The notes below the pieces were generated by a model. The model saw only the letters and a program-made list of their open reading frames with translations. It had not been told where the DNA came from and searched no databases. Below, one piece after another: positions 1 to 64,000 of a stretch of 64,000 nucleotides of DNA (positions are counted from its first letter, which is position 1; every line of letters starts with the position of its first letter). The stretch spans positions 62,001 to 126,000 of the forward strand of contig NZ_FOMZ01000007.1 of assembly GCF_900112765.1 (NCBI RefSeq). The letters are read 5' to 3'. Position numbers and translations under genes: made by a program. Source of the stretch: Actinopolyspora alba. Lineage in GTDB: Bacteria; Actinomycetota; Actinomycetes; Mycobacteriales; Pseudonocardiaceae.

Positions 1-1444
1 CCGGTGCCACGTTCTTGCCGCCCGCGGTGACGATGATCTCCTTCTTGCGGCCGGTGATGCGCAGGAACCCGTCCTTGTCCAGCGAGCCGAGATCCCCGGT
101 GTGGAACCAGCCGTCCTCGAGGGAGTTCTCGGTGGCCGCCTCGTTGTTCCAGTAGCGCCGGAAGACCACGTCGCCCTTGACCAGCACCTCACCGTCCTCG
201 GCGATGCGGATCGTGGTTCCGGCGATGGGCTTGCCGACCGTGCCGATCCGGTAGTCCTCCTCCACGTTGACCGCCGCCGCCGCGGTGGTCTCGGTCAGGC
301 CGTAGCCCTCCAGGATCGGGACTCCCACACCGAAGTAGAAGTGAGTCAGCCGCTCGCCGAGCGGGGCACCTCCCGAGACCGCGGCGACGCAGCGGCCTCC
401 CAGCGAGGCACGCAGCTTGCTGTAGACCAGCTTGTCGAACACGAAGTGCTTGGCCCGCAGCGCCAGCCCCGGGCCTCCGCTGGATTCGGCCTTGGCGCGA
501 CTGTAGGCCACCGCGGTGGCCTCGGCAGCGTCGAAGATCTTGCCCTTGCCCTCGCTGTGCGCCTTCTGCTTGGCAGTGTTGTAGACCTTCTCGAAGACCC
601 GCGGCACCGCCAGCACGAAGGTCGGCCGGAACGAGCCCAGGTCGTTGACCAGATCCTTCACGTCGCTGGTGTGCCCCAGGGTCAGCCGGGCGTAGACGCT
701 GGATATGGAGATCGCCCTGGCGAGCACGTGCGCCATCGGCAGGAACATCAACATCGAGTTCCCGGGCCGCATCAGCTGCGGGAACGCGTCGAGGTCCCCG
801 CGGACCTCGGCGAGCATGTTGCGGTGCGTCAGCACGCAGCCCTTCGGCCTGCCGGTCGTGCCCGAGGTGTAGATCAGGGTGGCGGTGTCCTCGGCGCCGA
901 CGGAGCGCCTGCGCTCGTGGACTCGTTCGTCCTCGATCTCCGCGCCGGAGGAGGTGAGCTCGGCCACCGCCGTGGAGCGGTCCTCCTCGACCGGCCCGTC
1001 GATCTGCCAGACGTGTTCCACACCCGTGACGTTGCCGATGATCGTGTTCACCTCGGCGCGGTGCTCGGGCGTCTCAACGATCAGGGCGCGAGCCTCGGAA
1101 TCGCTCAGTATCCACTCGATCTGGTCCGCCGAGGAGGTCTCGTAGATGGGCACGGTCACACAACCGGCCGACCAGATCGCGAAGTCGAACAGGGTCCATT
1201 CGTACCGCGTTCGTGACATCAAGCCCACTCGGTCGCCCTGTCGCAGACCCGCCGCGATGAGCCCCTTGGACACCGCGAGCACCTGCGCGGCGAACTCGGC
1301 CGTGGTCACATCCACCCAGGTGCCGTCCACCCTGCGACGGAAGCCGACCGCGTCGCCGAATCGCTCGGCGTTGGCCCACACCATGTCGGTGAGGTTCTCC
1401 TCGGCGGCCACCGTGACAGTGGCGGGGGCGCTGAACTCTCGCAC
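1..1444 (-). CDS. Long-chain acyl-CoA synthetase (AMP-forming), FadD15-like; C-terminus cut by window start
   Basis: Activates fatty acids to acyl-CoA through an acyl-AMP intermediate. About 481 N-terminal residues are visible. The P-loop-like AMP-binding motif YTSGTTGRPKG is followed by the LEGYGLTET motif and the GDLGSLDKDGFLRITGRKK segment of the adenylate-forming superfamily. The gene runs off the window just after GGKNVAP, so the last C-terminal lid residues are missing. The GTG start at 1444 has a GGAGG seven bases upstream. It is divergent from the metallophosphoesterase gene. The neighbouring gene order matches Rv2187 (fadD15) of M. tuberculosis, which supports the assignment; the substrate chain length is inferred from that only. 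Confidence 0.93.
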   Translation of the reverse strand, partial: MREFSAPATVTVAAEENLTDMVWANAERFGDAVGFRRRVDGTWVDVTTAEFAAQVLAVSKGLIAAGLRQGDRVGLMSRTRYEWTLFDFAIWSAGCVTVPIYETSSADQIEWILSDSEARALIVETPEHRAEVNTIIGNVTGVEHVWQIDGPVEEDRSTAVAELTSSGAEIEDERVHERRRSVGAEDTATLIYTSGTTGRPKGCVLTHRNMLAEVRGDLDAFPQLMRPGNSMLMFLPMAHVLARAISISSVYARLTLGHTSDVKDLVNDLGSFRPTFVLAVPRVFEKVYNTAKQKAHSEGKGKIFDAAEATAVAYSRAKAESSGGPGLALRAKHFVFDKLVYSKLRASLGGRCVAAVSGGAPLGERLTHFYFGVGVPILEGYGLTETTAAAAVNVEEDYRIGTVGKPIAGTTIRIAEDGEVLVKGDVVFRRYWNNEAATENSLEDGWFHTGDLGSLDKDGFLRITGRKKEIIVTAGGKNVAP

Positions 1445-1680
1445 GTTACATCCTCCGAAAGCACGCCAAATTGTGATGGACAACCTAACCCCGAGCGCTA
1501 CTGGGCGGTAGCCCCCCGTGCCCTCGACATTGTGCCGGGAGGCCGGAATGTGTCGTATCCCGCATTGTTGCCGCAAGCGTCGCGCCGCGCGCGTCCGGTT
1601 CGTCCCGGGTTGGTTCGTTCGAGCACACCTCGGGCGGTTAGGTTGGTCGGGTAGCGGACTCAGCGGCGAACGGAGACAAC

Positions 1681-2469
1681 TTGCGGGTGCATGTGGTCTC
1701 GGATGTGCACGGAAACGTCGAGGACCTCAAACGGGCCGGAGAGGGTGCCGACGCGCTGATCGTACTCGGTGACCTGATCGATTTCGTGGACTATCTCGAC
1801 CATGACAAGGGCATACTCGGTGCCGTGTTCGGGCGGGAGAAGGTCGGGCACTTCGCGTGGTTGCGTCGGAACAACCGGGGACCGGAGATCGGTGCTTATC
1901 TGCGCTCGCTGTGGGAGAGCCTTTCCGAACCGGCCACCGTGGTGCGCCAGGCGGTCCGCCAGCAGTACGCCGAGCTGTTCGCCGCGATGACGGCTCCGAC
2001 CTACGCCACGGCGGGAAACGTGGACGATCCGACCCTCTGGCCCGAGTTCACCGGGGACGGCGTCCGGGCGTTCGACGGTGAGAGCGTCGAGATCGGCGGG
2101 TTGCGGTTCGGATTCGCGGGTGGTGCCCTGCTGCCACCGGGCGGCACGCTGCGGCGCGATCTGCCGTGGGTGCCGAACCTGCGTACCGAGGCGGAGTTCG
2201 ACGAGGTGCTGGACCGGATGGGTCCGGTCGACGTGCTCTGCACCCACGTGCCGCCACGGATCCCCGAACTGGTTTACGACGTGGTGGCGCGCAGACCGGA
2301 GCACGGCTCCTCCGGCGCGTTGCGGCGGATCCGCCACGACCGGCCCCGCTGGTCGCTGTTCGGTCACGTGCACCAGCCACTGGCCACGCGCACGCGTGTC
2401 GGCCCCACCGAGTGCGTCAACGTGGGGCACTTCAAGCAGCGGGGACAGCCCTATGTGCTGCGGTGGTGA
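1681..2469 (+). CDS. Calcineurin-like metallophosphoesterase
   Basis: A 262-aa predicted cytoplasmic phosphoesterase of the calcineurin-like fold. Metal-binding motifs appear in order: SDVHGN near residue 7, GDLID near 30, AGNVDD near 114 (in place of the usual GNHD/E), a CTHVPP segment, and GHVHQP near the C-terminus. The TTG start at 1681 follows CGGAGAC. It heads a run of plus-strand genes (phosphoesterase, SRPBCC protein, ArsA ATPase, small hypothetical) with short gaps, so co-transcription is likely. The substrate is unknown. It has no signal peptide. Confidence 0.88.
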   Translation: MRVHVVSDVHGNVEDLKRAGEGADALIVLGDLIDFVDYLDHDKGILGAVFGREKVGHFAWLRRNNRGPEIGAYLRSLWESLSEPATVVRQAVRQQYAELFAAMTAPTYATAGNVDDPTLWPEFTGDGVRAFDGESVEIGGLRFGFAGGALLPPGGTLRRDLPWVPNLRTEAEFDEVLDRMGPVDVLCTHVPPRIPELVYDVVARRPEHGSSGALRRIRHDRPRWSLFGHVHQPLATRTRVGPTECVNVGHFKQRGQPYVLRW

Positions 2470-2528
2470 ACCTTTCACCTCTCCCGCCAGTGCCGGTGCC
2501 CGCACGGCCGACATGTAATCTGCGCGGC

Positions 2529-2972
2529 ATGGTCGACCAGTCCACCCAGTCCATCGTGATCGAGGCCCCGGCCACTGAGATCATGGCCGTGATCGCCGAC
2601 TTCGGCGCCTACCCCGAGTGGGCGGAGGCGGTCAAGGAGACAGAGGTGCTCTCACGGACGGACGAGGGGGTCGCCGAGCGGGTTCGCTTCGTACTGGACG
2701 CCGGTGTGGTCAAGGACACCTACAAGCTCGCCTACCAGTGGAGTGCCGACGGCCTGTCGGTGAGCTGGGACCTGGTCGAGGGGCAGGTCCAGAAGGCGCA
2801 GCGCGGTAGTTACACGCTGCGGCCGCTGGAGCCGGCAAGCACCGAGGTGACCTACAGTCTCGCGGTGGACCTGTCCATCCCCATGATCGGGATGTTCAAG
2901 CGCAAGGCGGAAAAAATGATCATGGATACAGCGCTGAAGGAGCTCAAGCGTCGGGTGGAGTCCGTCGAATAG
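2529..2972 (+). CDS. SRPBCC (polyketide cyclase/dehydrase-like) family protein
   Basis: A 147-aa single-domain protein of the START/Bet v1-like fold, which makes a hydrophobic cavity for a lipid or small ligand. It begins MVDQSTQSIVIEAP, typical for this family, and has the FGAYPEWAEAVKE segment near residue 30. The corresponding position in M. tuberculosis (Rv2185c) holds the same family between the acyl-CoA ligase and ArsA-like ATPase genes. The ligand is unknown; a role in lipid handling is only suggested by the flanking acyl-CoA ligase and acyltransferase. The ATG at 2529 was chosen because it starts the family's usual N-terminus. Confidence 0.88.
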   Translation: MVDQSTQSIVIEAPATEIMAVIADFGAYPEWAEAVKETEVLSRTDEGVAERVRFVLDAGVVKDTYKLAYQWSADGLSVSWDLVEGQVQKAQRGSYTLRPLEPASTEVTYSLAVDLSIPMIGMFKRKAEKMIMDTALKELKRRVESVE

Positions 2973-3023
2973 TTTCCCGCCGGCGCGTGCCGCACGCCCG
3001 AGCTCGGTTGGCGAGGCCCTGAG

Positions 3024-4250
3024 TTGCGAATTCTGATGTTCACCGGAAAGGGTGGGGTCGGCAAGACCACGCTCGCGGCGGCCACCGCCGCGCGTGCCGC
3101 CGCGCACGGACGCGAGGTTCTGGTGATCTCGACGGATCCCGCCCATTCGCTCGCCGACTGTCTGGACACGGAACTCGACGACGCACCTCGGCCACTGCGG
3201 CTGTCGGACGACTCCGAGTCCGACCCGGTCCGGCTGCACGCCGCCGAGATACGAACTCGCGGACTGCTCGACCGAGCCTGGTCCGAGCTGCGGGAACATC
3301 TGCACACCGTGCTCGCCGGCGCGGGTGTTTCCGAAGTCGACGCCGCCGAACTCACCAGGCTGCCCGCGGTGGAGGACCTGCTCGCGCTCACCGAGGTGCG
3401 GCGCATGGCCACCGACGGCCCGTGGGACACCGTCGTCGTGGACTGCGGCCCCACCGCGGACACCCTGCGCCTGTTGACCATGCCGGAAGCGCTGTCCGGG
3501 TATCTGGAGCGGTTGTTCCCCACCCACCGTCGGGTCGTGCGCGGCATGCTCGCGGGGATGGCGGGCAGTGATCTCACCGAGCGCTGGGACGCCGCCGCCG
3601 AGGCCCTCGGTGGACTCGCCGAGCGGTTGAACTCGCTGGCCGAACTGCTCGTCTCCCCGGCGACCAGTGTCCGGTTGGTCGCGACACCGGAATCGTTGGT
3701 GGCGGCCGAGACCCGTCGTATCCTCACCTCGCTCGCACTGCAGCAGATTCACGTCGACGGTGTGCTCGCCAACCGCGTGGCGCCGGATCCCGGCTCCGCC
3801 CGTGGCGCGGCGGCGGCGTGGCTGCGCACCCGCGCCGGGCAGCAGCGTGAGGTGCTGCGTGAGCTGGCACAACTGGGGCTGCCGCTGCACACCGTCGAGC
3901 ACCGCGCGGTGGAGCCCCGCGGGGGCGATTCACTGCTGCGCCTGGGTGACGAGATCTACGGCGAAACCGACCCGACGTCGGGAGCCGAGCGCACCCCGGT
4001 GATCGAGCTCGACGGGAGCGGAAGCGACTCGGAAGCTCGCTACGACCTGCGTATCGCCATGCCCCTGCGCGGAGAGGCGGAGCTCGACCTCGCCCGGATC
4101 GGCGACGAACTGGCCGTGACCGTGGACGGACACCGAAGGCTGATCACGCTGCCCTCGGTGTTGCGGCGCTGCGTGGCGGTGGAGGCGGACGCGGGCGACG
4201 ACGGTGTGACCGTGACCTTTCGGCCAGACCCGGCGCAATGGATGCGGTGA
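3024..4250 (+). CDS. ArsA/Get3-like P-loop ATPase
   Basis: A 408-aa ATPase of the SIMIBI class. The deviant Walker A motif GKGGVGKTT lies at about residues 8-16, followed by STDPAHSLAD (switch I-like) and VVVDCGPTADTLRLL (Walker B region). The C-terminal 80 residues form a small beta-rich domain, as in other actinobacterial members. The TTG start at 3024 has GAGG about eight bases upstream. It matches Rv2184c in the syntenic block. There are no arsenic genes nearby, so a role in arsenite export is unlikely; family members elsewhere handle membrane-protein targeting or unknown clients. Confidence 0.88.
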   Translation: MRILMFTGKGGVGKTTLAAATAARAAAHGREVLVISTDPAHSLADCLDTELDDAPRPLRLSDDSESDPVRLHAAEIRTRGLLDRAWSELREHLHTVLAGAGVSEVDAAELTRLPAVEDLLALTEVRRMATDGPWDTVVVDCGPTADTLRLLTMPEALSGYLERLFPTHRRVVRGMLAGMAGSDLTERWDAAAEALGGLAERLNSLAELLVSPATSVRLVATPESLVAAETRRILTSLALQQIHVDGVLANRVAPDPGSARGAAAAWLRTRAGQQREVLRELAQLGLPLHTVEHRAVEPRGGDSLLRLGDEIYGETDPTSGAERTPVIELDGSGSDSEARYDLRIAMPLRGEAELDLARIGDELAVTVDGHRRLITLPSVLRRCVAVEADAGDDGVTVTFRPDPAQWMR

Positions 4251-4256
4251 TCGGTT

Positions 4257-4826
4257 TTGCACGAGGAACACACCGGTTCACGGACCGAGGGCGAGCACGA
4301 GCGGCTCGCCGAGGAGTTGCGTTCGTTGCTGCCCGCCCTCGCGGCGCGGGCGGAGGAACTCCTGCTGACGCTTTCCCGCGTCGAGCACCCGACCCGGCCC
4401 GCCGGTGGTGAGTTCGCCACGGATGAGTCCGCTTTCGACCAGTCCGCAGCCGGTGATTCCGCAGCCGGTGATTCCGCAGCCGGTGACTCCGCGCGAGGGA
4501 CGGTGGGCTGTCCGTTCTGCACCCTCACGGCGGTGCTGCGCGAGGCGAACGCGAAACGTCCGGCGGGTGGGCTGCACGAGTGGCTCCTCCTGCTGTTGAC
4601 CTCGTTGCGTCAAGCGTTCACCGCCCCCGGCCGGGAAACCGGCTCGAACGAGGGGACCGCCCCGAGCCGGGAAACCGGCGCGACCGACGCGGTGCACCGG
4701 CACGGAACGGGCGAGGCCGCCGAACGGCCGACGGACGAGCCGCGGGTTCGACCGATCACCGTCAACCGCGTGCGTGGCGACGTACTCGGCGGGAAGTCCG
4801 CCCGTGGCCGGGACTCGGCGAGCTAG
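4257..4826 (+). CDS. Conserved hypothetical protein with CxxC pair and AAGDS tandem repeat
   Basis: A 189-aa protein starting at TTG six bases after the ATPase stop, so probably translated with it. The N-terminus is helical and charged; residues about 63-77 are a perfect five-residue repeat (Ser-Ala-Ala-Gly-Asp). A GCPFCTLTAVLREAN segment supplies a CxxC that might bind metal or form a disulphide. The C-terminal third is polar and low-complexity. Rv2183c occupies this place in M. tuberculosis. No catalytic domain was recognised. The TTG start lacks a clear SD sequence and is uncertain. Confidence 0.65.
   Translation: MHEEHTGSRTEGEHERLAEELRSLLPALAARAEELLLTLSRVEHPTRPAGGEFATDESAFDQSAAGDSAAGDSAAGDSARGTVGCPFCTLTAVLREANAKRPAGGLHEWLLLLLTSLRQAFTAPGRETGSNEGTAPSRETGATDAVHRHGTGEAAERPTDEPRVRPITVNRVRGDVLGGKSARGRDSAS
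4443..4487 (+). repeat. Three tandem 15-bp direct repeats
   Basis: The unit TCCGCAGCCGGTGAT occurs at 4443-4457, 4458-4472 and 4473-4487; only the last base of the third copy differs (C for T). The unit length is a multiple of three, so the reading frame of the host gene is preserved and copy number could vary without a frameshift. Confidence 0.95.
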
Positions 4827-4922
4827 GGGGCGGTGTCCTCCGGTCAACCGCTCCGGACGGCCGTACCGGCGACGAGCGAACCGCCCCCCCAGCGGTCGTG
4901 GGGCCGAACGGGGAAACCTCGG

Positions 4923-5414
4923 TCAGACCTGCGCCCCGTCGTCCCAGCCGGAGTCCTCGTCGTCCGGGGAGCCCTGCCGCAGCCGCAGCAGCAACCAGCC
5001 GATGCCGCAGCTGATCGCGATCAGTCCGACCGGCAGCGTCAGCGGTCCCAGCGAGCTCGCCGCGAAGGGCACGAACAGCGTCAGCAGACCCAGCACGATG
5101 AGCACGACACCGCCCACGGTGCTCGCTCCGGGTTTGGGCAGCGGAGGTGGTTCCGGAGGCTCGTAGTGCCCCTCGTCCTCCTCCGCCTCAGTGGGAGCCC
5201 AGTCGCGGGGACCACTGTCCGCGTCGGCTTCGGAGGGTGGTTCGGTACTCGGATCCCCCGTGGTCGCGGTGCCCCCTGAAGTCGTCGGGGAGGCGGTTCC
5301 GGACTCGCCGGGCCACTGCGGCAGTGAGGAATCGCGCTCCAACTCGGCCACGATTTCCGCGAAAGCCTTGTCGATGTCTTCGGGGCCGTCTGCGTTCTCA
5401 TGGCGCGTGTTCAT
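4923..5414 (-). CDS. Small membrane protein with acidic N-terminus and two C-terminal TM segments
   Basis: A 163-aa protein of unknown function. The first 90 residues are acidic and Pro/Ser/Thr-rich. They are followed by two hydrophobic stretches: VGGVVLIVLGLLTLFVPFAA, then a second ending CGIGWLLLRLRQG. It ends in a short acidic tail. The ATG at 5414 was chosen over the in-frame ATG at 5420 because AGGGA sits six bases before it. It is convergent with the gene ending at 4826 and divergent from the acyltransferase. Homologues seem to occur only in actinobacteria (inference). Confidence 0.75.
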   Translation of the reverse strand: MNTRHENADGPEDIDKAFAEIVAELERDSSLPQWPGESGTASPTTSGGTATTGDPSTEPPSEADADSGPRDWAPTEAEEDEGHYEPPEPPPLPKPGASTVGGVVLIVLGLLTLFVPFAASSLGPLTLPVGLIAISCGIGWLLLRLRQGSPDDEDSGWDDGAQV

Positions 5415-5841
5415 ACGCATTCCCTGACGCGCTGGCGGTGGATGGTGGACTCGTCGGCGATCGGTACCGCCCCCGCGGTGCTCCGATCGTTCGGTGCGCC
5501 TGTGCTTGCAACGATTCGATCGAACGCCGCACCGCCGGAGTGCGCCGCTCGCCCCCAGGGTCGCTGTTCGACGCCGAGTGGGCAAGGTCGTGTTCGGGGT
5601 GTGCCCCGAACCGACGCCGCTGATCCTTCCGGGATTCGGCCGCCCACTTCGTTCGCGTGTTCATGCACAATCACACTCTGCCATGCTCGCCCGCGCGTAC
5701 GTTCCGCCGTGGTGCGGCGGTTCCTTGATGTGATCGTGTCCTCGTGGTCCCCAGATCGTGAATGCCGCCCCGCGATTGTGTGGTGCATGGCGGCTCCGTA
5801 CCCTGACAACGTAATCCGGCCGTGAGGGAGGCAGCGACGCG
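5415..5841. other. 427-bp divergent intergenic region
   Basis: Lies between the small membrane protein gene (minus) and the acyltransferase gene (plus), so it must hold both promoters. I saw no convincing gene, hairpin or operator in it. Confidence 0.6.
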
Positions 5842-6609
5842 GTGCTGTACTGGGTGATGAAGTACGTTCTTCTCGGTCCCCTCATGAGGTTGTGGTGCCG
5901 TCCCAAAATCGAGGGCGCACACCATGTTCCGGAGTCCGGTGGGGCGATTCTGGTCAGCAACCACCTCGCGGTGGCCGACTCCTTCCTGATGCCGTTGATG
6001 CTGCCTCGCCGGGTGACCTTCCTCGCCAAACGCGAGTACTTCACCGGCAAGGGGCTCACCGGCGCGTTGAAGCGAATCTTCTTCAGCGGCGTCGGACAGG
6101 TTCCGCTCGACCGCTCCAGTGGCGCGGCGGCCCAGGCCGCGCTGGACACCGGTATCCGCCTGCTGCGCGAGGGGCAGTTGCTGGGGCTGTACCCGGAGGG
6201 CACACGTTCCCCGGACGGCCGCCTCTACAAGGGCAAGACCGGTGTGGCGCGCATGGCGCTGGAAGCCGATGTGCCCGTGATTCCGGTCGTGACCATCGGA
6301 ACCGAGAAGGTCAATCCGATCGGCTCCAAGATGTGGCGCCCCTACAGCGTGCGGGTCCGGGTCGGTCAGCCACTCGACTTCTCCCGGTACGAGGGCCTGG
6401 CCGGTGACCGGTTCGCGGAGCGTTCCATCACCGACGAGATCATGTACTCGCTGATGGAACTTTCCGGGCAGGAGTACGTGGACATCTACGCCGACCGGGC
6501 CAAGGACGACATCGCCGAGAGCGGGCGCGTGATCAGCAAGCGCGAGCGGCAGGCGGCCAAGGAGGCCGGGAAGTCCGATAAGCGGATGCCGGACTCGAAG
6601 GCCGGTTAG
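5842..6609 (+). CDS. 1-acyl-sn-glycerol-3-phosphate acyltransferase (PlsC-like)
   Basis: A 255-aa acyltransferase of phospholipid synthesis, probably membrane-associated. The catalytic HxxxxD motif is at H41-D46 (NHLAVAD). The FSGVGQVPLDR block lies near residue 90 and YPEGTRSPDG, the acyl-acceptor phosphate-binding block, near residue 125. The GTG start at 5842 is preceded by GGGAGG with a 10-base gap. The same family sits here in M. tuberculosis (Rv2182c). Acyl donor and acceptor are not determined by sequence; a role in phosphatidic acid or mannolipid acylation is possible. Confidence 0.92.
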   Translation: MLYWVMKYVLLGPLMRLWCRPKIEGAHHVPESGGAILVSNHLAVADSFLMPLMLPRRVTFLAKREYFTGKGLTGALKRIFFSGVGQVPLDRSSGAAAQAALDTGIRLLREGQLLGLYPEGTRSPDGRLYKGKTGVARMALEADVPVIPVVTIGTEKVNPIGSKMWRPYSVRVRVGQPLDFSRYEGLAGDRFAERSITDEIMYSLMELSGQEYVDIYADRAKDDIAESGRVISKRERQAAKEAGKSDKRMPDSKAG

Positions 6610-6668
6610 ACCCCGCGGGATTCGCGGGGCGTCTCCACCGGTGATTCGGGGACGCATACCCTTTTCCA

Positions 6669-7172
6669 GTGCGGTTTTTCTACGACTGCGAGTTCATCGA
6701 GGACGGTCACACCATCGATCTGGTGTCGATCGGTGTGGTAGACGAGACGGGCAGGGAGTTCTACGCCGTCTCCACCGAGTTCGCGGCTGAACGCGCCGGG
6801 CCGTGGGTGCGCCAGCACGTGTTACCGCAGCTGCCGTCCCCGGGATCCGGTGCCTGGCGTTCCCGGGACACCATTCGTGACGAGCTCTACGGGTTTCTGA
6901 CCGCCCACAGGTCCGACATCGAACTGTGGGCCTGGTACGCCGCCTACGATCACGTCGCGTTGGCGCAGTTGTGGGGGGCGATGCCTGCGCTGCCACCGAA
7001 GATCCCCAAGTTCACCCGGGACCTGCGCCAGCAGTGGGAGGCCGTCGGAAAGCCCAGGCTTCCCTCCCCGCCGACCAACGCCCACGACGCACTGGCCGAC
7101 GCCAAGCACAATCTGCGGCGCTGGCAGGTGATCGAGCAGCGGATGCGGGAACTGGGGCATCCGGCTCGGTAG
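6669..7172 (+). CDS. RNase AS, 3'-5' exoribonuclease (Rv2179c family)
   Basis: A 167-aa DEDDh exonuclease. The first acidic pair is D6 and E8 in FYDCEFIEDG; the last motif, NAHDALADAKHNL, supplies the general-base histidine and the final aspartate. M. tuberculosis Rv2179c, which is the same length class and in the same genomic neighbourhood, is a dimeric adenylate-specific 3' exoribonuclease. The GTG start at 6669 gives the family's exact N-terminus. It is followed by phosphofructokinase after a 252-bp gap, so it is probably transcribed separately from that gene. Confidence 0.93.
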   Translation: MRFFYDCEFIEDGHTIDLVSIGVVDETGREFYAVSTEFAAERAGPWVRQHVLPQLPSPGSGAWRSRDTIRDELYGFLTAHRSDIELWAWYAAYDHVALAQLWGAMPALPPKIPKFTRDLRQQWEAVGKPRLPSPPTNAHDALADAKHNLRRWQVIEQRMRELGHPAR

Positions 7173-7424
7173 CGTGACCCGCTCGGAAGCGTGCGGGGAC
7201 AGGGCCCGTGTTCGGTTTACGTGGCTCTCGTGAGGCCCGGCGGCGGCGATCGACGTGAACCACGCGTGGTCCGGATCGGTTCGACCCGGGTGGCCCCGCG
7301 TGTCGTCACCGCTGGTTACCCGGTGCGCCCGATCGGATACTTGCTGCACCGATTTAGTCCGTGAAAGGCTCTTCCGCTGAGATCAATATCACGCCGACGG
7401 CGTGACGTGTTTCGAGGAGGCGGG

Positions 7425-10158
<2,734 letters not shown>

Positions 10159-10170
10159 GGCCGTTCGTGG

Positions 10171-10192
10171 GGTGCCGAGCCACCTCGGCACC
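10171..10192. terminator. Hairpin after aroG
   Basis: A perfect inverted repeat, GGTGCCGAG / CTCGGCACC, with a four-base loop, 12 bp after the aroG stop. Confidence 0.7.
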
Positions 10193-10228
10193 CTCCCGCC
10201 CCGTCGAGTCGGTGGGGCGGGAGGATCG

Positions 10229-10258
10229 GCTCCGAGCCCGTGGAACCGGGCTCGGAGC
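10229..10258. terminator. Bidirectional terminator between aroG and pknL
   Basis: A 12-bp perfect stem (GCTCCGAGCCCG and its complement) with a six-base loop. It lies between convergent genes, 35 bp from the pknL stop, and could serve both. Confidence 0.75.
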
Positions 10259-10292
10259 GGTTCCCGACCCGGTTCCGCTGCCGGACGAGCCC

Positions 10293-12335
10293 TCAGAAGG
10301 CCGTGACCTTGACCTGCGATCCGCGTTTGACGGTGCTTCCCGGGCTCGGTTGTTGTCGCACCACCCGACCGTTGTCCCTGCCGAACAACGAGTCCACCCG
10401 CAGCGTCACTCCGGCCTCCGCCGCCCGCTGCCGCGCCTGTTCCACGGTCTTTCCCCTGAACTCGGGCACCTCGACCGCGCTGGAGAGCACCACACCGACC
10501 CGTGGTTCACCGCTCATCGGCACTTCGCTGCCCGCCGAGGGGTCGGTCCGCACCACGTGGCCGTTCGCCACTCCCTCGGCGAACTCCCGCCCGGCCTCGT
10601 AGGGCTCGAACCCGGCCTCGCTGAGTGCGGTGAACGCCTGGTCGCGGCCCATGCCCTTCACATCGGGAACGGGTTCGGGAGCGGGACCCCTGCTGACGAT
10701 GATCGTGACCGAACCGCTCGTCTTCACCCTGCTCCCCGGTTCCGGCGTGACTCCGATCACCCGACCTTTCGGTACGCTGTCGTGGTAGCGATTGACCGAG
10801 GAGTCCAGCTCCGGGGACAACTTCGCGTTGCGGAGCTCGCTCTGCACCGCGCTGACCCGGCTGCCCGATTCGATCTCAGGAACGGTGGGGCGCCCCCGCG
10901 AGACACGCAACTCCACCTGGTCACCGCTGCGGATCCGGGTTCCTCCCTGCGGGGCGGCACTGATCACGGTGTCCTCGGGGACCGTGTTGTGATACGTCTT
11001 CGAGACGTCGGCCCGCAACTCGTTGGCGCGCAGCGCTTCCTTCGCCTCGGAGAGGGATGAGCCGGTCAGTTCCGGTACCCGCACGTACGAGTTTCCGCCC
11101 AGCAGCCAGGCGCCCCCGGCGATCAGAGCGCCCAGCAGCACCACGACTCCGACCACGGCCGCCAGGCGGCTTCGACGGCGGGAACCCTCCCGGGAATCGT
11201 CGTCGTCCTGTACCGAGGCGAACTCGTTGGTGGTCTCGGAGGCTTCCGCCGTTGGTGCGGAGGTCGGGCGTCGCAAGGCGCGGGTTCCCCGCGGCCCCGG
11301 GTCGCTCGTCGTGCCGTTGCCGACAGCGGCGGGTGGTACCGGAGGGATCTGTTCGGTGGGTGGCCCGTCGGGGTCGGACGACTCGGTACTGCCGGGATGC
11401 GGTACCGGCACCGGAACACCGGCCAGCCCGATCCCGTCCCGGGTCTGCCGCAACTCGCGAAGCGCGGCCGCCCCGTCCGCGGGACGCCACGCTGGGTCAC
11501 GACGGGTGAACCGCAGCACCAGCTCGTCCACGGCGGGCGGTAGCTCGGGAACCAGTTCGCTCGGTGGGCGGACATCGTCGTTGACGTGTCGATACGCCAC
11601 CGAGAGTGCCGTGTCACCGGTGTAGGGAGGACGTCCGGTCAGCAGTTCGTAGAGCACGATCCCAGCCGCGTACACGTCCGACCGGGCGTCCGCGGCCCCG
11701 CTGGTCACCTGCTCCGGAGCGAGGTAGGCCACGGTGCCCAGAATTACGTCCCCGCTGGTCGAGCCCGCGCCCGCGGCCGCTCGCACCAGCCCGAAATCGG
11801 CCACCTGCACCGAGCCGTCGTGGCCGATCAGCACGTTCTCCGGCTTGATGTCCCGGTGCACCATGCCCGCGTGATGCGCCGCAGAGAGAGCGGCCAGCAC
11901 GGCCTCCAGCACGCTCAGCGCCACCGACAGCGGCAGTGAACTCCGAGCACGCAACAGGTCCCGTAGCGTGCCGCCCTCGACCAGCCGCATTACCAGGTAG
12001 AGCCGGTCCTCGCCGGGTACGCCCCTGTCCACGCCCTGGTCGTAGACGGAGACGATGTTGGGGTGGTGCAGGCGCGCCGCCGCTCTCGCCTCGCGCTCGA
12101 ACCGTTCGGTGAACGACTGGTCACCGGCGTAGCGGGTGTCCATCACCTTCAGAGCCACCGGCCGGTCCAGCCTGGTGTCCAGGCCGCGGTAAACCGTGGA
12201 CATGCCGCCGTGGGCGAGCACGTCGTCCACACGGTAGCGTCGTTCCAACAGGTGCCCGAGTGGCCCGTGGGCCCCGTTGCGCGGATCGGGCCTGCCGTTC
12301 GGATCCGCACCGTTGCCCGGATCGACCGGGCTCAT
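10293..12335 (-). CDS. pknL: Ser/Thr protein kinase PknL with four PASTA domains
   Basis: A 680-aa membrane kinase. The kinase domain is at about residues 30-290, with HGGMSTVYRG glycine loop, ALKVM lysine, MVHRDIKPEN catalytic loop and VADFGLVRA. A Pro/Thr-rich juxtamembrane linker follows, then one TM helix (about 390-413: AAVVGVVVLLGALIAGGAWL) and four extracellular PASTA repeats to the end, domains that bind muropeptides in other kinases. It begins at ATG 12335 after GGAGGCGAG; an upstream in-frame ATG at 12413 has no SD. It is divergent from the Rv2175c-like gene, as pknL is in M. tuberculosis, whose PknL lacks PASTA domains. Confidence 0.93.
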   Translation of the reverse strand: MSPVDPGNGADPNGRPDPRNGAHGPLGHLLERRYRVDDVLAHGGMSTVYRGLDTRLDRPVALKVMDTRYAGDQSFTERFEREARAAARLHHPNIVSVYDQGVDRGVPGEDRLYLVMRLVEGGTLRDLLRARSSLPLSVALSVLEAVLAALSAAHHAGMVHRDIKPENVLIGHDGSVQVADFGLVRAAAGAGSTSGDVILGTVAYLAPEQVTSGAADARSDVYAAGIVLYELLTGRPPYTGDTALSVAYRHVNDDVRPPSELVPELPPAVDELVLRFTRRDPAWRPADGAAALRELRQTRDGIGLAGVPVPVPHPGSTESSDPDGPPTEQIPPVPPAAVGNGTTSDPGPRGTRALRRPTSAPTAEASETTNEFASVQDDDDSREGSRRRSRLAAVVGVVVLLGALIAGGAWLLGGNSYVRVPELTGSSLSEAKEALRANELRADVSKTYHNTVPEDTVISAAPQGGTRIRSGDQVELRVSRGRPTVPEIESGSRVSAVQSELRNAKLSPELDSSVNRYHDSVPKGRVIGVTPEPGSRVKTSGSVTIIVSRGPAPEPVPDVKGMGRDQAFTALSEAGFEPYEAGREFAEGVANGHVVRTDPSAGSEVPMSGEPRVGVVLSSAVEVPEFRGKTVEQARQRAAEAGVTLRVDSLFGRDNGRVVRQQPSPGSTVKRGSQVKVTAF

Positions 12336-12535
12336 CGTCTCGCCTCCGCCCGGGCGGAGCCCGTTCGGATCGGCTCGGTCCCGGTTGCCTGGACGGAAGT
12401 CATCACGTCGCAACTCGTGCGGATCCTCCCGAACTCACCCTCGAACACGCTACCGATGGTAGGCGAGATAGCGGTGTCCTCGTGGGCGGCATACCGAGGT
12501 GGAAATCTGATCGGCGTACTGGCAAGCTGGGTGGT

Positions 12536-12901
12536 GTGAGTTCGGTTCCTTCCGCTCCGGATGTGCTTTCCACCGACGTGGACGTGGTTTCCATCTCCGC
12601 CGTCGCGGAGCGTCTCGGTTATCCGTTGACCAGAGTGCACCAGCTGATCCGTGACGGTCAGCTGGTCGCGATGCGCCGGGAACGTGAGTTGGTGATTCCC
12701 GAGGCGTTCCTGACGATGGGCTCCGTCGTCAAGGGGCTTCCGGGCACCATCACGTTGCTGCGGGACAACGGCTACACCGAGGACGAGATTCTCGAGTGGC
12801 TGTTCACCCCCGACGACACGCTCCCCGGCACCCCGATCGACGCGTTGCGTGGTGACCGTGGCCGCGAGGTCAAACGGCGTGCGCAGGCCATGGCATTGTG
12901 A
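12536..12901 (+). CDS. Rv2175c-like DNA-binding protein, probable PknL substrate
   Basis: A 121-aa protein with a winged-helix/HTH core: VVSISAVAERLGYPLTRVHQLIRDGQLVA at about residues 17-45, then a short wing and a helical C-terminal part. M. tuberculosis Rv2175c binds DNA and is phosphorylated by PknL at an N-terminal threonine, which reduces binding; here the divergent pknL lies 200 bp away. The short N-terminal tail contains Thr in STDVDVV. The GTG at 12536 begins VSSVPSAPDV; the SD is weak. Target genes are unknown. Confidence 0.88.
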   Translation: MSSVPSAPDVLSTDVDVVSISAVAERLGYPLTRVHQLIRDGQLVAMRRERELVIPEAFLTMGSVVKGLPGTITLLRDNGYTEDEILEWLFTPDDTLPGTPIDALRGDRGREVKRRAQAMAL

Positions 12902-12907
12902 TCGACG

Positions 12908-12925
12908 GGCCGGTGCGAACCGGCC
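12908..12925. terminator. GCGA-tetraloop hairpin downstream of the Rv2175c-like gene
   Basis: A seven-base-pair stem, GGCCGGT / ACCGGCC, closing a GCGA tetraloop, starts 7 bp after the stop codon, in the gap between convergent genes. Confidence 0.55.
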
Positions 12926-13058
12926 GTGCGGGACTTCCGCGACGGGATGACCCGCTTCGCGTGGGCGTCCGCTTCGCGTGAGCACCGGCTCCGGGGAGAG
13001 CTCCGGCCGGGGTTCGACCGCGTGCGTGCCAGTGGCTCCGATGTCAGCGGCCCCTATG

Positions 13059-14180
13059 TCAGCGGCTGCGGGCGGTCACCGTGATCGCGAGTTCCTTGAG
13101 CCGGGTCGCGGCCGGTTCCGCGAGTTCGTCGGTGTGCAGTGCCGACATCGCGGACTCAGTCAGCTCGTCGATGCGTCGTTCCACGGCTTCGACCGCACCG
13201 AGTCGGGTCAGTGCCTCCTGGACAAGTTCCACGCGGGGCCGGGTCAGCTCGGAGTCGCCCAGCGCGGAGCTCAGCAGTCGTGCGGCCGCCTCGTCGTGCT
13301 GCTGCCGGGCCCGCAGCATTCCCTCGGCCACCAGCACGGTGCGCTTGCCCTCGCGCAGATCGTCGCCCGCCGGTTTACCGGTGATCTCGGGGTCGCCGAA
13401 CACGCCGAGCAGGTCGTCGCGCAGTTGGAACGCGATTCCGATGTCCGCGCCGAAGGCGCGCAGTGTCGACACCGTGGCCGGGTCGGCGCACCCCACCCGC
13501 GCTCCGAACTGCAACGGACGTTCCACAGTGTAGGAAGCGGATTTGAGCTGGTCGATCCGCAGTGCCGAATCCGGGGACTCGTCAGCGCGGGCCTGCCCGA
13601 GCATGTCCAGGTACTGACCCGCGAGTACCTCGGTACGCATCGATCGCCACGGCTCCAAGGCTCGTTGCAGCGCGTCCTGGGGCAACCCCGCGGCGTGCAG
13701 CATGTCATCGGCCCAACTCAGCGCCAGGTCGCCCAACAACACGGCCGCCGCGAGTCCGAAGTGCTCCGGGGTCCCCGTGTAGCCGTTCTCCCGGTGCGCC
13801 GCCGCGAACCGCACGTGCACGGTCGGGCTGCCCCGCCTGGTGGCCGAGCCGTCGATGAGGTCGTCGTGGATCAGCGCGCATGCCTGGATCAGTTCCAGCG
13901 CGCTGGCCGCGCGCAGCATGCTCGCGGCGTCCCGGTCCCGCTCCTCGTTTCCGGCCGCGCGCCAACCCCACCACGCGAAGGTGGGGCGGATCCGTTTGCC
14001 GCCGCGCAGCACGAATTCCGACACTTCCTCGGCGGCTTCGGAGATGGCGGGATCCAGCTCGGCACACTCCCGGACCCGCACGCGAAGGTAGTCGGTCAGT
14101 TCCCGGCGTACGTGCTCCGCGACATCGTGATCCACGTCCGGTGTCGTCTCGTCTCCTGCCGGTGGGTTCTCCAGGGACAT
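13059..14180 (-). CDS. Polyprenyl (geranylgeranyl-type) diphosphate synthase, IdsA2-like
   Basis: Condenses isopentenyl diphosphate onto allylic diphosphates to make isoprenoid chains. The 373-aa protein has the KRIRP substrate-binding block, the first Asp-rich motif IHDDLIDGSATRRG near residue 120, and the second Asp-rich motif QLRDDLLGVFGD near 250, both needed for Mg-diphosphate binding. The ATG at 14180 follows CGGAGGATTAGGAC, an excellent SD. It corresponds to Rv2173 in the syntenic block. Product length cannot be set with confidence from the motif neighbours. Confidence 0.93.
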   Translation of the reverse strand: MSLENPPAGDETTPDVDHDVAEHVRRELTDYLRVRVRECAELDPAISEAAEEVSEFVLRGGKRIRPTFAWWGWRAAGNEERDRDAASMLRAASALELIQACALIHDDLIDGSATRRGSPTVHVRFAAAHRENGYTGTPEHFGLAAAVLLGDLALSWADDMLHAAGLPQDALQRALEPWRSMRTEVLAGQYLDMLGQARADESPDSALRIDQLKSASYTVERPLQFGARVGCADPATVSTLRAFGADIGIAFQLRDDLLGVFGDPEITGKPAGDDLREGKRTVLVAEGMLRARQQHDEAAARLLSSALGDSELTRPRVELVQEALTRLGAVEAVERRIDELTESAMSALHTDELAEPAATRLKELAITVTARSR

Positions 14181-14344
14181 GTCCTAATCCTCCGTGACGA
14201 GCGGGTGCGTCCGCACCACGGGGTGCGCCCGCGTCGCGCTGCGCACCGGCTCGGCGCACGTCGCCGCTCACCAGCGCTCACCAACCGGTGACACCGACTC
14301 ACCCGTCGGGGAATCGGTCGCACGGGCGAGTTCCGTCCTGTTAC

Positions 14345-15028
14345 TCAGCGTCTCCCGGAGTCGGCGCGGGCGCGCTGGCGGGTGACGAGTGCCAGTACCG
14401 CCACCAGCAGTGCCGTTCCGAACGTCACGCCTCCCAGTACCAACGACCAGCCGAACAGACCCGCGCTCCTGGCATCGGTGAACTGGAAGGTCGCCGACAT
14501 CTCGGTGACCTCCCCGGGCTGGGGTCGCCAGCTGACCATCCCCGCGTTCGTCTCGCCGTTGGTAGTGGTCACCTCGCCCGGCGCGCTGATCTCCACCAGC
14601 ACCTCCGAATCGGTTTCCGCCAGCGGAGTCAGATCCACCGAGCCCCTCACCTCGACGAGTGAACCGGATCTGGAGATCGACAGCTTGTACCGCGAACCCG
14701 CCCGGTTAAGCTCGGCCGCCAGCCGTTCCACCTCCTCGAAGCTCAGTTCGTCGAACTCCAGCTTGGAACCACGGGCCTCCCCCTCCCGGTACGAACTCAG
14801 CCGGACCTTGTCGGAGAGCTCCTCCGGTACCCGCAGCCGGAAGTCGTGCCGGTCCGAAGTCGGTGGGACGGCGACCATCACCTCACCGGAAACCTTGTCC
14901 TTGCCGTTGATACTCAGCGACACGGTCGCGTTCAGACACCCCGAGACGAGGATGCCCACAAGCATGATCATCAGCGACGCGCCCCATCGGGAACGAGTCG
15001 CGTTACCGAAACACCGCACACCCCGCAC
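14345..15028 (-). CDS. lppM: LppM-family lipoprotein (DUF3153)
   Basis: A 227-aa exported lipoprotein. A hydrophobic signal segment ends in the lipobox LVSGC near residue 31, the extracytoplasmic domain resembles the Rv2171 (LppM) family with its SLSINGKDKVSGEV start, and a C-terminal TM helix (VLGGVTFGTALLVAVLALV) is followed by Arg-rich residues. LppM in M. tuberculosis is implicated in phagosome manipulation and lipid binding; here a general envelope role is more likely. The start is uncertain between GTG 15028 and GTG 15019. It is divergent from the DUF885 gene. Confidence 0.85.
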   Translation of the reverse strand: MRGVRCFGNATRSRWGASLMIMLVGILVSGCLNATVSLSINGKDKVSGEVMVAVPPTSDRHDFRLRVPEELSDKVRLSSYREGEARGSKLEFDELSFEEVERLAAELNRAGSRYKLSISRSGSLVEVRGSVDLTPLAETDSEVLVEISAPGEVTTTNGETNAGMVSWRPQPGEVTEMSATFQFTDARSAGLFGWSLVLGGVTFGTALLVAVLALVTRQRARADSGRR

Positions 15029-15140
15029 CTTTGTGATCGTGCCACGTCACAGCGTTTTTCACCGGCTGCGCGCGGTGGTGTGCCGTCCGAGGTGGCGGAT
15101 CCGTGTTCGGTGCCGCGGCTCGGCGAGGTAGCGTGCTGCC

Positions 15141-16823
15141 ATGTCAACCGAGGCCCGGGGCGTGCACGAGATCAGCAACCGTTACGTGGAGGAGCTCGCG
15201 GCGCTCGATCCCATAGCCGCGACCATGCTGGGGTTTTCCGTGGGGCAGCAGGAGTTGCCCGACTACTCGCCGGACGGTCATCGTGCGCGGGGTGACCTGG
15301 CTCGGCGTGCCCTGGCGGAGATCGCGGCCGCCGAGCCCGTCGACGAGTCGGAGCGGATCGCCAAGGCGGTGTTCACCGAACGGGTCGGGCTGGACGTCGA
15401 ACTGCACGAGGCCGGTGCCGACATGTCGGCGCTGAACGTCATCGCGAGCCCGGTCCAGGAGCTGCGGCAGGTCTTCGACCTGATGCCGGGCGAGACCGAG
15501 GGGCACTGGGACGACATCGCCAAACGGATGTCCGCCATGCCCGCGGCCGTCAAGGGGCTGACCGCGGGCCTGACCGAAGCGGCCGCCAACGGCGACGTCG
15601 CCGCGGCACGACAGGTCAAGCGCGTCGCGGAACAGTGCGACACCTGGTCCGGCAGGATCGACGGCAAGTCCTTCTTCGGGGACATGGTCACGCGTGCCGA
15701 AAACCTTTCCCCGGGATCGCGCGACGAGCTCAACGCCGCTGCCAACGTCGCATCGGAGGCCTACGCCGGACTCGCGGACTTCCTGCGAGATGAGCTGTTG
15801 CCGCAGGCTCCGGCCGAGGACGCCGTGGGGGAGGAACGCTACCGTCTCTGGTCGAGGTACTTCACCGGCGCGAAGCTGGACCTGCACGAGGCTTACGAGT
15901 GGGGTTGGCAGGAGTTCGCGGCGATCGAGGCGGACATGAAACGTGTCGCCGATCGGATCAAGCCCTCGGCGACTCTCGCGGAGGCGGCCGCGGCCCTGGA
16001 CGCCGATCCGCGTTATCGGGTGCACGGTCAGCGTGCCCTCGCGCAGTGGATGCAGCGGTTGTCCGATCAGGCGTTGCGGGATCTGAGCCGGACACAGTTC
16101 GACATTCCCGAGCCGTTGCTGAACCTGGAGTGCCTCATCGCCCCGCCCGGTGGTGGAACGGGGGCCTACTACACGCCGCCGAACGACGACTTCAGCAGGC
16201 CCGGCCGGATGTGGTGGTCCGTTCCACCGGACAAGGACGAGTACTCCACCTGGCGTGAGGTTTCCACCGTTTACCACGAAGGTGTGCCGGGACATCATCT
16301 GCAGGTGGCAACGGCGGTGCACCAGGCCGAGAGACTGAACAAGTTCCAGCGATTGGGCTGCTTCGTCTCCGCTCACGGTGAGGGGTGGGCGCTGTACGCC
16401 GAGCGGCTGATGCGTGAGCTGGGCTACTTCGCGGACGACGGCAATCTGCTCGGGATGCTCAACGAGCAGTTGTTCCGAGCGGCCCGCGTGATCGTGGACA
16501 TCGGTATGCACCTGCGGCTCCGCATTCCGGAGGGGACCGGCTTCCACGAGGGGCGGACCTGGACTCCCGAACTCGGGCTGGAGTTCATGCTCACCCGCAC
16601 CATCACCGACACCGCTCTCGTGCGCGACGAGATAGACCGTTATCTGGGGTGGCCGGGGCAGGCCCCGTCCTACAAGCTCGGTGAGCGGCTGTGGCTGTCC
16701 GCGCGGGACGAGGCACGACAGCGCCACGGCGAGGACTTCGACCTCAAGCGGTTCCACCGCGACGCGCTGGAGATGGGGCCCATGGGGTTGGACACGCTGC
16801 GGGAGCAGCTCTCCTACCTGTGA
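15141..16823 (+). CDS. DUF885 family protein, predicted zinc peptidase-like
   Basis: A 560-aa protein of the DUF885 family, which is related to M32-type zinc carboxypeptidases. The signature YHEGVPGHHLQVA (about residues 377-389) carries the HExxxH-like metal ligands, followed by EGWALYAERLM, which supplies a further acidic ligand. No signal peptide is seen, so it should be cytoplasmic. It stands alone between the divergent lppM and a convergent GNAT gene. The substrate is unknown; peptidase activity is inferred from the family only. The ATG at 15141 is the first Met in the frame. Confidence 0.88.
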   Translation: MSTEARGVHEISNRYVEELAALDPIAATMLGFSVGQQELPDYSPDGHRARGDLARRALAEIAAAEPVDESERIAKAVFTERVGLDVELHEAGADMSALNVIASPVQELRQVFDLMPGETEGHWDDIAKRMSAMPAAVKGLTAGLTEAAANGDVAAARQVKRVAEQCDTWSGRIDGKSFFGDMVTRAENLSPGSRDELNAAANVASEAYAGLADFLRDELLPQAPAEDAVGEERYRLWSRYFTGAKLDLHEAYEWGWQEFAAIEADMKRVADRIKPSATLAEAAAALDADPRYRVHGQRALAQWMQRLSDQALRDLSRTQFDIPEPLLNLECLIAPPGGGTGAYYTPPNDDFSRPGRMWWSVPPDKDEYSTWREVSTVYHEGVPGHHLQVATAVHQAERLNKFQRLGCFVSAHGEGWALYAERLMRELGYFADDGNLLGMLNEQLFRAARVIVDIGMHLRLRIPEGTGFHEGRTWTPELGLEFMLTRTITDTALVRDEIDRYLGWPGQAPSYKLGERLWLSARDEARQRHGEDFDLKRFHRDALEMGPMGLDTLREQLSYL

Positions 16824-16829
16824 GTCGGT

Positions 16830-16876
16830 TTCCGAGGGCCTGCCGCGCCGGACTCCGGCGCGGCAGGCCCTCGGAA
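16830..16876. terminator. Perfect 23-bp inverted repeat, bidirectional terminator
   Basis: Bases 16830-16852 are exactly complementary to 16854-16876, leaving one central base, so a stem of about 22 bp with a tight loop can form on either strand. It fills the 54-bp gap between the convergent DUF885 and GNAT genes, ending two bases from the GNAT stop. Confidence 0.85.
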
Positions 16877-16877
16877 G

Positions 16878-17450
16878 TCACGCCTCCAGCGGCAGGTCGC
16901 GCCCCAGTACGGCGAACGGGCGAGGGTCACCGCTGAATCGGTAGTCGCGCAGCACGTCGACGAAACCGAGCCGGCGGTAGAGTCGCCACGCCCTGGTGGG
17001 ACCCTCCGGGGTGGACAGCAGCACCTTCGCGCCCGGTGCGGAGGCCAGCAGGGTGCGCAGGATGCTCTCCCCCAGTCCGTGTCCCTGCGTGTCCGGGTGG
17101 ACGTGCAGCTCGGTCAGCTCGAAGTAGTCGTCCAGCCACTTGTGTGCCCGTTGTTGGGGCAGGCGTTCCAGCATCCCGCGACGCACCTGCTCGTGCCACC
17201 ACTGGCCGGTGGCCCCCGAGTAGCCGTAACCGACGCCGCTCACTTCGTCCCGGTCGTTGAACGCCACCACGCAGCGCCATCCGGCGCGTGACATGTGTGC
17301 CGACCAGATCGGAATACGCTGCTGCGTGGCCCAGGTGGGATAGCCCATGGCCGTGACGTATACCCGCACGGCTTCGGGCAGCCTGGCACGCAGCTCGTCG
17401 GCGGAAAGTTCCACCACTCGTTCGCAACGCGGAGACGGTGCAGCGGTCAC
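16878..17450 (-). CDS. GNAT family acetyltransferase (Rv2170-like)
   Basis: A 190-aa single GNAT domain. The acetyl-CoA pyrophosphate-binding loop is DTQGHGLGESIL near residue 130, preceded by the beta-4 strand LTELHVHP, and the C-terminal LYRRLGF motif is present. It is the counterpart of Rv2170, which closes the same block in M. tuberculosis. The GTG at 17450 has AGGG nine bases upstream; an in-frame GTG at 17474 would add eight residues. The acceptor is unknown; lysine acetylation or an antibiotic-like small molecule are both possible. Confidence 0.87.
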   Translation of the reverse strand: MTAAPSPRCERVVELSADELRARLPEAVRVYVTAMGYPTWATQQRIPIWSAHMSRAGWRCVVAFNDRDEVSGVGYGYSGATGQWWHEQVRRGMLERLPQQRAHKWLDDYFELTELHVHPDTQGHGLGESILRTLLASAPGAKVLLSTPEGPTRAWRLYRRLGFVDVLRDYRFSGDPRPFAVLGRDLPLEA

Positions 17451-17547
17451 AGCTTCGCACCCTAGAGGATTCACCGCCGACTACGCTTCCCGGTGGGGGA
17501 TGATGCGACGCCGTGGTGGCGCTGTGCGCGCGCGGCTCGCCGCCGCT

Positions 17548-20500
17548 TCAATTCCGCAGCCGCAGTCCCTGCGGAGTGGGCCGGAACCCGGCCGCGACGA
17601 GGATTCCCGCCAGCTCGCCGCCGATCGCGCTCTCCCCGTCGGCACGGCGGAACACCAGCTGTTCCAGTTCTCCCTCGGTCACCGCCTCGGCCAGCCGCCC
17701 CGCGGCGGCACGCAGTGGCCGTTCCCGTTCGGTGAACGACAGCAACGACTTGCCGCCCCGCTCGATGTAGAACACCGGCTCCCCGTCGACGAGCACCACC
17801 AGCGCACCGGCTTTACGCCCCGGCCGGTGCCGGGTGTCCCCGGCCACCTCCGGCCAGGGCAGCGCCGCACCGTAGGGCTGCGCCGGGTCGGTCGCGGCGA
17901 GCAGCACCGCCCGATCCGGGTCCTGCTGTCGGGTCGAGCCGTCGAAGTCGCGCAATCGGTCGACGGCCCCGGGGGCCGCGAACTGCGCGGGGCCCAACCC
18001 GGCCACCACGTAGCCGCGTCCGCAGCCGCCCGCCTCCTCCATGGCCCGCAGCACCCGGTAGACGGCACCGAACCCACCCGCCACCCGTTCGATCTCCAGC
18101 GAGCCGCGGGTCAGCACGCCGTGGCGCTGCAGGAAGGTCTCGGTGCGCGCGCTCGCGCGGCGGGTGGTCTCCCCCGAGGGCGTCGGCGCCAGTGACCAGC
18201 GGCCCGTCACGCTGGGCGGCCCGGATCCCGCCGTGGACACCGCCCTGACCGAAGTCGGCCTGGCGTAGCGTCCCCGTGGCACGCGTCGGGGACGACGGTT
18301 GGTGTGTCGGCCGGACAGCAGGGCGCGCAGCGGCGCGAGGGTGTCGTTGGTGACCTCACCGGACCACACCAGGTCCCACAGCGCCGAGATCAGCGTGGCT
18401 TCGCTCGTTCTCGTGCCCCCGCGCCGGTCGAGCAGTTCGGTGGCGCGGTCGGCCAGCTGTCGGAAGAACAGCGCGCCGTCCCCCAGGGCCTCCCGGACGG
18501 CGTCGTGGGCGTCCGAGTTCTCGTGGCTGCTCACCCGGTCCGGTAGCACCAGATCGGCGATGTCGGACGGCGCCAGCGCCACCCAACCGTCGCCGTGCGC
18601 CAACGCGCCGGCTCCGACCCAGACCACCTCGCCGCCGGTGGTGAGTTCGTCCAGCATGGCCGGTCGGTAGCCGGGAACTCGTGCGGGCAGGACCAGCGAT
18701 TCCAGCGAACCAGCGGTCAGCGGGACTCCCGCCAGCTGTTCGACCACCGCGAGCACGTCGGCCGCGGAACCGTCCCGCTGCGAGCCGACACCTCGCGAGC
18801 CGACACCGTTCGGGACCACACCCTGCCAGACCGGCAGGAACCTGCCCAGCGCCGCCGGTTCGGCCGGTTCGATCTCGGAGCGGAGCTTGGCCAGCGAAGC
18901 ACGTCGTAGCCTGCGCAGCACCTCGGCGTCGCAGTACTCCGCACCGCCGTCGCCGCCCGCCTCGACCGGACGCAGTTCGCCGCGGACCAACCGGCCGGAG
19001 CTCCGCAGTCGCTCCAGGATCTCCGTGACCACAGCCGCACCGAGCCCGAACCGCTCCGCGAGCGCGTCGGCACGGAACGGTCCACGGCACCTCGCGAACC
19101 GTGAGACCAGTTCGCCCAGCGGATCCTCGACCCGTTCGGTGAACGCTTCGGGAACACGGTCGGGCAGGGCGATGCCCAGCCCGTCCCGGACCCTGCCCGC
19201 GTCCTCGACGGCGATCCACCTCGCTTCGCCCGCGACGTGCACCAGCAGCGCGCGCTGCTGTCGCGCCAGGTCCGCGAGCCACTCCCGCCGGATGCCCCGT
19301 GCAGCGGCCTCGTCCTCGGTGAGGTCCCCCAGCACTCGAAGCATGTCCGCCGTGTCCTCCGGGCCGCGGGCGTGCCTTCGCCGCTCCAGCCGCTGCAGCC
19401 CGTTCTCCACCTCGACGACGACCTCGGCGTCCAGCAGCTGCCGCATCTCCTCCGAGCCGAGCAGTTCGGCCAGCAGCGCGGTGTCCAGACTCAGCGCCGC
19501 CGATCTGCGTTCGGCGAGCGGAGCGTCCGACTCGTACAGGAACATCCCGGCATAGCCGAACAGCAGGCTCCGCGCGAAGGGGGAAGGGCCGGTGGTGGAC
19601 ACCTCGACCACCCGGATGCGGTGTCGGGCTATCTCCGACATCAGCTCACGCAGCCCGGCCACGTCGTAGACGTCGCGCAGGCACTCCCGCATCGCCTCCA
19701 GCACGATCGGGAAGCGCTCGTAGCGCGCGGCCACCTCCAACAGCCGGGTGGCACGTTGGCGCTGCTGCCACAGCGGAGCGCGGCGTCCCGGGTCCCGGCG
19801 GGGCAGCAGCAGCGCCCGCCCCGCGCACTCCCTGAACCGGGAGGCGAACAGTGCCGAACCGGCTATCGAGTCGGTGACCAGCTGTTCCACCTCCTCCGGC
19901 GCTAGCACGAGATCCTCGGCGTTCGGCACCACCTCGGCCCCGGAGTCGTCGAGTGCGTCGCTGACGCGCAGCACGATCCCCTCGTCGGCGGAAACCGGTC
20001 GGACGTCCACGCCTCCGCGTTCGCGCAGCCGCGTGCCGAGCGCCAGTGCCCACGGCGCGTTGACCCGCTCGCCGAACGGGGAGTGCACCACTATCCGCCA
20101 GTCGCCGAGCTCGTCCCTGAACCGCTCCACCACGATCGTGTGATCGTCCGGTACGTGGCCGGTAGCCGCCCGCTGCTCCGCCAGGTAAGCCAGCAGGTTC
20201 TCCCGGGCGGGGCGGTCCAGCCCGGCCTCGTGGGTGCGCTCACGGGCCCCTTCGGAAGTGGCGGAGGAGATCTCGCGCAGAAACCCACCGACCGCGCGCC
20301 CCAGCTCCAGGGGACGGCCCGTCGAGTCCCCCTTCCAGAACGGCATCCTCGCCGGGGTCCCCGGAGCCGGTGTCACGATCACCTGGTCGTGAGTGATCTC
20401 GGAGATCCGCCACGAGGAGGTTCCCAGCAGAAAAGTGTCCCCGACCCGGGACTCGTGGACCATCTCCTCGTCCAGTTCGCCGACCCGCTTCCGGCCGGAA

Positions 20501-22167
20501 CCCCCCGCCGCGTCGGCGGCCCGCGTGACCACGGTGAACAGTCCCCGGTCCGGGATCGTGCCACCGGAGGTCACGGCCAGTCGCCGCGTGCCGGGACGGG
20601 GACGCAGTTCGTCGGTGGTCCTGTCCCACACGATCCTGGCCCGCAGCTCGCCGAACTCCTCGCTCGGATAGCGCCCCGCGAGCATGTCCAGCACCGATCG
20701 GAACGCCGAGTCGGGCAGTTCGGCGAACGGTGCCGACCGTCGCAGCAGCGTGGCGAGCTCTTCCACCCCGCGGACATCCATGGCCACCGCGGCCACGATC
20801 TGCTGTGCCAGTACGTCCAGCGGGTTGCGAGGTATCGACAGCGCCTCGATCGCTCCCGAACGCATCCGTTCCGCCACCACAGCGCATCCGACGAGGTCAC
20901 CGCGGAACTTGGGGAAAACGACTCCTCGCGAGGGCTCCCCGACCCGATGACCGCCCCGCCCGATCCGTTGCGTCCCCGAGGCCACGCTGGGTGGTGTCTC
21001 GAGCTGTACGACCAGGTCCACGGCCCCCATGTCGATGCCCAGTTCCAGCGACGAAGTCGCCACCACGCAGGGCAGCTCGCCCGATTTGAGCTCCTCCTCC
21101 ACCGAAGTGCGCTGCTGCTTGGACATCGAACCGTGATGCGCACGCGCCACCACCGCCGCCACACCGCTGGTGACGCCCGAGGCCCCGACCGCCTCGGCGG
21201 GAAACGACCACGGTCCGTCCCGGGGTGCCGTGCTCGCCCCGTCCGGATCGCGCTCCGCGGCGAGCTCGTTGAGCCCGGATGTCAGCCGCTCGGCCAGCCG
21301 TCGCGAATTGGTGAACACGATCGTGGATCGATGCCGGCGGACCAGTTCCAGGATCCGCTCCCGCAGCGCGGGCCAGACGGAGGCGGTAGGTCCGCTCGCA
21401 CCCTCCACTTCGGCGGTCCCCGACTCGGGGCGCGCCATGTCCTCAACCGGAGCCCGCACCGAAACGTCGACCTGTTTCGGATCGGGCGGGCGGACCACCC
21501 GGACCGGTCTGCCCCCCGCCAGGAACTCGCTCGCCTCGTCGACGGGGCGCACCGTCGCGGAGAGCCCGATCCGCTGTGCCGGACCGGGCGACAACTCGTC
21601 CAACCTGTCCAGGGACACCGCCAGATGCGCGCCGCGCTTGTCGCCGGCCATCGCGTGCACCTCGTCCACGATGACCGTCTCCACTCCGCGCAACGCCTCC
21701 CGAGCGGTCGAGGTCAGCAGCAGGAAAAGCGATTCCGGGGTGGTGACCAGGATGTCGCTCGGACGCCTTCCGAAAGCTCGCCGTTCGTCGGTGGGAGTGT
21801 CACCGGTGCGGGTGGCCACGCCGACATCCGTGATCTCCACACCCAGCCGGTGGGCCTCCCGCTCGATTCCCGTGAGCGGGGTGCGCAGGTTGCGGCGCAC
21901 ATCCGCTACGAGTGCTTTCATCGGCGAGACGTACAGCACCCGACACCGCCGTTTCGGGTCCTCCGGCACGGCGGTGTGGGTCAGCCGGTCCAGGGCGGTC
22001 AGGAACGCGGCCAGCGTCTTGCCCGAACCGGTCGGTGCGATCACCAGGGTGTGCTGTCCGGAGGTGATCTCCCGCCATGCCTCCGCCTGCGAGGGGGTGG
22101 GCGCCTCGAACGTCTCGCGGAACCACCCCCGTGTAGGCGGCGAGAACCGTTCCAGTGGATCCGTCAC
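17548..22167 (-). CDS. lhr: Full-length ATP-dependent helicase Lhr
   Basis: A 1539-aa superfamily 2 helicase acting in DNA repair. Walker A is APTGSGKT (about residues 44-51), motif II is VDEVHAMAG, motif III LSATVRP, and motifs IV-VI include ATSSLELGIDMGAVD and QRIGRGGHRVGE. A winged-helix domain and the long Lhr C-terminal module follow; the length matches mycobacterial Lhr-core plus C-terminal region. GTG 22167 starts MTDPLERFSPPTRGWF. M. tuberculosis lhr is next to the glycosylase gene nei; that gene is not adjacent here. A 39-aa membrane ORF lies just upstream on the same strand. Confidence 0.95.
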   Translation of the reverse strand: MTDPLERFSPPTRGWFRETFEAPTPSQAEAWREITSGQHTLVIAPTGSGKTLAAFLTALDRLTHTAVPEDPKRRCRVLYVSPMKALVADVRRNLRTPLTGIEREAHRLGVEITDVGVATRTGDTPTDERRAFGRRPSDILVTTPESLFLLLTSTAREALRGVETVIVDEVHAMAGDKRGAHLAVSLDRLDELSPGPAQRIGLSATVRPVDEASEFLAGGRPVRVVRPPDPKQVDVSVRAPVEDMARPESGTAEVEGASGPTASVWPALRERILELVRRHRSTIVFTNSRRLAERLTSGLNELAAERDPDGASTAPRDGPWSFPAEAVGASGVTSGVAAVVARAHHGSMSKQQRTSVEEELKSGELPCVVATSSLELGIDMGAVDLVVQLETPPSVASGTQRIGRGGHRVGEPSRGVVFPKFRGDLVGCAVVAERMRSGAIEALSIPRNPLDVLAQQIVAAVAMDVRGVEELATLLRRSAPFAELPDSAFRSVLDMLAGRYPSEEFGELRARIVWDRTTDELRPRPGTRRLAVTSGGTIPDRGLFTVVTRAADAAGGSGRKRVGELDEEMVHESRVGDTFLLGTSSWRISEITHDQVIVTPAPGTPARMPFWKGDSTGRPLELGRAVGGFLREISSATSEGARERTHEAGLDRPARENLLAYLAEQRAATGHVPDDHTIVVERFRDELGDWRIVVHSPFGERVNAPWALALGTRLRERGGVDVRPVSADEGIVLRVSDALDDSGAEVVPNAEDLVLAPEEVEQLVTDSIAGSALFASRFRECAGRALLLPRRDPGRRAPLWQQRQRATRLLEVAARYERFPIVLEAMRECLRDVYDVAGLRELMSEIARHRIRVVEVSTTGPSPFARSLLFGYAGMFLYESDAPLAERRSAALSLDTALLAELLGSEEMRQLLDAEVVVEVENGLQRLERRRHARGPEDTADMLRVLGDLTEDEAAARGIRREWLADLARQQRALLVHVAGEARWIAVEDAGRVRDGLGIALPDRVPEAFTERVEDPLGELVSRFARCRGPFRADALAERFGLGAAVVTEILERLRSSGRLVRGELRPVEAGGDGGAEYCDAEVLRRLRRASLAKLRSEIEPAEPAALGRFLPVWQGVVPNGVGSRGVGSQRDGSAADVLAVVEQLAGVPLTAGSLESLVLPARVPGYRPAMLDELTTGGEVVWVGAGALAHGDGWVALAPSDIADLVLPDRVSSHENSDAHDAVREALGDGALFFRQLADRATELLDRRGGTRTSEATLISALWDLVWSGEVTNDTLAPLRALLSGRHTNRRPRRVPRGRYARPTSVRAVSTAGSGPPSVTGRWSLAPTPSGETTRRASARTETFLQRHGVLTRGSLEIERVAGGFGAVYRVLRAMEEAGGCGRGYVVAGLGPAQFAAPGAVDRLRDFDGSTRQQDPDRAVLLAATDPAQPYGAALPWPEVAGDTRHRPGRKAGALVVLVDGEPVFYIERGGKSLLSFTERERPLRAAAGRLAEAVTEGELEQLVFRRADGESAIGGELAGILVAAGFRPTPQGLRLRN

Positions 22168-22247
22168 GGTTCCATGCTGAAGTCAATGTCCGACACGCGC
22201 GCTCGGTGGACAACGACTCGCTCGGTGCGCGGGCACCACTTCCGTCG

Positions 22248-22367
22248 TCAGCGCCCCCGCTGGTTCCACAACCTGCGCAGCAGCAGGATCACTATGATCA
22301 GCAACATGGCGGCCAGCGCCGCCTGCCCCCACGCCGAGGACAATCCGGTCAATTCGGCCTGCGACAT
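22248..22367 (-). CDS. Candidate 39-aa single-pass membrane protein upstream of lhr
   Basis: Reading 22367 to 22248 on the minus strand gives ATG, 39 codons and TGA. Residues about 15-31 (QAALAAMLLIIVILLLR) form one clear TM helix, followed by a basic end, RRLWNQRGR, which predicts a cytoplasmic C-terminus. It is 80 bp upstream of lhr, same strand, and divergent from the DUF3046 gene. Its SD is weak (AGG nine bases before ATG). I do not recognise a family. The strongly hydrophobic run followed by positive charges is unlikely by chance in such GC-rich DNA, but expression is unproven. Confidence 0.5.
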   Translation of the reverse strand: MSQAELTGLSSAWGQAALAAMLLIIVILLLRRLWNQRGR

Positions 22368-22430
22368 GGCACCAGCCTATCCGGCGGGCGCGGATCTCCT
22401 CATCCGTGCGGTGCACGTAGCCTGGTCAGG

Positions 22431-22625
22431 ATGCGTTACACGGTTTTGCGGCGGCGAATGGCCGAGGAGTTCGGCGATGTCCGGGCCGACACGTTGGCCA
22501 GGGACCACGTGCTGGCCGCGTTGGGTGAGCGCACCGTCAATCAGGCACTGGAAGCGGGCTGGGACCCCAAGCGTGTCTGGTCGGTACTCTGCGACAGCTT
22601 CGAGGTGCCCAGCAGCAGGCGCTGA
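22431..22625 (+). CDS. DUF3046 family protein
   Basis: A 64-aa protein with the family's start, MRYTVLRRRMAEEFG, followed by ARDHVLAALGERTVNQALEAG and VWSVLCDSFEVP. DUF3046 genes lie immediately upstream of recA in many actinobacteria (Rv2738c in M. tuberculosis). The function is unknown. Here it is separated from recA by a DUF4383 gene on the other strand. The ATG at 22431 gives the exact family N-terminus; CAGG precedes it closely. Confidence 0.85.
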   Translation: MRYTVLRRRMAEEFGDVRADTLARDHVLAALGERTVNQALEAGWDPKRVWSVLCDSFEVPSSRR

Positions 22626-22674
22626 TCGGGCTCGGTACTCGCGCGGGCTCGGGTATTCGGATGGAGGAGGCTCC

Positions 22675-23397
22675 TCAGCCGCCGGAGCCGGTCTCTCCCG
22701 TTCCCGTCCCGGAGGGTTTCCGTTCGCTCCGCAGCGCCTGCTGGATGTGGGCGTAGTGCTCGTAGGCGCGTTGCCGTTCCGCCCTGGCCAGGCGCAGCGC
22801 CTCCGCTCGAACCAACTGCTCCTGCTCCGGAGTGGCGTGTCCCTCTCCCAGCGCGACTTCCGCGTCGGCCAGTGGTTTCAGCTCGTCGGCCCGCTGTTCC
22901 TCCGCGCCGCGTTGTTCGGGTACCTCGCCCTCGGGCGGTTCCCGGTGTCGGTAGCGCACGAACGGATTGTCCTCGGGCAGTCCGCCACTGACCCGGCCGT
23001 AAAGTCCGAGGAACAACAGCAGCATGCCCGCTATCAGGCTGAACACCACGTTCTGCATCTCGAACGCGAGCAGGTTCCACCCGGTTTCGAGCACAGCCAG
23101 GTTGGCCAGGCCGGACAGCAGGAACAACGCGCCGATCGTCGTGGTGACCGTGGATGCCAACGGTCCTCCGATCGCGGCCGCCGCGATCAGCGACGCCCCC
23201 ACCACGACGGAGATCAGCGAAAGCAGCCCGTTGCTGGAAAGCCCCAGGATCTGCTGACCGCTGGTCGAGAAGAACCCGAGGTTGTTGGTGAATCCGAGCA
23301 CGCCGAAGGCGATCAGCGCGCCGCCGAAGGCGGCGGCCCCACCCCGGTAGACCTTGCTCAACCAGTGTGTCGGCGGCAGATAACGATCGATGCGCAT
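22675..23397 (-). CDS. DUF4383 family membrane protein
   Basis: A 240-aa integral membrane protein. Four hydrophobic segments lie within the first 145 residues (around 18-38, 55-78, 84-104 and 118-138), typical of DUF4383, and the last 90 residues are a charged cytoplasmic tail rich in Glu, Arg and Gln that may form helices. The ATG at 23397 is preceded by AGGAGGTGG with a five-base spacer. It is an insertion between DUF3046 and recA relative to the mycobacterial order. The function is unknown. Confidence 0.85.
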   Translation of the reverse strand: MRIDRYLPPTHWLSKVYRGGAAAFGGALIAFGVLGFTNNLGFFSTSGQQILGLSSNGLLSLISVVVGASLIAAAAIGGPLASTVTTTIGALFLLSGLANLAVLETGWNLLAFEMQNVVFSLIAGMLLLFLGLYGRVSGGLPEDNPFVRYRHREPPEGEVPEQRGAEEQRADELKPLADAEVALGEGHATPEQEQLVRAEALRLARAERQRAYEHYAHIQQALRSERKPSGTGTGETGSGG

Positions 23398-23770
23398 CCG
23401 GCCACCTCCTGACGCCCGTCGCGCGGGCAGTAGTGGTCGTTCGTCCTGCCCGGGTGGGCCCGTTGCGAGCTCGCGGTGGAAGCCCTCGGCGTGAGTCTCT
23501 GGCCGGGGTCGCCGGTGCGAGCTCCTGGGGCGTGCCCGGTGGAACGGCTCCAGTGTCCCCCGGGGGAGCGACAGATCGCACCTGATCAGTAGGGGAGACG
23601 CGGCGGCCGTGGCGGCGTGTCGACAAGCTCTCGAACATTAGTTCGGTTAGAATGGGTCCACAGCCGGGCAGGTTGTCCACGGATCCGTGGACCCGGAGCC
23701 GGAATGTCGGCCCTGACCCGTAGCGTCGGCCCTGAGACCACGACCTTCGAACCGACCGAGGTGGACCCCG
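23398..23770. other. 373-bp divergent region upstream of recA
   Basis: Holds the recA promoter with a LexA box (23631-23646) and, on the other strand, the DUF4383 promoter. No further gene was seen. Confidence 0.7.
23631..23646. promoter_or_regulatory. LexA-binding SOS box upstream of recA
   Basis: TCGAACATTAGTTCGG matches 11 of the 12 fixed bases of the actinobacterial LexA box TCGAAC-N4-GTTCGA. It lies 124 bp before the recA start, where recA SOS boxes are usually found. Confidence 0.88.
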
Positions 23771-24847
23771 ATGGCAGCAGCATCCGACAAGGGTGGCGAC
23801 AAGAGCAACGACAAGAACAAGGCTCTTGAACTGGCCATTGCCCAGATCGACAAGCAGTTCGGCAAGGGATCGGTGATGCGGCTGGGCGAGGACAACCGCC
23901 CGGCGGTGGAGGCGATCCCCAGCGGCTCGATCGCGCTGGACGTAGCGCTCGGCATCGGTGGGTTGCCGCGCGGACGCGTCGTCGAGATCTACGGCCCCGA
24001 GAGCAGTGGTAAGACATCGGTCGCCCTGCACGCGGTGGCCAACGCCCAGCGGGGTGGCGGTACGGCCGCGTTCATCGACGCCGAGCACGCCCTGGACCCC
24101 GAGTACGCCAAGGCGATCGGTGTGGACACCGACTCGCTGCTGGTTTCCCAGCCCGACACCGGTGAGCAGGCGTTGGAGATCGCCGACATGCTGATCCGCT
24201 CCGGTGCGCTGGACATAATCGCCATCGACTCGGTCGCCGCGCTGGTGCCCAAGGCCGAGATCGAGGGCGAGATGGGCGACAGCCACGTGGGTCTGCAGGC
24301 GCGGTTGATGAGTCAGGCGCTGCGCAAGCTGACATCCGCGCTGTACACCTCGCAGACCACAGCGGTGTTCATCAACCAGCTCCGGGAGAAGGTCGGCGTC
24401 ATGTTCGGCTCGCCGGAGACGACCACCGGTGGCAAGGCGCTGAAGTTCTACGCCTCGGTGCGGCTGGACGTGCGGCGCATCGAGACGCTCAAGGACGGTT
24501 CCGACGCGGTCGGGAACCGCACCAGGGTCAAGGTGGTCAAGAACAAGGTCAGCCCGCCGTTCAAGCAGGCCGAGTTCGACATCATCTACGGGCACGGCAT
24601 CAGCCGTGAGGGCTCGTTGATCGACATGGGGGTCGAGCACGGTTTCGTGCGCAAGTCCGGCGCCTGGTACACCTACGAGGGCGATCAGCTCGGCCAGGGC
24701 AAGGAGAACGCGCGCAAGTTCCTGCGGGACAACCCGGACGTGGCCAACGAGATCGAGAAGCGGATCAAGGAGAAGATGGGGATCGGCTCCGGCGCCGGTG
24801 CGGACACCGCCGAGCAGCAGAGCGAACCCGCGCCCGTCGAGTTCTGA
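23771..24847 (+). CDS. recA: Recombinase RecA, without intein
   Basis: A 358-aa DNA-dependent ATPase that forms filaments on single-stranded DNA, exchanges strands and triggers LexA self-cleavage. Walker A is GPESSGKT (residues 75-82), with the [15 protein letters not shown] Walker B region and the [14 protein letters not shown] loop. The C-terminus is acidic, as is usual. The sequence is uninterrupted, unlike the M. tuberculosis gene which carries an intein. The ATG at 23771 has GAGG eight bases upstream. It is in an operon with recX and under a LexA box, so it is DNA-damage inducible. Confidence 0.98.
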
Positions 24848-24863
24848 TCGGGGAGTGACTTCC

Positions 24864-25520
24864 TTGGCCGAGACCGAATCCGTCGCGGACGGCACCGCGC
24901 CTCGTCCCGACGAGATGTCGACTTCGGATCCGAGTTCGTCCGCCGAGATTTCCGAAGCGGCCCCGGGCGACACCCCGGCGGACTCGGGCGACACCACCGG
25001 TAAGTCCGCTGACGAGCGGACGGCACGCGATACCGTCTACCGGTTGCTCGCGATCCGGGCACGCAGCCGTGCGGAGCTGCTGCGTGCCCTGCTGCGTGGC
25101 GGGGTGGCCCCGGAAACGGCCGAGGAGGTCCTCGACAAGTTCGTGGCGGCCGGGTTGGTCGACGACGCCGCCTTCGCCGCGGAGTGGGTACGCGGTCGCC
25201 ACCGGCAGCGGGGACTGGGGCGTGGTGCGCTCCGGGAGGAACTCCGGGAGAAGGGGATCGAGGAGGAGACAGCCGCCGAGGCGCTGCACGAGGTGGACAC
25301 CGACTCCGAGGTGGAACGTGCCCGCGAACTGGTGCGGCGCAAATCGCGCGGTATGAGCGGTGTCGAGCCGCGAGCCAGGATGCGTCGCCTGCTGGGGATG
25401 CTCGCGCGGAAGGGGTACGGTCAGGCGTTGGCCTTCCGAGTGGTGCGGGAGGAACTGGAGGCCACCGAAGCGGGATCGTCCTTGTCGGACGACGAGCCGT
25501 GGTTCGAGCCGGAGGAGTGA
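24864..25520 (+). CDS. recX: Regulatory protein RecX
   Basis: A 218-aa inhibitor of RecA filament formation. An acidic, low-complexity N-terminal stretch of about 50 residues precedes the helical RecX repeats: RDTVYRLLAIRARSRAELL, then LVDDAAFAAEWVRGR and LREKGIEEETAAEAL. The start is taken as TTG 24864 because GGGGAG lies eight bases before it; the GTG at 24855 is in frame but overlaps the SD. It sits 16 bp after recA, consistent with co-transcription and shared SOS control. Confidence 0.93.
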   Translation: MAETESVADGTAPRPDEMSTSDPSSSAEISEAAPGDTPADSGDTTGKSADERTARDTVYRLLAIRARSRAELLRALLRGGVAPETAEEVLDKFVAAGLVDDAAFAAEWVRGRHRQRGLGRGALREELREKGIEEETAAEALHEVDTDSEVERARELVRRKSRGMSGVEPRARMRRLLGMLARKGYGQALAFRVVREELEATEAGSSLSDDEPWFEPEE

Positions 25521-25837
25521 TTCGGCCGTCCTGGGGCGATCGCCGGTCCGGAGTCGTCGTTCCGCGAGGTCGTTGGTGCGGTTCAGCGTGGTGCGTGAGC
25601 CTTCCGGATTCGGTTGTTCCGGAGGAATCCGCCCGAATTTCCGAGTTCTCCGATTTTCGGGAAAATATTTCGCGTTTTCTCACGCGTTAGCCGGAGCGGG
25701 ACCACTCCTTCGGGGTATGTCCGAATTGAGTCGGATTTTGTTAGTGTCTTTTTGCGTGAGGGCGAGTGACCGCTGGTGATCCACGCATCGGAGTGTCTCA
25801 GTGGTCACTCGGAATTTCTTTCGTGAGGAGATTCGCG
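25521..25837. other. 317-bp AT-richer intergenic region
   Basis: Between recX and the secreted-protein gene. The middle (about 25630-25750) is clearly richer in A/T than the surroundings, as if a promoter or foreign DNA starts here. No gene or clear hairpin was recognised. Confidence 0.5.
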
Positions 25838-26233
25838 TTGCGTTCCAAATTCTTCGTTTCCGCCTTTCTGGCCGCGGCGATGGTGGGTGGATCCCTGGCG
25901 GCTTCGGCGCCTTCCTGGGCCGACTCCTCGGAGGGCGAGGCCACGACGAAAGCCTGCCGACTAACAGTGTGGGAACCTTCGCAGAACGGCGCCTGGGTCG
26001 GTGGCAGAGGGGGAAGATCCGGTTGCGGAAATGTCGTCGGGTGGCTGGAGGTCCAAGTGTGGAAGGACGTCAACAACGGGTTCGACGAAAAGATAGGTTC
26101 TACTAGGTACAGCAATTATCACAACGGTAGTTTCGTGGCTACGGGAAGGTGTCGTGGAGCTTCCGCGTACTACACGGTAGTGGTGACTTCCAAGGGGTAC
26201 CGCAAGGAATCCGCACATCCCGCGATGTGCTGA
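25838..26233 (+). CDS. Small secreted cysteine-containing protein, unknown function
   Basis: A 131-aa protein with a classical signal peptide (basic start, hydrophobic AAAMVGGSLAASAPSWA, cleavage likely after Ala near residue 28). The mature part of about 100 residues has four cysteines (in KACRL, SGCGN, GRCRG and the terminal Cys), enough for two disulphides, plus many Trp, Tyr and Gly. The TTG start at 25838 has GAGGAG seven bases before it. Codon use is less GC-biased than neighbours (AAT, ATA, CTA, AGG and TTT appear), which suggests recent acquisition. No family was recognised; an extracellular binding, inhibitor or toxin role is possible but unproven. Confidence 0.75.
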   Translation: MRSKFFVSAFLAAAMVGGSLAASAPSWADSSEGEATTKACRLTVWEPSQNGAWVGGRGGRSGCGNVVGWLEVQVWKDVNNGFDEKIGSTRYSNYHNGSFVATGRCRGASAYYTVVVTSKGYRKESAHPAMC

Positions 26234-26690
26234 AGTGGTGACTTGGTGACTCCGTTGTCACGATTCCGGGTTATCACGATTCCGGAGCCACCACGGTGCA
26301 TCCGTTCTGCTTCCGACACGACTGAAACAGCGGCCATGAAATCCTTTTCCGGCCAGGGTGATCCGTCACGGGCCTTCGGGCGGTTCTGGGCTCCGATCAC
26401 CTCGGCAATGATCTTCGTCGTGACACTGGCTGTCACCTGGCCCATACCCCACTGGCCTCATCCGAACTGGGCACTGACCTAGGCGCGGTTCCATCAGCGG
26501 TTCACCCCGGCCGGGCCCGCGGCTGGATCGTTCGCCACCCGCTGTGTCGCGCTGCTATCGCGACGACTCATCAGATCCGTCACCGAGTGCGAGATCGGCC
26601 GTGCGGAGCCGCCGAACCGCTAGCTGTAGCGCTTCGCGGTGGGGACTTCGACGCACGAACGCGGTCGGTGAACAACGATAGGATCCGCCG
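26234..26690. other. 457-bp gap between the secreted protein and the HAD gene
   Basis: Besides the weak 48-aa candidate at 26336-26482, I see nothing that looks like a gene or a structured element. Confidence 0.5.
26336..26482 (+). CDS. Possible 48-aa membrane peptide
   Basis: ATG 26336 to TAG 26482 encodes 48 residues with one hydrophobic run (SAMIFVVTLAVTW) after a short polar start, and an unusual Trp/His/Pro-rich end. It has no good SD sequence. The region is intergenic and AT-richer, so this may be noise. It is listed as a candidate only. Confidence 0.25.
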   Translation: MKSFSGQGDPSRAFGRFWAPITSAMIFVVTLAVTWPIPHWPHPNWALT

Positions 26691-27371
26691 GTGAGCGTAT
26701 CGAGTGAGCTGCCGCCGACGCGGCACATCGTCTGGGACTGGAACGGCACACTGCTCGCGGACAACGAGGCCGTGGTGGCCTCGGTCAACGCGGTCTGCGC
26801 GGCCTATGGCGCCGAACCGGTCGATCTCCCCGGCTGGCGCGCCGTGTTCGGCAGACCGCTGCGCGACTCCTACGAGCGGGTGCTCGGACGCGAGATCGAC
26901 CAGCGGGACTGGCGTGCCATCGATCGCGTCTACCACGACTCCTACCGGCGGCTGCTGCCCACCTGCGAACTCGACCCCGAGGCGCCGCACGCGCTGCGGG
27001 AATGGCGGGAACGGGGTGGCAGCCAGTCGTTGTTGTCCATGTTCTTCCACGACGAGCTGGTGCCGCTGGTGGAGCGTTTCGGGCTGAGTTCGATGTTCGG
27101 TCGGATCGACGGGTTGCGCGATTCGGAGGTCGGCGGTTCCAAGGCCGCGTATCTGGACGCGCACCTGCGTTCGTTGCGGCTGGAACCCTCCGAAGCGGTT
27201 GTGATCGGCGACGTCACCGACGATGCCCGCGCTGCGGCGGAGGTCGGGGCGGAGTGCGTGTTGGTGAGTACCGGCGTCATGTCGCGCGCGGCGCTGGAAA
27301 GCACGGGGCGTCCCGTGGCGGACTCGCTGCGTGCCGCTGTGTCCCGAATCACTCCGACGATGGCGCGGTGA
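26691..27371 (+). CDS. HAD superfamily phosphatase (PGP-like)
   Basis: A 226-aa haloacid dehalogenase-type hydrolase. Motif I is WDWNGTLLADN near residue 15, with Asn in place of the second Asp of DxDGT, a variant seen in phosphoglycolate-phosphatase-like enzymes. The cap region follows, then motif II around SLLSMF, motif III Lys in VGGSKAAYL, and motif IV VIGDVTDDARAAAEVG. The GTG start at 26691 fits the family N-terminus. It lies alone. The substrate is unknown; phosphoglycolate or a nucleotide sugar phosphate are usual for the class. Confidence 0.87.
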   Translation: MSVSSELPPTRHIVWDWNGTLLADNEAVVASVNAVCAAYGAEPVDLPGWRAVFGRPLRDSYERVLGREIDQRDWRAIDRVYHDSYRRLLPTCELDPEAPHALREWRERGGSQSLLSMFFHDELVPLVERFGLSSMFGRIDGLRDSEVGGSKAAYLDAHLRSLRLEPSEAVVIGDVTDDARAAAEVGAECVLVSTGVMSRAALESTGRPVADSLRAAVSRITPTMAR

Positions 27372-27395
27372 GTCCGCTCCCGGGGTGGGGTGGTC

Positions 27396-27425
27396 TTGAA
27401 CCGGGCATTTCGTTTTGTTTAGGCT
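27396..27425 (+). promoter_or_regulatory. Putative SigA-type promoter of the siderophore-binding gene
   Basis: TTGAAC at 27396-27401 and TAGGCT at 27420-27425 are separated by 18 bases. The -10 hexamer lies inside the iron box, so a bound repressor would block the promoter. Confidence 0.5.
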
Positions 27426-27432
27426 AACCTAA
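27414..27432. promoter_or_regulatory. Iron box (IdeR/DmdR operator)
   Basis: TTTGTTTAGGCTAACCTAA matches 17 of 19 positions of the actinobacterial IdeR/DmdR consensus TTAGGTTAGGCTAACCTAA. It ends 28 bp before the start codon of the iron-siderophore binding protein. Confidence 0.88.
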
Positions 27433-27460
27433 ACATCGACTTCGGTAGTTGAGGTACGCA

Positions 27461-28516
27461 ATGCCACGCGACAAGTTCGGCCCCACCCGATCCGAGATCA
27501 GCCGCAGAGGTCTGCTCGGTGGTGCGGGATTGTTACTGCTCACGGCCTGTGCTCCCGGCAACGGCGGCGGTTCCGGATCGGGGGCCGGTTCCGGATCCGG
27601 CGCCTTCCCGGTGAGCATCGAGCACAAGCACGGCACCACCGAGATCACCGAGCGTCCCGAGCGTGTGGTCACGGTGGGACTGACCGATCAGGACACCGTT
27701 CTCGCGCTCGGCATCGCCCCGGTGGCCACCCGTGAGTGGTTTGGTGGACAGGACGGCGCGCTGTGGCCCTGGGCCCGGGAGAAACTGGGTGATCGCGAGC
27801 TGCCCGAGGTGCTGGCGCGGCAGGAGCTGGAGTTCGAACGGATCGCGGCACTGGAACCGGACGTGATCATCGGTGTCAATTCCGGACTGAAGAAGCAGGA
27901 GTACGACAAGCTCTCCGCGATCGCCCCCACGGTGGCCCAGCCCGGTGAGTACGCCGATTACGGTGTGCCCTGGCAGGACATGACCAGGATCATCGGTAAG
28001 GCTCTCGGCGAGAGCCGGAAGGCCGATCAACTCGTCACCGACATCGAGGGTGAATTCGAAACGGCCCGTTCGCGGCATCCGGCGTTCGACGGTGCCACCG
28101 GGCTGCTGGCCACATCGATCAGCGGGCAGGCATGGGTCTACGCCGAAGGTCCCGCCCCCAGGCTGTTGCGTTCCCTGGGGCTCCGACTTCCCTCCGCCAC
28201 CGAGAAACTGTTCTCCGGTGAGAACCGGGAGCCCAAGCAGCTCAGCAAGGAGCGTCTCGGACTGCTCGAAGCCGACGTGCTGCTGCTGGGTGTTTACGGC
28301 GCCCCGGAGGACAGCATCGCTCGTAAGCAGGTCTACAAGCAGCTCGACGTCGTCAAGCAGGGCCGGGACATCACCATGCAGCGCCAGACCACGCTCAACG
28401 GGGCGGTGTCCTTCTCCAGTCCGCTCAGCCTGCCCATAGCGCTCGACGGTCTGGTGCCGCGCATGGCGGCGGCGATCGACGGCGATCCGAGCACCAAGGT
28501 GCAGCCGGTGAAGTGA
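27461..28516 (+). CDS. Iron-siderophore ABC transporter substrate-binding lipoprotein
   Basis: A 351-aa exported binding protein of the FecB/FhuD type. A twin-arginine-like SRRGLLGG precedes the hydrophobic core, and the lipobox LLTAC places the lipid-anchored Cys near residue 30. A Gly/Ser linker and the periplasmic-binding fold follow (HGTTEITERPERVVTVGL, then VLARQELEFERIAALEPDVII). The ATG at 27461 has GAGG six bases upstream. An iron box overlaps the promoter, so transcription should rise in iron starvation. No permease or ATPase gene is adjacent; it must use components encoded elsewhere. Confidence 0.92.
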   Translation: MPRDKFGPTRSEISRRGLLGGAGLLLLTACAPGNGGGSGSGAGSGSGAFPVSIEHKHGTTEITERPERVVTVGLTDQDTVLALGIAPVATREWFGGQDGALWPWAREKLGDRELPEVLARQELEFERIAALEPDVIIGVNSGLKKQEYDKLSAIAPTVAQPGEYADYGVPWQDMTRIIGKALGESRKADQLVTDIEGEFETARSRHPAFDGATGLLATSISGQAWVYAEGPAPRLLRSLGLRLPSATEKLFSGENREPKQLSKERLGLLEADVLLLGVYGAPEDSIARKQVYKQLDVVKQGRDITMQRQTTLNGAVSFSSPLSLPIALDGLVPRMAAAIDGDPSTKVQPVK

Positions 28517-28657
28517 TCCCGGTTCGTTCGGACTCGGAACGGACACGGCCGGTGCGTGCGGCGGAGCCGCGGGGAACGTGGCCCGCTGGTGGGCAGCGCC
28601 CCATGCTCGGGGAAGCGGTCGGCCTCGGGAAGCACCCGCCCACGCACCGTCGTACAT

Positions 28658-28675
28658 TTCGCGAGAAATCGACGC
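28658..28675. repeat. Direct repeat copy 1 (TTCGCGAGAAATCGACGC)
   Basis: First of two identical 18-base copies 54 bp apart. In this copy the core ATTTC-GCGA-GAAAT can fold on a GCGA loop, extended by CGTCG/CGACG outside. Confidence 0.9.
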
Positions 28676-28700
28676 ACGCTGGGCCGCACCGCCGCACGGG

Positions 28701-28732
28701 GTGGCGTCAACTTCGCGAGAAATCGACGCCAC
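28701..28732. terminator. Hairpin containing direct repeat copy 2
   Basis: GTGGCGTC (28701-28708) pairs perfectly with GACGCCAC (28725-28732); the loop holds TTC-GCGA-GAA. The second 18-base repeat copy is 28712-28729. It lies between convergent genes (siderophore-binding protein and eda), so a terminator role is plausible, but the repeated core suggests a dispersed element. Confidence 0.6.
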
Positions 28733-28756
28733 CCCCGTCGACGAGGTCCTCCCGGC

Positions 28757-29380
28757 TCAGCCCAGCGCGACCGCCTGACGTGCCAGTGCCTCGACGTGGC
28801 CCCAGTCGCCCTTGACCAGCGCCTCCTTCGGGGCGAGCCAGGAGCCACCGACACAGCGCACGTTGGGCAGCGCCAGGTAACGCCCGGCGTTGTCCGGGGT
28901 GATTCCGCCGGTCGGGCAGAAGGACAGCTCGGGTAGCGGGCTGCTCAGCGACTTGAGGTACGGCACCCCGCCAGCGGGCTCGGCCGGGAAGAACTTCAGC
29001 GCCCGCATCCCGCGTTCGGCCAGTCGCAGCGCTTCCGAAACGGTGCTCACTCCCGGCAGCGCGGGCAGTTCGGTGTCGGCCACCTCGTCCAGCAGCCGGT
29101 CGGTGGTGCCAGGCGTCACCAGGTAACCCGCTCCCGCCCGGGCCGCCTCCTTGGCCTGCCCCGGCTGGGTGATCGTCCCGGCCCCGACCGTGATGCCCTC
29201 GACCTCGCCGTTGATCCGCTCGATCGCCTCCAGCGCGACCGGGGTGCGGAGGGTGACTTCGACGGTGCGGATGCCGCCCCGCTGCAGCGCCTGGGCGAGT
29301 GGGACGGCGTGGGCCGCGTCGTCGAGTACGACGACGGGGATGACCGGGCTGATATCGAGGATGTCGGTTGCGGCTCGCAT
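28757..29380 (-). CDS. eda: 2-keto-3-deoxy-6-phosphogluconate aldolase
   Basis: The second Entner-Doudoroff enzyme, splitting KDPG to pyruvate and glyceraldehyde 3-phosphate. The 207-aa class I aldolase has E41 in VEVTLRT and the Schiff-base K129 in [10 protein letters not shown], plus the CPTGGI phosphate-binding loop. The ATG at 29380 gives the standard length. It follows edd by 22 bp on the same strand, so the two form an operon. The same enzyme class can also act on 4-hydroxy-2-oxoglutarate. Confidence 0.95.
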
Positions 29381-29402
29381 CGTGGAATCCGTTCGTGCTG
29401 GC

Positions 29403-31274
29403 TCAGGCGGAGATTTCGTCGCGGGACTGCTGTTGTGCCTGCGTCTGCTGTTCCGGCGTGGGGAAGACGCTGGCACCCTGGTCTGCCCTGCCGACCGCTT
29501 GCCGGAAGGTGGCGAACAGTTCGCGTCCCGTGCCGAACTGGTGCAGTGCCGCCGGTGCGGCGGGCTCCCGTGCGGCGAGCTCGTCGTCGGGAACGAGCGC
29601 CTCCAGGGTGCCCTGTTCGCCGTCGACCCGGAGCACGTCACCGTCGCGGAGTCTCGCCAGCCGACCTCCCGCACTGGCCTCGGGGGTCACCTGGATCGCG
29701 GAGGGGATCTTGCCGGAGGCACCGGACATGCGCCCGTCGGTGACCAGCGCCACCTGGTGACCCCGGTCCTGCAGCACGCCGAGGCCGGGGCTGAGCCCGT
29801 GCAGCTCGGGCATCCCGTTGGCCTGCGGTCCCTGGTTGCGCACGACCACCACGACGTCGCGGTTGAGTTCGTCGGCCTGGAACGCGGCCTTGAACTGCTC
29901 CTGGTCGTCGAATATCCGTGCCTGGGCCGTCACGGAACGGTGCTGCTGCTTGACGGCCGAGACCTTCATGACCGAGCGCCCCAGGTTGCCCTCCAGCACT
30001 CGCAGGCCGCCCTCGGTGTCGAACGGCTCGGAGACGCCGCGCAACACGCTGGTGTCCAGACTCCGCCCGGGGCCTTCCCGCCAGACCAGTTCCCCGTCCT
30101 CCAGGAAGGGCTGTTCGCGGTAGCGCTCCAACCCGTCACCGGCGACGGTTCGCACGTCCGGGTGCACCAGCCCCGCCTCGAGCAGTTCGGACACCAGGGT
30201 CTGCACTCCTCCCGCCGCGGTGAAGTGGTTGATGTCGGCGGAACCGTTGGGGTAGACGCTGCCGAGCAGCGGCACCACCGAGGAAAGATCGGAGAAATCG
30301 TCCCAGGTCAGCTGGATCCCAGCGGCCGAGGCCACCGCGGGCAGGTGCATCGTGTGGTTGGTGGAACCGCCGGTGGCCAGCAGCGCGACGACACCGTTGA
30401 CGATGGCGCGCTCGTCGATGATCTCCCCGATCGAGGGGGCTTCCTCGGACTTCGCGGCCCGGACCGCGTTTCGGGCCGCTTCCTCGGTCAGTGCCCTGCG
30501 CAGCGGTGTGCCCGGAGGCACGAAGGTGGAGCCCGGCAGGTGCAGCCCCATCATCTCCACGACGAGCTGGTTGGAGTTCGCCGTGCCGTAGAACGTGCAG
30601 GTGCCGGGGGAGTGGTAGGAGGCGGACTCCGCCTCCAGCAGTTCCTCCCGAGTGGCCTTGCCCTCGGCGAACAGCTGCCTGATCCGGCTCTTCTCCCCGT
30701 TGGGGAGTCCGGAGGGCATCGGACCGGCCGGTACCAGTGTGATCGGCAGGTGCCCGAAGGTAAGTCCGCCGATCAGCAAGCCGGGCACGATCTTGTCGCA
30801 GATCCCCAGCAGCAGCGCGGAGTCGAACATCTCGTGCGACAGCGCCACACCGGTCGCCATCGCGATCACGTCACGGGAGAACATGGAGAGTTCCATCCCG
30901 TCACGTCCCTGCGTGATGCCGTCGCACATGGCGGGAACGCCGCCCGCGAACTGTGCGACGCCGCCCTCGTGGCGGGCGGCCTCCTTGATCCAGTCCGGGA
31001 ACTCGGCGTAGGGCTTGTGCGCGGAGAGCATGTCGTTGTACGCCGAAACGATCGCCACACCCGGACGTACGAGTCCCTTCACGGACTCGCGATCGGTGCC
31101 GCTGATGGCGGCGAAACCGTGGGCGAGGTTGCTGCAGGCCATGTTCGCCCTGGCGGGTTCGGTGCGTTTCGCGGCGCGAATCCGTTCCAGGTATTCGCGG
31201 CGCGTCGCGGAGCTGCGCTCGGCGATACGTTCGGTAACTTCGCGGACTACCGGATGCACGCTTGTCGGTGTCAC
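29403..31274 (-). CDS. edd: 6-phosphogluconate dehydratase
   Basis: Dehydrates 6-phosphogluconate to KDPG, the first committed Entner-Doudoroff step. The 623-aa protein belongs to the IlvD/Edd family; iron-sulphur cysteines are in [17 protein letters not shown] and GICDKIVPG. The [10 protein letters not shown] and [10 protein letters not shown] blocks separate Edd from dihydroxyacid dehydratases. The GTG start at 31274 has GGGAGG six bases upstream; an ATG four bases further upstream is out of frame. It is co-transcribed with eda. No zwf or gluconate kinase gene is in the window. Confidence 0.95.
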
Positions 31275-31468
31275 TCATCGCCTCCCGGTGCGTACGGGGG
31301 TGCGGTACGGGCGGGCGACGACATTGGCGCCTCGATTAGTATGAACCGGTTGCGGACCTTATCCGGTGTTAACCACGTATCACAACCGATCCAGTCGGCC
31401 ACGAGCCTACAGCAATGTTCTCCGAGGCAGGTGGACACCGAGTGACGAGCGGGACGAGGATTACGTGC

Positions 31469-32125
31469 ATGTGGCTACGAGCGGTACCCCGTGCGGTGCT
31501 CGGACTGGTTCTCGTGTCGTTGCTCTCGGCCTGTGCGAGCACCGAGGGTGAGCGGGGAGCCGCCGTGCTTCCGCCCGAGCAGCGCGGTGCCGAGTCGTCC
31601 GCCGGGGCTGCGACCTCGGCGACGACGCCGAGCGGGGGCGCGCGGCTGCCGGGCTCGCCCGCCCTCTCCGAGATCCGGCGACGCGGCGAACTGCTCGTGG
31701 GCGTGCCCAACGACTCGGCGGACTTCCTGCGCCGAACCGACGGGGAATATCGCGGTTTCGACGTCCGGATGGCCGGCCTGCTGGCCGAGGGGGTGGGGCT
31801 GGATTCCGCCTCCGACGTCGCGTTCCGCAGACTGCCCGCCTCGCTGCGGACCGGAGCCCTCGCACGCGGCAGCGTGGATGTGCTGCTCGGCGGGTTCGAC
31901 CGGAAGGCGGACGGAGTGACCGTGGTGGCCCCCTACGTCGTCACCGGCCCCGAGTCACGGCCCGTGGAACGGTTGGTCGGAATCGCCGAGGGCGACGCGA
32001 GGTTCCGCGATCGGTTGCGTGCGGTTCTCGACGCCGCGATCGCCGACGGGCGCTGGGCAGCGGCTGCGGACGAGACGCTGCGCGACAGGCGTCCCGAAGC
32101 TCGGGTCCCCGAGCTCTCCGGCTGA
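31469..32125 (+). CDS. Shortened family 3 solute-binding lipoprotein
   Basis: A 218-aa lipoprotein with a signal ending in LLSAC. The N-terminal lobe of a polar amino-acid binding protein is clear (EIRRRGELLVGVPND, then YRGFDVRMAGLLAEGVG and LARGSVDVLLGGFD), as is the final helix (VLDAAIADGRW). Most of the second lobe, about 80-90 residues between APYVVTG and the last helix, is missing compared with GlnH/GluB proteins, so a normal two-lobe cleft cannot form. There is no frameshift. The ATG at 31469 has GAGG upstream; GTG 31442 is an alternative. It is convergent with gluD. Confidence 0.8.
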   Translation: MWLRAVPRAVLGLVLVSLLSACASTEGERGAAVLPPEQRGAESSAGAATSATTPSGGARLPGSPALSEIRRRGELLVGVPNDSADFLRRTDGEYRGFDVRMAGLLAEGVGLDSASDVAFRRLPASLRTGALARGSVDVLLGGFDRKADGVTVVAPYVVTGPESRPVERLVGIAEGDARFRDRLRAVLDAAIADGRWAAAADETLRDRRPEARVPELSG

Positions 32126-32216
32126 AACGTTCGGCGGCGATCTCCCGTGGTTCGCACGGGCCGGTAGATCCGACGGATTCCGCCACCTCGCCGGTGCTCG
32201 GGAGCGATTGTCGAGG

Positions 32217-32244
32217 GTGGGGCACGGCCGCGGCCGTGCCCCAC
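32217..32244. terminator. 28-bp perfect palindrome between convergent genes
   Basis: GTGGGGCACGGCCG is followed directly by its reverse complement, 22 bp before the gluD stop. It is a likely bidirectional terminator for the lipoprotein gene and the glu operon. Confidence 0.8.
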
Positions 32245-32265
32245 GGTCCTCCGGTCGGAATCGAC

Positions 32266-33132
32266 TCAGTCCCCGGTGGTGGCGGCGCTTTCCGGCTCCG
32301 CGGTCGCCGACGACTTGCGGCCACGGCTCAACCTGCGCTCGGTGTACACCGCGAGCTTGCTCAGCGTGTAGTTGATGACGATGAAGATCAACGCGATGAA
32401 CAGGTACAGCTGGATGGGATTGCCGAGGTTCTCGATGGCCGTCTCACCCCGCTGCACGAACTCGGGATAGCTGATCGTGAAGCCGAGCGAGGTGTCCTTG
32501 AGAACCACCACCAGCTGGCTGATCAGCGCGGGCAGCATGGCCCGGAACGCCTGCGGCAGCAGCACGTTGAACATGACCTGGCCGCGGCGCATCCCCACGG
32601 CGTAGGCCGCCTCGCTCTGCCCCTTGGGCAGCGAGTCGATCCCCGCACGCACGATCTCGGCGATGATCACGCAGTTGTACGCGGTCAGTCCGATGACCAG
32701 TGACCACATCACCGGCAGGTCCAGCCCCATCACCGGCAGCGCCTGGTAGGCGAAGAAGATCAGCACGACCACCGGGGTGCCGCGCAGCAGCTCGATCACC
32801 CCGACCACGGCCCAGCGGTACCAAGCCGCTGCCGTCACCCTGGTCAGCGCGAGGACCGTGCCGATCACCAGTGAGAACAGGATGGACCAACCGGCCGCCA
32901 GCAGCGTGTTGCCCAACCCCTTGCCGAGCAGGGTCCACAGTGGGGTGAAGCTCTCGTTGGTGGGGTCGATCAGCGGACCCCACTTCTCGTAGGTGAACTC
33001 ACCGCCCTGCGCCAGTCGGTAGATCACCCAGCCGAAGACGGCGAGCAGCACGAGACCGGTGATCACGCTCGCGTATCGGGCGCGGAGCCTGGCACGTGGT
33101 CCGGGAGCCTCGTAGAGCACGGAGTCGCTCAT
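32266..33132 (-). CDS. gluD: Glutamate-type ABC transporter permease GluD
   Basis: A 288-aa inner-membrane permease of the His/Glu/Gln/Arg family. An N-terminal TM helix (VITGLVLLAVFGWVIY) is followed by the permease core and the cytoplasmic EAA-like loop, SLPKGQSEAAYAVGM, which docks the ATPase. Its ATG overlaps the stop of gluC by four bases (ATGA), so the two are translationally coupled. Last gene of the gluABCD operon. Substrate assignment rests on the operon type and similarity to gluABCD of other actinobacteria. Confidence 0.92.
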   Translation of the reverse strand: MSDSVLYEAPGPRARLRARYASVITGLVLLAVFGWVIYRLAQGGEFTYEKWGPLIDPTNESFTPLWTLLGKGLGNTLLAAGWSILFSLVIGTVLALTRVTAAAWYRWAVVGVIELLRGTPVVVLIFFAYQALPVMGLDLPVMWSLVIGLTAYNCVIIAEIVRAGIDSLPKGQSEAAYAVGMRRGQVMFNVLLPQAFRAMLPALISQLVVVLKDTSLGFTISYPEFVQRGETAIENLGNPIQLYLFIALIFIVINYTLSKLAVYTERRLSRGRKSSATAEPESAATTGD

Positions 33133-33779
33133 CGTGCGATCGCCACCTTCCGTTCCACGTAACCCAGCAGCAGTCCGGCCGGGATGGTGATGATCAGATA
33201 GCCCAGCGCCACACCAAGCAGTACCGGGATGATCTCCTCACCCTGGGCGGAGGACTGCCGGATCCCCACCGCGTAGAGATCGCCACCGATTCCGAACGCC
33301 CCCGCGATCGCGGAGTTCTTGATCATCGCGATCATCACGCTGCCCAGCGGGGGGACGATGCTGCGCACCGCCTGCGGCAGGATCACCAGCCGCAGGGTCT
33401 GCCCGAAACCGAGGCCCACGGAGCGAGCGGCCTCCGCCTGGCCCGGTGAGACGGCGTTGATGCCACTGCGGATCGCCTCGCAGACGAATGCCGAGGTGTA
33501 CAGCGCGAGCCCGATGGTGCCGAACACGAAGTACGAGGCGTTGATCCCCAGTGCCGGGATGCCGAACGCCATGAAGAACAGCACCACGGCCAGCGGGCAG
33601 TTCCGGAACACCGTCACCCAGGCGGTGCCGAACGCACGCAGCGGGGTGAGCGGGGCGACGCGGCAACCCGCGATGAAAGTGCCCACCACAAGGGTCAGCA
33701 GGCCCGCGTAGAGGCAGATCTGCAGCGTCGTGCCCAGCCCCCGCAGATACAGATGATAGTTGTCGATAAGGACTTGCAC
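33129..33779 (-). CDS. gluC: Glutamate-type ABC transporter permease GluC
   Basis: A 216-aa permease with five predicted TM helices, starting LRGLGTTLQICLYAGLLTL. The ATPase-docking loop is AVSPGQAEAARSVGLG near residue 115. The GTG start at 33779 has GGAG six bases upstream. It pairs with GluD as the heterodimeric membrane channel. A stable hairpin precedes it in the gluB-gluC gap, which may lower permease expression relative to the binding protein. Confidence 0.92.
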   Translation of the reverse strand: MQVLIDNYHLYLRGLGTTLQICLYAGLLTLVVGTFIAGCRVAPLTPLRAFGTAWVTVFRNCPLAVVLFFMAFGIPALGINASYFVFGTIGLALYTSAFVCEAIRSGINAVSPGQAEAARSVGLGFGQTLRLVILPQAVRSIVPPLGSVMIAMIKNSAIAGAFGIGGDLYAVGIRQSSAQGEEIIPVLLGVALGYLIITIPAGLLLGYVERKVAIAR

Positions 33780-33800
33780 GGTTCACTCCAGCGAGCTGAA

Positions 33801-33829
33801 AGGGGGCACCGGGATCGCCGGTGCCCCCT
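33801..33829. promoter_or_regulatory. Intercistronic hairpin gluB-gluC
   Basis: A perfect 12-bp stem (AGGGGGCACCGG with its complement) around a GATCG loop, between the gluB stop and gluC start. Such hairpins after binding-protein genes stabilise the upstream mRNA or partly terminate transcription, giving excess binding protein. Confidence 0.7.
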
Positions 33830-33847
33830 CACACAGACGGGTTGGGC

Positions 33848-34735
33848 TCAGCCGCAGGACTGCAGCTCGGGCAGTTCCGGTGTCTTCTCCGAAACCTTGC
33901 CCGCGGTGGAGTTCCAGGCCTCCTGGTAGGTGCCGTTCTCGGCGGCGGTACGCAGGCTTTCGTTGATGAACTGGCAGAAGTCGGTGTCGCCCTTGGCGAT
34001 CCCGATGCCGTAGGGCTCCTCGCTGAAGGTGTTGCCGACCACCTTGAACTTGTTCTCGCTCTCGCTGACCAGGCCCATCAGGATCGAGTTGTCCGTGGTG
34101 ACCGCCTGCGCCTGGCCGTTGCGCAGCGCGTCCGCGCACTTCGAGTAGGTGTCGAACAGCACCAGCCGCGAGGGGTCGATGTACTCGCGGATCCGCTCGG
34201 AAGGCGTGGAGCCCCGGGCCGAGCACACCTTGGCGTCGCTGTCGCGCAGCGACTCCGGGCCGGTGATCGAGTTGTTGTCCTGCTTGACCATCAGGTCCTG
34301 GCCGGCCTCGTAGTACGGCCCGGCGAAGGTGACCCGCTCGGCGCGTTTGTCGTTGATCGTGTACGTGGCCACGACCATGTCGACCTTGCCCTGCTCGATG
34401 TAGAGCTCGCGGTTCTTGCTCGGCGTTTCCTTCCAGTTGATCTTGTCAGCCGGAATGCCGAGCTTGCCCGCGATGATCTCGCCGATGGCGACGTCGAAGC
34501 CCTGCATCTCGCCGTTGAGGTTCTCCAGCCCGAACAGCGGCTGGTCCTTCTTGGTCCCGATGGTGATCTCGCCGGAGTCGGCGTATTCGGCCATCGTGGT
34601 GCCCTGCTCGAACGAGGGGTTCTCGGCGACGGGGGCGGAGAAGCCCTCCTCGGAGCTCGAACCGCTGCCACAGGCGCTGAGCAGCAGGCCCATCGACGCC
34701 GCGATCGCCGCGGCGGTCAGCTTGCCGTTACGCAT
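33848..34735 (-). CDS. gluB: Glutamate-type ABC transporter binding lipoprotein GluB
   Basis: A 295-aa family 3 solute-binding protein. The signal peptide ends in the lipobox LLSAC; Cys near residue 22 is the lipid anchor, followed by a Ser-rich linker. GLENLNGEMQGFDVAIGE and FAGPYYEAGQDLMV mark the first lobe and hinge; two further Cys (KVCSARG, YSKCADAL) may pair. The ATG at 34735 has GGAAGGG upstream. It is full length, in contrast to the shortened relative at 31469-32125. Confidence 0.93.
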   Translation of the reverse strand: MRNGKLTAAAIAASMGLLLSACGSGSSSEEGFSAPVAENPSFEQGTTMAEYADSGEITIGTKKDQPLFGLENLNGEMQGFDVAIGEIIAGKLGIPADKINWKETPSKNRELYIEQGKVDMVVATYTINDKRAERVTFAGPYYEAGQDLMVKQDNNSITGPESLRDSDAKVCSARGSTPSERIREYIDPSRLVLFDTYSKCADALRNGQAQAVTTDNSILMGLVSESENKFKVVGNTFSEEPYGIGIAKGDTDFCQFINESLRTAAENGTYQEAWNSTAGKVSEKTPELPELQSCG

Positions 34736-34792
34736 GGGTGTCCCTTCCAGTGGTGGTCGTGGAACCGATCGGCATCCGGGTGCGAACCGGAT

Positions 34793-35548
34793 CTAGTGAG
34801 TGAGGATCTTGCCCAGGAAGTCCTTGGCGCGTTCCGACTCGGGCGAGTCGAAGAAGGTCTCGGGGGAGGTGTCCTCGACGACCTCACCGTCGGCCATGAA
34901 CAGCACCCGGTGTGCGGCGCGGCGGGCGAATCCCATCTCGTGACTGACCACCAGCATCGTCATGCCCTCTTCGGCGAGCCCCGCCATCACTTCGAGCACC
35001 TCGTTGACCATCTCCGGGTCGAGTGCCGAGGTCGGCTCGTCGAAGAGCATCACCTTGGGCCGCATGGCCAGTGCCCGTGCGATCGCCGCGCGCTGTTGTT
35101 GCCCGCCGGAGAGCTGCGCGGGGTACTTCTCCGCCTGGTCGGCGATCCCCACCCGGCGCAGCAGCCGCATGCCCTCTTCGCGTGCCTCGTCCTTGCCGAG
35201 CTTTCGGACCTTGATCGGTCCCAGCGTGACGTTGTCGATGATGCTCTTGTGCGCGAACAGGTTGAACTGCTGGAACACCATTCCGACATCCGCCCTGAGC
35301 TCGGCGAGCGCGCGCCCCTCCTCGGGGAGCGGCACTCCGTCGACGGCGACAGCGCCCGAATCGATCGTTTCCAGCCGATTGAGTACTCGGCAGAGGGTGG
35401 ACTTGCCCGAACCGGAGGGTCCGAGAACCACCACGACCTGACCACGGGGGATTTCAAGGTTGATGTCCTTGAGCACGTGCAGTGATCCGAAGTACTTGTC
35501 GACCGCGGACACCCGGATCATCGGCGTATCCGTGGAAACTTCGGTCAT
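34793..35548 (-). CDS. gluA: Glutamate-type ABC transporter ATPase GluA
   Basis: A 251-aa ATP-binding subunit. Walker A is GPSGSGKST near residue 42, the Q-loop VFQQFNLF, the ABC signature LSGGQQQR, Walker [13 protein letters not shown] and the switch His in VVSHEMG. The ATG at 35548 follows TGGAGATCGA and is preferred to an upstream in-frame ATG at 35581. First gene of gluABCD; the order A-B-C-D matches Corynebacterium and Streptomyces, where a glu operon also lies between recAX and miaB (recalled synteny). Confidence 0.93.
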
Positions 35549-36032
35549 TCGATCTCCAGATCGGTCGGAAACGGCGGACACGATGAGGGCAACCTAAGGC
35601 GCATGAAGCCGTTGAGTCCAGCACCGATCGGTCGACTGATGTTGCGACTCGATTACATTCACCGTTTTCGGGGTGTTGTGCGGGCGTCGAACGCGTCGAC
35701 GGGTCGACCCGACACGGAATGTGTCCGTGCTCCGTGGTCGGGAGGTGGTCGGTCCGGCACGGACGGGTGCACCCGGTGAGTTCGGTGCCGGTCGGTTCCG
35801 GCGGCCGTACCGCTTCACCGGTGCCGATCCACGGGTGCCGATACGGTTCCCGGTCGCGGGCCGCGGCGGTTCCCGCGGACGGGGGCGGAGCGCGTTCCGA
35901 GCTCGCCACCACTGTTCGACGAGCAGGAGCGCGGACCCGGTGACCTGGACCGCGGCCTCGGGTCGCCCCGGTCGACGCCCTCGGTTCCCGTACCACGAAT
36001 GAGTGCTTTCCACCAGGGGATATGGTGGGAGC
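35549..36032. other. 484-bp divergent intergenic region
   Basis: Separates gluA (minus) from miaB (plus) and should contain both promoters. AACCTAA at 35591-35597 is half of an iron box, without the other half. The GC-rich remainder shows no convincing gene. Confidence 0.5.
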
Positions 36033-37532
36033 GTGACGGACAAGCGGGTGCCTCAGTCATTCGAAGTGCGCACGTATGGCTGCCAGATGAACGTGCACGA
36101 CTCCGAGCGGTTGTCCGGGGTGCTGGAAGAGGCCGGTTACGTGCGTGAGGCGGGCGACGACACCGCCGACCTGGTCGTGTTCAACACGTGCGCGGTGCGG
36201 GAGAACGCCGACAACCGGCTCTACGGAAACCTCGGGCGGTTGCGTGCTGCCAAGCGGGAGAACCCCGGCATGCAGATCGCGGTGGGGGGATGCCTGGCGC
36301 AGAAGGATCGCGGCGAGATCGTTCGTCGTGCCCCCTGGGTGGACGTCGTCTTCGGCACGCACAACCTGGGATCGCTGCCGACGTTGCTCGAACGTGCCAG
36401 GCACAACCAGGAAGCCGAAGTGGAGATCCTGGAATCGCTGGACCAGTTCCCCTCCACGCTGCCCGCGCGTCGCGAGTCCGCCTACTCCGGGTGGGTTTCG
36501 GTCTCGGTCGGCTGCAACAACACCTGCACCTTCTGCATCGTTCCCTCGCTGCGCGGCAAGGAGAAGGACCGCCGCCCCGGCGACGTGCTGGCCGAGGTGG
36601 GCGCGCTCGCCTCCGAGGGGGTTCTCGAGGTCACCCTGCTCGGGCAGAACGTCAACGCCTACGGCGTCGAGTTCGGTGACCGCTACGCCTTCGGGAAGCT
36701 GCTGCGCTCCTGCGGCGACATCGAGGGGCTGGAGCGGGTGCGTTTCACCTCACCGCACCCCCGGGACTTCACCGACGACGTCATCGACGCGATGGCCGAA
36801 ACCCCCAACGTGTGCCCCCAGCTGCACATGCCGCTGCAGTCCGGCTCCGACCGCATGCTCAAGGCGATGCGCCGCTCCTACCGCGCCGAGCGCTTCCTCA
36901 ACATCGTGCACAAGGTGCGCGAGGCCATGCCGCACGCGGCGATCACCACCGACATCATCGTCGGTTTCCCCGGGGAGACCGAGGAGGACTTCGAGGCGAC
37001 GCTCGACGTGGTGCGCAGGGCACGATTCGCCAGCGCCTTCACCTTCCAGTACTCCAAGCGCCCCGGCACTCCCGCCGCCGAGATGGACGGACAGCTGCCC
37101 AAGGAGGTCGTGCAGCAGCGCTACGACCGACTGATCGAGCTGCAGAACGAGATCTCGCTGGAGGCCAACCAACAACTGGTGGGAAGCGAGGTCGAGCTGC
37201 TGGTCGCCGAGGGCGAGGGGCGCAAGAACGCGCACACCGAGCGCCGCTCGGGCCGCGCCAGGGACGGGCGGCTGGTGCACTTCGCGCCGGCAGGGGAGAC
37301 GGACGGGGAGCTTCGTCCCGGTGATCTCGTGCACACCACGATCAGCAGGGCGGCGCCCCACCATCTGCTCGCGGACGGTGGCGTGCACCGACACCGTCGC
37401 ACCGTGGCCGGTGATCGCTGGGAGGCCGGACAACGCCCCAAGACCTCGGGAGTCGGTCTCGGCCTGCCCTCGTTCGGCGCTCCGAGCGACGCGAGCACCG
37501 AGAGCACCGCCGAGCAGGGGTGCGGATGTTGA
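36033..37532 (+). CDS. miaB: tRNA-2-methylthio-N6-isopentenyladenosine synthase MiaB
   Basis: A radical-SAM methylthiotransferase acting on A37 of tRNA after MiaA. The 499-aa protein has the N-terminal UPF0004 domain with its three cluster cysteines (YGCQMN, NTCAVRE, GGCLAQ), the radical-SAM motif [13 protein letters not shown] near residue 160, and a C-terminal TRAM domain ([14 protein letters not shown]...). A 50-residue tail ending QGCGC follows TRAM. GTG 36033 starts [17 protein letters not shown]. Its end overlaps the next gene. Confidence 0.95.
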
Positions 37533-38050
37533 GCGAGAATTCCGGTGCCGGGCGACCGCTTTCGGATGGAGACGAACAAGTGGACCAGGGCGACCAACAG
37601 CGGTTCCGTGCCGATTTGTCCCGTGCCGAGCGGGACATCGGCCGTGTGATCGATCCGGGGGCGCGGGCGCTGGTAATCACCGGGATCATGCTGGTTCTCG
37701 TGCTGACCGCGGTGCTGCCGTGGGTCGGTGGTGCTCCGGGGTGGCAGGTTCTGGCCGGACAGGCGGATCCGGCGCTGGGTATCGGGCTGCTGCCCCGGCT
37801 GTTCTCCATCAACTCCGCCATAGCGGGAGTGCTGCTCGGGGCCCTGGCCCTGGCCACGCGTCGGTGGGCGATCGCATGGCTGGCGGCGATGTTCTGCTGC
37901 GTGGTCACGGTGGAGGGAGTCATCGCCATCTGGTCCAGGCAGACGGCCGAGGCCGGAGAGCCGGGTCCCTCGTTCGGGCTGTTCATCGCGGTGATCGCGA
38001 TGGGGGTGCTGGCCAGTCAGTGGCTGCGGATCGTCTGGTCCCGCGCCTGA
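37526..38050 (+). CDS. Conserved actinobacterial membrane protein (Rv2732c-like)
   Basis: A 174-aa protein with an acidic cytoplasmic N-terminus of about 45 residues and four hydrophobic segments ([17 protein letters not shown]; the [15 protein letters not shown] region; [34 protein letters not shown]). The ATG at 37526 overlaps the miaB stop, so it is translationally coupled. Rv2732c lies at the same place after miaB in M. tuberculosis. The function is unknown. Confidence 0.85.
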
Positions 38051-38178
38051 CCCACGTGGAGCGCGGTTTCTCGCGGTGACCGCTCGGCGGCACCGATCGG
38101 CGGGCACCGGCGTCGTCCGCTTCCCGGGCCGGGAACGCGGTCGACCACGCTGCGCCCGCCGATCGGTTCACCCGACGC

Positions 38179-39501
38179 TCAGCGGTCCGTCAGGGCGTTC
38201 TGCGCGGCGGTGAGCCACTCCTGCCACTGCCGCGCCTGCTGCTCGGCCTCCTTGGCACGTTTCTCGTCGCCCGCCGAGCGTGCCTTGGCGGCCTGCTGCT
38301 CGTACTGCTCCACCCGCTCGCGGAACTGTTCGACCCTGGCCTGGGCCTCCGGGTCGGTGCGACGCCACTCGTGCTGGGCCGCCGAACGCACCCGGTCGTT
38401 GACCGCGCGCAGCCTGCCCTCGAGCTCGCGGATGCGTTCCCGGGGGACCTTGCCGATCTCGTCCCAGCGTCGTTGAATGCGCTGCAACTGCGTCTGGGCC
38501 GCGTTCGGGTCCGCGTCGGCGTCGATCCGCTCCGCCTCGGCCAGCAGCTCCTCCTTGAGCCTGGCGTTCTCGGCGAACTCGGCGTCGCGCTCGGCGAACG
38601 CCTCGGAACGGCGGGAGAAGAACTTGTCCTGCGCGGCACGGAAGCGCTTCCACAACGCTTCGTCGCTGTCCTTGGGGGCGCGCCCCACCGACTTCCACTC
38701 GCTCATCAACTGCTTGTAGCGGTCCGCGGTGGGACCCCAGTCGGTGGATTCGGTCAGCGATTCGGCCTCGTCGACCAGCTCCTGTTTGCGTTCCTTGGCG
38801 GCGTTGCGCTGCCGGTCCAGTTCCGCGAAGTGCGAACCCCGACGGCGGTTGAAGGCGTCACGGGCCTTGGTGAACCGCTTCCAGAGCTGCTCGTCGGTCT
38901 TGCGGTCGACGCCCCGGACGCTCTTCCACTCCTCGAAGATGGCACGCAGCCTGTCTCCAGCTGCTTTCCAGTTGGTGGCTTCCGCCCCGATCTGTTCCGC
39001 CTCTTCGACCAGCGCTTCCTTGCGCGCCACCGCATCGGCGCGTGCCTTCTCCCGCTCGGCCTTGGCCTGCTCCACCGCGTGCTCGGCGCGCGTCACGATG
39101 TGTTCCAGCCGTGCGGCCAGCGAGTCGACATCGCCGACCACGGAGGCCTCGGGGAGCCCGTCACGCAGATGTTTGGCGCTGGACAACGCCTGTTTCGGAT
39201 CTCCCGAACCCGAGGAGAGCCGCGTCTCCAGCAGCTCGGCCTCGGTGCGGAGATCGTCGAACCTCCGAGCGAAATGAGCCAGTCCTTCGCCGGCGTCTCC
39301 CGCCTGCCACGATCCGACGAACCGTTCTCCCTCGGAGGTTCGTACGTAAACCTCCCCCTCGGAGTCGACCCGGCCCCAGCGCGCCGGATCGCCGGAAGCG
39401 ATCGGTACCGCGGGCGCGGCGCCACGTCCCGAACCGCTCGTTGTCGAGTCCGCGGCCGCCGACGCGTCGGCGGTGTTCGGCGTCGTGTCCTGGTCTGTCA
39501 T
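38179..39501 (-). CDS. DUF349 coiled-coil protein
   Basis: A 440-aa cytoplasmic protein. After an Ala/Thr-rich start it has a small beta region (WGRVDSEGEVYVRTSEGERF) and then repeated DUF349 helical units carrying W-K motifs: LRAIFEEWKSVRGVDRKTDE, YKQLMSEWKSVGRAPKDSDE and the IQRRWDEIGKVPRERI unit. The rest is charged coiled coil. Rv2731 matches in order. The molecular role is not established; some DUF349 proteins elsewhere are linked to stress or RNA handling. The ATG at 39501 has GGAGGAAG. Confidence 0.9.
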   Translation of the reverse strand: MTDQDTTPNTADASAAADSTTSGSGRGAAPAVPIASGDPARWGRVDSEGEVYVRTSEGERFVGSWQAGDAGEGLAHFARRFDDLRTEAELLETRLSSGSGDPKQALSSAKHLRDGLPEASVVGDVDSLAARLEHIVTRAEHAVEQAKAEREKARADAVARKEALVEEAEQIGAEATNWKAAGDRLRAIFEEWKSVRGVDRKTDEQLWKRFTKARDAFNRRRGSHFAELDRQRNAAKERKQELVDEAESLTESTDWGPTADRYKQLMSEWKSVGRAPKDSDEALWKRFRAAQDKFFSRRSEAFAERDAEFAENARLKEELLAEAERIDADADPNAAQTQLQRIQRRWDEIGKVPRERIRELEGRLRAVNDRVRSAAQHEWRRTDPEAQARVEQFRERVEQYEQQAAKARSAGDEKRAKEAEQQARQWQEWLTAAQNALTDR

Positions 39502-39919
39502 GGCCGGCTTCCTCCTTCTGCCCGCTCAGTGCTCGTGCGGAGCACGAGCGCCCCGTCGTCGGACGGGGCCGAAGCACCCGGCGACACGTCGTCGGATGTG
39601 TCGCCGTCGGCGCATTCAAACAGCCCGGGCGCGTGTCGACCAGCCCGAGACGGCCGAAACTCCCGGCTCCCGGTGCCGACACTGCCGGTGCGGACCGGGT
39701 GGAATGCACACCGGTCGGAGAAACCCCTGGTCCGCACGGGCCGACAGCGCCCGCTGGCAGCTTCCGTCATGAATGTGCCTCTACCACGATATTGGACGGC
39801 ACCACCCTGTTGGCGGTAGGAAGGCTTTTTCGTGACTACCGCGTGTCGGCCGCGCGTGCGCGGTAAACGGGTCGGGTGTGCCGCTGCTCCGGCCGTGAAG
39901 CACACCCTAGGCTGGAGGG
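39502..39919. other. 418-bp divergent region DUF349 / miaA
   Basis: Contains the tandem leader hairpins at 39531-39569 and both promoters. M. tuberculosis has Rv2728c near here; I see no such gene in this window. Confidence 0.55.
39531..39569 (-). promoter_or_regulatory. Two adjacent stem-loops in the leader of the DUF349 gene
   Basis: GCTCGTGC/GCACGAGC (39531-39549, three-base loop) and GCCCCGTC/GACGGGGC (39550-39569, four-base loop) abut exactly. On the minus strand they lie 16 bases upstream of the GGAGGAAG SD. With no upstream gene on this strand, they probably form 5' leader structure rather than a terminator. Confidence 0.55.
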
Positions 39920-40846
39920 ATGCCCGCCACTACGCCACGCCCGGTGGCCGTTCTCGGTCCCACCGCCACGGGCAAGTCGGAACTGGCGCTGCGACTGGCC
40001 GAACGGCTGGGCGGCGAGATAGTCAACGTCGACGCGATGCAGCTGTACCGCGGGATGGACATCGGCACCGCCAAGCTCCCGCCGGAGCGGCGACGCGGCG
40101 TCCCGCACCATCAGCTCGACGTCCTCGAGGTCACCGAGACGGCCTCGGTGGCCGCTTATCAGCGGCACGCCAGATCCGATGTGGAACGGCTGCTGGACTC
40201 CGGGGTCCCGCCGGTCCTGGTCGGCGGTTCCGGGCTCTACGCACAGGCGGTGCTGGACGAGCTGAACTTCCCCGGAACCGATCCGGTCGTACGGCAGCGC
40301 TGGCAACAGCGGCTGAACCTGATCGGCCCCGAAGCGCTGCACCGCGAACTCGCCGAGCTCGATCCACCCGCGGCGGAGTCGATATCGCCCTCCAACGGCA
40401 GGCGAGTGGTTCGCGCGATGGAGGTGATCGAGATCACCGGACGTCGATTCTCCGCCAATCTCCCCGAACCCGGCCCGCCTCGTTACGGCACCCTGCTCGT
40501 GGGGCTGGACCGTTCCGTGCCCGAACTCGACACCAGGGTCAACGCGCGAGTCGCCGAGATGTTCGACGAGGGGCTGGTCGACGAGGTTCGTGCGTTGGAG
40601 GATCGCGGGCTGCGGCAGGGCCGCACCGCTTCCAGAGCGCTGGGGTACCAGCAGGTGCTGGCCGAGCTGGACGAGGCGGCGGACATGACGGCCGCAGCCG
40701 CCGAGACCGCGCGAGCCACCCGACGGTTCGTGCGGCGGCAGCGTTCCTGGTTCCGCAGGGACAAGCGCATCCACTGGTTCGACGCGGCGCGGACCGACAC
40801 CGTGCCGGAGGTCTTCCGACTCCTGGACCGCGCCGGTGCGGAATGA
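39920..40846 (+). CDS. miaA: tRNA dimethylallyltransferase MiaA
   Basis: Transfers the dimethylallyl group to A37 of tRNAs reading UNN codons, making the MiaB substrate. The 308-aa protein has the P-loop [11 protein letters not shown] (residues 13-23), [15 protein letters not shown], the HHQLDVL motif and VGGSGLY. The C-terminal part is Arg-rich, ending in [12 protein letters not shown]. The ATG at 39920 sits directly after GGAGGG, a very short SD spacing, so a slightly later start cannot be excluded. miaB, miaA, dapF and hflX follow the usual actinobacterial order. Confidence 0.95.
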
Positions 40847-40932
40847 GTGACCGTCGGCGAGTCGTTTCGCCGACGAACGAGATTCGGGTTCCGCGGTGTC
40901 TCCCGGATGGGTGCGCACCCGGCGGATAGACT

Positions 40933-41817
40933 GTGTCGGTGCAGTCTTACGCGGGACCGGAATTTCTCAAGGGGCACGGAACCGAGAACGACTTCGTCGT
41001 GCTGCCCGACCCCCGGGGCGAACTCGACCTGACGGCGGCACGGGTACGCGCGTTGTGCGACCGCAGGATCGGCCTGGGCGCCGACGGCGTGCTGCGGGTC
41101 GTTCCGGGCGGTCTGCTGGGCGAGGAACTCCCCGCCGACGTCCCCACCGACGCGTGGTTCATGGACTACCGCAACGCCGATGGTTCCGTGGCGGAGATGT
41201 GCGGCAACGGGGTGCGCGTCTTCGCGCGTTACCTGCTCGAATCGGGGCTCGCCGCGTCGGGGAACGTTCCGGTGGGCACGCGTGCGGGGCTGCGCGGAGT
41301 CCTCGTGGGCGAGGACGGACGCGTGACCGTGGACATGGGCGGCGCTGCCGTCACCGGGCACTCCAGCGTCACCGTCGCGGGTTATGCGATGTCCGCGCTG
41401 GCGGTCGACCTGGGCAATCCGCACCTGGTCTGCGTCACGTCCGGAATCGGTGACCTCGACCTGTCGGTACAGCCCGGTTACGACCCGGAGCTGTTCCCCC
41501 ACGGCGTGAACATCGAACTGGTGGAGCCGCTCGACGAGCGGGAGCTGCGGATGCGGGTGTACGAGCGAGGCGTCGGTGAGACCCGTTCGTGCGGTACCGG
41601 GACCGTCGCCGCCGCCGTGGCCGCGCTGCGCGCCGACGGCGGCGAGAACGGTGTCCGCCTGGTGCACGTTCCGGGGGGAACGGTGGAAGTCGAGGTCACT
41701 CCGGAGACCACTACGCTGACCGGGCCGGCGGAACTCCTCGCCAGGGGGGAGCTCGACGCCGACTGGTGGCGGCGTATCGGCGAGCCCGTACTGGTCACTT
41801 CGGGTACGAACCGGTGA
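40933..41817 (+). CDS. dapF: Diaminopimelate epimerase
   Basis: Converts LL- to meso-diaminopimelate for lysine and peptidoglycan synthesis, without cofactor. The 294-aa protein has the two catalytic cysteines in MCGNGVRVF (near residue 95) and RSCGTGTVAA (near residue 220), which act as the acid/base pair, and the FLKGHGTENDFVVLPD N-terminus. GTG 40933 and GTG 40939 are both possible starts. It is 86 bp after miaA. Confidence 0.96.
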   Translation: MSVQSYAGPEFLKGHGTENDFVVLPDPRGELDLTAARVRALCDRRIGLGADGVLRVVPGGLLGEELPADVPTDAWFMDYRNADGSVAEMCGNGVRVFARYLLESGLAASGNVPVGTRAGLRGVLVGEDGRVTVDMGGAAVTGHSSVTVAGYAMSALAVDLGNPHLVCVTSGIGDLDLSVQPGYDPELFPHGVNIELVEPLDERELRMRVYERGVGETRSCGTGTVAAAVAALRADGGENGVRLVHVPGGTVEVEVTPETTTLTGPAELLARGELDADWWRRIGEPVLVTSGTNR

Positions 41818-42011
41818 AAACCGGTGGACGGTCGTGCCACAATACAGGGTGGCAGGACCGAACCGACCACCCCCCGAGCGGTGCCTCCCGAGCGGCAGGA
41901 CCGACCGGGTCAGGGCCGACCGCGGTGTAACCGTGGGCCTTGCCCACCCGCGGTTCGTTCGGATCGGTCGTGCCGTAACCGGATATCCCCTAGTGACTGA
42001 GTAAGGATCAC

Positions 42012-43511
42012 TTGACAAGCCGTTATCACACCGATGAGCGCCCCGCAGTGACCGAGTGGAACACCGGAGCGGACGGCGCTGACGTACGGACGGCCGGTGA
42101 ACACCTGACCACGGACTCCCGTGAGCCCTCCATCGGCGAGATGGAGCGGGCGGAACGTGCTTCGCTGCGCCGCGTTTCCGGTCTTTCCACCGAGCTGTCC
42201 GACATTACCGAGGTCGAGTACCGCCAGTTGCGACTCGAACGGGTCGTACTGGTCGGCGTCTGGACGGAAGGTACCTCCGCACAGGCGGAGAGCTCGCTCG
42301 CCGAACTCGGCAGACTTGCCGAAACCGCCGGCTCGGAAGTGCTGGACGGTGTGGTCCAGCGCAGGGACCGCCCGGACCCCGCGACCTACGTCGGCGCGGG
42401 CAAGGTGCGCGAACTGCGGGACATGGCACTCGCGGCCGGAGCCGACACCGTCATCTGCGACGGCGAGCTCGCACCGGGCCAGCTCAGGCAGCTGGAGGAG
42501 AAACTCAAGATCAAGGTCGTGGACCGCACGGCCCTGATCCTGGACATCTTCGCCCAGCACGCCAGTTCCAAGGAGGGCAAGGCCCAGGTCGAGCTCGCCC
42601 AGTTGCAGTACTACCTGCCACGGCTGCGTGGTTGGGGTGACAAGATGTCCCGGCAGGCCGGTGGGCGTGCCGGTGGCGGCAACGGTGGTGTGGGTACCCG
42701 TGGTCCCGGTGAGACCAAGATGGAGACGGACCGTCGGCGGATCCACAAGCGCATCAGCAAGCTCCGCAAGGAGCTCGCCTCGATGAGCACCATCCGTGAG
42801 ACCAAGCGCTCGCGCCGTGTCGCCAACGCCGTTCCCGGGGTGACCATCGCGGGTTACACCAACGCGGGCAAGTCCAGTCTGCTCAACGCGCTCACGGGCA
42901 ACGGGCTGCTGGTGGAGGACTCGCTGTTCGCGACGCTCGACCCGGCCACCCGCAGTGCCCGCACTCCGGACGGCAGGCCCTACACCCTCAGCGACACCGT
43001 GGGATTCGTGCGGCACCTGCCGCACCAACTGGTCGAGGCGTTCCGTTCCACGCTGGAAGAGGTAACCAGGGCTGATCTGCTGTTGCACGTGGTGGACGGC
43101 ACCGATCCCGCGCCGCAGGACCAGGTCAGAGCGGTACGCGAGGTCGTCACCGAGATCAGTGCCGAGCAGGGCGGTACGGTCCCGCCGGAGCTGGTCGTGG
43201 TGAACAAGGCCGACGCCATGGACAACACGAAGGTCGTCGAGCTGCGCAGGCTCCTTCCCGAGGCGATCTTCGTCTCGGCCCGTTCCGGAACGGGGGTCGA
43301 GGAGCTCAAGCGCGCTGTCGCCGACTGGCTGCCCCAACCGGATGTCTACGTGGACGCGCTGGTGCCCTACACCAGGGGTGAGCTCGTTTCCCGCGTGCAC
43401 ACCGAGGGTGAGCTCGTCGCACGTGAGCACACCGCGGATGGAACCAGACTGCGTGCCAAGGTCCGGACGGATCTGGCCAACGCGCTCGAACCGTTCGCCA
43501 CGACGGGATGA
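42012..43511 (+). CDS. hflX: Ribosome-associated GTPase HflX
   Basis: A 499-aa GTPase that splits or rescues stalled ribosomes under stress. The N-terminal nucleotide-binding domain includes DPATYVGAGKVRELRD, then a coiled coil, a Gly-rich loop (GGRAGGGNGGVGTRGPGETK), and the G domain: G1 GYTNAGKSSLLNAL, G3 DTVGFVRHLP, G4 VNKAD. The start is TTG 42012 with AAGGA six bases upstream; GTG 42048 is in frame. It overlaps the next gene by four bases (ATGA). Confidence 0.94.
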   Translation: MTSRYHTDERPAVTEWNTGADGADVRTAGEHLTTDSREPSIGEMERAERASLRRVSGLSTELSDITEVEYRQLRLERVVLVGVWTEGTSAQAESSLAELGRLAETAGSEVLDGVVQRRDRPDPATYVGAGKVRELRDMALAAGADTVICDGELAPGQLRQLEEKLKIKVVDRTALILDIFAQHASSKEGKAQVELAQLQYYLPRLRGWGDKMSRQAGGRAGGGNGGVGTRGPGETKMETDRRRIHKRISKLRKELASMSTIRETKRSRRVANAVPGVTIAGYTNAGKSSLLNALTGNGLLVEDSLFATLDPATRSARTPDGRPYTLSDTVGFVRHLPHQLVEAFRSTLEEVTRADLLLHVVDGTDPAPQDQVRAVREVVTEISAEQGGTVPPELVVVNKADAMDNTKVVELRRLLPEAIFVSARSGTGVEELKRAVADWLPQPDVYVDALVPYTRGELVSRVHTEGELVAREHTADGTRLRAKVRTDLANALEPFATTG

Positions 43512-44560
43512 GTCGGTTCCGGCGCGTCGTCGCGGTGCTGCTGCTGACCGCCGGCTCCGCGTTGACCGGTGGGTACGCCTCCGGGCAGCCGAGCACCGGT
43601 GCGCCACCCGCACCACGGGTTCGGTGCACGCCCGGGGACGAGCGGCTCGCCGAGTTGTCGGGGCTGGCGGTCGGGGACCGGAACTGGTTCGCCGTGGGAG
43701 ACGGCGGTAGTCGGGTGCGCGTCTACGAACTCGACCCGTCGGACTGCTCGGTGGTCCGCGTTCACTCCGCCGGGACGGATCCCTACGACGTGGAGGACCT
43801 CGGGCGGCGGGCCGACGGCACGCTGTGGTTGGCCGACACCGGTGACAACAGCTCGCGCAGGGACACCGTGGCGCTGCACGTGATCGATCCCTCCGGCGCG
43901 GCCGAGCTCTACCGGATGAAGTACCCGGACGGCCCGCACGACGCCGAGGCGCTGCTGCTGGGCGGGGAGGGAAACGTCTACATCGTCACCAAGAACCCGC
44001 TGGGTGAGGCGGGGGTGTACCGCCCGGCGGGGCCGTTGGACAGTTCCGAGCCGGTCGAGCTGGAGCGAGTGACGACGCTGTCGTTGTCCCCCACCGACAC
44101 ACCGGGCGGGCCCCTGCCAGCCTCGTTCGGATCGGTGGTCGTCACCGGTGGTGCCGTTTCACCGGATCGTGAGGTGGTGGCGGTACGCACCTACACCGAC
44201 GCGTATCTCTATCCGGCCCCGAACGGCAGTGTGCCGGAAGCGTTGCGACGGGAGCCCGTTCGTGTTCCGTTGCCGAACGAGGCGCAGGGGGAGGCCATCG
44301 CGTTCGAACCGGACGGTGATCTGCTGTCGGCGACCGAGAAGCTGGGGCCGATTCGGAGTGTGCCGAACGCGGTGGGTGCCGTCCCCGCACCGGCCCGGGA
44401 CACCGCTTCCCCCACGACTTCAGCGGCTCCCACCACCTCACCCGCCGAGTGGCGGTCCCCGTCGGGGCGGCGCGTCCTGCTCGGCCTCGGGGGAACAGCC
44501 CTCGTGCTGCTGCTCGTCGTGCTGGGTGGGGCGCGCCGTCGCACCCGGCGTTCGCGGTGA
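43508..44560 (+). CDS. Secreted/membrane-anchored beta-propeller-like protein
   Basis: A 350-aa protein coupled to hflX by an ATGA overlap. It has a signal peptide (RRVVAVLLLTAGSALTGGYASG), a beta-rich extracytoplasmic domain of about 260 residues with repeats of the type LSGLAVGDRNWFAVGDGG, VEDLGRRADGTLWLADTGDN and HDAEALLLGGEGNVYIVTK, and a C-terminal TM helix followed by RRRTRRSR. Acidic DxG turns suggest calcium-binding propeller blades. Cell-surface attachment with the C-terminus inside is predicted. The function is unknown. Confidence 0.82.
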   Translation: MSRFRRVVAVLLLTAGSALTGGYASGQPSTGAPPAPRVRCTPGDERLAELSGLAVGDRNWFAVGDGGSRVRVYELDPSDCSVVRVHSAGTDPYDVEDLGRRADGTLWLADTGDNSSRRDTVALHVIDPSGAAELYRMKYPDGPHDAEALLLGGEGNVYIVTKNPLGEAGVYRPAGPLDSSEPVELERVTTLSLSPTDTPGGPLPASFGSVVVTGGAVSPDREVVAVRTYTDAYLYPAPNGSVPEALRREPVRVPLPNEAQGEAIAFEPDGDLLSATEKLGPIRSVPNAVGAVPAPARDTASPTTSAAPTTSPAEWRSPSGRRVLLGLGGTALVLLLVVLGGARRRTRRSR

Positions 44561-44609
44561 GGAGCGAATCCGGTATCCGGGCAGCGTCCAGTGGTTCCGG
44601 CTGATCGGA

Positions 44610-44633
44610 GCTGTCGCCACGGATGGCGACAGC
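44610..44633. terminator. Hairpin terminator between convergent genes
   Basis: GCTGTCGCCA pairs with TGGCGACAGC around a CGGA loop, 50 bp after the propeller gene stop and 50 bp before the MFS gene end. Confidence 0.7.
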
Positions 44634-44682
44634 GATGATCACCAGCTCAGCCGGCTTTCCAATGACCGCTGTTTACAGCCGG

Positions 44683-45888
44683 TCAGCTGACCGGAGTCCT
44701 GGATCCCGCTTCTTCCGTAGGTGTCGCGGTTGCGTGCTGCCGCACTCGTGGTGTCAACGAGAAGGCGACGAGCATCAGTACCGCCCCTACGAAGGGAACG
44801 TAACTGGCTCCCAGGGTGCTGACGACGACACCGCCGATGGCGCCGCCCACACCGGTACCCAGGTACAGCCCCGATATGTTCAGAGCCATCGCCGTCATGC
44901 CGGCCTGTGGTGCCGCCGCGAGCACACTTCCTTGCATCGGCGGGTTGAGACTCCAGGCGAAAGTGGACCACAGTGCCACCAGAACTCCCAGCACGATCGC
45001 GCTCGTCACGCCGGAGACGCCGAACAGCCCGGCCAGGATCAGCGCGGCCAGGTGGCCTCCGACCACCAGTTTCAGCGTGCGGTGGGGGCCGAGGGCGTCA
45101 CTGACCCTGCCGCCGAACAGCGCTCCCACGAGACCGAGCAGTCCCACGATGAGCAACATTCCCGCGCGCAGATCAGCGCCGCCACCCACTGTCGCGGTGG
45201 TGAACGGACCGATGTAGTTGTAGAACATCAGACCGCCTGTTCCGCACAAGAACGTCACGGTCACCAGCCGTGCCACCGGTAGGCTGCGCAGTGGACTGAG
45301 CCGGTCGGCCAGTGGTGCGGCGGGACTGCCAGCGATCCTGGGAGCGGTGGCGAAAACACCGAGCGCCGAGAGTGCTCCCACGGCCGCGATGAGCCAGAAC
45401 GTGGCGCGCCACCCGTAGAGCCCGCCGAGCAGCGTTCCCAGCGGAACACCGGTGAACAGTGCCACGGTCATCCCCGCTGTGACCACGGACAGATAACTGC
45501 CCTGTCGGCCTTCGGGTGCCCCGGAAGCCGCTGTGGCGAAAGCGGCCGAGGTGACGCTCGCCGCTGCCAGCGCGGCGACGATGCGAGAAGCCATCAGCGT
45601 CCAGTACTCGGGCGCGAGAGCGGCGGCAGCGTTGGCCACCGTGAAGACCACGAGCCCGCCGCCCAGGACGAGTCGTCGCGGCAGCCTGTCGAGCACGACG
45701 GCCAGTGTGGGGGCTCCCAGGGCGTAGACCACTGCGAAAGCGGTCACCAGCTGCCCGGCCACACTCACTGTGACATCCAGGCTTTCGGCCACTTCGGGGA
45801 GAACCCCCGCGATGACGAACTCGTCGGTGCCCGTTGCCAGTAGTGCCGCAAACAGCACCAGCAACCAGGGTGGTATCCGGTGAGGCAC
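44683..45888 (-). CDS. MFS transporter, DHA1 family (Cmx/AraJ-like)
   Basis: A 401-aa exporter with 12 predicted TM helices. ATGTDEFVIAGVLPEVAESL in helix 1 and the DRLPRRLVLGGGL loop between helices 2 and 3 are typical of the drug:H+ antiporter-1 class that includes chloramphenicol and sugar exporters. The GTG start at 45888 has AAGGAGG six bases upstream. It is not part of the conserved hflX-lexA order and seems an insertion, with an AT-rich, operator-like upstream region. The substrate is unknown. Confidence 0.9.
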   Translation of the reverse strand: MPHRIPPWLLVLFAALLATGTDEFVIAGVLPEVAESLDVTVSVAGQLVTAFAVVYALGAPTLAVVLDRLPRRLVLGGGLVVFTVANAAAALAPEYWTLMASRIVAALAAASVTSAAFATAASGAPEGRQGSYLSVVTAGMTVALFTGVPLGTLLGGLYGWRATFWLIAAVGALSALGVFATAPRIAGSPAAPLADRLSPLRSLPVARLVTVTFLCGTGGLMFYNYIGPFTTATVGGGADLRAGMLLIVGLLGLVGALFGGRVSDALGPHRTLKLVVGGHLAALILAGLFGVSGVTSAIVLGVLVALWSTFAWSLNPPMQGSVLAAAPQAGMTAMALNISGLYLGTGVGGAIGGVVVSTLGASYVPFVGAVLMLVAFSLTPRVRQHATATPTEEAGSRTPVS

Positions 45889-46000
45889 GGTGAACCTCCT
45901 TGCGTATCGCTGTCGAGAATCCCCGCGGAACGTCTCGATGGGTGTCGAGAACAGGGTTACGGCCTGTGAATCGCTAGGTCGGGGAACACTGCCCGACTAA

Positions 46001-46027
46001 TTAAAAAACCAACCATGCGTTTTTTAA
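46001..46027. promoter_or_regulatory. AT-rich inverted repeat upstream of the MFS gene
   Basis: TTAAAAAA (46001-46008) and TTTTTTAA (46020-46027) flank 11 bases. In addition ACCAACCA (46008-46015) is mirrored by TGGTTGGT (46062-46069). Such nested repeats 110-180 bp before the MFS start could bind a regulator; the regulator gene was not identified. Confidence 0.45.
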
Positions 46028-46125
46028 AGTGAATAAACCTATGATTTGAGTCACTGAGAATTGGTTGGTCGAATGGTGGTCGGAGCTTCCGAAGGGGTGT
46101 TCCAGTCTCACCTTTGGAGGTGAGT

Positions 46126-46320
46126 TTGGCGGATCACCCGGGGGAGGGGGTGAATATCGGGTCGACAGGCCCGGTTTGCCGATTCACTTTCCGGGATGCC
46201 CGATCGAAGTCGAGCCGAAGCAGCACCGTATACCGCATGTCCGGTATGCTGAAGCGGAATACGGAACCGCGAATCCACCGCACCGCAATCTCTGCGCAAA
46301 ACAACCGCGTTGAGCGGTGA
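46126..46320 (+). CDS. Possible 64-aa basic protein
   Basis: TTG 46126 is preceded by GGAGG with a five-base spacer and the frame stays open to TGA 46318-46320. The product is basic with no recognisable domain or hydrophobic segment. It lies in the 648-bp gap between the MFS gene and lexA in lower-GC DNA. The SD supports it; composition does not strongly. Confidence 0.3.
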   Translation: MADHPGEGVNIGSTGPVCRFTFRDARSKSSRSSTVYRMSGMLKRNTEPRIHRTAISAQNNRVER

Positions 46321-46536
46321 CATCGAACGCGGCAGGAGTGTTGTTACCCGGTGCGGGAAGGGTGAAGTGTTCGCGTTACGTCGTACTGCCGGTGAAGGTG
46401 ACCGGAAGTCCGAAAAGGTGGTTCAGCGTCCGCGCCAATGACATCGTGAAACCAATTCCAAGGCTCTAGTCGCTGTTACCTTCTCACGGTGCCGAGTGGG
46501 GGAAGCTGTCGACAGGGCTCACCGTGGCCAGTCCGG

Positions 46537-47268
46537 TCACATCTTGCGCAGCACAGCGACCACCTTGCCGAGCACGGTGGCCTGATCGGCGATGATCGGT
46601 TCGTAGTCGTCGTTGTGCGGTATCAGCCACAGGTGTTCCGCCGTGCGTTTGAAGGTCTTCACCGTGGCTTCCCCGTCGAGCATCGCGGCCACGACGTCGC
46701 CGTTCTCCGCGTCCGGCTGCTGCCGGACCGCCACCCAGTCACCATCCGTGATGGCCAGGTCCACCATGGAGTCGCCCACCACGCTCAGCAGGAAGAGGGA
46801 GCCCTCTCCGACGACCTCCCGTGGTAGCGGGAACACCTCGTCCACGGACTGCTCGGCGAGGATGGGCTCGCCCGCCGCGATACGACCCACCACCGGCACG
46901 TAAGCGGGGTTCGATCCGTCGGGGAAAGCCGGGGATTCCGAGTCGTCGTTGGTGACCACGCCGACCGTGCGGGGACGGTGCGGATCACGTTTCAGGTACC
47001 CGCGCCCTTCGAGTACACGCAGCTGATATGCCACCGAGGAAGTGGACGTCAACCCCACGGTGTCGCCGATCTCGCGCACACTGGGCGGATAGCCGTAGTC
47101 CCGCATCCACTGCCGGATCGTGTCCAGCACGCTTCGCTGGCGCGAAGTGAGCTCGTCGTTCGGCTCCGATGTGGCCTCGTCGTTGTTCCCGGAGTCGGTC
47201 GCCCGGGGTGTCGTGTCGGCTTCGCCGGACGTCCCGCCGTCGAACCGGTCGGAAGCGTAGCCGTCCAC
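46537..47268 (-). CDS. lexA: SOS repressor LexA
   Basis: A 243-aa repressor. An acidic low-complexity start of about 45 residues precedes the winged HTH ([16 protein letters not shown], then [19 protein letters not shown]). The Ala-Gly self-cleavage bond lies in GRIAAGEP; the catalytic Ser is in VGDSMVD and the Lys in EATVKTF. GTG 47268 was chosen with AGGAGG five bases upstream. A LexA box 71 bp upstream indicates autorepression. It is divergent from the SOS-box-controlled gene at 47722. Confidence 0.96.
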
Positions 47269-47338
47269 CACGCCCTCCTGTCCATCGCCGCTAGCGCGTG
47301 CACGCACATCTCCAGATTAGACGGCATGCGGAGTCGGA

Positions 47339-47354
47339 TCAAACACTAGTTCGA
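47339..47354. promoter_or_regulatory. LexA box upstream of lexA
   Basis: TCAAACACTAGTTCGA matches 11 of 12 fixed bases of TCGAAC-N4-GTTCGA and lies 71 bp before the lexA start, fitting autoregulation. Confidence 0.85.
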
Positions 47355-47572
47355 GTGAATTCGTCGCGTTCTCGTCTCGAAGGCGCGGTCGATCGGGCGG
47401 CTCCTCGGTCGTCGCGACCCCGTGCGGGTGGATGGAGTCGCCGGGCGTGGTCGAGGTGTGCGAGGACGTCCCCTTCCCGTCGTCCACTCCTCGCGGTGGC
47501 CGGGTGCGAGCGGTCCGCCGGTGTCGATCACGGCGAACCTCTCGCGCTCGGACCGATTCGATGCTACACCGT

Positions 47573-47588
47573 TCGTACAGCAGTTCGA
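47573..47588. promoter_or_regulatory. LexA box 1 of an abutting pair
   Basis: TCGTACAGCAGTTCGA matches 11 of 12 fixed bases of the LexA consensus. It touches the perfect box at 47589-47604 with no intervening base. Confidence 0.85.
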
Positions 47589-47604
47589 TCGAACTCGTGT
47601 TCGA
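47589..47604. promoter_or_regulatory. LexA box 2 of an abutting pair (perfect)
   Basis: TCGAACTCGTGTTCGA matches all 12 fixed bases of TCGAAC-N4-GTTCGA. It is 118 bp before the ATG of the membrane protein gene on the plus strand. Confidence 0.93.
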
Positions 47605-47721
47605 TCACGCTCGGATGTGTCGCGGACGGGTCGGTCGTCCCATCGGGGAAGGCGTGCGGTTCCCGGTGATGGGCTCCCGTGCTCGGGCCGTGGATACCGA
47701 AGATTCGTACGGGGAGTCGCG

Positions 47722-48090
47722 ATGCCGGTGTTTCGTGTTGCCAGGCGGATCGAGGAGCGCGAATGCCGGACGGTGGTCGGACGCCGCGCTGCCGATGATC
47801 GCGGGGCGCGGTATCTTGCCGCGGCGTCCTCGCGCGCTCCCGCGGCCCCGCGCGCGGCGAGCACTGAGCCGCCACGTGGCCACGAGAGCTGTGGTGGCGG
47901 CTCGCGATGCCCGGTTGCCCGCTCCGAAGCGTCGTGCTCCGTTGTCGGGCGCCGGGGCGGTGCGCCCGGCGGTGAGTCGCTCTCCGGTCCCCCGCGCTCG
48001 ACTCTCGTCGAGGTCGCCCTGCTCGTCGCGGCGGCCCTGGGGGCGGGTGCGTTCGTCTTGCTCGTCGGACTGTCGCTTTCGCTCGGATGA
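47722..48090 (+). CDS. SOS-controlled Arg-rich single-pass membrane protein (ChiZ/DivS-position)
   Basis: A 122-aa product: about 94 polar residues with 17 Arg, many Ala/Gly/Ser/Pro and four Cys, predicted disordered, then one C-terminal TM helix (VEVALLVAAALGAGAFVLLV) and stop. The ATG at 47722 has GGGGAG six bases upstream. It lies divergent from lexA and before nrdR, exactly where M. tuberculosis has ChiZ (Rv2719c) and Corynebacterium has DivS, both SOS-induced division inhibitors. ChiZ has an Arg-rich disordered N-terminus, a TM helix and then LysM; LysM is absent here. Two LexA boxes lie upstream. A division-inhibitor role is inferred from position, control and architecture. Confidence 0.65.
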   Translation: MPVFRVARRIEERECRTVVGRRAADDRGARYLAAASSRAPAAPRAASTEPPRGHESCGGGSRCPVARSEASCSVVGRRGGAPGGESLSGPPRSTLVEVALLVAAALGAGAFVLLVGLSLSLG

Positions 48091-48390
48091 GGCGGAAGTC
48101 GGCCGGCGCGCTCCGGGGTGGCGCCCGTTCCCGAGTGGCCGGAGCGCCGCTGTGATCGCTGTCCGGGGGGTGGTCGACATCCCGCTTCCCGAGTTGCTTA
48201 TGATTCGGTCCGGGATTAGGCTCAACCACAACATCTAGTAGTTGCATCGTTGTGATTAATCCATAGCTTGGGTGTGGCCGTCTTGTCGGCGGCTGTTCAC
48301 CCCCAGCGGTGTCAACCGTCCGCGGGGTACCGGGCGTCGCGTCGTGCGCGCCCGTGGACCATTGGGCTGTGTCGAGGGGATGACTGGCGA
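48091..48390. other. 300-bp region upstream of nrdR
   Basis: Carries the candidate NrdR site at 48227-48254 and is AT-richer around 48190-48270, consistent with the nrdRJ promoter. No cobalamin riboswitch features were recognised. Confidence 0.55.
48227..48254. promoter_or_regulatory. Candidate NrdR-binding site
   Basis: AACATCTAGTAGTT (48230-48243) is an imperfect palindrome (10 of 14 positions) centred on CTAG, and CACAAC (48227-48232) is mirrored by GTTGTG (48249-48254). It is 150 bp upstream of nrdR, where actinobacterial NrdR boxes occur. A clear second box, usual for NrdR, was not found. Confidence 0.5.
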
Positions 48391-48933
48391 GTGCGTTGTC
48401 CGTTCTGTCGAGGTGACGATTCGCGTGTCGTCGACTCCCGTGAGGTGGAGGAAGGGCAGTCGATCCGGCGCAGGCGGTCCTGTGCGGGCTGTGGACGCAG
48501 GTTCACCACTGTCGAGGAGCTGGTGCTCACGGTGGTGAAACGTTCGGGGGTGACCGAGCCCTTCAGCAGGGACAAGGTCGTGCGTGGGGTTCGTCGCGCG
48601 TGTCAGGGGCGCCCTGTGGCGGAGGACGACCTGCAGCAGCTCGCCCATCGGGTCGAGGAGACGATCAGGTCGCTCGGTGTTCCGGAGGTGCCCAGTCACG
48701 AGGTGGGGCTGGGGATCCTCGGCCCGCTGCGTGAGTTGGACGAGGTCGCTTACCTGCGGTTCGCCAGTGTCTATCGTTCGTTCACCTCGGTGGAGGATTT
48801 CGAACGTGAGATAGCCGAACTGCGCAGGGTGGAGGAGCCGGCTCCGGAGAGCTCCGGAACCGGGGGTGCCCCCGCGGGCGGCGAGGGGAACGAATCCGCC
48901 GGTCAACAGGACGAGGCGAGTGCGAATGCCTAA
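48391..48933 (+). CDS. nrdR: Ribonucleotide reductase repressor NrdR
   Basis: A 180-aa regulator that senses ATP/dATP and represses nrd operons. The N-terminal zinc ribbon begins [10 protein letters not shown] with the second Cys pair in [10 protein letters not shown]; the ATP-cone follows ([16 protein letters not shown]...). The C-terminal 30 residues are Gly/Glu-rich and extend beyond most homologues. The GTG at 48391 gives the invariant N-terminus; GAGGGG lies 11 bases upstream. It is in an operon with nrdJ. Confidence 0.95.
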
Positions 48934-49090
48934 ACCGGGCAAGGGGGCGGCGCGCCGCCGAAAGGGCGGTGCGAAACGCGAGCGAGGCGCCCGTTCGGGC
49001 GATAACTCGCAGCGTGAGAAACCACCGGGACGGACGGGGAGCCCGGACGGTGGCAGTAGGAGAGCGAGCGACAAGGGAGAGGCCCGAATC

Positions 49091-51934
49091 ATGACAGAAA
49101 CCGTCGGTAACCCGACCGCCGCAGGGGAGTCGGAGTCGGGTAGCCGTGAGGCGGGCATCCGGGTGGAGCGTGTCTACACGACCGAGGGTGTGCATCCCTA
49201 CGACGAGGTGAACTGGGAACGACGCGACGTCGTCATGACCAACTGGCGTGACGGCTCGGTCAACTTCGAGCAGCGTGACGTCGAGTTCCCCGACTTCTGG
49301 TCGCTGAACGCGGTCAACATCGTCACCAGCAAGTACTTCCGCGGCGCGCTCGGCACTCCGGAGCGGGAGAGCAGCCTGCGGGAACTGATCGACCGAGTGG
49401 TCAAGACCTACGCGCGCAACGGTGTCGAGCACGGCTACTTCGCCACCGAGCTGGATGCCGAGGTTTTCGAGCACGAGCTGACCTACATGCTGCTGCACCA
49501 GGTGTTCAGCTTCAACTCGCCGGTCTGGTTCAACGTGGGGACCACCTCGAAGCAGCAGGTGTCGGCCTGCTTCATCCTTTCGGTGGACGACACGATGGAG
49601 TCGATCCTCGACTGGTACAAGGAGGAGGGGCTCATCTTCAAGGGAGGATCGGGCGCGGGACTGAACCTCTCGCGCATCCGCTCCTCCAAGGAGCTGCTCT
49701 CCTCCGGCGGCACCGCGTCCGGACCGGTGTCGTTCATGCGGGGAGCCGACGCCTCGGCCGGAACCATAAAGTCCGGCGGTGCCACTCGTCGTGCCGCGAA
49801 GATGGTCGTGCTCGACGTCGACCACCCCGACGTCGAGGAGTTCGTCGAGACCAAGTCCAAGGAGGAGCACAAGATCCGCGCGTTGCGTGACGCGGGATTC
49901 GACGTGGACCTCGGCGGCTCCGACATGGTCTCGGTGCAGTACCAGAACGCCAACAACTCGGTGCGGGTGAGCGACGAGTTCATGCGCGCCGTCGAAAGCG
50001 ACGGCCAGTTCGGACTGCGGGCCCGCACCGACGGCTCGATCACCGACAGTGTGCAGGCCAGGGATCTGTTCAACCGGATGGCTCGGGCCGCCTGGGAGTG
50101 CGCGGACCCGGGAATCCAGTACGACGACACGATCAACGACTGGCACACCAGCCCGGAGTCGGGCCGTATCACGGCCTCGAACCCGTGCTCGGAGTACCTG
50201 CACCTGGACAACTCCAGCTGCAACCTGGCCTCGCTGAACCTCATGAAGTTCCTCCGCGAGGACCTCACCTTCGACGCGGATCTGTTCCGGCGCACGGTCG
50301 AGCTCGTGATCACCGCGATGGACATCTCGATCAGCTTCGCCGACTTCCCCACGGAATCGATCGGCCGGACCACCCGTGACTTCCGGCAGCTCGGCATCGG
50401 TTACGCCAACCTGGGCGCGTTGTTGATGGCCACCGGCCACGCCTACGACTCCGACGGTGGGCGGGCGCTGGCCGCCTCGATCACCTCGCTGATGACCGGT
50501 ACCGCGTACAAACGTTCCGCCGAGCTGGCCGGAGCGGTCGGGCCGTACGCGGGCTACGCCCGCAACGCCGAGTCACACCAGCGTGTGATGCGTAAGCACG
50601 CGGCCGCCAACGATCTGGTGCGGACGTACCACCACAACGACGTCGCCGTGCACGACCTGGCGACCCAGGTCTGGCAGCGCGGGCTGGAGATCGGCGGGCG
50701 CAACGGCTGGCGCAACGCCCAGGCGTCCGTGCTGGCTCCCACCGGCACCATCGGTCTGATGATGGATTGCGACACCACCGGTGTCGAACCGGATCTGGCG
50801 CTGGTCAAGTTCAAGAAGCTGGTCGGCGGCGGCTCCATGCAGATCGTCAACCGGACAGTGCCCCGCGCGCTTCGTGCGCTGGGATATCCGGACGAGCAGG
50901 CCGAGGCGATCATCGAGTACATCTCCGAGCACGGTCACGTCGTCGACGCACCCGGGCTGCGCCCGGAGCACTACGACGTCTTCGACTGCGCGATGGGCCA
51001 GCGCTCCATCGCCCCCATGGGGCACGTGCGCATGATGGCAGCCGTGCAGCCGTTCCTGTCCGGATCGATCTCCAAGACCGTCAACATGCCGGAGCACGCC
51101 ACGGTCGAGGACGTGCAGGAGATCTACTTCGAAGGATGGCGACTGGGACTGAAGGCCCTGGCCATCTACCGGGACAACTGCAAGGTCGGCCAGCCGCTGT
51201 CCGCGGGCAACGGAGGCAAGGGGCAGAACGAGGGCAAGGAGCAGGCCGAGAAACGGGTCGAGAAGGAGATCGAGTACCGGCCGGTCCGCAAGCGGCTGCC
51301 CAAGAAACGTCCCAGCCAGACCGTGTCGTTCACGGTCGGCGGGGCCGAGGGATACCTGCACGCCGGGTCCTACCCGGACGACGGTCTCGGTGAGATCTTC
51401 ATCAAGCTCGGCAAGCAGGGCTCCACGCTCGCCGGTGTGATGGACGCGTTCGCGATGTCCATCTCGGTCGGACTGCAGTACGGGATTCCGCTGGAGTTCT
51501 ACGTATCCAAGTTCCAGAACGTGCGTTTCGAGCCCGCCGGGATGACCGACGATCCGGACGTGCGGATGGCCAGCAGCGTGCTCGACTACCTGTTCCGCAG
51601 GCTGGCGCTGGATCACCTGTCCTACGAGAAGCGGGCGCAACTGGGCATCTTCACCGCTCAGGAGCGTACCGAGCAGGTCAACGGCGCGGCGGAGGCGGAG
51701 ACCACCAACCAGGTGGAGTCGATGCGCGAATCGGTCGACTACTCCCAGCAGCCCACGCCGCTGGTGCAGAACCACTCCGACGATTCCGATGCGGGCAGCT
51801 CCACCGAGTTGTTGGAACTGAAGCTGGGCAAGGCGGCTGACGCTCCGCTGTGCATGACGTGCGGCACCAAGATGCGGCCGTCGGGCTCCTGCTACCTCTG
51901 CGAGGGTTGCGGCGCCACCTCCGGGTGCAGCTGA
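49091..51934 (+). CDS. nrdJ: Adenosylcobalamin-dependent ribonucleotide reductase (class II)
   Basis: Reduces ribonucleotides to deoxyribonucleotides using coenzyme B12, independent of oxygen. The 947-aa protein has FNSPVWFNVG, the SACFILSVDD cysteine, the NPCSEYLHLDNSSCNLASLN active-site block, and a C-terminal zinc-ribbon-like CMTCGTKM...CYLCEGC with a terminal GCS. The ATG at 49091 (GGGAGAGG upstream) matches the MTET start of streptomycete NrdJ. The frame is open back to ATG 48926, which would add 55 very basic residues and overlap the nrdR stop. Confidence 0.95.
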   Translation: MTETVGNPTAAGESESGSREAGIRVERVYTTEGVHPYDEVNWERRDVVMTNWRDGSVNFEQRDVEFPDFWSLNAVNIVTSKYFRGALGTPERESSLRELIDRVVKTYARNGVEHGYFATELDAEVFEHELTYMLLHQVFSFNSPVWFNVGTTSKQQVSACFILSVDDTMESILDWYKEEGLIFKGGSGAGLNLSRIRSSKELLSSGGTASGPVSFMRGADASAGTIKSGGATRRAAKMVVLDVDHPDVEEFVETKSKEEHKIRALRDAGFDVDLGGSDMVSVQYQNANNSVRVSDEFMRAVESDGQFGLRARTDGSITDSVQARDLFNRMARAAWECADPGIQYDDTINDWHTSPESGRITASNPCSEYLHLDNSSCNLASLNLMKFLREDLTFDADLFRRTVELVITAMDISISFADFPTESIGRTTRDFRQLGIGYANLGALLMATGHAYDSDGGRALAASITSLMTGTAYKRSAELAGAVGPYAGYARNAESHQRVMRKHAAANDLVRTYHHNDVAVHDLATQVWQRGLEIGGRNGWRNAQASVLAPTGTIGLMMDCDTTGVEPDLALVKFKKLVGGGSMQIVNRTVPRALRALGYPDEQAEAIIEYISEHGHVVDAPGLRPEHYDVFDCAMGQRSIAPMGHVRMMAAVQPFLSGSISKTVNMPEHATVEDVQEIYFEGWRLGLKALAIYRDNCKVGQPLSAGNGGKGQNEGKEQAEKRVEKEIEYRPVRKRLPKKRPSQTVSFTVGGAEGYLHAGSYPDDGLGEIFIKLGKQGSTLAGVMDAFAMSISVGLQYGIPLEFYVSKFQNVRFEPAGMTDDPDVRMASSVLDYLFRRLALDHLSYEKRAQLGIFTAQERTEQVNGAAEAETTNQVESMRESVDYSQQPTPLVQNHSDDSDAGSSTELLELKLGKAADAPLCMTCGTKMRPSGSCYLCEGCGATSGCS

Positions 51935-51982
51935 CAGCCGCTCAGCGGTAGTCCGCTTCGGAACAATCCGTCCCTTGTGAGT

Positions 51983-52014
51983 TCGGGGAGCCGGTTCGCC
52001 GACCGGCTCCCCGA
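51983..52014 (+). terminator. Terminator after nrdJ
   Basis: A 13-bp perfect stem (TCGGGGAGCCGGT and complement) with a TCGCCG loop, 48 bp after the nrdJ stop, followed by TTCCTC. Confidence 0.8.
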
Positions 52015-52095
52015 TTCCTCGTCCGAACTCCGGGGCGGGACGGCAGTCGGGAAAACCAGTGGCGGCGACCGTGGGGCGGGCGTCACGCTTGACCG

Positions 52096-52275
52096 GTGAC
52101 CGACGAAACGAATTGTCTTACCCTGCGAGTGATCGTTCCCGATCCGCCGGAGGGCGGCGCGACGGTCGAGGTGCGGCCATTGGTCGACGGCACGGACGTC
52201 GTCGGGAGATCGGTGAGATCTGCGGTGGTTCTCCCGAGGACGCGAGACAGCTCGGATACACCTGGCCCCGCTGAC
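52096..52275 (+). pseudogene. Probable remnant of a small conserved actinobacterial gene
   Basis: GTG 52096 opens MTDETNCLTLRVIVPDPPEG and then VEVRPLVDGTDVVG, which looks like the conserved N-terminus of a longer actinobacterial protein. After about 38 residues the frame becomes low quality, while the next frame (from about 52195) gives GEICGGSPEDARQLGYTWPR and a stop at 52275, resembling the expected continuation. This suggests a frameshifted and truncated gene. Recognition is from general family memory only. Confidence 0.4.
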
Positions 52276-52448
52276 GCCGGCGTCGTGGACTCCCGATCGG
52301 GCGGGTACCCCCCTTTCCCCGCGATCGGGCGAAAGCGCTCCGAACCCTCGGTCACGCGTTGGCGCAAAACCGCCGCGCTTCGTGATTGACATTCCCTCGG
52401 TGGGTGGCAAGCTGCTGGTTGACCTTGCAACCTGATCGTGGAGTTCGC

Positions 52449-54251
52449 ATGTGGCGAGCGCGAGCGGCCGTTGTCTCCGCCCTGGTGGTCCTGCCGCTGA
52501 CCGGTACCCCCGCGAACGCGGGAGAGGTCACACGACCACCGGAGCCGGTGATCGAGCACGGCGCGGCGCAACCGGTGTTCGACGCCTCGAACGCCGTGCG
52601 TGAGGACCTGTTCGTAACGGCCGATGTGGACAGTGACGACGACGGGCGTGACGACCGGGTACACGTGCAGGTCGTCCGTCCGGAGGAGACCGAGCACGGT
52701 ATGCGTGCTCCGGTCGTCTACCGGGCCAGCCCCTACTTCGCGGGCGGCAACCCGGTCACCAACCACGATGTCGATCGTGAGCTCTACGTTCCGGATCGGG
52801 CCGCGGCACGCGCCGCGGGAGTCGGAGCCTCTTCCGCCAGGTCTGCCGAGTCCGAGATCGGATGGGCCTACCAGCGGTTCCTGCTGGAACGGGGATACGC
52901 GGTCGTCTACGCCGAGTCGCTGGGAAGCGGGGCCTCCGAAGGATGCCCGACCTCCGGTGGACGCAACGAGACCATCGGGGCCAAGTCGGTCATCGACTGG
53001 CTGAACGGCCGGGCCCCCGCGCACGATTCCTCGGGCGAGCAGGTCACGGCCGACTGGTCCACCGGTGAGGTCGCCATGATGGGGGTCTCCTACAACGGAA
53101 CACTGCCCAACGCGGTGGCCACGACCGGTGTGGAGGGCCTGGAGACGATCGTGCCGATCGGCGCGATATCCAGCTGGTACGACTACTACCGCGCGGACGG
53201 GGCGGTGGTGGCGCCCGGCGGTTACCAGGGTGAGGACACCGATGTGCTCGCCGAGTACGTGCACACCAACGACCGGGACTGCTCGGCCGTCATCGACCGG
53301 TTGCGCCGTGAGCAGGACCGGCTGACCGGTGACTACAACGAGTTCTGGAACGAACGCGACTATCTCGACGGGGTCTCGAACATCGACGCCTCCGTGCTGA
53401 TGGTGCACGGTCTCAACGACTGGAACGTCAAGACCAAGCAGGCGGCACAGTGGTACGAGGCGCTGCGTCAGAACGGCGTCGAGCACCGGATCTGGTGGCA
53501 CCGGGGTGGGCATCTCGACCCCATCGGAGTGCGCCGGGACGAGTGGCTGCGTACGTTGAACCGCTGGTTCACGCACTATCTGCACGGTGTGAACAACGGA
53601 GTTCGCTTCGAACCCCGGGCGACCATCCAGCGTGCCGACGGCAGCTGGCACCGCGAGTGGGAGTGGCCCGCCCCCGCCGCCCGCGAGATCTCGCTGAGCC
53701 CGACTCCCGGTGGTTCCGAGCGCGGTGGTCTGCGGTTGTTCCGCCACGGTTCGACGGACGCCGTCGAAAGTCTGCGCGACGACGCCGGCGAGACGGCCGA
53801 GGAACTCGCGAGGGCGGAGAGCTCACCGCACCGGCTGGCGTACTTCACGCGCGACCTCCCGCGCAGTGTCCGCATCAGCGGCACGGCGCGGGCGGGACTC
53901 GCGCTGTCGTTCGACCGTCCCGCCGCCAACGTCACGGCCATGCTGGTCGATCGTGCTCCCGACGGCACCGTCACCCCCATCACCCGTGGCTGGACCGATC
54001 CGCAGAATCGTCGTTCCGTGGCGAGGACAACCCCGATCGAACCGGGTGAGCAGTACCGGATCGAGGTGAGCATGATGCCCGACGACTACGTCCTCCGGCG
54101 GGGGCACAGCCTCGGGCTGGTCGTGCTCTCCAGCGATCACGACTACACGCTGCGCCCGTCCGCCGGAACCGGGCTGCGCCTGGAGCTGTCGGACAGCGAG
54201 CTCCGTGTTCCCGTGGTGGTCGCTCGTGGTGAGCGCGATCGTTTCTTCTGA
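52449..54251 (+). CDS. Secreted S15 family X-Pro dipeptidyl-peptidase-like hydrolase
   Basis: A 600-aa exported serine hydrolase. A signal peptide (RARAAVVSALVVLPLTG...ANA) is cleaved near residue 26. The alpha/beta-hydrolase core has the nucleophile Ser in MMGVSYNGTLP, the acid Asp in MVHGLNDWNVK and the His in HRGGHLDP. The C-terminal third is the jelly-roll domain of CocE/X-Pro peptidases. ATG 52449 has GGAG five bases upstream. It removes X-Pro dipeptides or hydrolyses esters outside the cell; specificity is not readable from the sequence. Confidence 0.92.
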   Translation: MWRARAAVVSALVVLPLTGTPANAGEVTRPPEPVIEHGAAQPVFDASNAVREDLFVTADVDSDDDGRDDRVHVQVVRPEETEHGMRAPVVYRASPYFAGGNPVTNHDVDRELYVPDRAAARAAGVGASSARSAESEIGWAYQRFLLERGYAVVYAESLGSGASEGCPTSGGRNETIGAKSVIDWLNGRAPAHDSSGEQVTADWSTGEVAMMGVSYNGTLPNAVATTGVEGLETIVPIGAISSWYDYYRADGAVVAPGGYQGEDTDVLAEYVHTNDRDCSAVIDRLRREQDRLTGDYNEFWNERDYLDGVSNIDASVLMVHGLNDWNVKTKQAAQWYEALRQNGVEHRIWWHRGGHLDPIGVRRDEWLRTLNRWFTHYLHGVNNGVRFEPRATIQRADGSWHREWEWPAPAAREISLSPTPGGSERGGLRLFRHGSTDAVESLRDDAGETAEELARAESSPHRLAYFTRDLPRSVRISGTARAGLALSFDRPAANVTAMLVDRAPDGTVTPITRGWTDPQNRRSVARTTPIEPGEQYRIEVSMMPDDYVLRRGHSLGLVVLSSDHDYTLRPSAGTGLRLELSDSELRVPVVVARGERDRFF

Positions 54252-54408
54252 ACCCGCGTAGCGGCACCGCTCGGTGCGGCCCGGTGGCGCCACCACCGGA
54301 CTACATCGGGCGGCCTGCCGTCCGCTAGTCGTCCACATCTCCTCGAACCCTGCACAAGCAGCGGAATCCGGGTTTTCGCGTCAACTTCGTGACGTCGACT
54401 TTGGAGGT

Positions 54409-55542
54409 ATGGGTTCTACCGCGAAGCAACGCACTGTCCGACTCTCGGCCCCGGCGGAGTACCTGGCTGCGATTCCGCACCTGCTCGGCTTCTACCCGAG
54501 GGATTCACTGGTACTGACCACGCTGCACGGCGGTCCGGAGGTAGCGAGGCTGGGGATGACCGCCCGGGTGGATCTCCCCGAGCCGAGCTGCCGTCGTGAA
54601 CTGGCGGCGGAGCTGGTGCGGGGACCGGTTTCGCACGACGGTCCCGACGGTCTGATGGCCGCCGTCGTCGCGACCCCGGACGCCGAGCCTGCCTCGGACG
54701 CCGATCCTGCCCCGGACATCGATCCGGCGGAGTCCGGAAGCGACGCTCCCGCAGCAGTCCGGCCGCCGGACCCCGCCACGGGGGATCCGCCGCACTCCGA
54801 ACTGGTGGAGTCACTGCGGCACGAGCTGCGCACGGCCGACATACCGCTCGTCCGGGCGCTCTGGACGCCCGAGATCCGACCGGACGGGATCTGGCGGTGC
54901 TACGGCGAGCAATGGGACGGAACGGTACCCGATCCGAGGTCCTCCCCGCTGGCGGCCGAGCTGGCCGTGGCGGGGGCGATCACGTTCTCCAGCAGGGAGG
55001 AACTCGCGGCGAGTATCGCTCCGGAGTCCCCGGAGACCACGGCCAGGTGGTCGGCACGACTGAACCTGATGCAGGACGAGGCGGAGCCGCACCGGGGTGA
55101 CGCGACGATGTGCGCCGCCGACACCGAGGCGGTGTTCGCCGCGATCCGCCGTACCGCGCGGGGTAGTCCGCTGACCGAGGAGGACCTGTTGCGAGTGCTG
55201 GTGGCGTTGTCCGACTACCGGGTGCGGGACCTGGCCATGGGAATCGCGCTGACCGTCTGGTCCCGTGCCGCCGAACAGCTGTGGTTCGTGCTGGTCAGAA
55301 AAGCACCCGAACCCGAGGTCGCCGATGTGGCCGCACTGCTGGCGTTCTCCGCCTATCTGCGGGGTGACGGTGCCCTCGCGAGCGTGGCGCTGGACCGGGT
55401 CGAACGGACCAGGCCCGCGCACCGCCTCGGTGAGCTGTTGCGGCGAGCGCTGGACAGCGGGATAGGTCCGGAGGAACTCGCCGTCGTGGTGCGCGACACC
55501 GCGGTGGACGCGCGGTTGATGATCGAACAGGAGGAAACCTGA
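54409..55542 (+). CDS. DUF4192 family protein
   Basis: A 377-aa cytoplasmic protein. The family signature lies near the start, LSAPAEYLAAIPHLLGFYPR followed by DSLVLTTLHG, and the helical C-terminal half includes LVALSDYRVRDLAMG. In the middle, residues about 80-120 are an acidic Ala/Pro/Asp insert. The function is unknown; DUF4192 is widespread in actinobacteria. The ATG at 54409 follows GGAGGT with only one or two bases of spacing, shorter than normal. Confidence 0.85.
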   Translation: MGSTAKQRTVRLSAPAEYLAAIPHLLGFYPRDSLVLTTLHGGPEVARLGMTARVDLPEPSCRRELAAELVRGPVSHDGPDGLMAAVVATPDAEPASDADPAPDIDPAESGSDAPAAVRPPDPATGDPPHSELVESLRHELRTADIPLVRALWTPEIRPDGIWRCYGEQWDGTVPDPRSSPLAAELAVAGAITFSSREELAASIAPESPETTARWSARLNLMQDEAEPHRGDATMCAADTEAVFAAIRRTARGSPLTEEDLLRVLVALSDYRVRDLAMGIALTVWSRAAEQLWFVLVRKAPEPEVADVAALLAFSAYLRGDGALASVALDRVERTRPAHRLGELLRRALDSGIGPEELAVVVRDTAVDARLMIEQEET

Positions 55543-55819
55543 ACCCGGCCACCGTGTCCCAGGGCGGTGAACTCGAATGTGGGCGAGCTCCGTCGTACGA
55601 GCTTCGTTGAACGCAGGACACTTCCGGACACACGTGACCCGAGTGGCGAGTGCTCCCGGGAGCGACGAGGGAGCGGCTGGTCCGACATGTTGGGTCGTCA
55701 CGTCGGCACGGTGTCCGCGGTGACCGTATGCTTACTCGTGTCACGGCTCGATACGGCGAGTTTCCCCCTCACCGGCTGTCACTACCGCGACACCGCACGA
55801 TTCGGACGGGAAAAGCATC

Positions 55820-56398
55820 ATGTCAAGTTTGATGGTGGACTTCATCGTTTCGCTCGACGGTTATGCGTCGGCGGACGGGTGGCCGGGGTACTGGGGCATG
55901 GCGGGACCCGAATACCTCGCCTGGATAGCGGAAGGAGCCGAACAAGAGCACACCGTGCTCATGGGTGCGACCACGTACAGGCTGATGTCCGATTTCGCGC
56001 CCGAGATGCCCGATGATCCCGGCATCGCCGCATTGACCGCGATGCCCAAAGTGGTGTTCTCCTCCACCTTGGAGACACCACTGTCATGGGCCAATACCGA
56101 GTTGGCCGAAGGGGACGCCGTTGAAGCCGTGCGGAACATGAAGCGGCGCGGCTCGCTGCCCATGCGCACCATCGGCAGCCTCAACCTGAGCAGGTCACTA
56201 CTCGAAGCCGGTGTGGTGGACCGTTTCCGTCTCGTTGTTTTCCCGGTCATCACGGGCGCTACCGGGAAGGAGCGTGTCTTCGACGGGTATCCCGATCTCG
56301 CCCTCGACCTGGTCGACAGCCGTACGTTCGACGGCCGGATCCAGTTGCTCGAGTACGTTCCCACTGTGCTCGACGGCCCGCTCGGCGTTGGTGGCTGA
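55820..56398 (+). CDS. Dihydrofolate-reductase-like (RibD C-terminal) protein
   Basis: A 192-aa NADPH-dependent reductase-like protein of the RibD_C/DHFR superfamily. It opens MVDFIVSLDGYASADG, has GATTYRLMSDF near residue 50 and IGSLNLSRSLLEAGVVD near 115, with VFPVITGATGKERVF near the end. These stand-alone proteins are common in actinobacteria and their substrates are mostly unknown; they are not the folate enzyme itself. GGGAAAAG precedes ATG 55820. Convergent with galE. Confidence 0.85.
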   Translation: MSSLMVDFIVSLDGYASADGWPGYWGMAGPEYLAWIAEGAEQEHTVLMGATTYRLMSDFAPEMPDDPGIAALTAMPKVVFSSTLETPLSWANTELAEGDAVEAVRNMKRRGSLPMRTIGSLNLSRSLLEAGVVDRFRLVVFPVITGATGKERVFDGYPDLALDLVDSRTFDGRIQLLEYVPTVLDGPLGVGG

Positions 56399-56574
56399 GT
56401 GTGGCGTTCCGGGTGGAGCCGCTGCCGGGTGTCGTTCTCAGCTCATCGACCGAACCGGGGCCGCGTCCCTTCACCACGGAGCCAACCGTTCCGACGGGTA
56501 AGCACCGGACCATCGTCGAGTGGAAAAGCTCGATCCGGTCCGGTGGCGTACTCGGTCAGTCGTGCGGTACTCGG

Positions 56575-57534
56575 TCAGTTCCTGTCGTCACGGACGAAGT
56601 CCCACGCGTCACGCACGATCTCCTCGATCTCACGGCGCTGTGGGTACCAGCCCAACTCCTGCTGGGCCCGCTCGCTCGAGGCCACCAGCGTGGCGGGATC
56701 CCCCGGACGCCGTTCCGCCACTTCCGCGGGAATCTCCCTGCCGGTCACCGCACGGCACGCGTCGATGACCTGCTTGACCGAGAAGCCCGTGCCGTTACCG
56801 AGGTTGTAGATCCGGTGGTTGCCCGGCAGCGATTTCTCCAGGGCCAGTACGTGCGCTTCCGCCAGGTCCCGCACGTGGATGTAGTCCCGCAGACAGGTGC
56901 CGTCCGGTGTGGGCCAGTCGTCCCCGGCGATGTGGACGCGCTCGCGCAGACCGCGTGCCACTTCGAGAACGATCGGAATCAGGTGCGTCTCCACCGTGTG
57001 CCGCTCTCCCAGCCCCCCGTGGGCACCAGCCACGTTGAAGTACCGCAGGCTCGTGGCCGCGATGCCGTACGCGGTCGCGTAGGAGGTGATGGCGTGATCG
57101 ATGGCCAGCTTGGTGGCCCCGTACGGGTTGGTGGGCCGAGTCGGGGCCTCTTCGGTGATCGGAACCGAGTCGGGCTGCCCGTAGACCGCCGCGGTCGAGG
57201 AGAACACGATTCGCTCGACAGCGTGCTCGCGCATCGCGTCCAGCAGTCGCACGGAGGTCAGCACGTTGCCGTGCCAGTAACGCGCCGGGTCCTTCGTCGA
57301 CTCCGCCACCAGCGACTTGGCGGCGAAATGCAGCACCCCGTCGAACCCCTCCGCGAGAACCTCCGACGCGTGCTCGGCGACGTCGCCCGTCACCAGCCGA
57401 CAACCCTCGGGCACGGCGTCCGCGTGCCCGGTGGACAGATCGTCGAGCACCACCACCTGATGACCCGCTTCGAGCAGCCGGGCGGCGCAGACGCTACCCA
57501 CGTATCCGGCGCCTCCGGTTACCAGCAGTTTCAC
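56575..57534 (-). CDS. galE: UDP-glucose 4-epimerase
   Basis: Interconverts UDP-glucose and UDP-galactose. The 319-aa short-chain dehydrogenase has the NAD-binding [10 protein letters not shown] at the N-terminus, FSSTAAVYG, and the catalytic YxxxK in NPYGATK near residue 140, with RYFNVAGA. The GTG start at 57534 follows GGAAGGTAG. Last gene of the ideR-galK-galE operon. It supplies UDP-galactose for envelope glycans and lets the Leloir pathway run; galT is not in the window. Confidence 0.95.
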
Positions 57535-57654
57535 GTTGCACTACCTTCCGACAGTATCGATTCACAACGTAGGTCGAACCTCGGCGCGCTCCACGAGGAA
57601 GCTCCGAGCAGGTACCCGCTCACGTCGCGGCGAGTGGGACAGTCCTCGACCCGA

Positions 57655-58836
57655 CTAGCGATCCCGTGCCGCTCCGGTGGAGGGAACGGCGGTGAACAGC
57701 CGAGGCGCGGCGAAGCCGTGCCGCTCGAACGCTTCGGTGACGGCCTGCTCCGTCCGGGGACGCAGCTCGGCGGAGACCAACGCGATCGCCGACCCTCCGA
57801 AACCACCGCCGGTCATCCGGGCACCCGACGCCCCCGATTCCAGCGCTGCCTCGACGGCGACGTCGAGCTCCGCGCAGGAGACCCGGTAGTCGTCGCGCAG
57901 GCTCGTGTGCGAGGCGGTCAACAGCTCACCGACCTCGGCGAGCTCGTCGCGCCGCAGCCGTCGCAACGTTTCCAGCACCCTGTCGTTCTCGGTCACCACG
58001 TGCCGAACCAGCGGACGCAACTCCTCGGGCAGCCGTCGCAGCGCGTCGTCCAGCTCCGCCGCCGAGACGTCCCGCAGCGCGGAGAGCCCGAGCAGTTCGG
58101 CCGCCTGTTCGCACCCCTTCCGCCGGTCCCCGTAGCCGGACTCGCTGTGCGAGTGGTTCGCACGGGTATCGACGACCAGCACTTCCAGCCCGCTGCCCGC
58201 GGCGTCGAACGGGATCTGCTCGGTATCTCCCGAGCGTACGTCGAAGAACAACGCGTGAGCTCGTTCGCAGCGCAACGAGGCCGTCTGGTCCAGCAGTCCC
58301 GTCGGGGCCCCGACGAACTCGTTCTCGGCCCGACGGGTCCAGTGCGCGACGTCCATGACGTCCGGCGCGTTCGGACCGTCCAGCGCTCGCCCCGCCGCGT
58401 CCAGCAGGGCCAACGCCGTGGCGCACTCCAGCGCGGCGGAGGAGGACAGTCCCGCGCCGGTGGGCACCTCGCCGGAGATGACCAGATCCGCTCCGGGCAG
58501 CGAGATACCGGACTCCCGGAGAGCCCAGGCGGCTCCCGCCGGGTAGCTCGCCCAGCCGCTCGGCTCGCCCGCTTCGAGGTCGTCGATCCGGAACGTTCCG
58601 GCGCGCTGCAGCGTGTCGTCCGAACCGTGCGTGGCCAACGACAGCAAACCGTCGTCCCGCCGCCGCACGGCGACCGCGGTGCGGTGCGGCAACGCGAACG
58701 GAAAGACGTAGCCGTCGTTGTAGTCGGTGTGCTCGCCGATCAGGTTGACCCTGCCGGGCGCGGACCAGACCGAATCCGGTTCCACTTCGTGTTCCGCCAC
58801 GAAAGCCCTCGTGGCTCGCTCCGCCGCCCCGCTCAA
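57655..58836 (-). CDS. galK: Galactokinase
   Basis: Phosphorylates galactose in the Leloir pathway. The 393-aa GHMP kinase has SAPGRVNLIGEHTDYNDG (galactokinase signature) near residue 25, motif 2 PTGAGLSSSAALE and the C-terminal ARMTGGGFGGSAIAL. The TTG start at 58836 overlaps the stop of ideR by four bases (TTGA), so translation is likely coupled to the iron regulator, an unusual pairing. galE follows after 120 bp. Confidence 0.94.
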   Translation of the reverse strand: MSGAAERATRAFVAEHEVEPDSVWSAPGRVNLIGEHTDYNDGYVFPFALPHRTAVAVRRRDDGLLSLATHGSDDTLQRAGTFRIDDLEAGEPSGWASYPAGAAWALRESGISLPGADLVISGEVPTGAGLSSSAALECATALALLDAAGRALDGPNAPDVMDVAHWTRRAENEFVGAPTGLLDQTASLRCERAHALFFDVRSGDTEQIPFDAAGSGLEVLVVDTRANHSHSESGYGDRRKGCEQAAELLGLSALRDVSAAELDDALRRLPEELRPLVRHVVTENDRVLETLRRLRRDELAEVGELLTASHTSLRDDYRVSCAELDVAVEAALESGASGARMTGGGFGGSAIALVSAELRPRTEQAVTEAFERHGFAAPRLFTAVPSTGAARDR

Positions 58837-59528
58837 CGCGGCCGAACCAGGACGGCGTGTGCGACGGACGGGGGCAGTTGGGTCCCACCGGAGCTGCCCC
58901 GCACGTCGATCGGCTTGTTGCTGCCGACCACGGAAACTATCTCGATGTCGTTACCCGGGACCACGTCCACCGTTTTCAACGAGTTCATCAGCTCCGGGTC
59001 GAGTTGTACGTGTTCGGCGATCCTGCAGACCAGCGCGCGGCCACCACCGTTGCGGGCGATCTCGTCCACACGTTGCAGTTCGGTGTCCACCTCGGGAGCG
59101 CCGTCGCCGACCCCCAGATCGTCCAGTCCGGGGATCGGATTTCCGTACGGCGAAGTGCTGGGGGTGCCGAGCAGGTTGACGAGTTTGCGCTCCACGGCCT
59201 CGCTCATCACGTGCTCCCAACGGCACGCCTCGCTGTGCACGTGCTCCCATTCCAGACCGATGACGTCGACCAGCAGTCGCTCGGCCAAGCGGTGCTTGCG
59301 CATCACACCGATGGCCCGTTCCCGGCCGGCTTTGGTCAGTTCCAGGTGCCGATCCTCGGCGACCGACAGCAGCCCGTCCCGTTCCATGCGGGCGACGGTC
59401 TGGCTGACGGTCGGCCCGCTCTGTTCCAACCGTTCCGCGATGCGGGCTCGGAGCGGGACGAGCCCTTCTTCCTCAAGCTCGTAGATCGTCTTGAGATACA
59501 TCTCGGTGGTGTCGATGAGATCGTTCAC
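58833..59528 (-). CDS. ideR: Iron-dependent repressor IdeR/DmdR (DtxR family)
   Basis: A 231-aa metal-activated repressor of iron uptake genes. The N-terminal winged HTH spans about residues 1-70, then the dimerisation domain and a C-terminal SH3-like domain. Metal ligands known from M. tuberculosis IdeR are all in register: M10, H79, E83, H98, C102, E105 and H106. The GTG at 59528 has GGGGAGC upstream. Its predicted operator appears at 27414-27432. It heads an operon with galK and galE. Confidence 0.96.
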   Translation of the reverse strand: MNDLIDTTEMYLKTIYELEEEGLVPLRARIAERLEQSGPTVSQTVARMERDGLLSVAEDRHLELTKAGRERAIGVMRKHRLAERLLVDVIGLEWEHVHSEACRWEHVMSEAVERKLVNLLGTPSTSPYGNPIPGLDDLGVGDGAPEVDTELQRVDEIARNGGGRALVCRIAEHVQLDPELMNSLKTVDVVPGNDIEIVSVVGSNKPIDVRGSSGGTQLPPSVAHAVLVRPR

Positions 59529-59876
59529 GCCAGCTCCCCATTCGGTCCACCATCAATGCTAGCCGGAACGCGAGCCCCTGACTGGTGCCCGGTCGGAGTC
59601 TCGTGTCTCCGCCCGTTCCCTTTCCGGGAGGGGCGGGCTGTCGCCCGGGAGCCAACGGCCTTCGGGAGCGGGGAAGCCCGCTCCGTGACGATGTCGATAC
59701 GGTGCTCCGACAGCCGCTGCCGAAGCGGCTGCGCTGCCGGTGGCTCGGCCTCCGAGCCGGGCTCGCGTCCTGCTCCGGCCGGATTACCGGGGCCGCGGTG
59801 ACGTTCGGCGGGCACGCAGCTGAACATCGGCACGTTCAACGTGATGAAGCCACCCGGACCGAGACCGGAGGTCGCG
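59529..59876. other. 348-bp divergent region ideR / sulfurtransferase
   Basis: Two small hairpins lie at 59712-59730 (AGCCGCT/AGCGGCT) and 59742-59758 (GGCTCGG/CCGAGCC). No iron box or gene was recognised. Confidence 0.5.
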
Positions 59877-60734
59877 ATGAGTCCGCTGATCAAACCTCGA
59901 CAACTCGAATCCGCGCTCGGCGGTACCGAGCCGCCCGTAGTGCTGGACGTTCGTTGGAATCTGCTCGGGCCTCCCGGGGAGCGGGAGTACGCCGAGGGGC
60001 ACCTGCCGGGGGCGGTGTTCGTCGACACCGAGACCGAGCTGGCCGCCCCACCCGCCGGGGAGGCCGGTGGCAGGCATCCGCTGCCGGACCCCGGGGTGCT
60101 GCAGCGAGCGCTTCGTCGTGCCGGCGTGAGCTCCGACCGGCGAGTGGTCGTCTACGACTCCGTGGACGGGTCGGTGGCCGCGCGCGCCTGGTGGTTGTTG
60201 CGCTGGGCGGGACACCCCGATGTCCACGTGCTCGACGGCGGATTCGCCGCGTGGTCCGCTGCCGAGTTGCCCGTCACCACGGAGGTGCCGCGACCGGACC
60301 CCGGGGAATTCGTGGTCTCTCCCGGGAACATGCCGGTCACCGACGCGGAGGGGGCGCGGCGACTGGCTCGCACCGGGATTCTGCTGGATGCCAGGGCAGG
60401 CCAGCGGTATCGGGGTGAGACGGAACCCGTGGATCCGCGGGCCGGCCACATTCCGGGGGCCTACAACGCTCCCGCCGGGGAGCACGTCACCGCTGCCGGT
60501 ACCTGGCGTTCCCCGACCGAACTGTCGACGCGGTTCACCGAGTTCGGCCTCACCTCGACGGGGGATGCGGGAGCCTACTGCGGCTCCGGGATCAACGCCT
60601 GTTCGGTGGTTCTCGCGTTGGAACACGCCGGGCTGCGCACTCCGGAGAACCCGGCGGTGCTCTACCCGGGGTCCTGGTCCGAGTGGTCCGCCGATCCCCA
60701 CCGGCCCACTGCCACCGGTGCCTGGCCGGGATGA
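59877..60734 (+). CDS. Thiosulfate/3-mercaptopyruvate sulfurtransferase (rhodanese)
   Basis: A 285-aa two-domain rhodanese. The first domain lacks the cysteine and has VVVYDSVDGSVAARAWWLLR; the second carries the active-site loop YCGSGINAC with C235, the persulfide-forming residue. The CGSGI loop is typical of the SseA group. ATG 59877 has GGAGG five bases upstream. The physiological acceptor is unknown. acuC follows after 44 bp. Confidence 0.93.
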   Translation: MSPLIKPRQLESALGGTEPPVVLDVRWNLLGPPGEREYAEGHLPGAVFVDTETELAAPPAGEAGGRHPLPDPGVLQRALRRAGVSSDRRVVVYDSVDGSVAARAWWLLRWAGHPDVHVLDGGFAAWSAAELPVTTEVPRPDPGEFVVSPGNMPVTDAEGARRLARTGILLDARAGQRYRGETEPVDPRAGHIPGAYNAPAGEHVTAAGTWRSPTELSTRFTEFGLTSTGDAGAYCGSGINACSVVLALEHAGLRTPENPAVLYPGSWSEWSADPHRPTATGAWPG

Positions 60735-60778
60735 GTCAACGGGTGTGTCACGTCCCTCCTGGCGGGTAGCTTCCCACC

Positions 60779-61954
60779 ATGAGCAACGAGTGCGCCGTTG
60801 TCTGGGACGAGTCACTGCTCTCCTACGACCTGGGCGGCAACCATCCGCTGCACCCCGTTCGGCTGGACCTGACGATGCGACTGGCGCGCTCGTTGGGGGT
60901 ACTCGACGGGGTGGTTCCACTGGTTCCCGGACAGGCGGCCGATGCCGAACTCGAACGGGTTCACACGCCCGGGTATCTGGCGGCCGTTCGAGCCGCTCCA
61001 TCGGAGGGCCCCGGAGTGGGGCACGGGCTGGGCACCGACGACAACCCGATATTCGACCGAATGCACGAGTCGGCCTCGCTCGTCGCGGGAGCTTCCCTGA
61101 CCGCGGCCGAACAGATCGTGTCCGGCCGTGCCAATCGTGCCGTCAATCTGGCGGGCGGCCTGCACCACGCGATGGCGGACAACGCGGCCGGATTCTGCGT
61201 TTACAACGACTGCGCGGTCGCCATCGCCTGGATGTTGGCCAACGGGATCGACCGGATCGCCTACCTGGACATCGATGTGCATCACGGTGACGGGGTGCAG
61301 GCGGCGTTCCGGGAAGATCCCCGGGTGATGACGATCTCGCTGCATCAGCACCCCCACACCCTGTGGCCGGGTACCGGTTTCCCCACCGAGGTCGGCGAGG
61401 GTGCCGCGAAGGGCGAGTCGGTGAACGTGGCACTGCCCCCGGGGACGGGGGACGCGGGGTGGCTGCGGGCGCTGCACGCCGTGGTTCCCTCGTTGTTGGA
61501 TGCGTTCGCCCCGCAGGTGCTGGTTACCCAGTGCGGTGCTGATCCGCACCGGGAGGACCCGTTGGCCGATCTCGCGCTGTCCGTGGACGGGCAACGCGCC
61601 GCCTACCGTTCGTTGCGGAGTTTCGCCGATCGCTACGCGATGGGGAACTGGTTGATTCTCGGCGGGGGCGGTTACGCGCTGCACAGGGTCGTTCCCCGCG
61701 CCTGGACCCATCTGCTGGCCACGGCGCTCGACCGGGACGTCGCGGCCGAGCGCAACGTTCCCGCCGACTGGATCGCCCACGCGAGCAAGGTCGCGGGCAA
61801 CGTGGCGCTGCCGACGTCGATGACCGACTGGGGCGAGACGGCATTCACTCCCTGGGACGGCACGGCCGAGTACGCGGTGGATCCGGCGATCCGGGACACC
61901 AGGAACGCGGTTTTTCCGTTGCACGGTCTGGAACCGCTGGACGGCCGCGACTGA
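60779..61954 (+). CDS. acuC: AcuC-type lysine deacetylase (class I/II HDAC family)
   Basis: A 391-aa zinc-dependent deacetylase. Active-site residues are visible: the paired His region in GGLHHAMADNAAGF, zinc ligands Asp/His in LDIDVHHGDG, and the third Asp in QCGADPHREDP; the GGGGYAL motif near the C-terminus holds the Tyr. In Bacillus and actinobacteria, AcuC deacetylates acetyl-CoA synthetase, reactivating it. The next gene encodes a GNAT/acyl-CoA synthetase fusion, the likely opposing acetyltransferase. Confidence 0.94.
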   Translation: MSNECAVVWDESLLSYDLGGNHPLHPVRLDLTMRLARSLGVLDGVVPLVPGQAADAELERVHTPGYLAAVRAAPSEGPGVGHGLGTDDNPIFDRMHESASLVAGASLTAAEQIVSGRANRAVNLAGGLHHAMADNAAGFCVYNDCAVAIAWMLANGIDRIAYLDIDVHHGDGVQAAFREDPRVMTISLHQHPHTLWPGTGFPTEVGEGAAKGESVNVALPPGTGDAGWLRALHAVVPSLLDAFAPQVLVTQCGADPHREDPLADLALSVDGQRAAYRSLRSFADRYAMGNWLILGGGGYALHRVVPRAWTHLLATALDRDVAAERNVPADWIAHASKVAGNVALPTSMTDWGETAFTPWDGTAEYAVDPAIRDTRNAVFPLHGLEPLDGRD

Positions 61955-62087
61955 TCGAAGCCATCCGGTCGGTGGTGCCGCGCGGGGAGCACCACCACTT
62001 GCGGGCGACAACACGACGGGGAAAGCTCTACGAGTTCCTTCGGTCGATAGTTCGGACAAGTGCACGGCAGTCGCTGAGAGGTTCACG

Positions 62088-64000
62088 GTGGACGATTCCG
62101 CGAGCGAACAGCAGCAGTGGGAACCGGAAGCCCACTACCCGCGCCACTGGGAGGCCGACGTCGTCCTCTCGGACGGCGGCACGGTTCATCTGCGGCCGAT
62201 CCTGCCCGCCGACGCCGATCAACTCGTGGCATTCCACGGCAGGCTCAGCGATCGCACCCGTTACTACCGCTACTTCTCGCCTTATCCGCGGATGCCGCAG
62301 CGCGACGTCGACCGCTTCAGCCGTGTGGACTACGTCAACCGGGTGGCGCTGGTGGCACTGCTCGGTGACGACATAGTCGCGGTGGGGCGCTTCGACCGGC
62401 TGCGTGAACCGGAGGAGTCGGCCGAGGTGGCGTTCGTGGTGCAGGACGGGCACCAAGGCAGAGGGCTCGGATCGATCCTGCTCGAACACCTCGCTGCCGC
62501 CGCGCGGGAGTGCGGTCTCAGCCGGTTCGTCGCCGAGGTCCTCGCCGAGAACTCCCAGATGGTCCGCGTTTTCCGTGATGCCGGTTACGAGGTCAAACGG
62601 GCCATGGAGGAGGGCTTGGTCCACCTGGAGTTCCCGCTCGACCCGACCGAGGAGTCACTGGCGGTCGCACGCGCCAGGGAACAGGCCGCCGAAGCCCGCA
62701 GCGTGCACAACCTGCTGCACCCGCGTTCGGTAGCGGTGATCGGCGCCTCCATCGCCCCGGACAAGATCGGCCACACCGTGCTGGCCAACCTGCTCGGGGC
62801 CGATTCCGCCGCACCGATATACCCGGTCAATCCGGAGCACCGGGCGGTGCGGGGAGTGCGTTCCTACGCCTCGGTGCTCGACATTCCCGACGACATAGAC
62901 CTGGCTGTGATCGCCATCCCCGCGGGCGGTGTCGCCGAGGTGCTGGACGCCTGCCTGACCAAGGGCGTCAAAGCGCTGCTGATCGTCAGCTCGGGTTTCA
63001 GCGAGGTCGGTCCCAGCGGTCGGGAGGCCGAGAGCAGCATGGTGCACCAGGCGCGGGTCTACGGTATGCGCGTGGTCGGCCCCAACGCGTTGGGTGTGGT
63101 CAACACCGACCCGGCCCAGCGGCTGAACGCCAGTCTGGCTCCGCGCCTGCCCGGGCGTGGCAGGACCGGGTTCTTCTGCCAGTCCGGGGCGCTGGGGGTG
63201 GCGATTCTGGCCGCGGCCACCGAGCGCGGCCTCGGGGTCTCCACGTTCGTCTCCGCGGGCAACCGTGCCGACCTTTCCGGCAACGACCTGCTGCAGTACT
63301 GGCAGACCGACACCGCCACCGACGTGGTGCTGCTGTACCTGGAGTCGTTCGGCAATCCGCGCAAGTTCGCTCGCCTGGCACGACGCCTGGGGCGCAGCAA
63401 ACCGATAATCGCGGTCAAGTCGGGACGTCACGCCGTGCGTGCGGGACTGGCCGCCACTTCGGTACGGATCGACGAGACCAGTGTGCAGGCGCTGTTCGAT
63501 CAGGCGGGCGTCATTCGGGTCGAGTCCGTGGCGCAGATGTTCGACGCCGCGCTGTTGTTGGCACACCAGCCACTGCCCGGTGGTGAGCGGGTGGCGATCG
63601 TGGGTAATTCGAGCGCGCTGGGGATGCTGGCCGCCGACGCCGCACTGGAGCAGGGGCTGCGTCCGGTCGTGGACCCGGTGGATGTCGGGGCCGCCGCCGG
63701 GCCCGAGGAGTTCGCCGCGGCGGTACGCTCCGCTGCCGAGAACAGCGAGGTGGACGCGTTGGTCACGGTGTTCGCCCCGCCCGTGGCCGTGCCGGGCACG
63801 GCTTACGCCAGGCAGCTGCGCACCGCGTTGCACGAGGCGGGAACGCTGCGGACCAAACCGGTGGTGAGCACCTTCCTCGCCGCAGAAGGAGTGCCGGACG
63901 AGCTGGCGGTTCCGGGACCGGACGGAACTCCGGGCCCCGGCTCGGTGCCCTCCTATCCCAGCCCGGAGCGGGCGGTGCTGGCGTTGGCCCGTGCCGTGCG
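62088..64000 (+). CDS. GNAT / NDP-forming acyl-CoA synthetase-like fusion, protein lysine acetyltransferase (3' end cut)
   Basis: About 637 residues are visible before the window ends. An N-terminal GNAT domain (about residues 20-180; AFVVQDGHQGRGLGSILLEH binds acetyl-CoA) is fused to an NDP-forming acyl-CoA synthetase-like region (LLHPRSVAVIGASIAPDKIG near 205, then FCQSGALGVAIL). The SHTG segment holding the phospho-His of active synthetases is replaced around residues 457-460 (TSVR), suggesting a sensor rather than an enzyme, as in Pat proteins. The GTG at 62088 has GAGAGG. It follows acuC by 133 bp, consistent with reversible acetylation. Confidence 0.92.
   Translation, partial: MDDSASEQQQWEPEAHYPRHWEADVVLSDGGTVHLRPILPADADQLVAFHGRLSDRTRYYRYFSPYPRMPQRDVDRFSRVDYVNRVALVALLGDDIVAVGRFDRLREPEESAEVAFVVQDGHQGRGLGSILLEHLAAAARECGLSRFVAEVLAENSQMVRVFRDAGYEVKRAMEEGLVHLEFPLDPTEESLAVARAREQAAEARSVHNLLHPRSVAVIGASIAPDKIGHTVLANLLGADSAAPIYPVNPEHRAVRGVRSYASVLDIPDDIDLAVIAIPAGGVAEVLDACLTKGVKALLIVSSGFSEVGPSGREAESSMVHQARVYGMRVVGPNALGVVNTDPAQRLNASLAPRLPGRGRTGFFCQSGALGVAILAAATERGLGVSTFVSAGNRADLSGNDLLQYWQTDTATDVVLLYLESFGNPRKFARLARRLGRSKPIIAVKSGRHAVRAGLAATSVRIDETSVQALFDQAGVIRVESVAQMFDAALLLAHQPLPGGERVAIVGNSSALGMLAADAALEQGLRPVVDPVDVGAAAGPEEFAAAVRSAAENSEVDALVTVFAPPVAVPGTAYARQLRTALHEAGTLRTKPVVSTFLAAEGVPDELAVPGPDGTPGPGSVPSYPSPERAVLALARAV

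Follow-up and report, generated by a model that had tools for sequence, protein, structure and literature searches.

The lexA–nrdR slot of Actinopolyspora alba

The DNA analysed here (the window) is a stretch of 64,000 nucleotides from Actinopolyspora alba. Between lexA and nrdR it holds a frame for a short membrane protein, which is divergent from lexA and stands behind two putative LexA boxes that touch each other. The features of the locus are the following.

46537..47307, minus strand: lexA, 256 aa, the divergent neighbour (open reading frame; Pfam LexA_DNA_bind and Peptidase_S24)
47339..47354, no strand assigned: lexA's own LexA box, TCAAACACTAGTTCGA, 11/12
47573..47588, no strand assigned: LexA box 1 of the abutting pair, TCGTACAGCAGTTCGA, 11/12 to TCGAAC-N4-GTTCGA, outer half-site imperfect
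47589..47604, no strand assigned: LexA box 2 of the abutting pair, TCGAACTCGTGTTCGA, 12/12
47711..47716, plus strand: Shine-Dalgarno-like GGGGAG, 5 nt 5' of the ATG (sequence; GGAGTC is shared by the six aligned copies)
47722..48090, plus strand: LysM-less, Arg-rich, single-TM protein of 122 aa, ChiZ-like by place and layout (open reading frame, hydropathy, alignment)
48013..48069, plus strand: predicted TM helix, the most hydrophobic 19-residue stretch, residues 98–116 (hydropathy)
48164..48191, plus strand: terminator-like hairpin, after the frame and ahead of nrdR (pattern match only, with a chance expectation of 0.6)
48226..48262, no strand assigned: CCACAACATCTAGTAG...TTGTGATTAATCC block ahead of nrdR, the same in all six aligned copies from Actinopolyspora and presumably NrdR-box-like
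48391..48933, plus strand: nrdR, the downstream neighbour (Pfam Zn_ribbon_NrdR and ATP-cone; start taken as GTG 48391)

A preceding sequence-only reading had described a frame of 122 residues, divergent from lexA and followed by nrdR, with 17 Arg and a single C-terminal TM helix, and the open reading frame, its hydropathy and the Pfam matches of the neighbours bear this out. The part ahead of the TM helix contains 17 Arg, no Lys and 10 Asp plus Glu, and six residues follow the 19-residue TM window. That the frame is open means little, as 514 of 2000 dinucleotide shuffles remain open and other open frames overlap it, but its hydropathy peak (KD 2.54) was reached by none of the 2000 shuffles, and the other five frames do not exceed 0.66. 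With LexA boxes between the gene and the divergent lexA, and with an Arg-rich tail followed by one TM helix (hydropathy), the layout is that of ChiZ, whose tail is likewise rich in Arg; the ChiZ slot and layout proposed for the gene (17 Arg, KD 2.54, lexA and nrdR as neighbours) are supported. A LysM domain was not found: across 1700 bases, from lexA into nrdR, no frame matched a LysM profile at E values up to 10, Pfam LysM is absent from the 122-aa protein, and no NCBIfam model matched the frame.

A paired LexA operator that is common in the family

Direct reading of positions 47573–47588 and 47589–47604 upheld the two touching boxes with 11 and 12 of 12 matches. Single LexA boxes with at most one mismatch are found at 75 places in the 5.24-Mb genome versus 7 for the reversed control, and the abutting-pair pattern is found once, with none as control. 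The gene recA lies in the same window (23771–24847) and has an 11/12 box at 23631–23646, about 125 nt 5' of its ATG; as lexA and recA both carry 11/12 boxes, the LexA consensus suits this genome. Judged by pattern counts, the putative LexA operator at the 47722 gene is improbable by chance, and it is conserved in relatives. No sigma-70 promoter pattern matched at this gene, and a PafBC-type promoter was rejected, its consensus being matched at best with 3 or 4 mismatches in five Actinopolyspora loci and with 2 to 4 in six relatives. The centres of the touching boxes are 16 bp apart, which at about 10.5 bp per turn amounts to 1.5 turns, so that two LexA dimers could occupy opposite faces of the DNA. 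The colicin genes of E. coli provide an analogy for late, tight control through paired LexA boxes.

We surveyed 64 lexA loci, 10 from Actinopolyspora and 54 from other members of the Pseudonocardiaceae; four of the 60 genomes scanned gave no LexA match at E 1e-70 and no locus in this set. A pair of boxes (each with at most two mismatches) at exactly 16 bp is present in 55 of the 64 loci, the remainder having a spacing of 15 (one locus) or 17 (one), a single box (six), or none besides lexA's own (one). The latter, of TCAAAC/CCAAAC type, occurs in all 64. The pair pattern was also detected in 239 of 390 family genomes and 31 of 46 genera (control 0), a count of one pattern only, so that other genomes may carry weaker versions. 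In a named collection, a stricter pair pattern gave at least 119 loci; of the 119 listed, 114 have a match to lexA no further than 1.3 kb away. The outer half-site of box 1 is imperfect in 54 of the 55 pairs (TCGCAC 40, TCGTAC 5, TCGCTC 5, others 4) and box 2, on the gene side, has a perfect GTTCGA in 47 of 55. We regard the abutting operator with its imperfect outer half-site as a conserved device.

The double box, which the sequence-only reading proposed to give tight repression, is borne out, but nothing supports a special status for it: it is the usual arrangement in the family, occurs with LysM-bearing genes as well, and has a precedent in M. tuberculosis, for which passages of PMC8151990 describe more than one SOS box between lexA and Rv2719c, on the side of the latter. 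According to these passages, lexA of that species uses a single SOS box; the three others, together with a PafBC motif, act on the neighbouring operon, printed as Rv2019c-Rv2017c in the text and named the rv2719c operon in a supplementary legend (PMC8151990). Multiple operators as such are thus already known, and they have no tie to the absence of LysM.

A second LexA-type protein (LexA_DNA_bind and Peptidase_S24) is encoded in the window genome (G000 C20:188480-189100, corresponding to L020 1501-2121). A second LexA match, 45–50% identical to LexA, is present in seven of the ten Actinopolyspora genomes, and no good LexA box was found at the promoter of this second gene.

The genome also contains a dispersed palindrome, GATTTCGCGNGAAATC, with 267 forward and 275 reverse matches in 5.24 Mb at one mismatch or fewer (reversed control 0), numbers in which one site may count on both strands as the sequence is near-symmetric. 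Several of the listed copies are paired, 44–73 bp apart; the element is REP-like. The window has it at 28655–28670 and 28709–28724, with three matches at these two places versus 0.08 expected (at most two mismatches).

Partial conservation within Actinopolyspora

Conservation of the frame in related genomes, a check proposed along with the sequence-only reading, was found in part of the genus: six of ten Actinopolyspora genomes, including that of the window, keep it with the same start, stop and TM helix. Identities to the window copy are 86, 86, 69, 48 and 49% in the five others, the length is 116–123 aa, and the double box and Shine-Dalgarno region are retained in all six.

Several measurements make the window copy less secure. 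The dN/dS values are 0.45–0.81 over the 15 pairs of the six copies, and GC3 of the window frame (0.77) is not above GC1 (0.78). A frame test against column shuffles gave z 2.18 both with four and with six Actinopolyspora genomes (4 and 7 of 300 shuffles as high), with controls at -0.1 to 0.7 for the leader and 4.57 for lexA; because reverse frames reach 2.06 in lexA and 2.1 in the stretch of L014–L016, this value is a hint that alone decides little. In favour of the frame, the hydrophobicity of the TM helix is kept under change, with 18 to 328 of 5000 spectrum-matched random replicas as high in seven directions of comparison. Profile matches to the family are not significant. A family profile of tail and TM helix did not match the window frame even at E 10, and a TM profile from the nearest genera, applied for homology to the lexA-linked LysM family, gave E 0.35 for L012, E 4.7 for L013 and no match for the window copy. 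The right frame of L012 ranked first of the 2321 frames outside the profile's own seed rows, yet at that E value. A Cys stands 26–30 residues before the TM helix in the three Actinopolyspora copies measured, compared with 8–25 in most LysM proteins of the family.

The other four species (L014–L017) have no TM frame in the slot when all six frames are checked (best 1.53). Three of them (L014–L016) possess a single box, TCGTACTGGTGTTCGA, and L017 has lexA's box only. The single box reads like a fusion of box 1 (left part) with box 2 (right part), such as would be left by a deletion of 16 bp between the repeats. Between positions 252 and 917, L014–L016 show no blastn similarity to L013 (E 0.01). 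Behind the single box of L014–L016, candidates for a different conserved frame were unconvincing, with a best forward z of 1.1 and one reverse z of 2.1. The slot gene seems to have been lost in L014–L017. Constraint on the gene is relaxed in Actinopolyspora, and four of ten species have no recognisable copy; the window copy is probably functional but may be disappearing.

Recurrent absence of LysM

None of the ten Actinopolyspora genomes has LysM in any frame of the slot, so that a local frameshift cannot explain the absence, and we reject a frameshift that conceals the domain. The absence is real, as had been claimed from the window alone. A relocated LysM was also considered and set aside; each of the ten genomes has one LysM match elsewhere, in a frame of 285–336 aa.

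The usual gene behind the double box encodes an Arg-rich tail, a TM helix and LysM. LysM is present in 46 of the 64 loci (E 7.4e-18 or better), as scored with a profile built from 35 LysM tails that are themselves among these 46. In 26 of 35 LysM-bearing relatives a Cys is located 8–25 residues before the TM helix, often with Arg or Pro close behind.

The 18 loci without LysM are the ten of Actinopolyspora together with L055, L056, L062, L070, L080, L083, L092 (E 0.23, a possible remnant) and L108. A TM frame is present in the slot in 13 of them and missing in five (L014–L017 and L062) when both strands are examined. Placed on a LexA tree, which has many weak forks and includes a short sequence (L101), the presence of LysM requires at least seven changes, or six when the five TM-less loci are left out; Actinopolyspora is one clade on this tree (98/94). 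One change is recent, since in genus g60 the genome G070 is without LysM and its congener G413 has it (E 1.8e-27). In genus g58, G068 (L056) has a LysM-less TM frame, and neither box pair nor TM frame was found in G265 (L254). Among the at least 119 loci of the named collection, 106 are listed with 600 nt or more behind the box; LysM is present in 86 of these and missing from 20. These 20 comprise 15 from Lentzea and one each from 'Nocardia sp. NRRL S-836', Gandjariella thermophila, Pseudonocardia sp. ICBG1293, A. mzabensis and an Actinomycetales MAG, the last with a longer non-LysM part after its TM helix. Absence of LysM is a recurrent trait in the family, and its occurrence in several related lineages suggests that the remaining tail and TM helix may suffice.

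A LysM-less protein under selection in Lentzea

Lentzea, outside the window, gives the strongest result and is the clean case. A tail-plus-TM protein of 87–93 aa is encoded in all 24 genomes, and LysM is absent from every frame of the 24 loci (E 0.1). The median dN/dS is 0.18 over 275 of 276 pairs (first part 0.13, middle 0.24, TM part 0.18), the tail included, and the frame test reached z 7.7 when four of the 24 genomes were used and 10.6 when six were; one reverse frame, at 4.9 and 5.9, is a shadow of the coding frame. This strong purifying selection indicates that the LysM-less form is kept under selection in Lentzea.

The protein resembles that of the window in its slot, in the abutting boxes and in its end, seven residues after the TM window (L083). 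It is unlike the window copy in its strong constraint and in being matched by the family profile of tail and TM helix (L083 E 5.8e-10, L080 E 1.5e-9). The distance from the boxes to its start is 31 nt in 23 of 24 genomes and 41 nt in one.

Proposed function and alternative explanations

We favour, with some confidence, a reading in which the window frame encodes a ChiZ-like membrane protein without LysM, repressed by LexA, whose tail and TM helix probably serve to restrain division and which is under relaxed constraint in this genus. The boxes, the frame, its TM peak, the slot, the absence of LysM, the repeated absence in relatives and the constraint in Lentzea are observed; restraint of division is inferred from place, control and layout.

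Expression, membrane insertion, topology, target and division arrest can be pictured as follows. LexA bound to the two abutting boxes would keep the gene off until RecA-stimulated self-cleavage of LexA frees both. The short bitopic protein then made would have its Arg-rich, disordered tail in the cytoplasm, one TM helix and about six residues outside, and could reach the division site through the TM helix and the membrane-binding tail. There it would hold back a late division step (FtsW, FtsI and FtsQ are named in work on ChiZ and YneA) without a grip on the peptidoglycan; with about six residues outside, it could act only via the TM helix and the cytoplasmic tail.

The main rival reading is that the frame is a decaying ChiZ-like remnant, in which LysM was lost first, tail and TM helix are drifting, and elsewhere in the genus nothing recognisable is left, with the double box as a fossil or kept for lexA. 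We consider this rather unlikely, although it accounts for the dN/dS of 0.45–0.81, the weak frame signal of the window copy, the four species (L014–L017) without a TM frame and with one hybrid-looking box or none, and the failure of blastn to align L014–L016 with L013 between 252 and 917. It would also fit the leader between boxes and ATG, which is 91–117 nt long versus 0–79 nt in 35 relatives (29 of them at 10–61; starts chosen by script). Against mere decay speak the six copies that share start, stop and a length of 116–123 aa, all with double box and Shine-Dalgarno region, and a TM helix more hydrophobic than random change mostly yields.

It is quite improbable that the protein is real and SOS-induced but has a role other than restraint of division, for example only binding to the membrane under DNA damage. 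Such a role would be compatible with a sequence that the family profile does not recognise and with our literature search, which found no functional data for Actinopolyspora; place, layout and control, however, match the known division inhibitors ChiZ, DivS, YneA and SosA, as presented in passages of PMC6851548. Highly improbable is a spurious frame, with the boxes serving lexA alone or an untranslated RNA. The 514 of 2000 shuffles that remain open and the overlapping open frames would allow it, but the TM peak, seen in 0 of 2000 shuffles, is kept in six species, and 35 relatives carry a LysM gene 0–79 nt behind the boxes.

Our preferred reading, a LysM-less restraint on division, corresponds to what the sequence-only reading had called a minimal SOS division inhibitor. 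For the window copy it is weakened, because purifying selection in this genus is weak and four species have no TM frame, so that it is better founded as a type, on the evidence from Lentzea, than for the window copy. We give an even chance to a more general view, in which LysM-free SOS division inhibitors, composed of one TM helix and a disordered, Arg-rich tail, are a recurrent natural class; LysM would be a dispensable add-on that several lineages lack, and the form without it would be fixed and selected in Lentzea and eroding towards complete loss in Actinopolyspora. If true, division would be arrested by contacts of TM helix and tail alone, unlike in YneA. The need for LysM has been reported differently, as essential for YneA and dispensable for ChiZ, and its repeated natural absence together with the selection in Lentzea is evolutionary evidence for the dispensable view. 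The Lentzea forms are natural test proteins of about 90 aa, and Actinopolyspora offers a chance to follow the disappearance of an SOS checkpoint gene.

Comparison with known SOS division inhibitors

In the open literature (subscription papers were mostly outside the scope), we found no account of the LysM-less forms of Actinopolyspora or Lentzea. Streptomyces is said, in a passage of PMC9380542, to be without clear homologues of known inhibitors.

YneA of Bacillus subtilis is likewise an SOS-induced bitopic inhibitor. It needs LysM, which the window frame does not have, and this counts against the favoured reading; according to sections of PMC13396833, TM helix and LysM are both required and the TM helix binds TM7 of FtsW. 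AlphaFold 3 models in the same source place ChiZ and SosA on FtsW, though not with high confidence according to its authors (PMC13396833). A LysM-bearing form from the family (L074) has a weak match to the NCBIfam YneA model (E 2.2e-8, 34 bits, cut-off 60). SosA of Staphylococcus aureus is, as described in part of PMC6851548, a short, single-TM, LysM-less SOS inhibitor beside lexA. Its extended extracellular part is critical for activity (a passage of PMC13396833), whereas the window protein has about six residues there; with six residues past the TM window, it has no extracellular part of the SosA/YneA type.

DivS of Corynebacterium glutamicum, set beside the window protein by description only, is lexA-linked and SOS-induced and has one TM helix and no LysM (the relevant part of PMC6851548); a review calls it unrelated to other inhibitors (a passage of PMC3989709).

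The closest parallel in layout is ChiZ (Rv2719c) of M. tuberculosis, which shares with the window protein the divergence from lexA, several SOS boxes, a disordered cytoplasmic tail and one TM helix (passages of PMC7355643 and PMC8151990). The window protein differs in having no LysM and about six extracellular residues, and in not matching the family profile of tail and TM helix. LysM of ChiZ appears to be unnecessary according to a review (a passage of PMC3989709), and the introduction of PMC7355643 states that the claim of hydrolase activity was likely a false positive and that the tail and TM helix of ChiZ are enough for filamentation.
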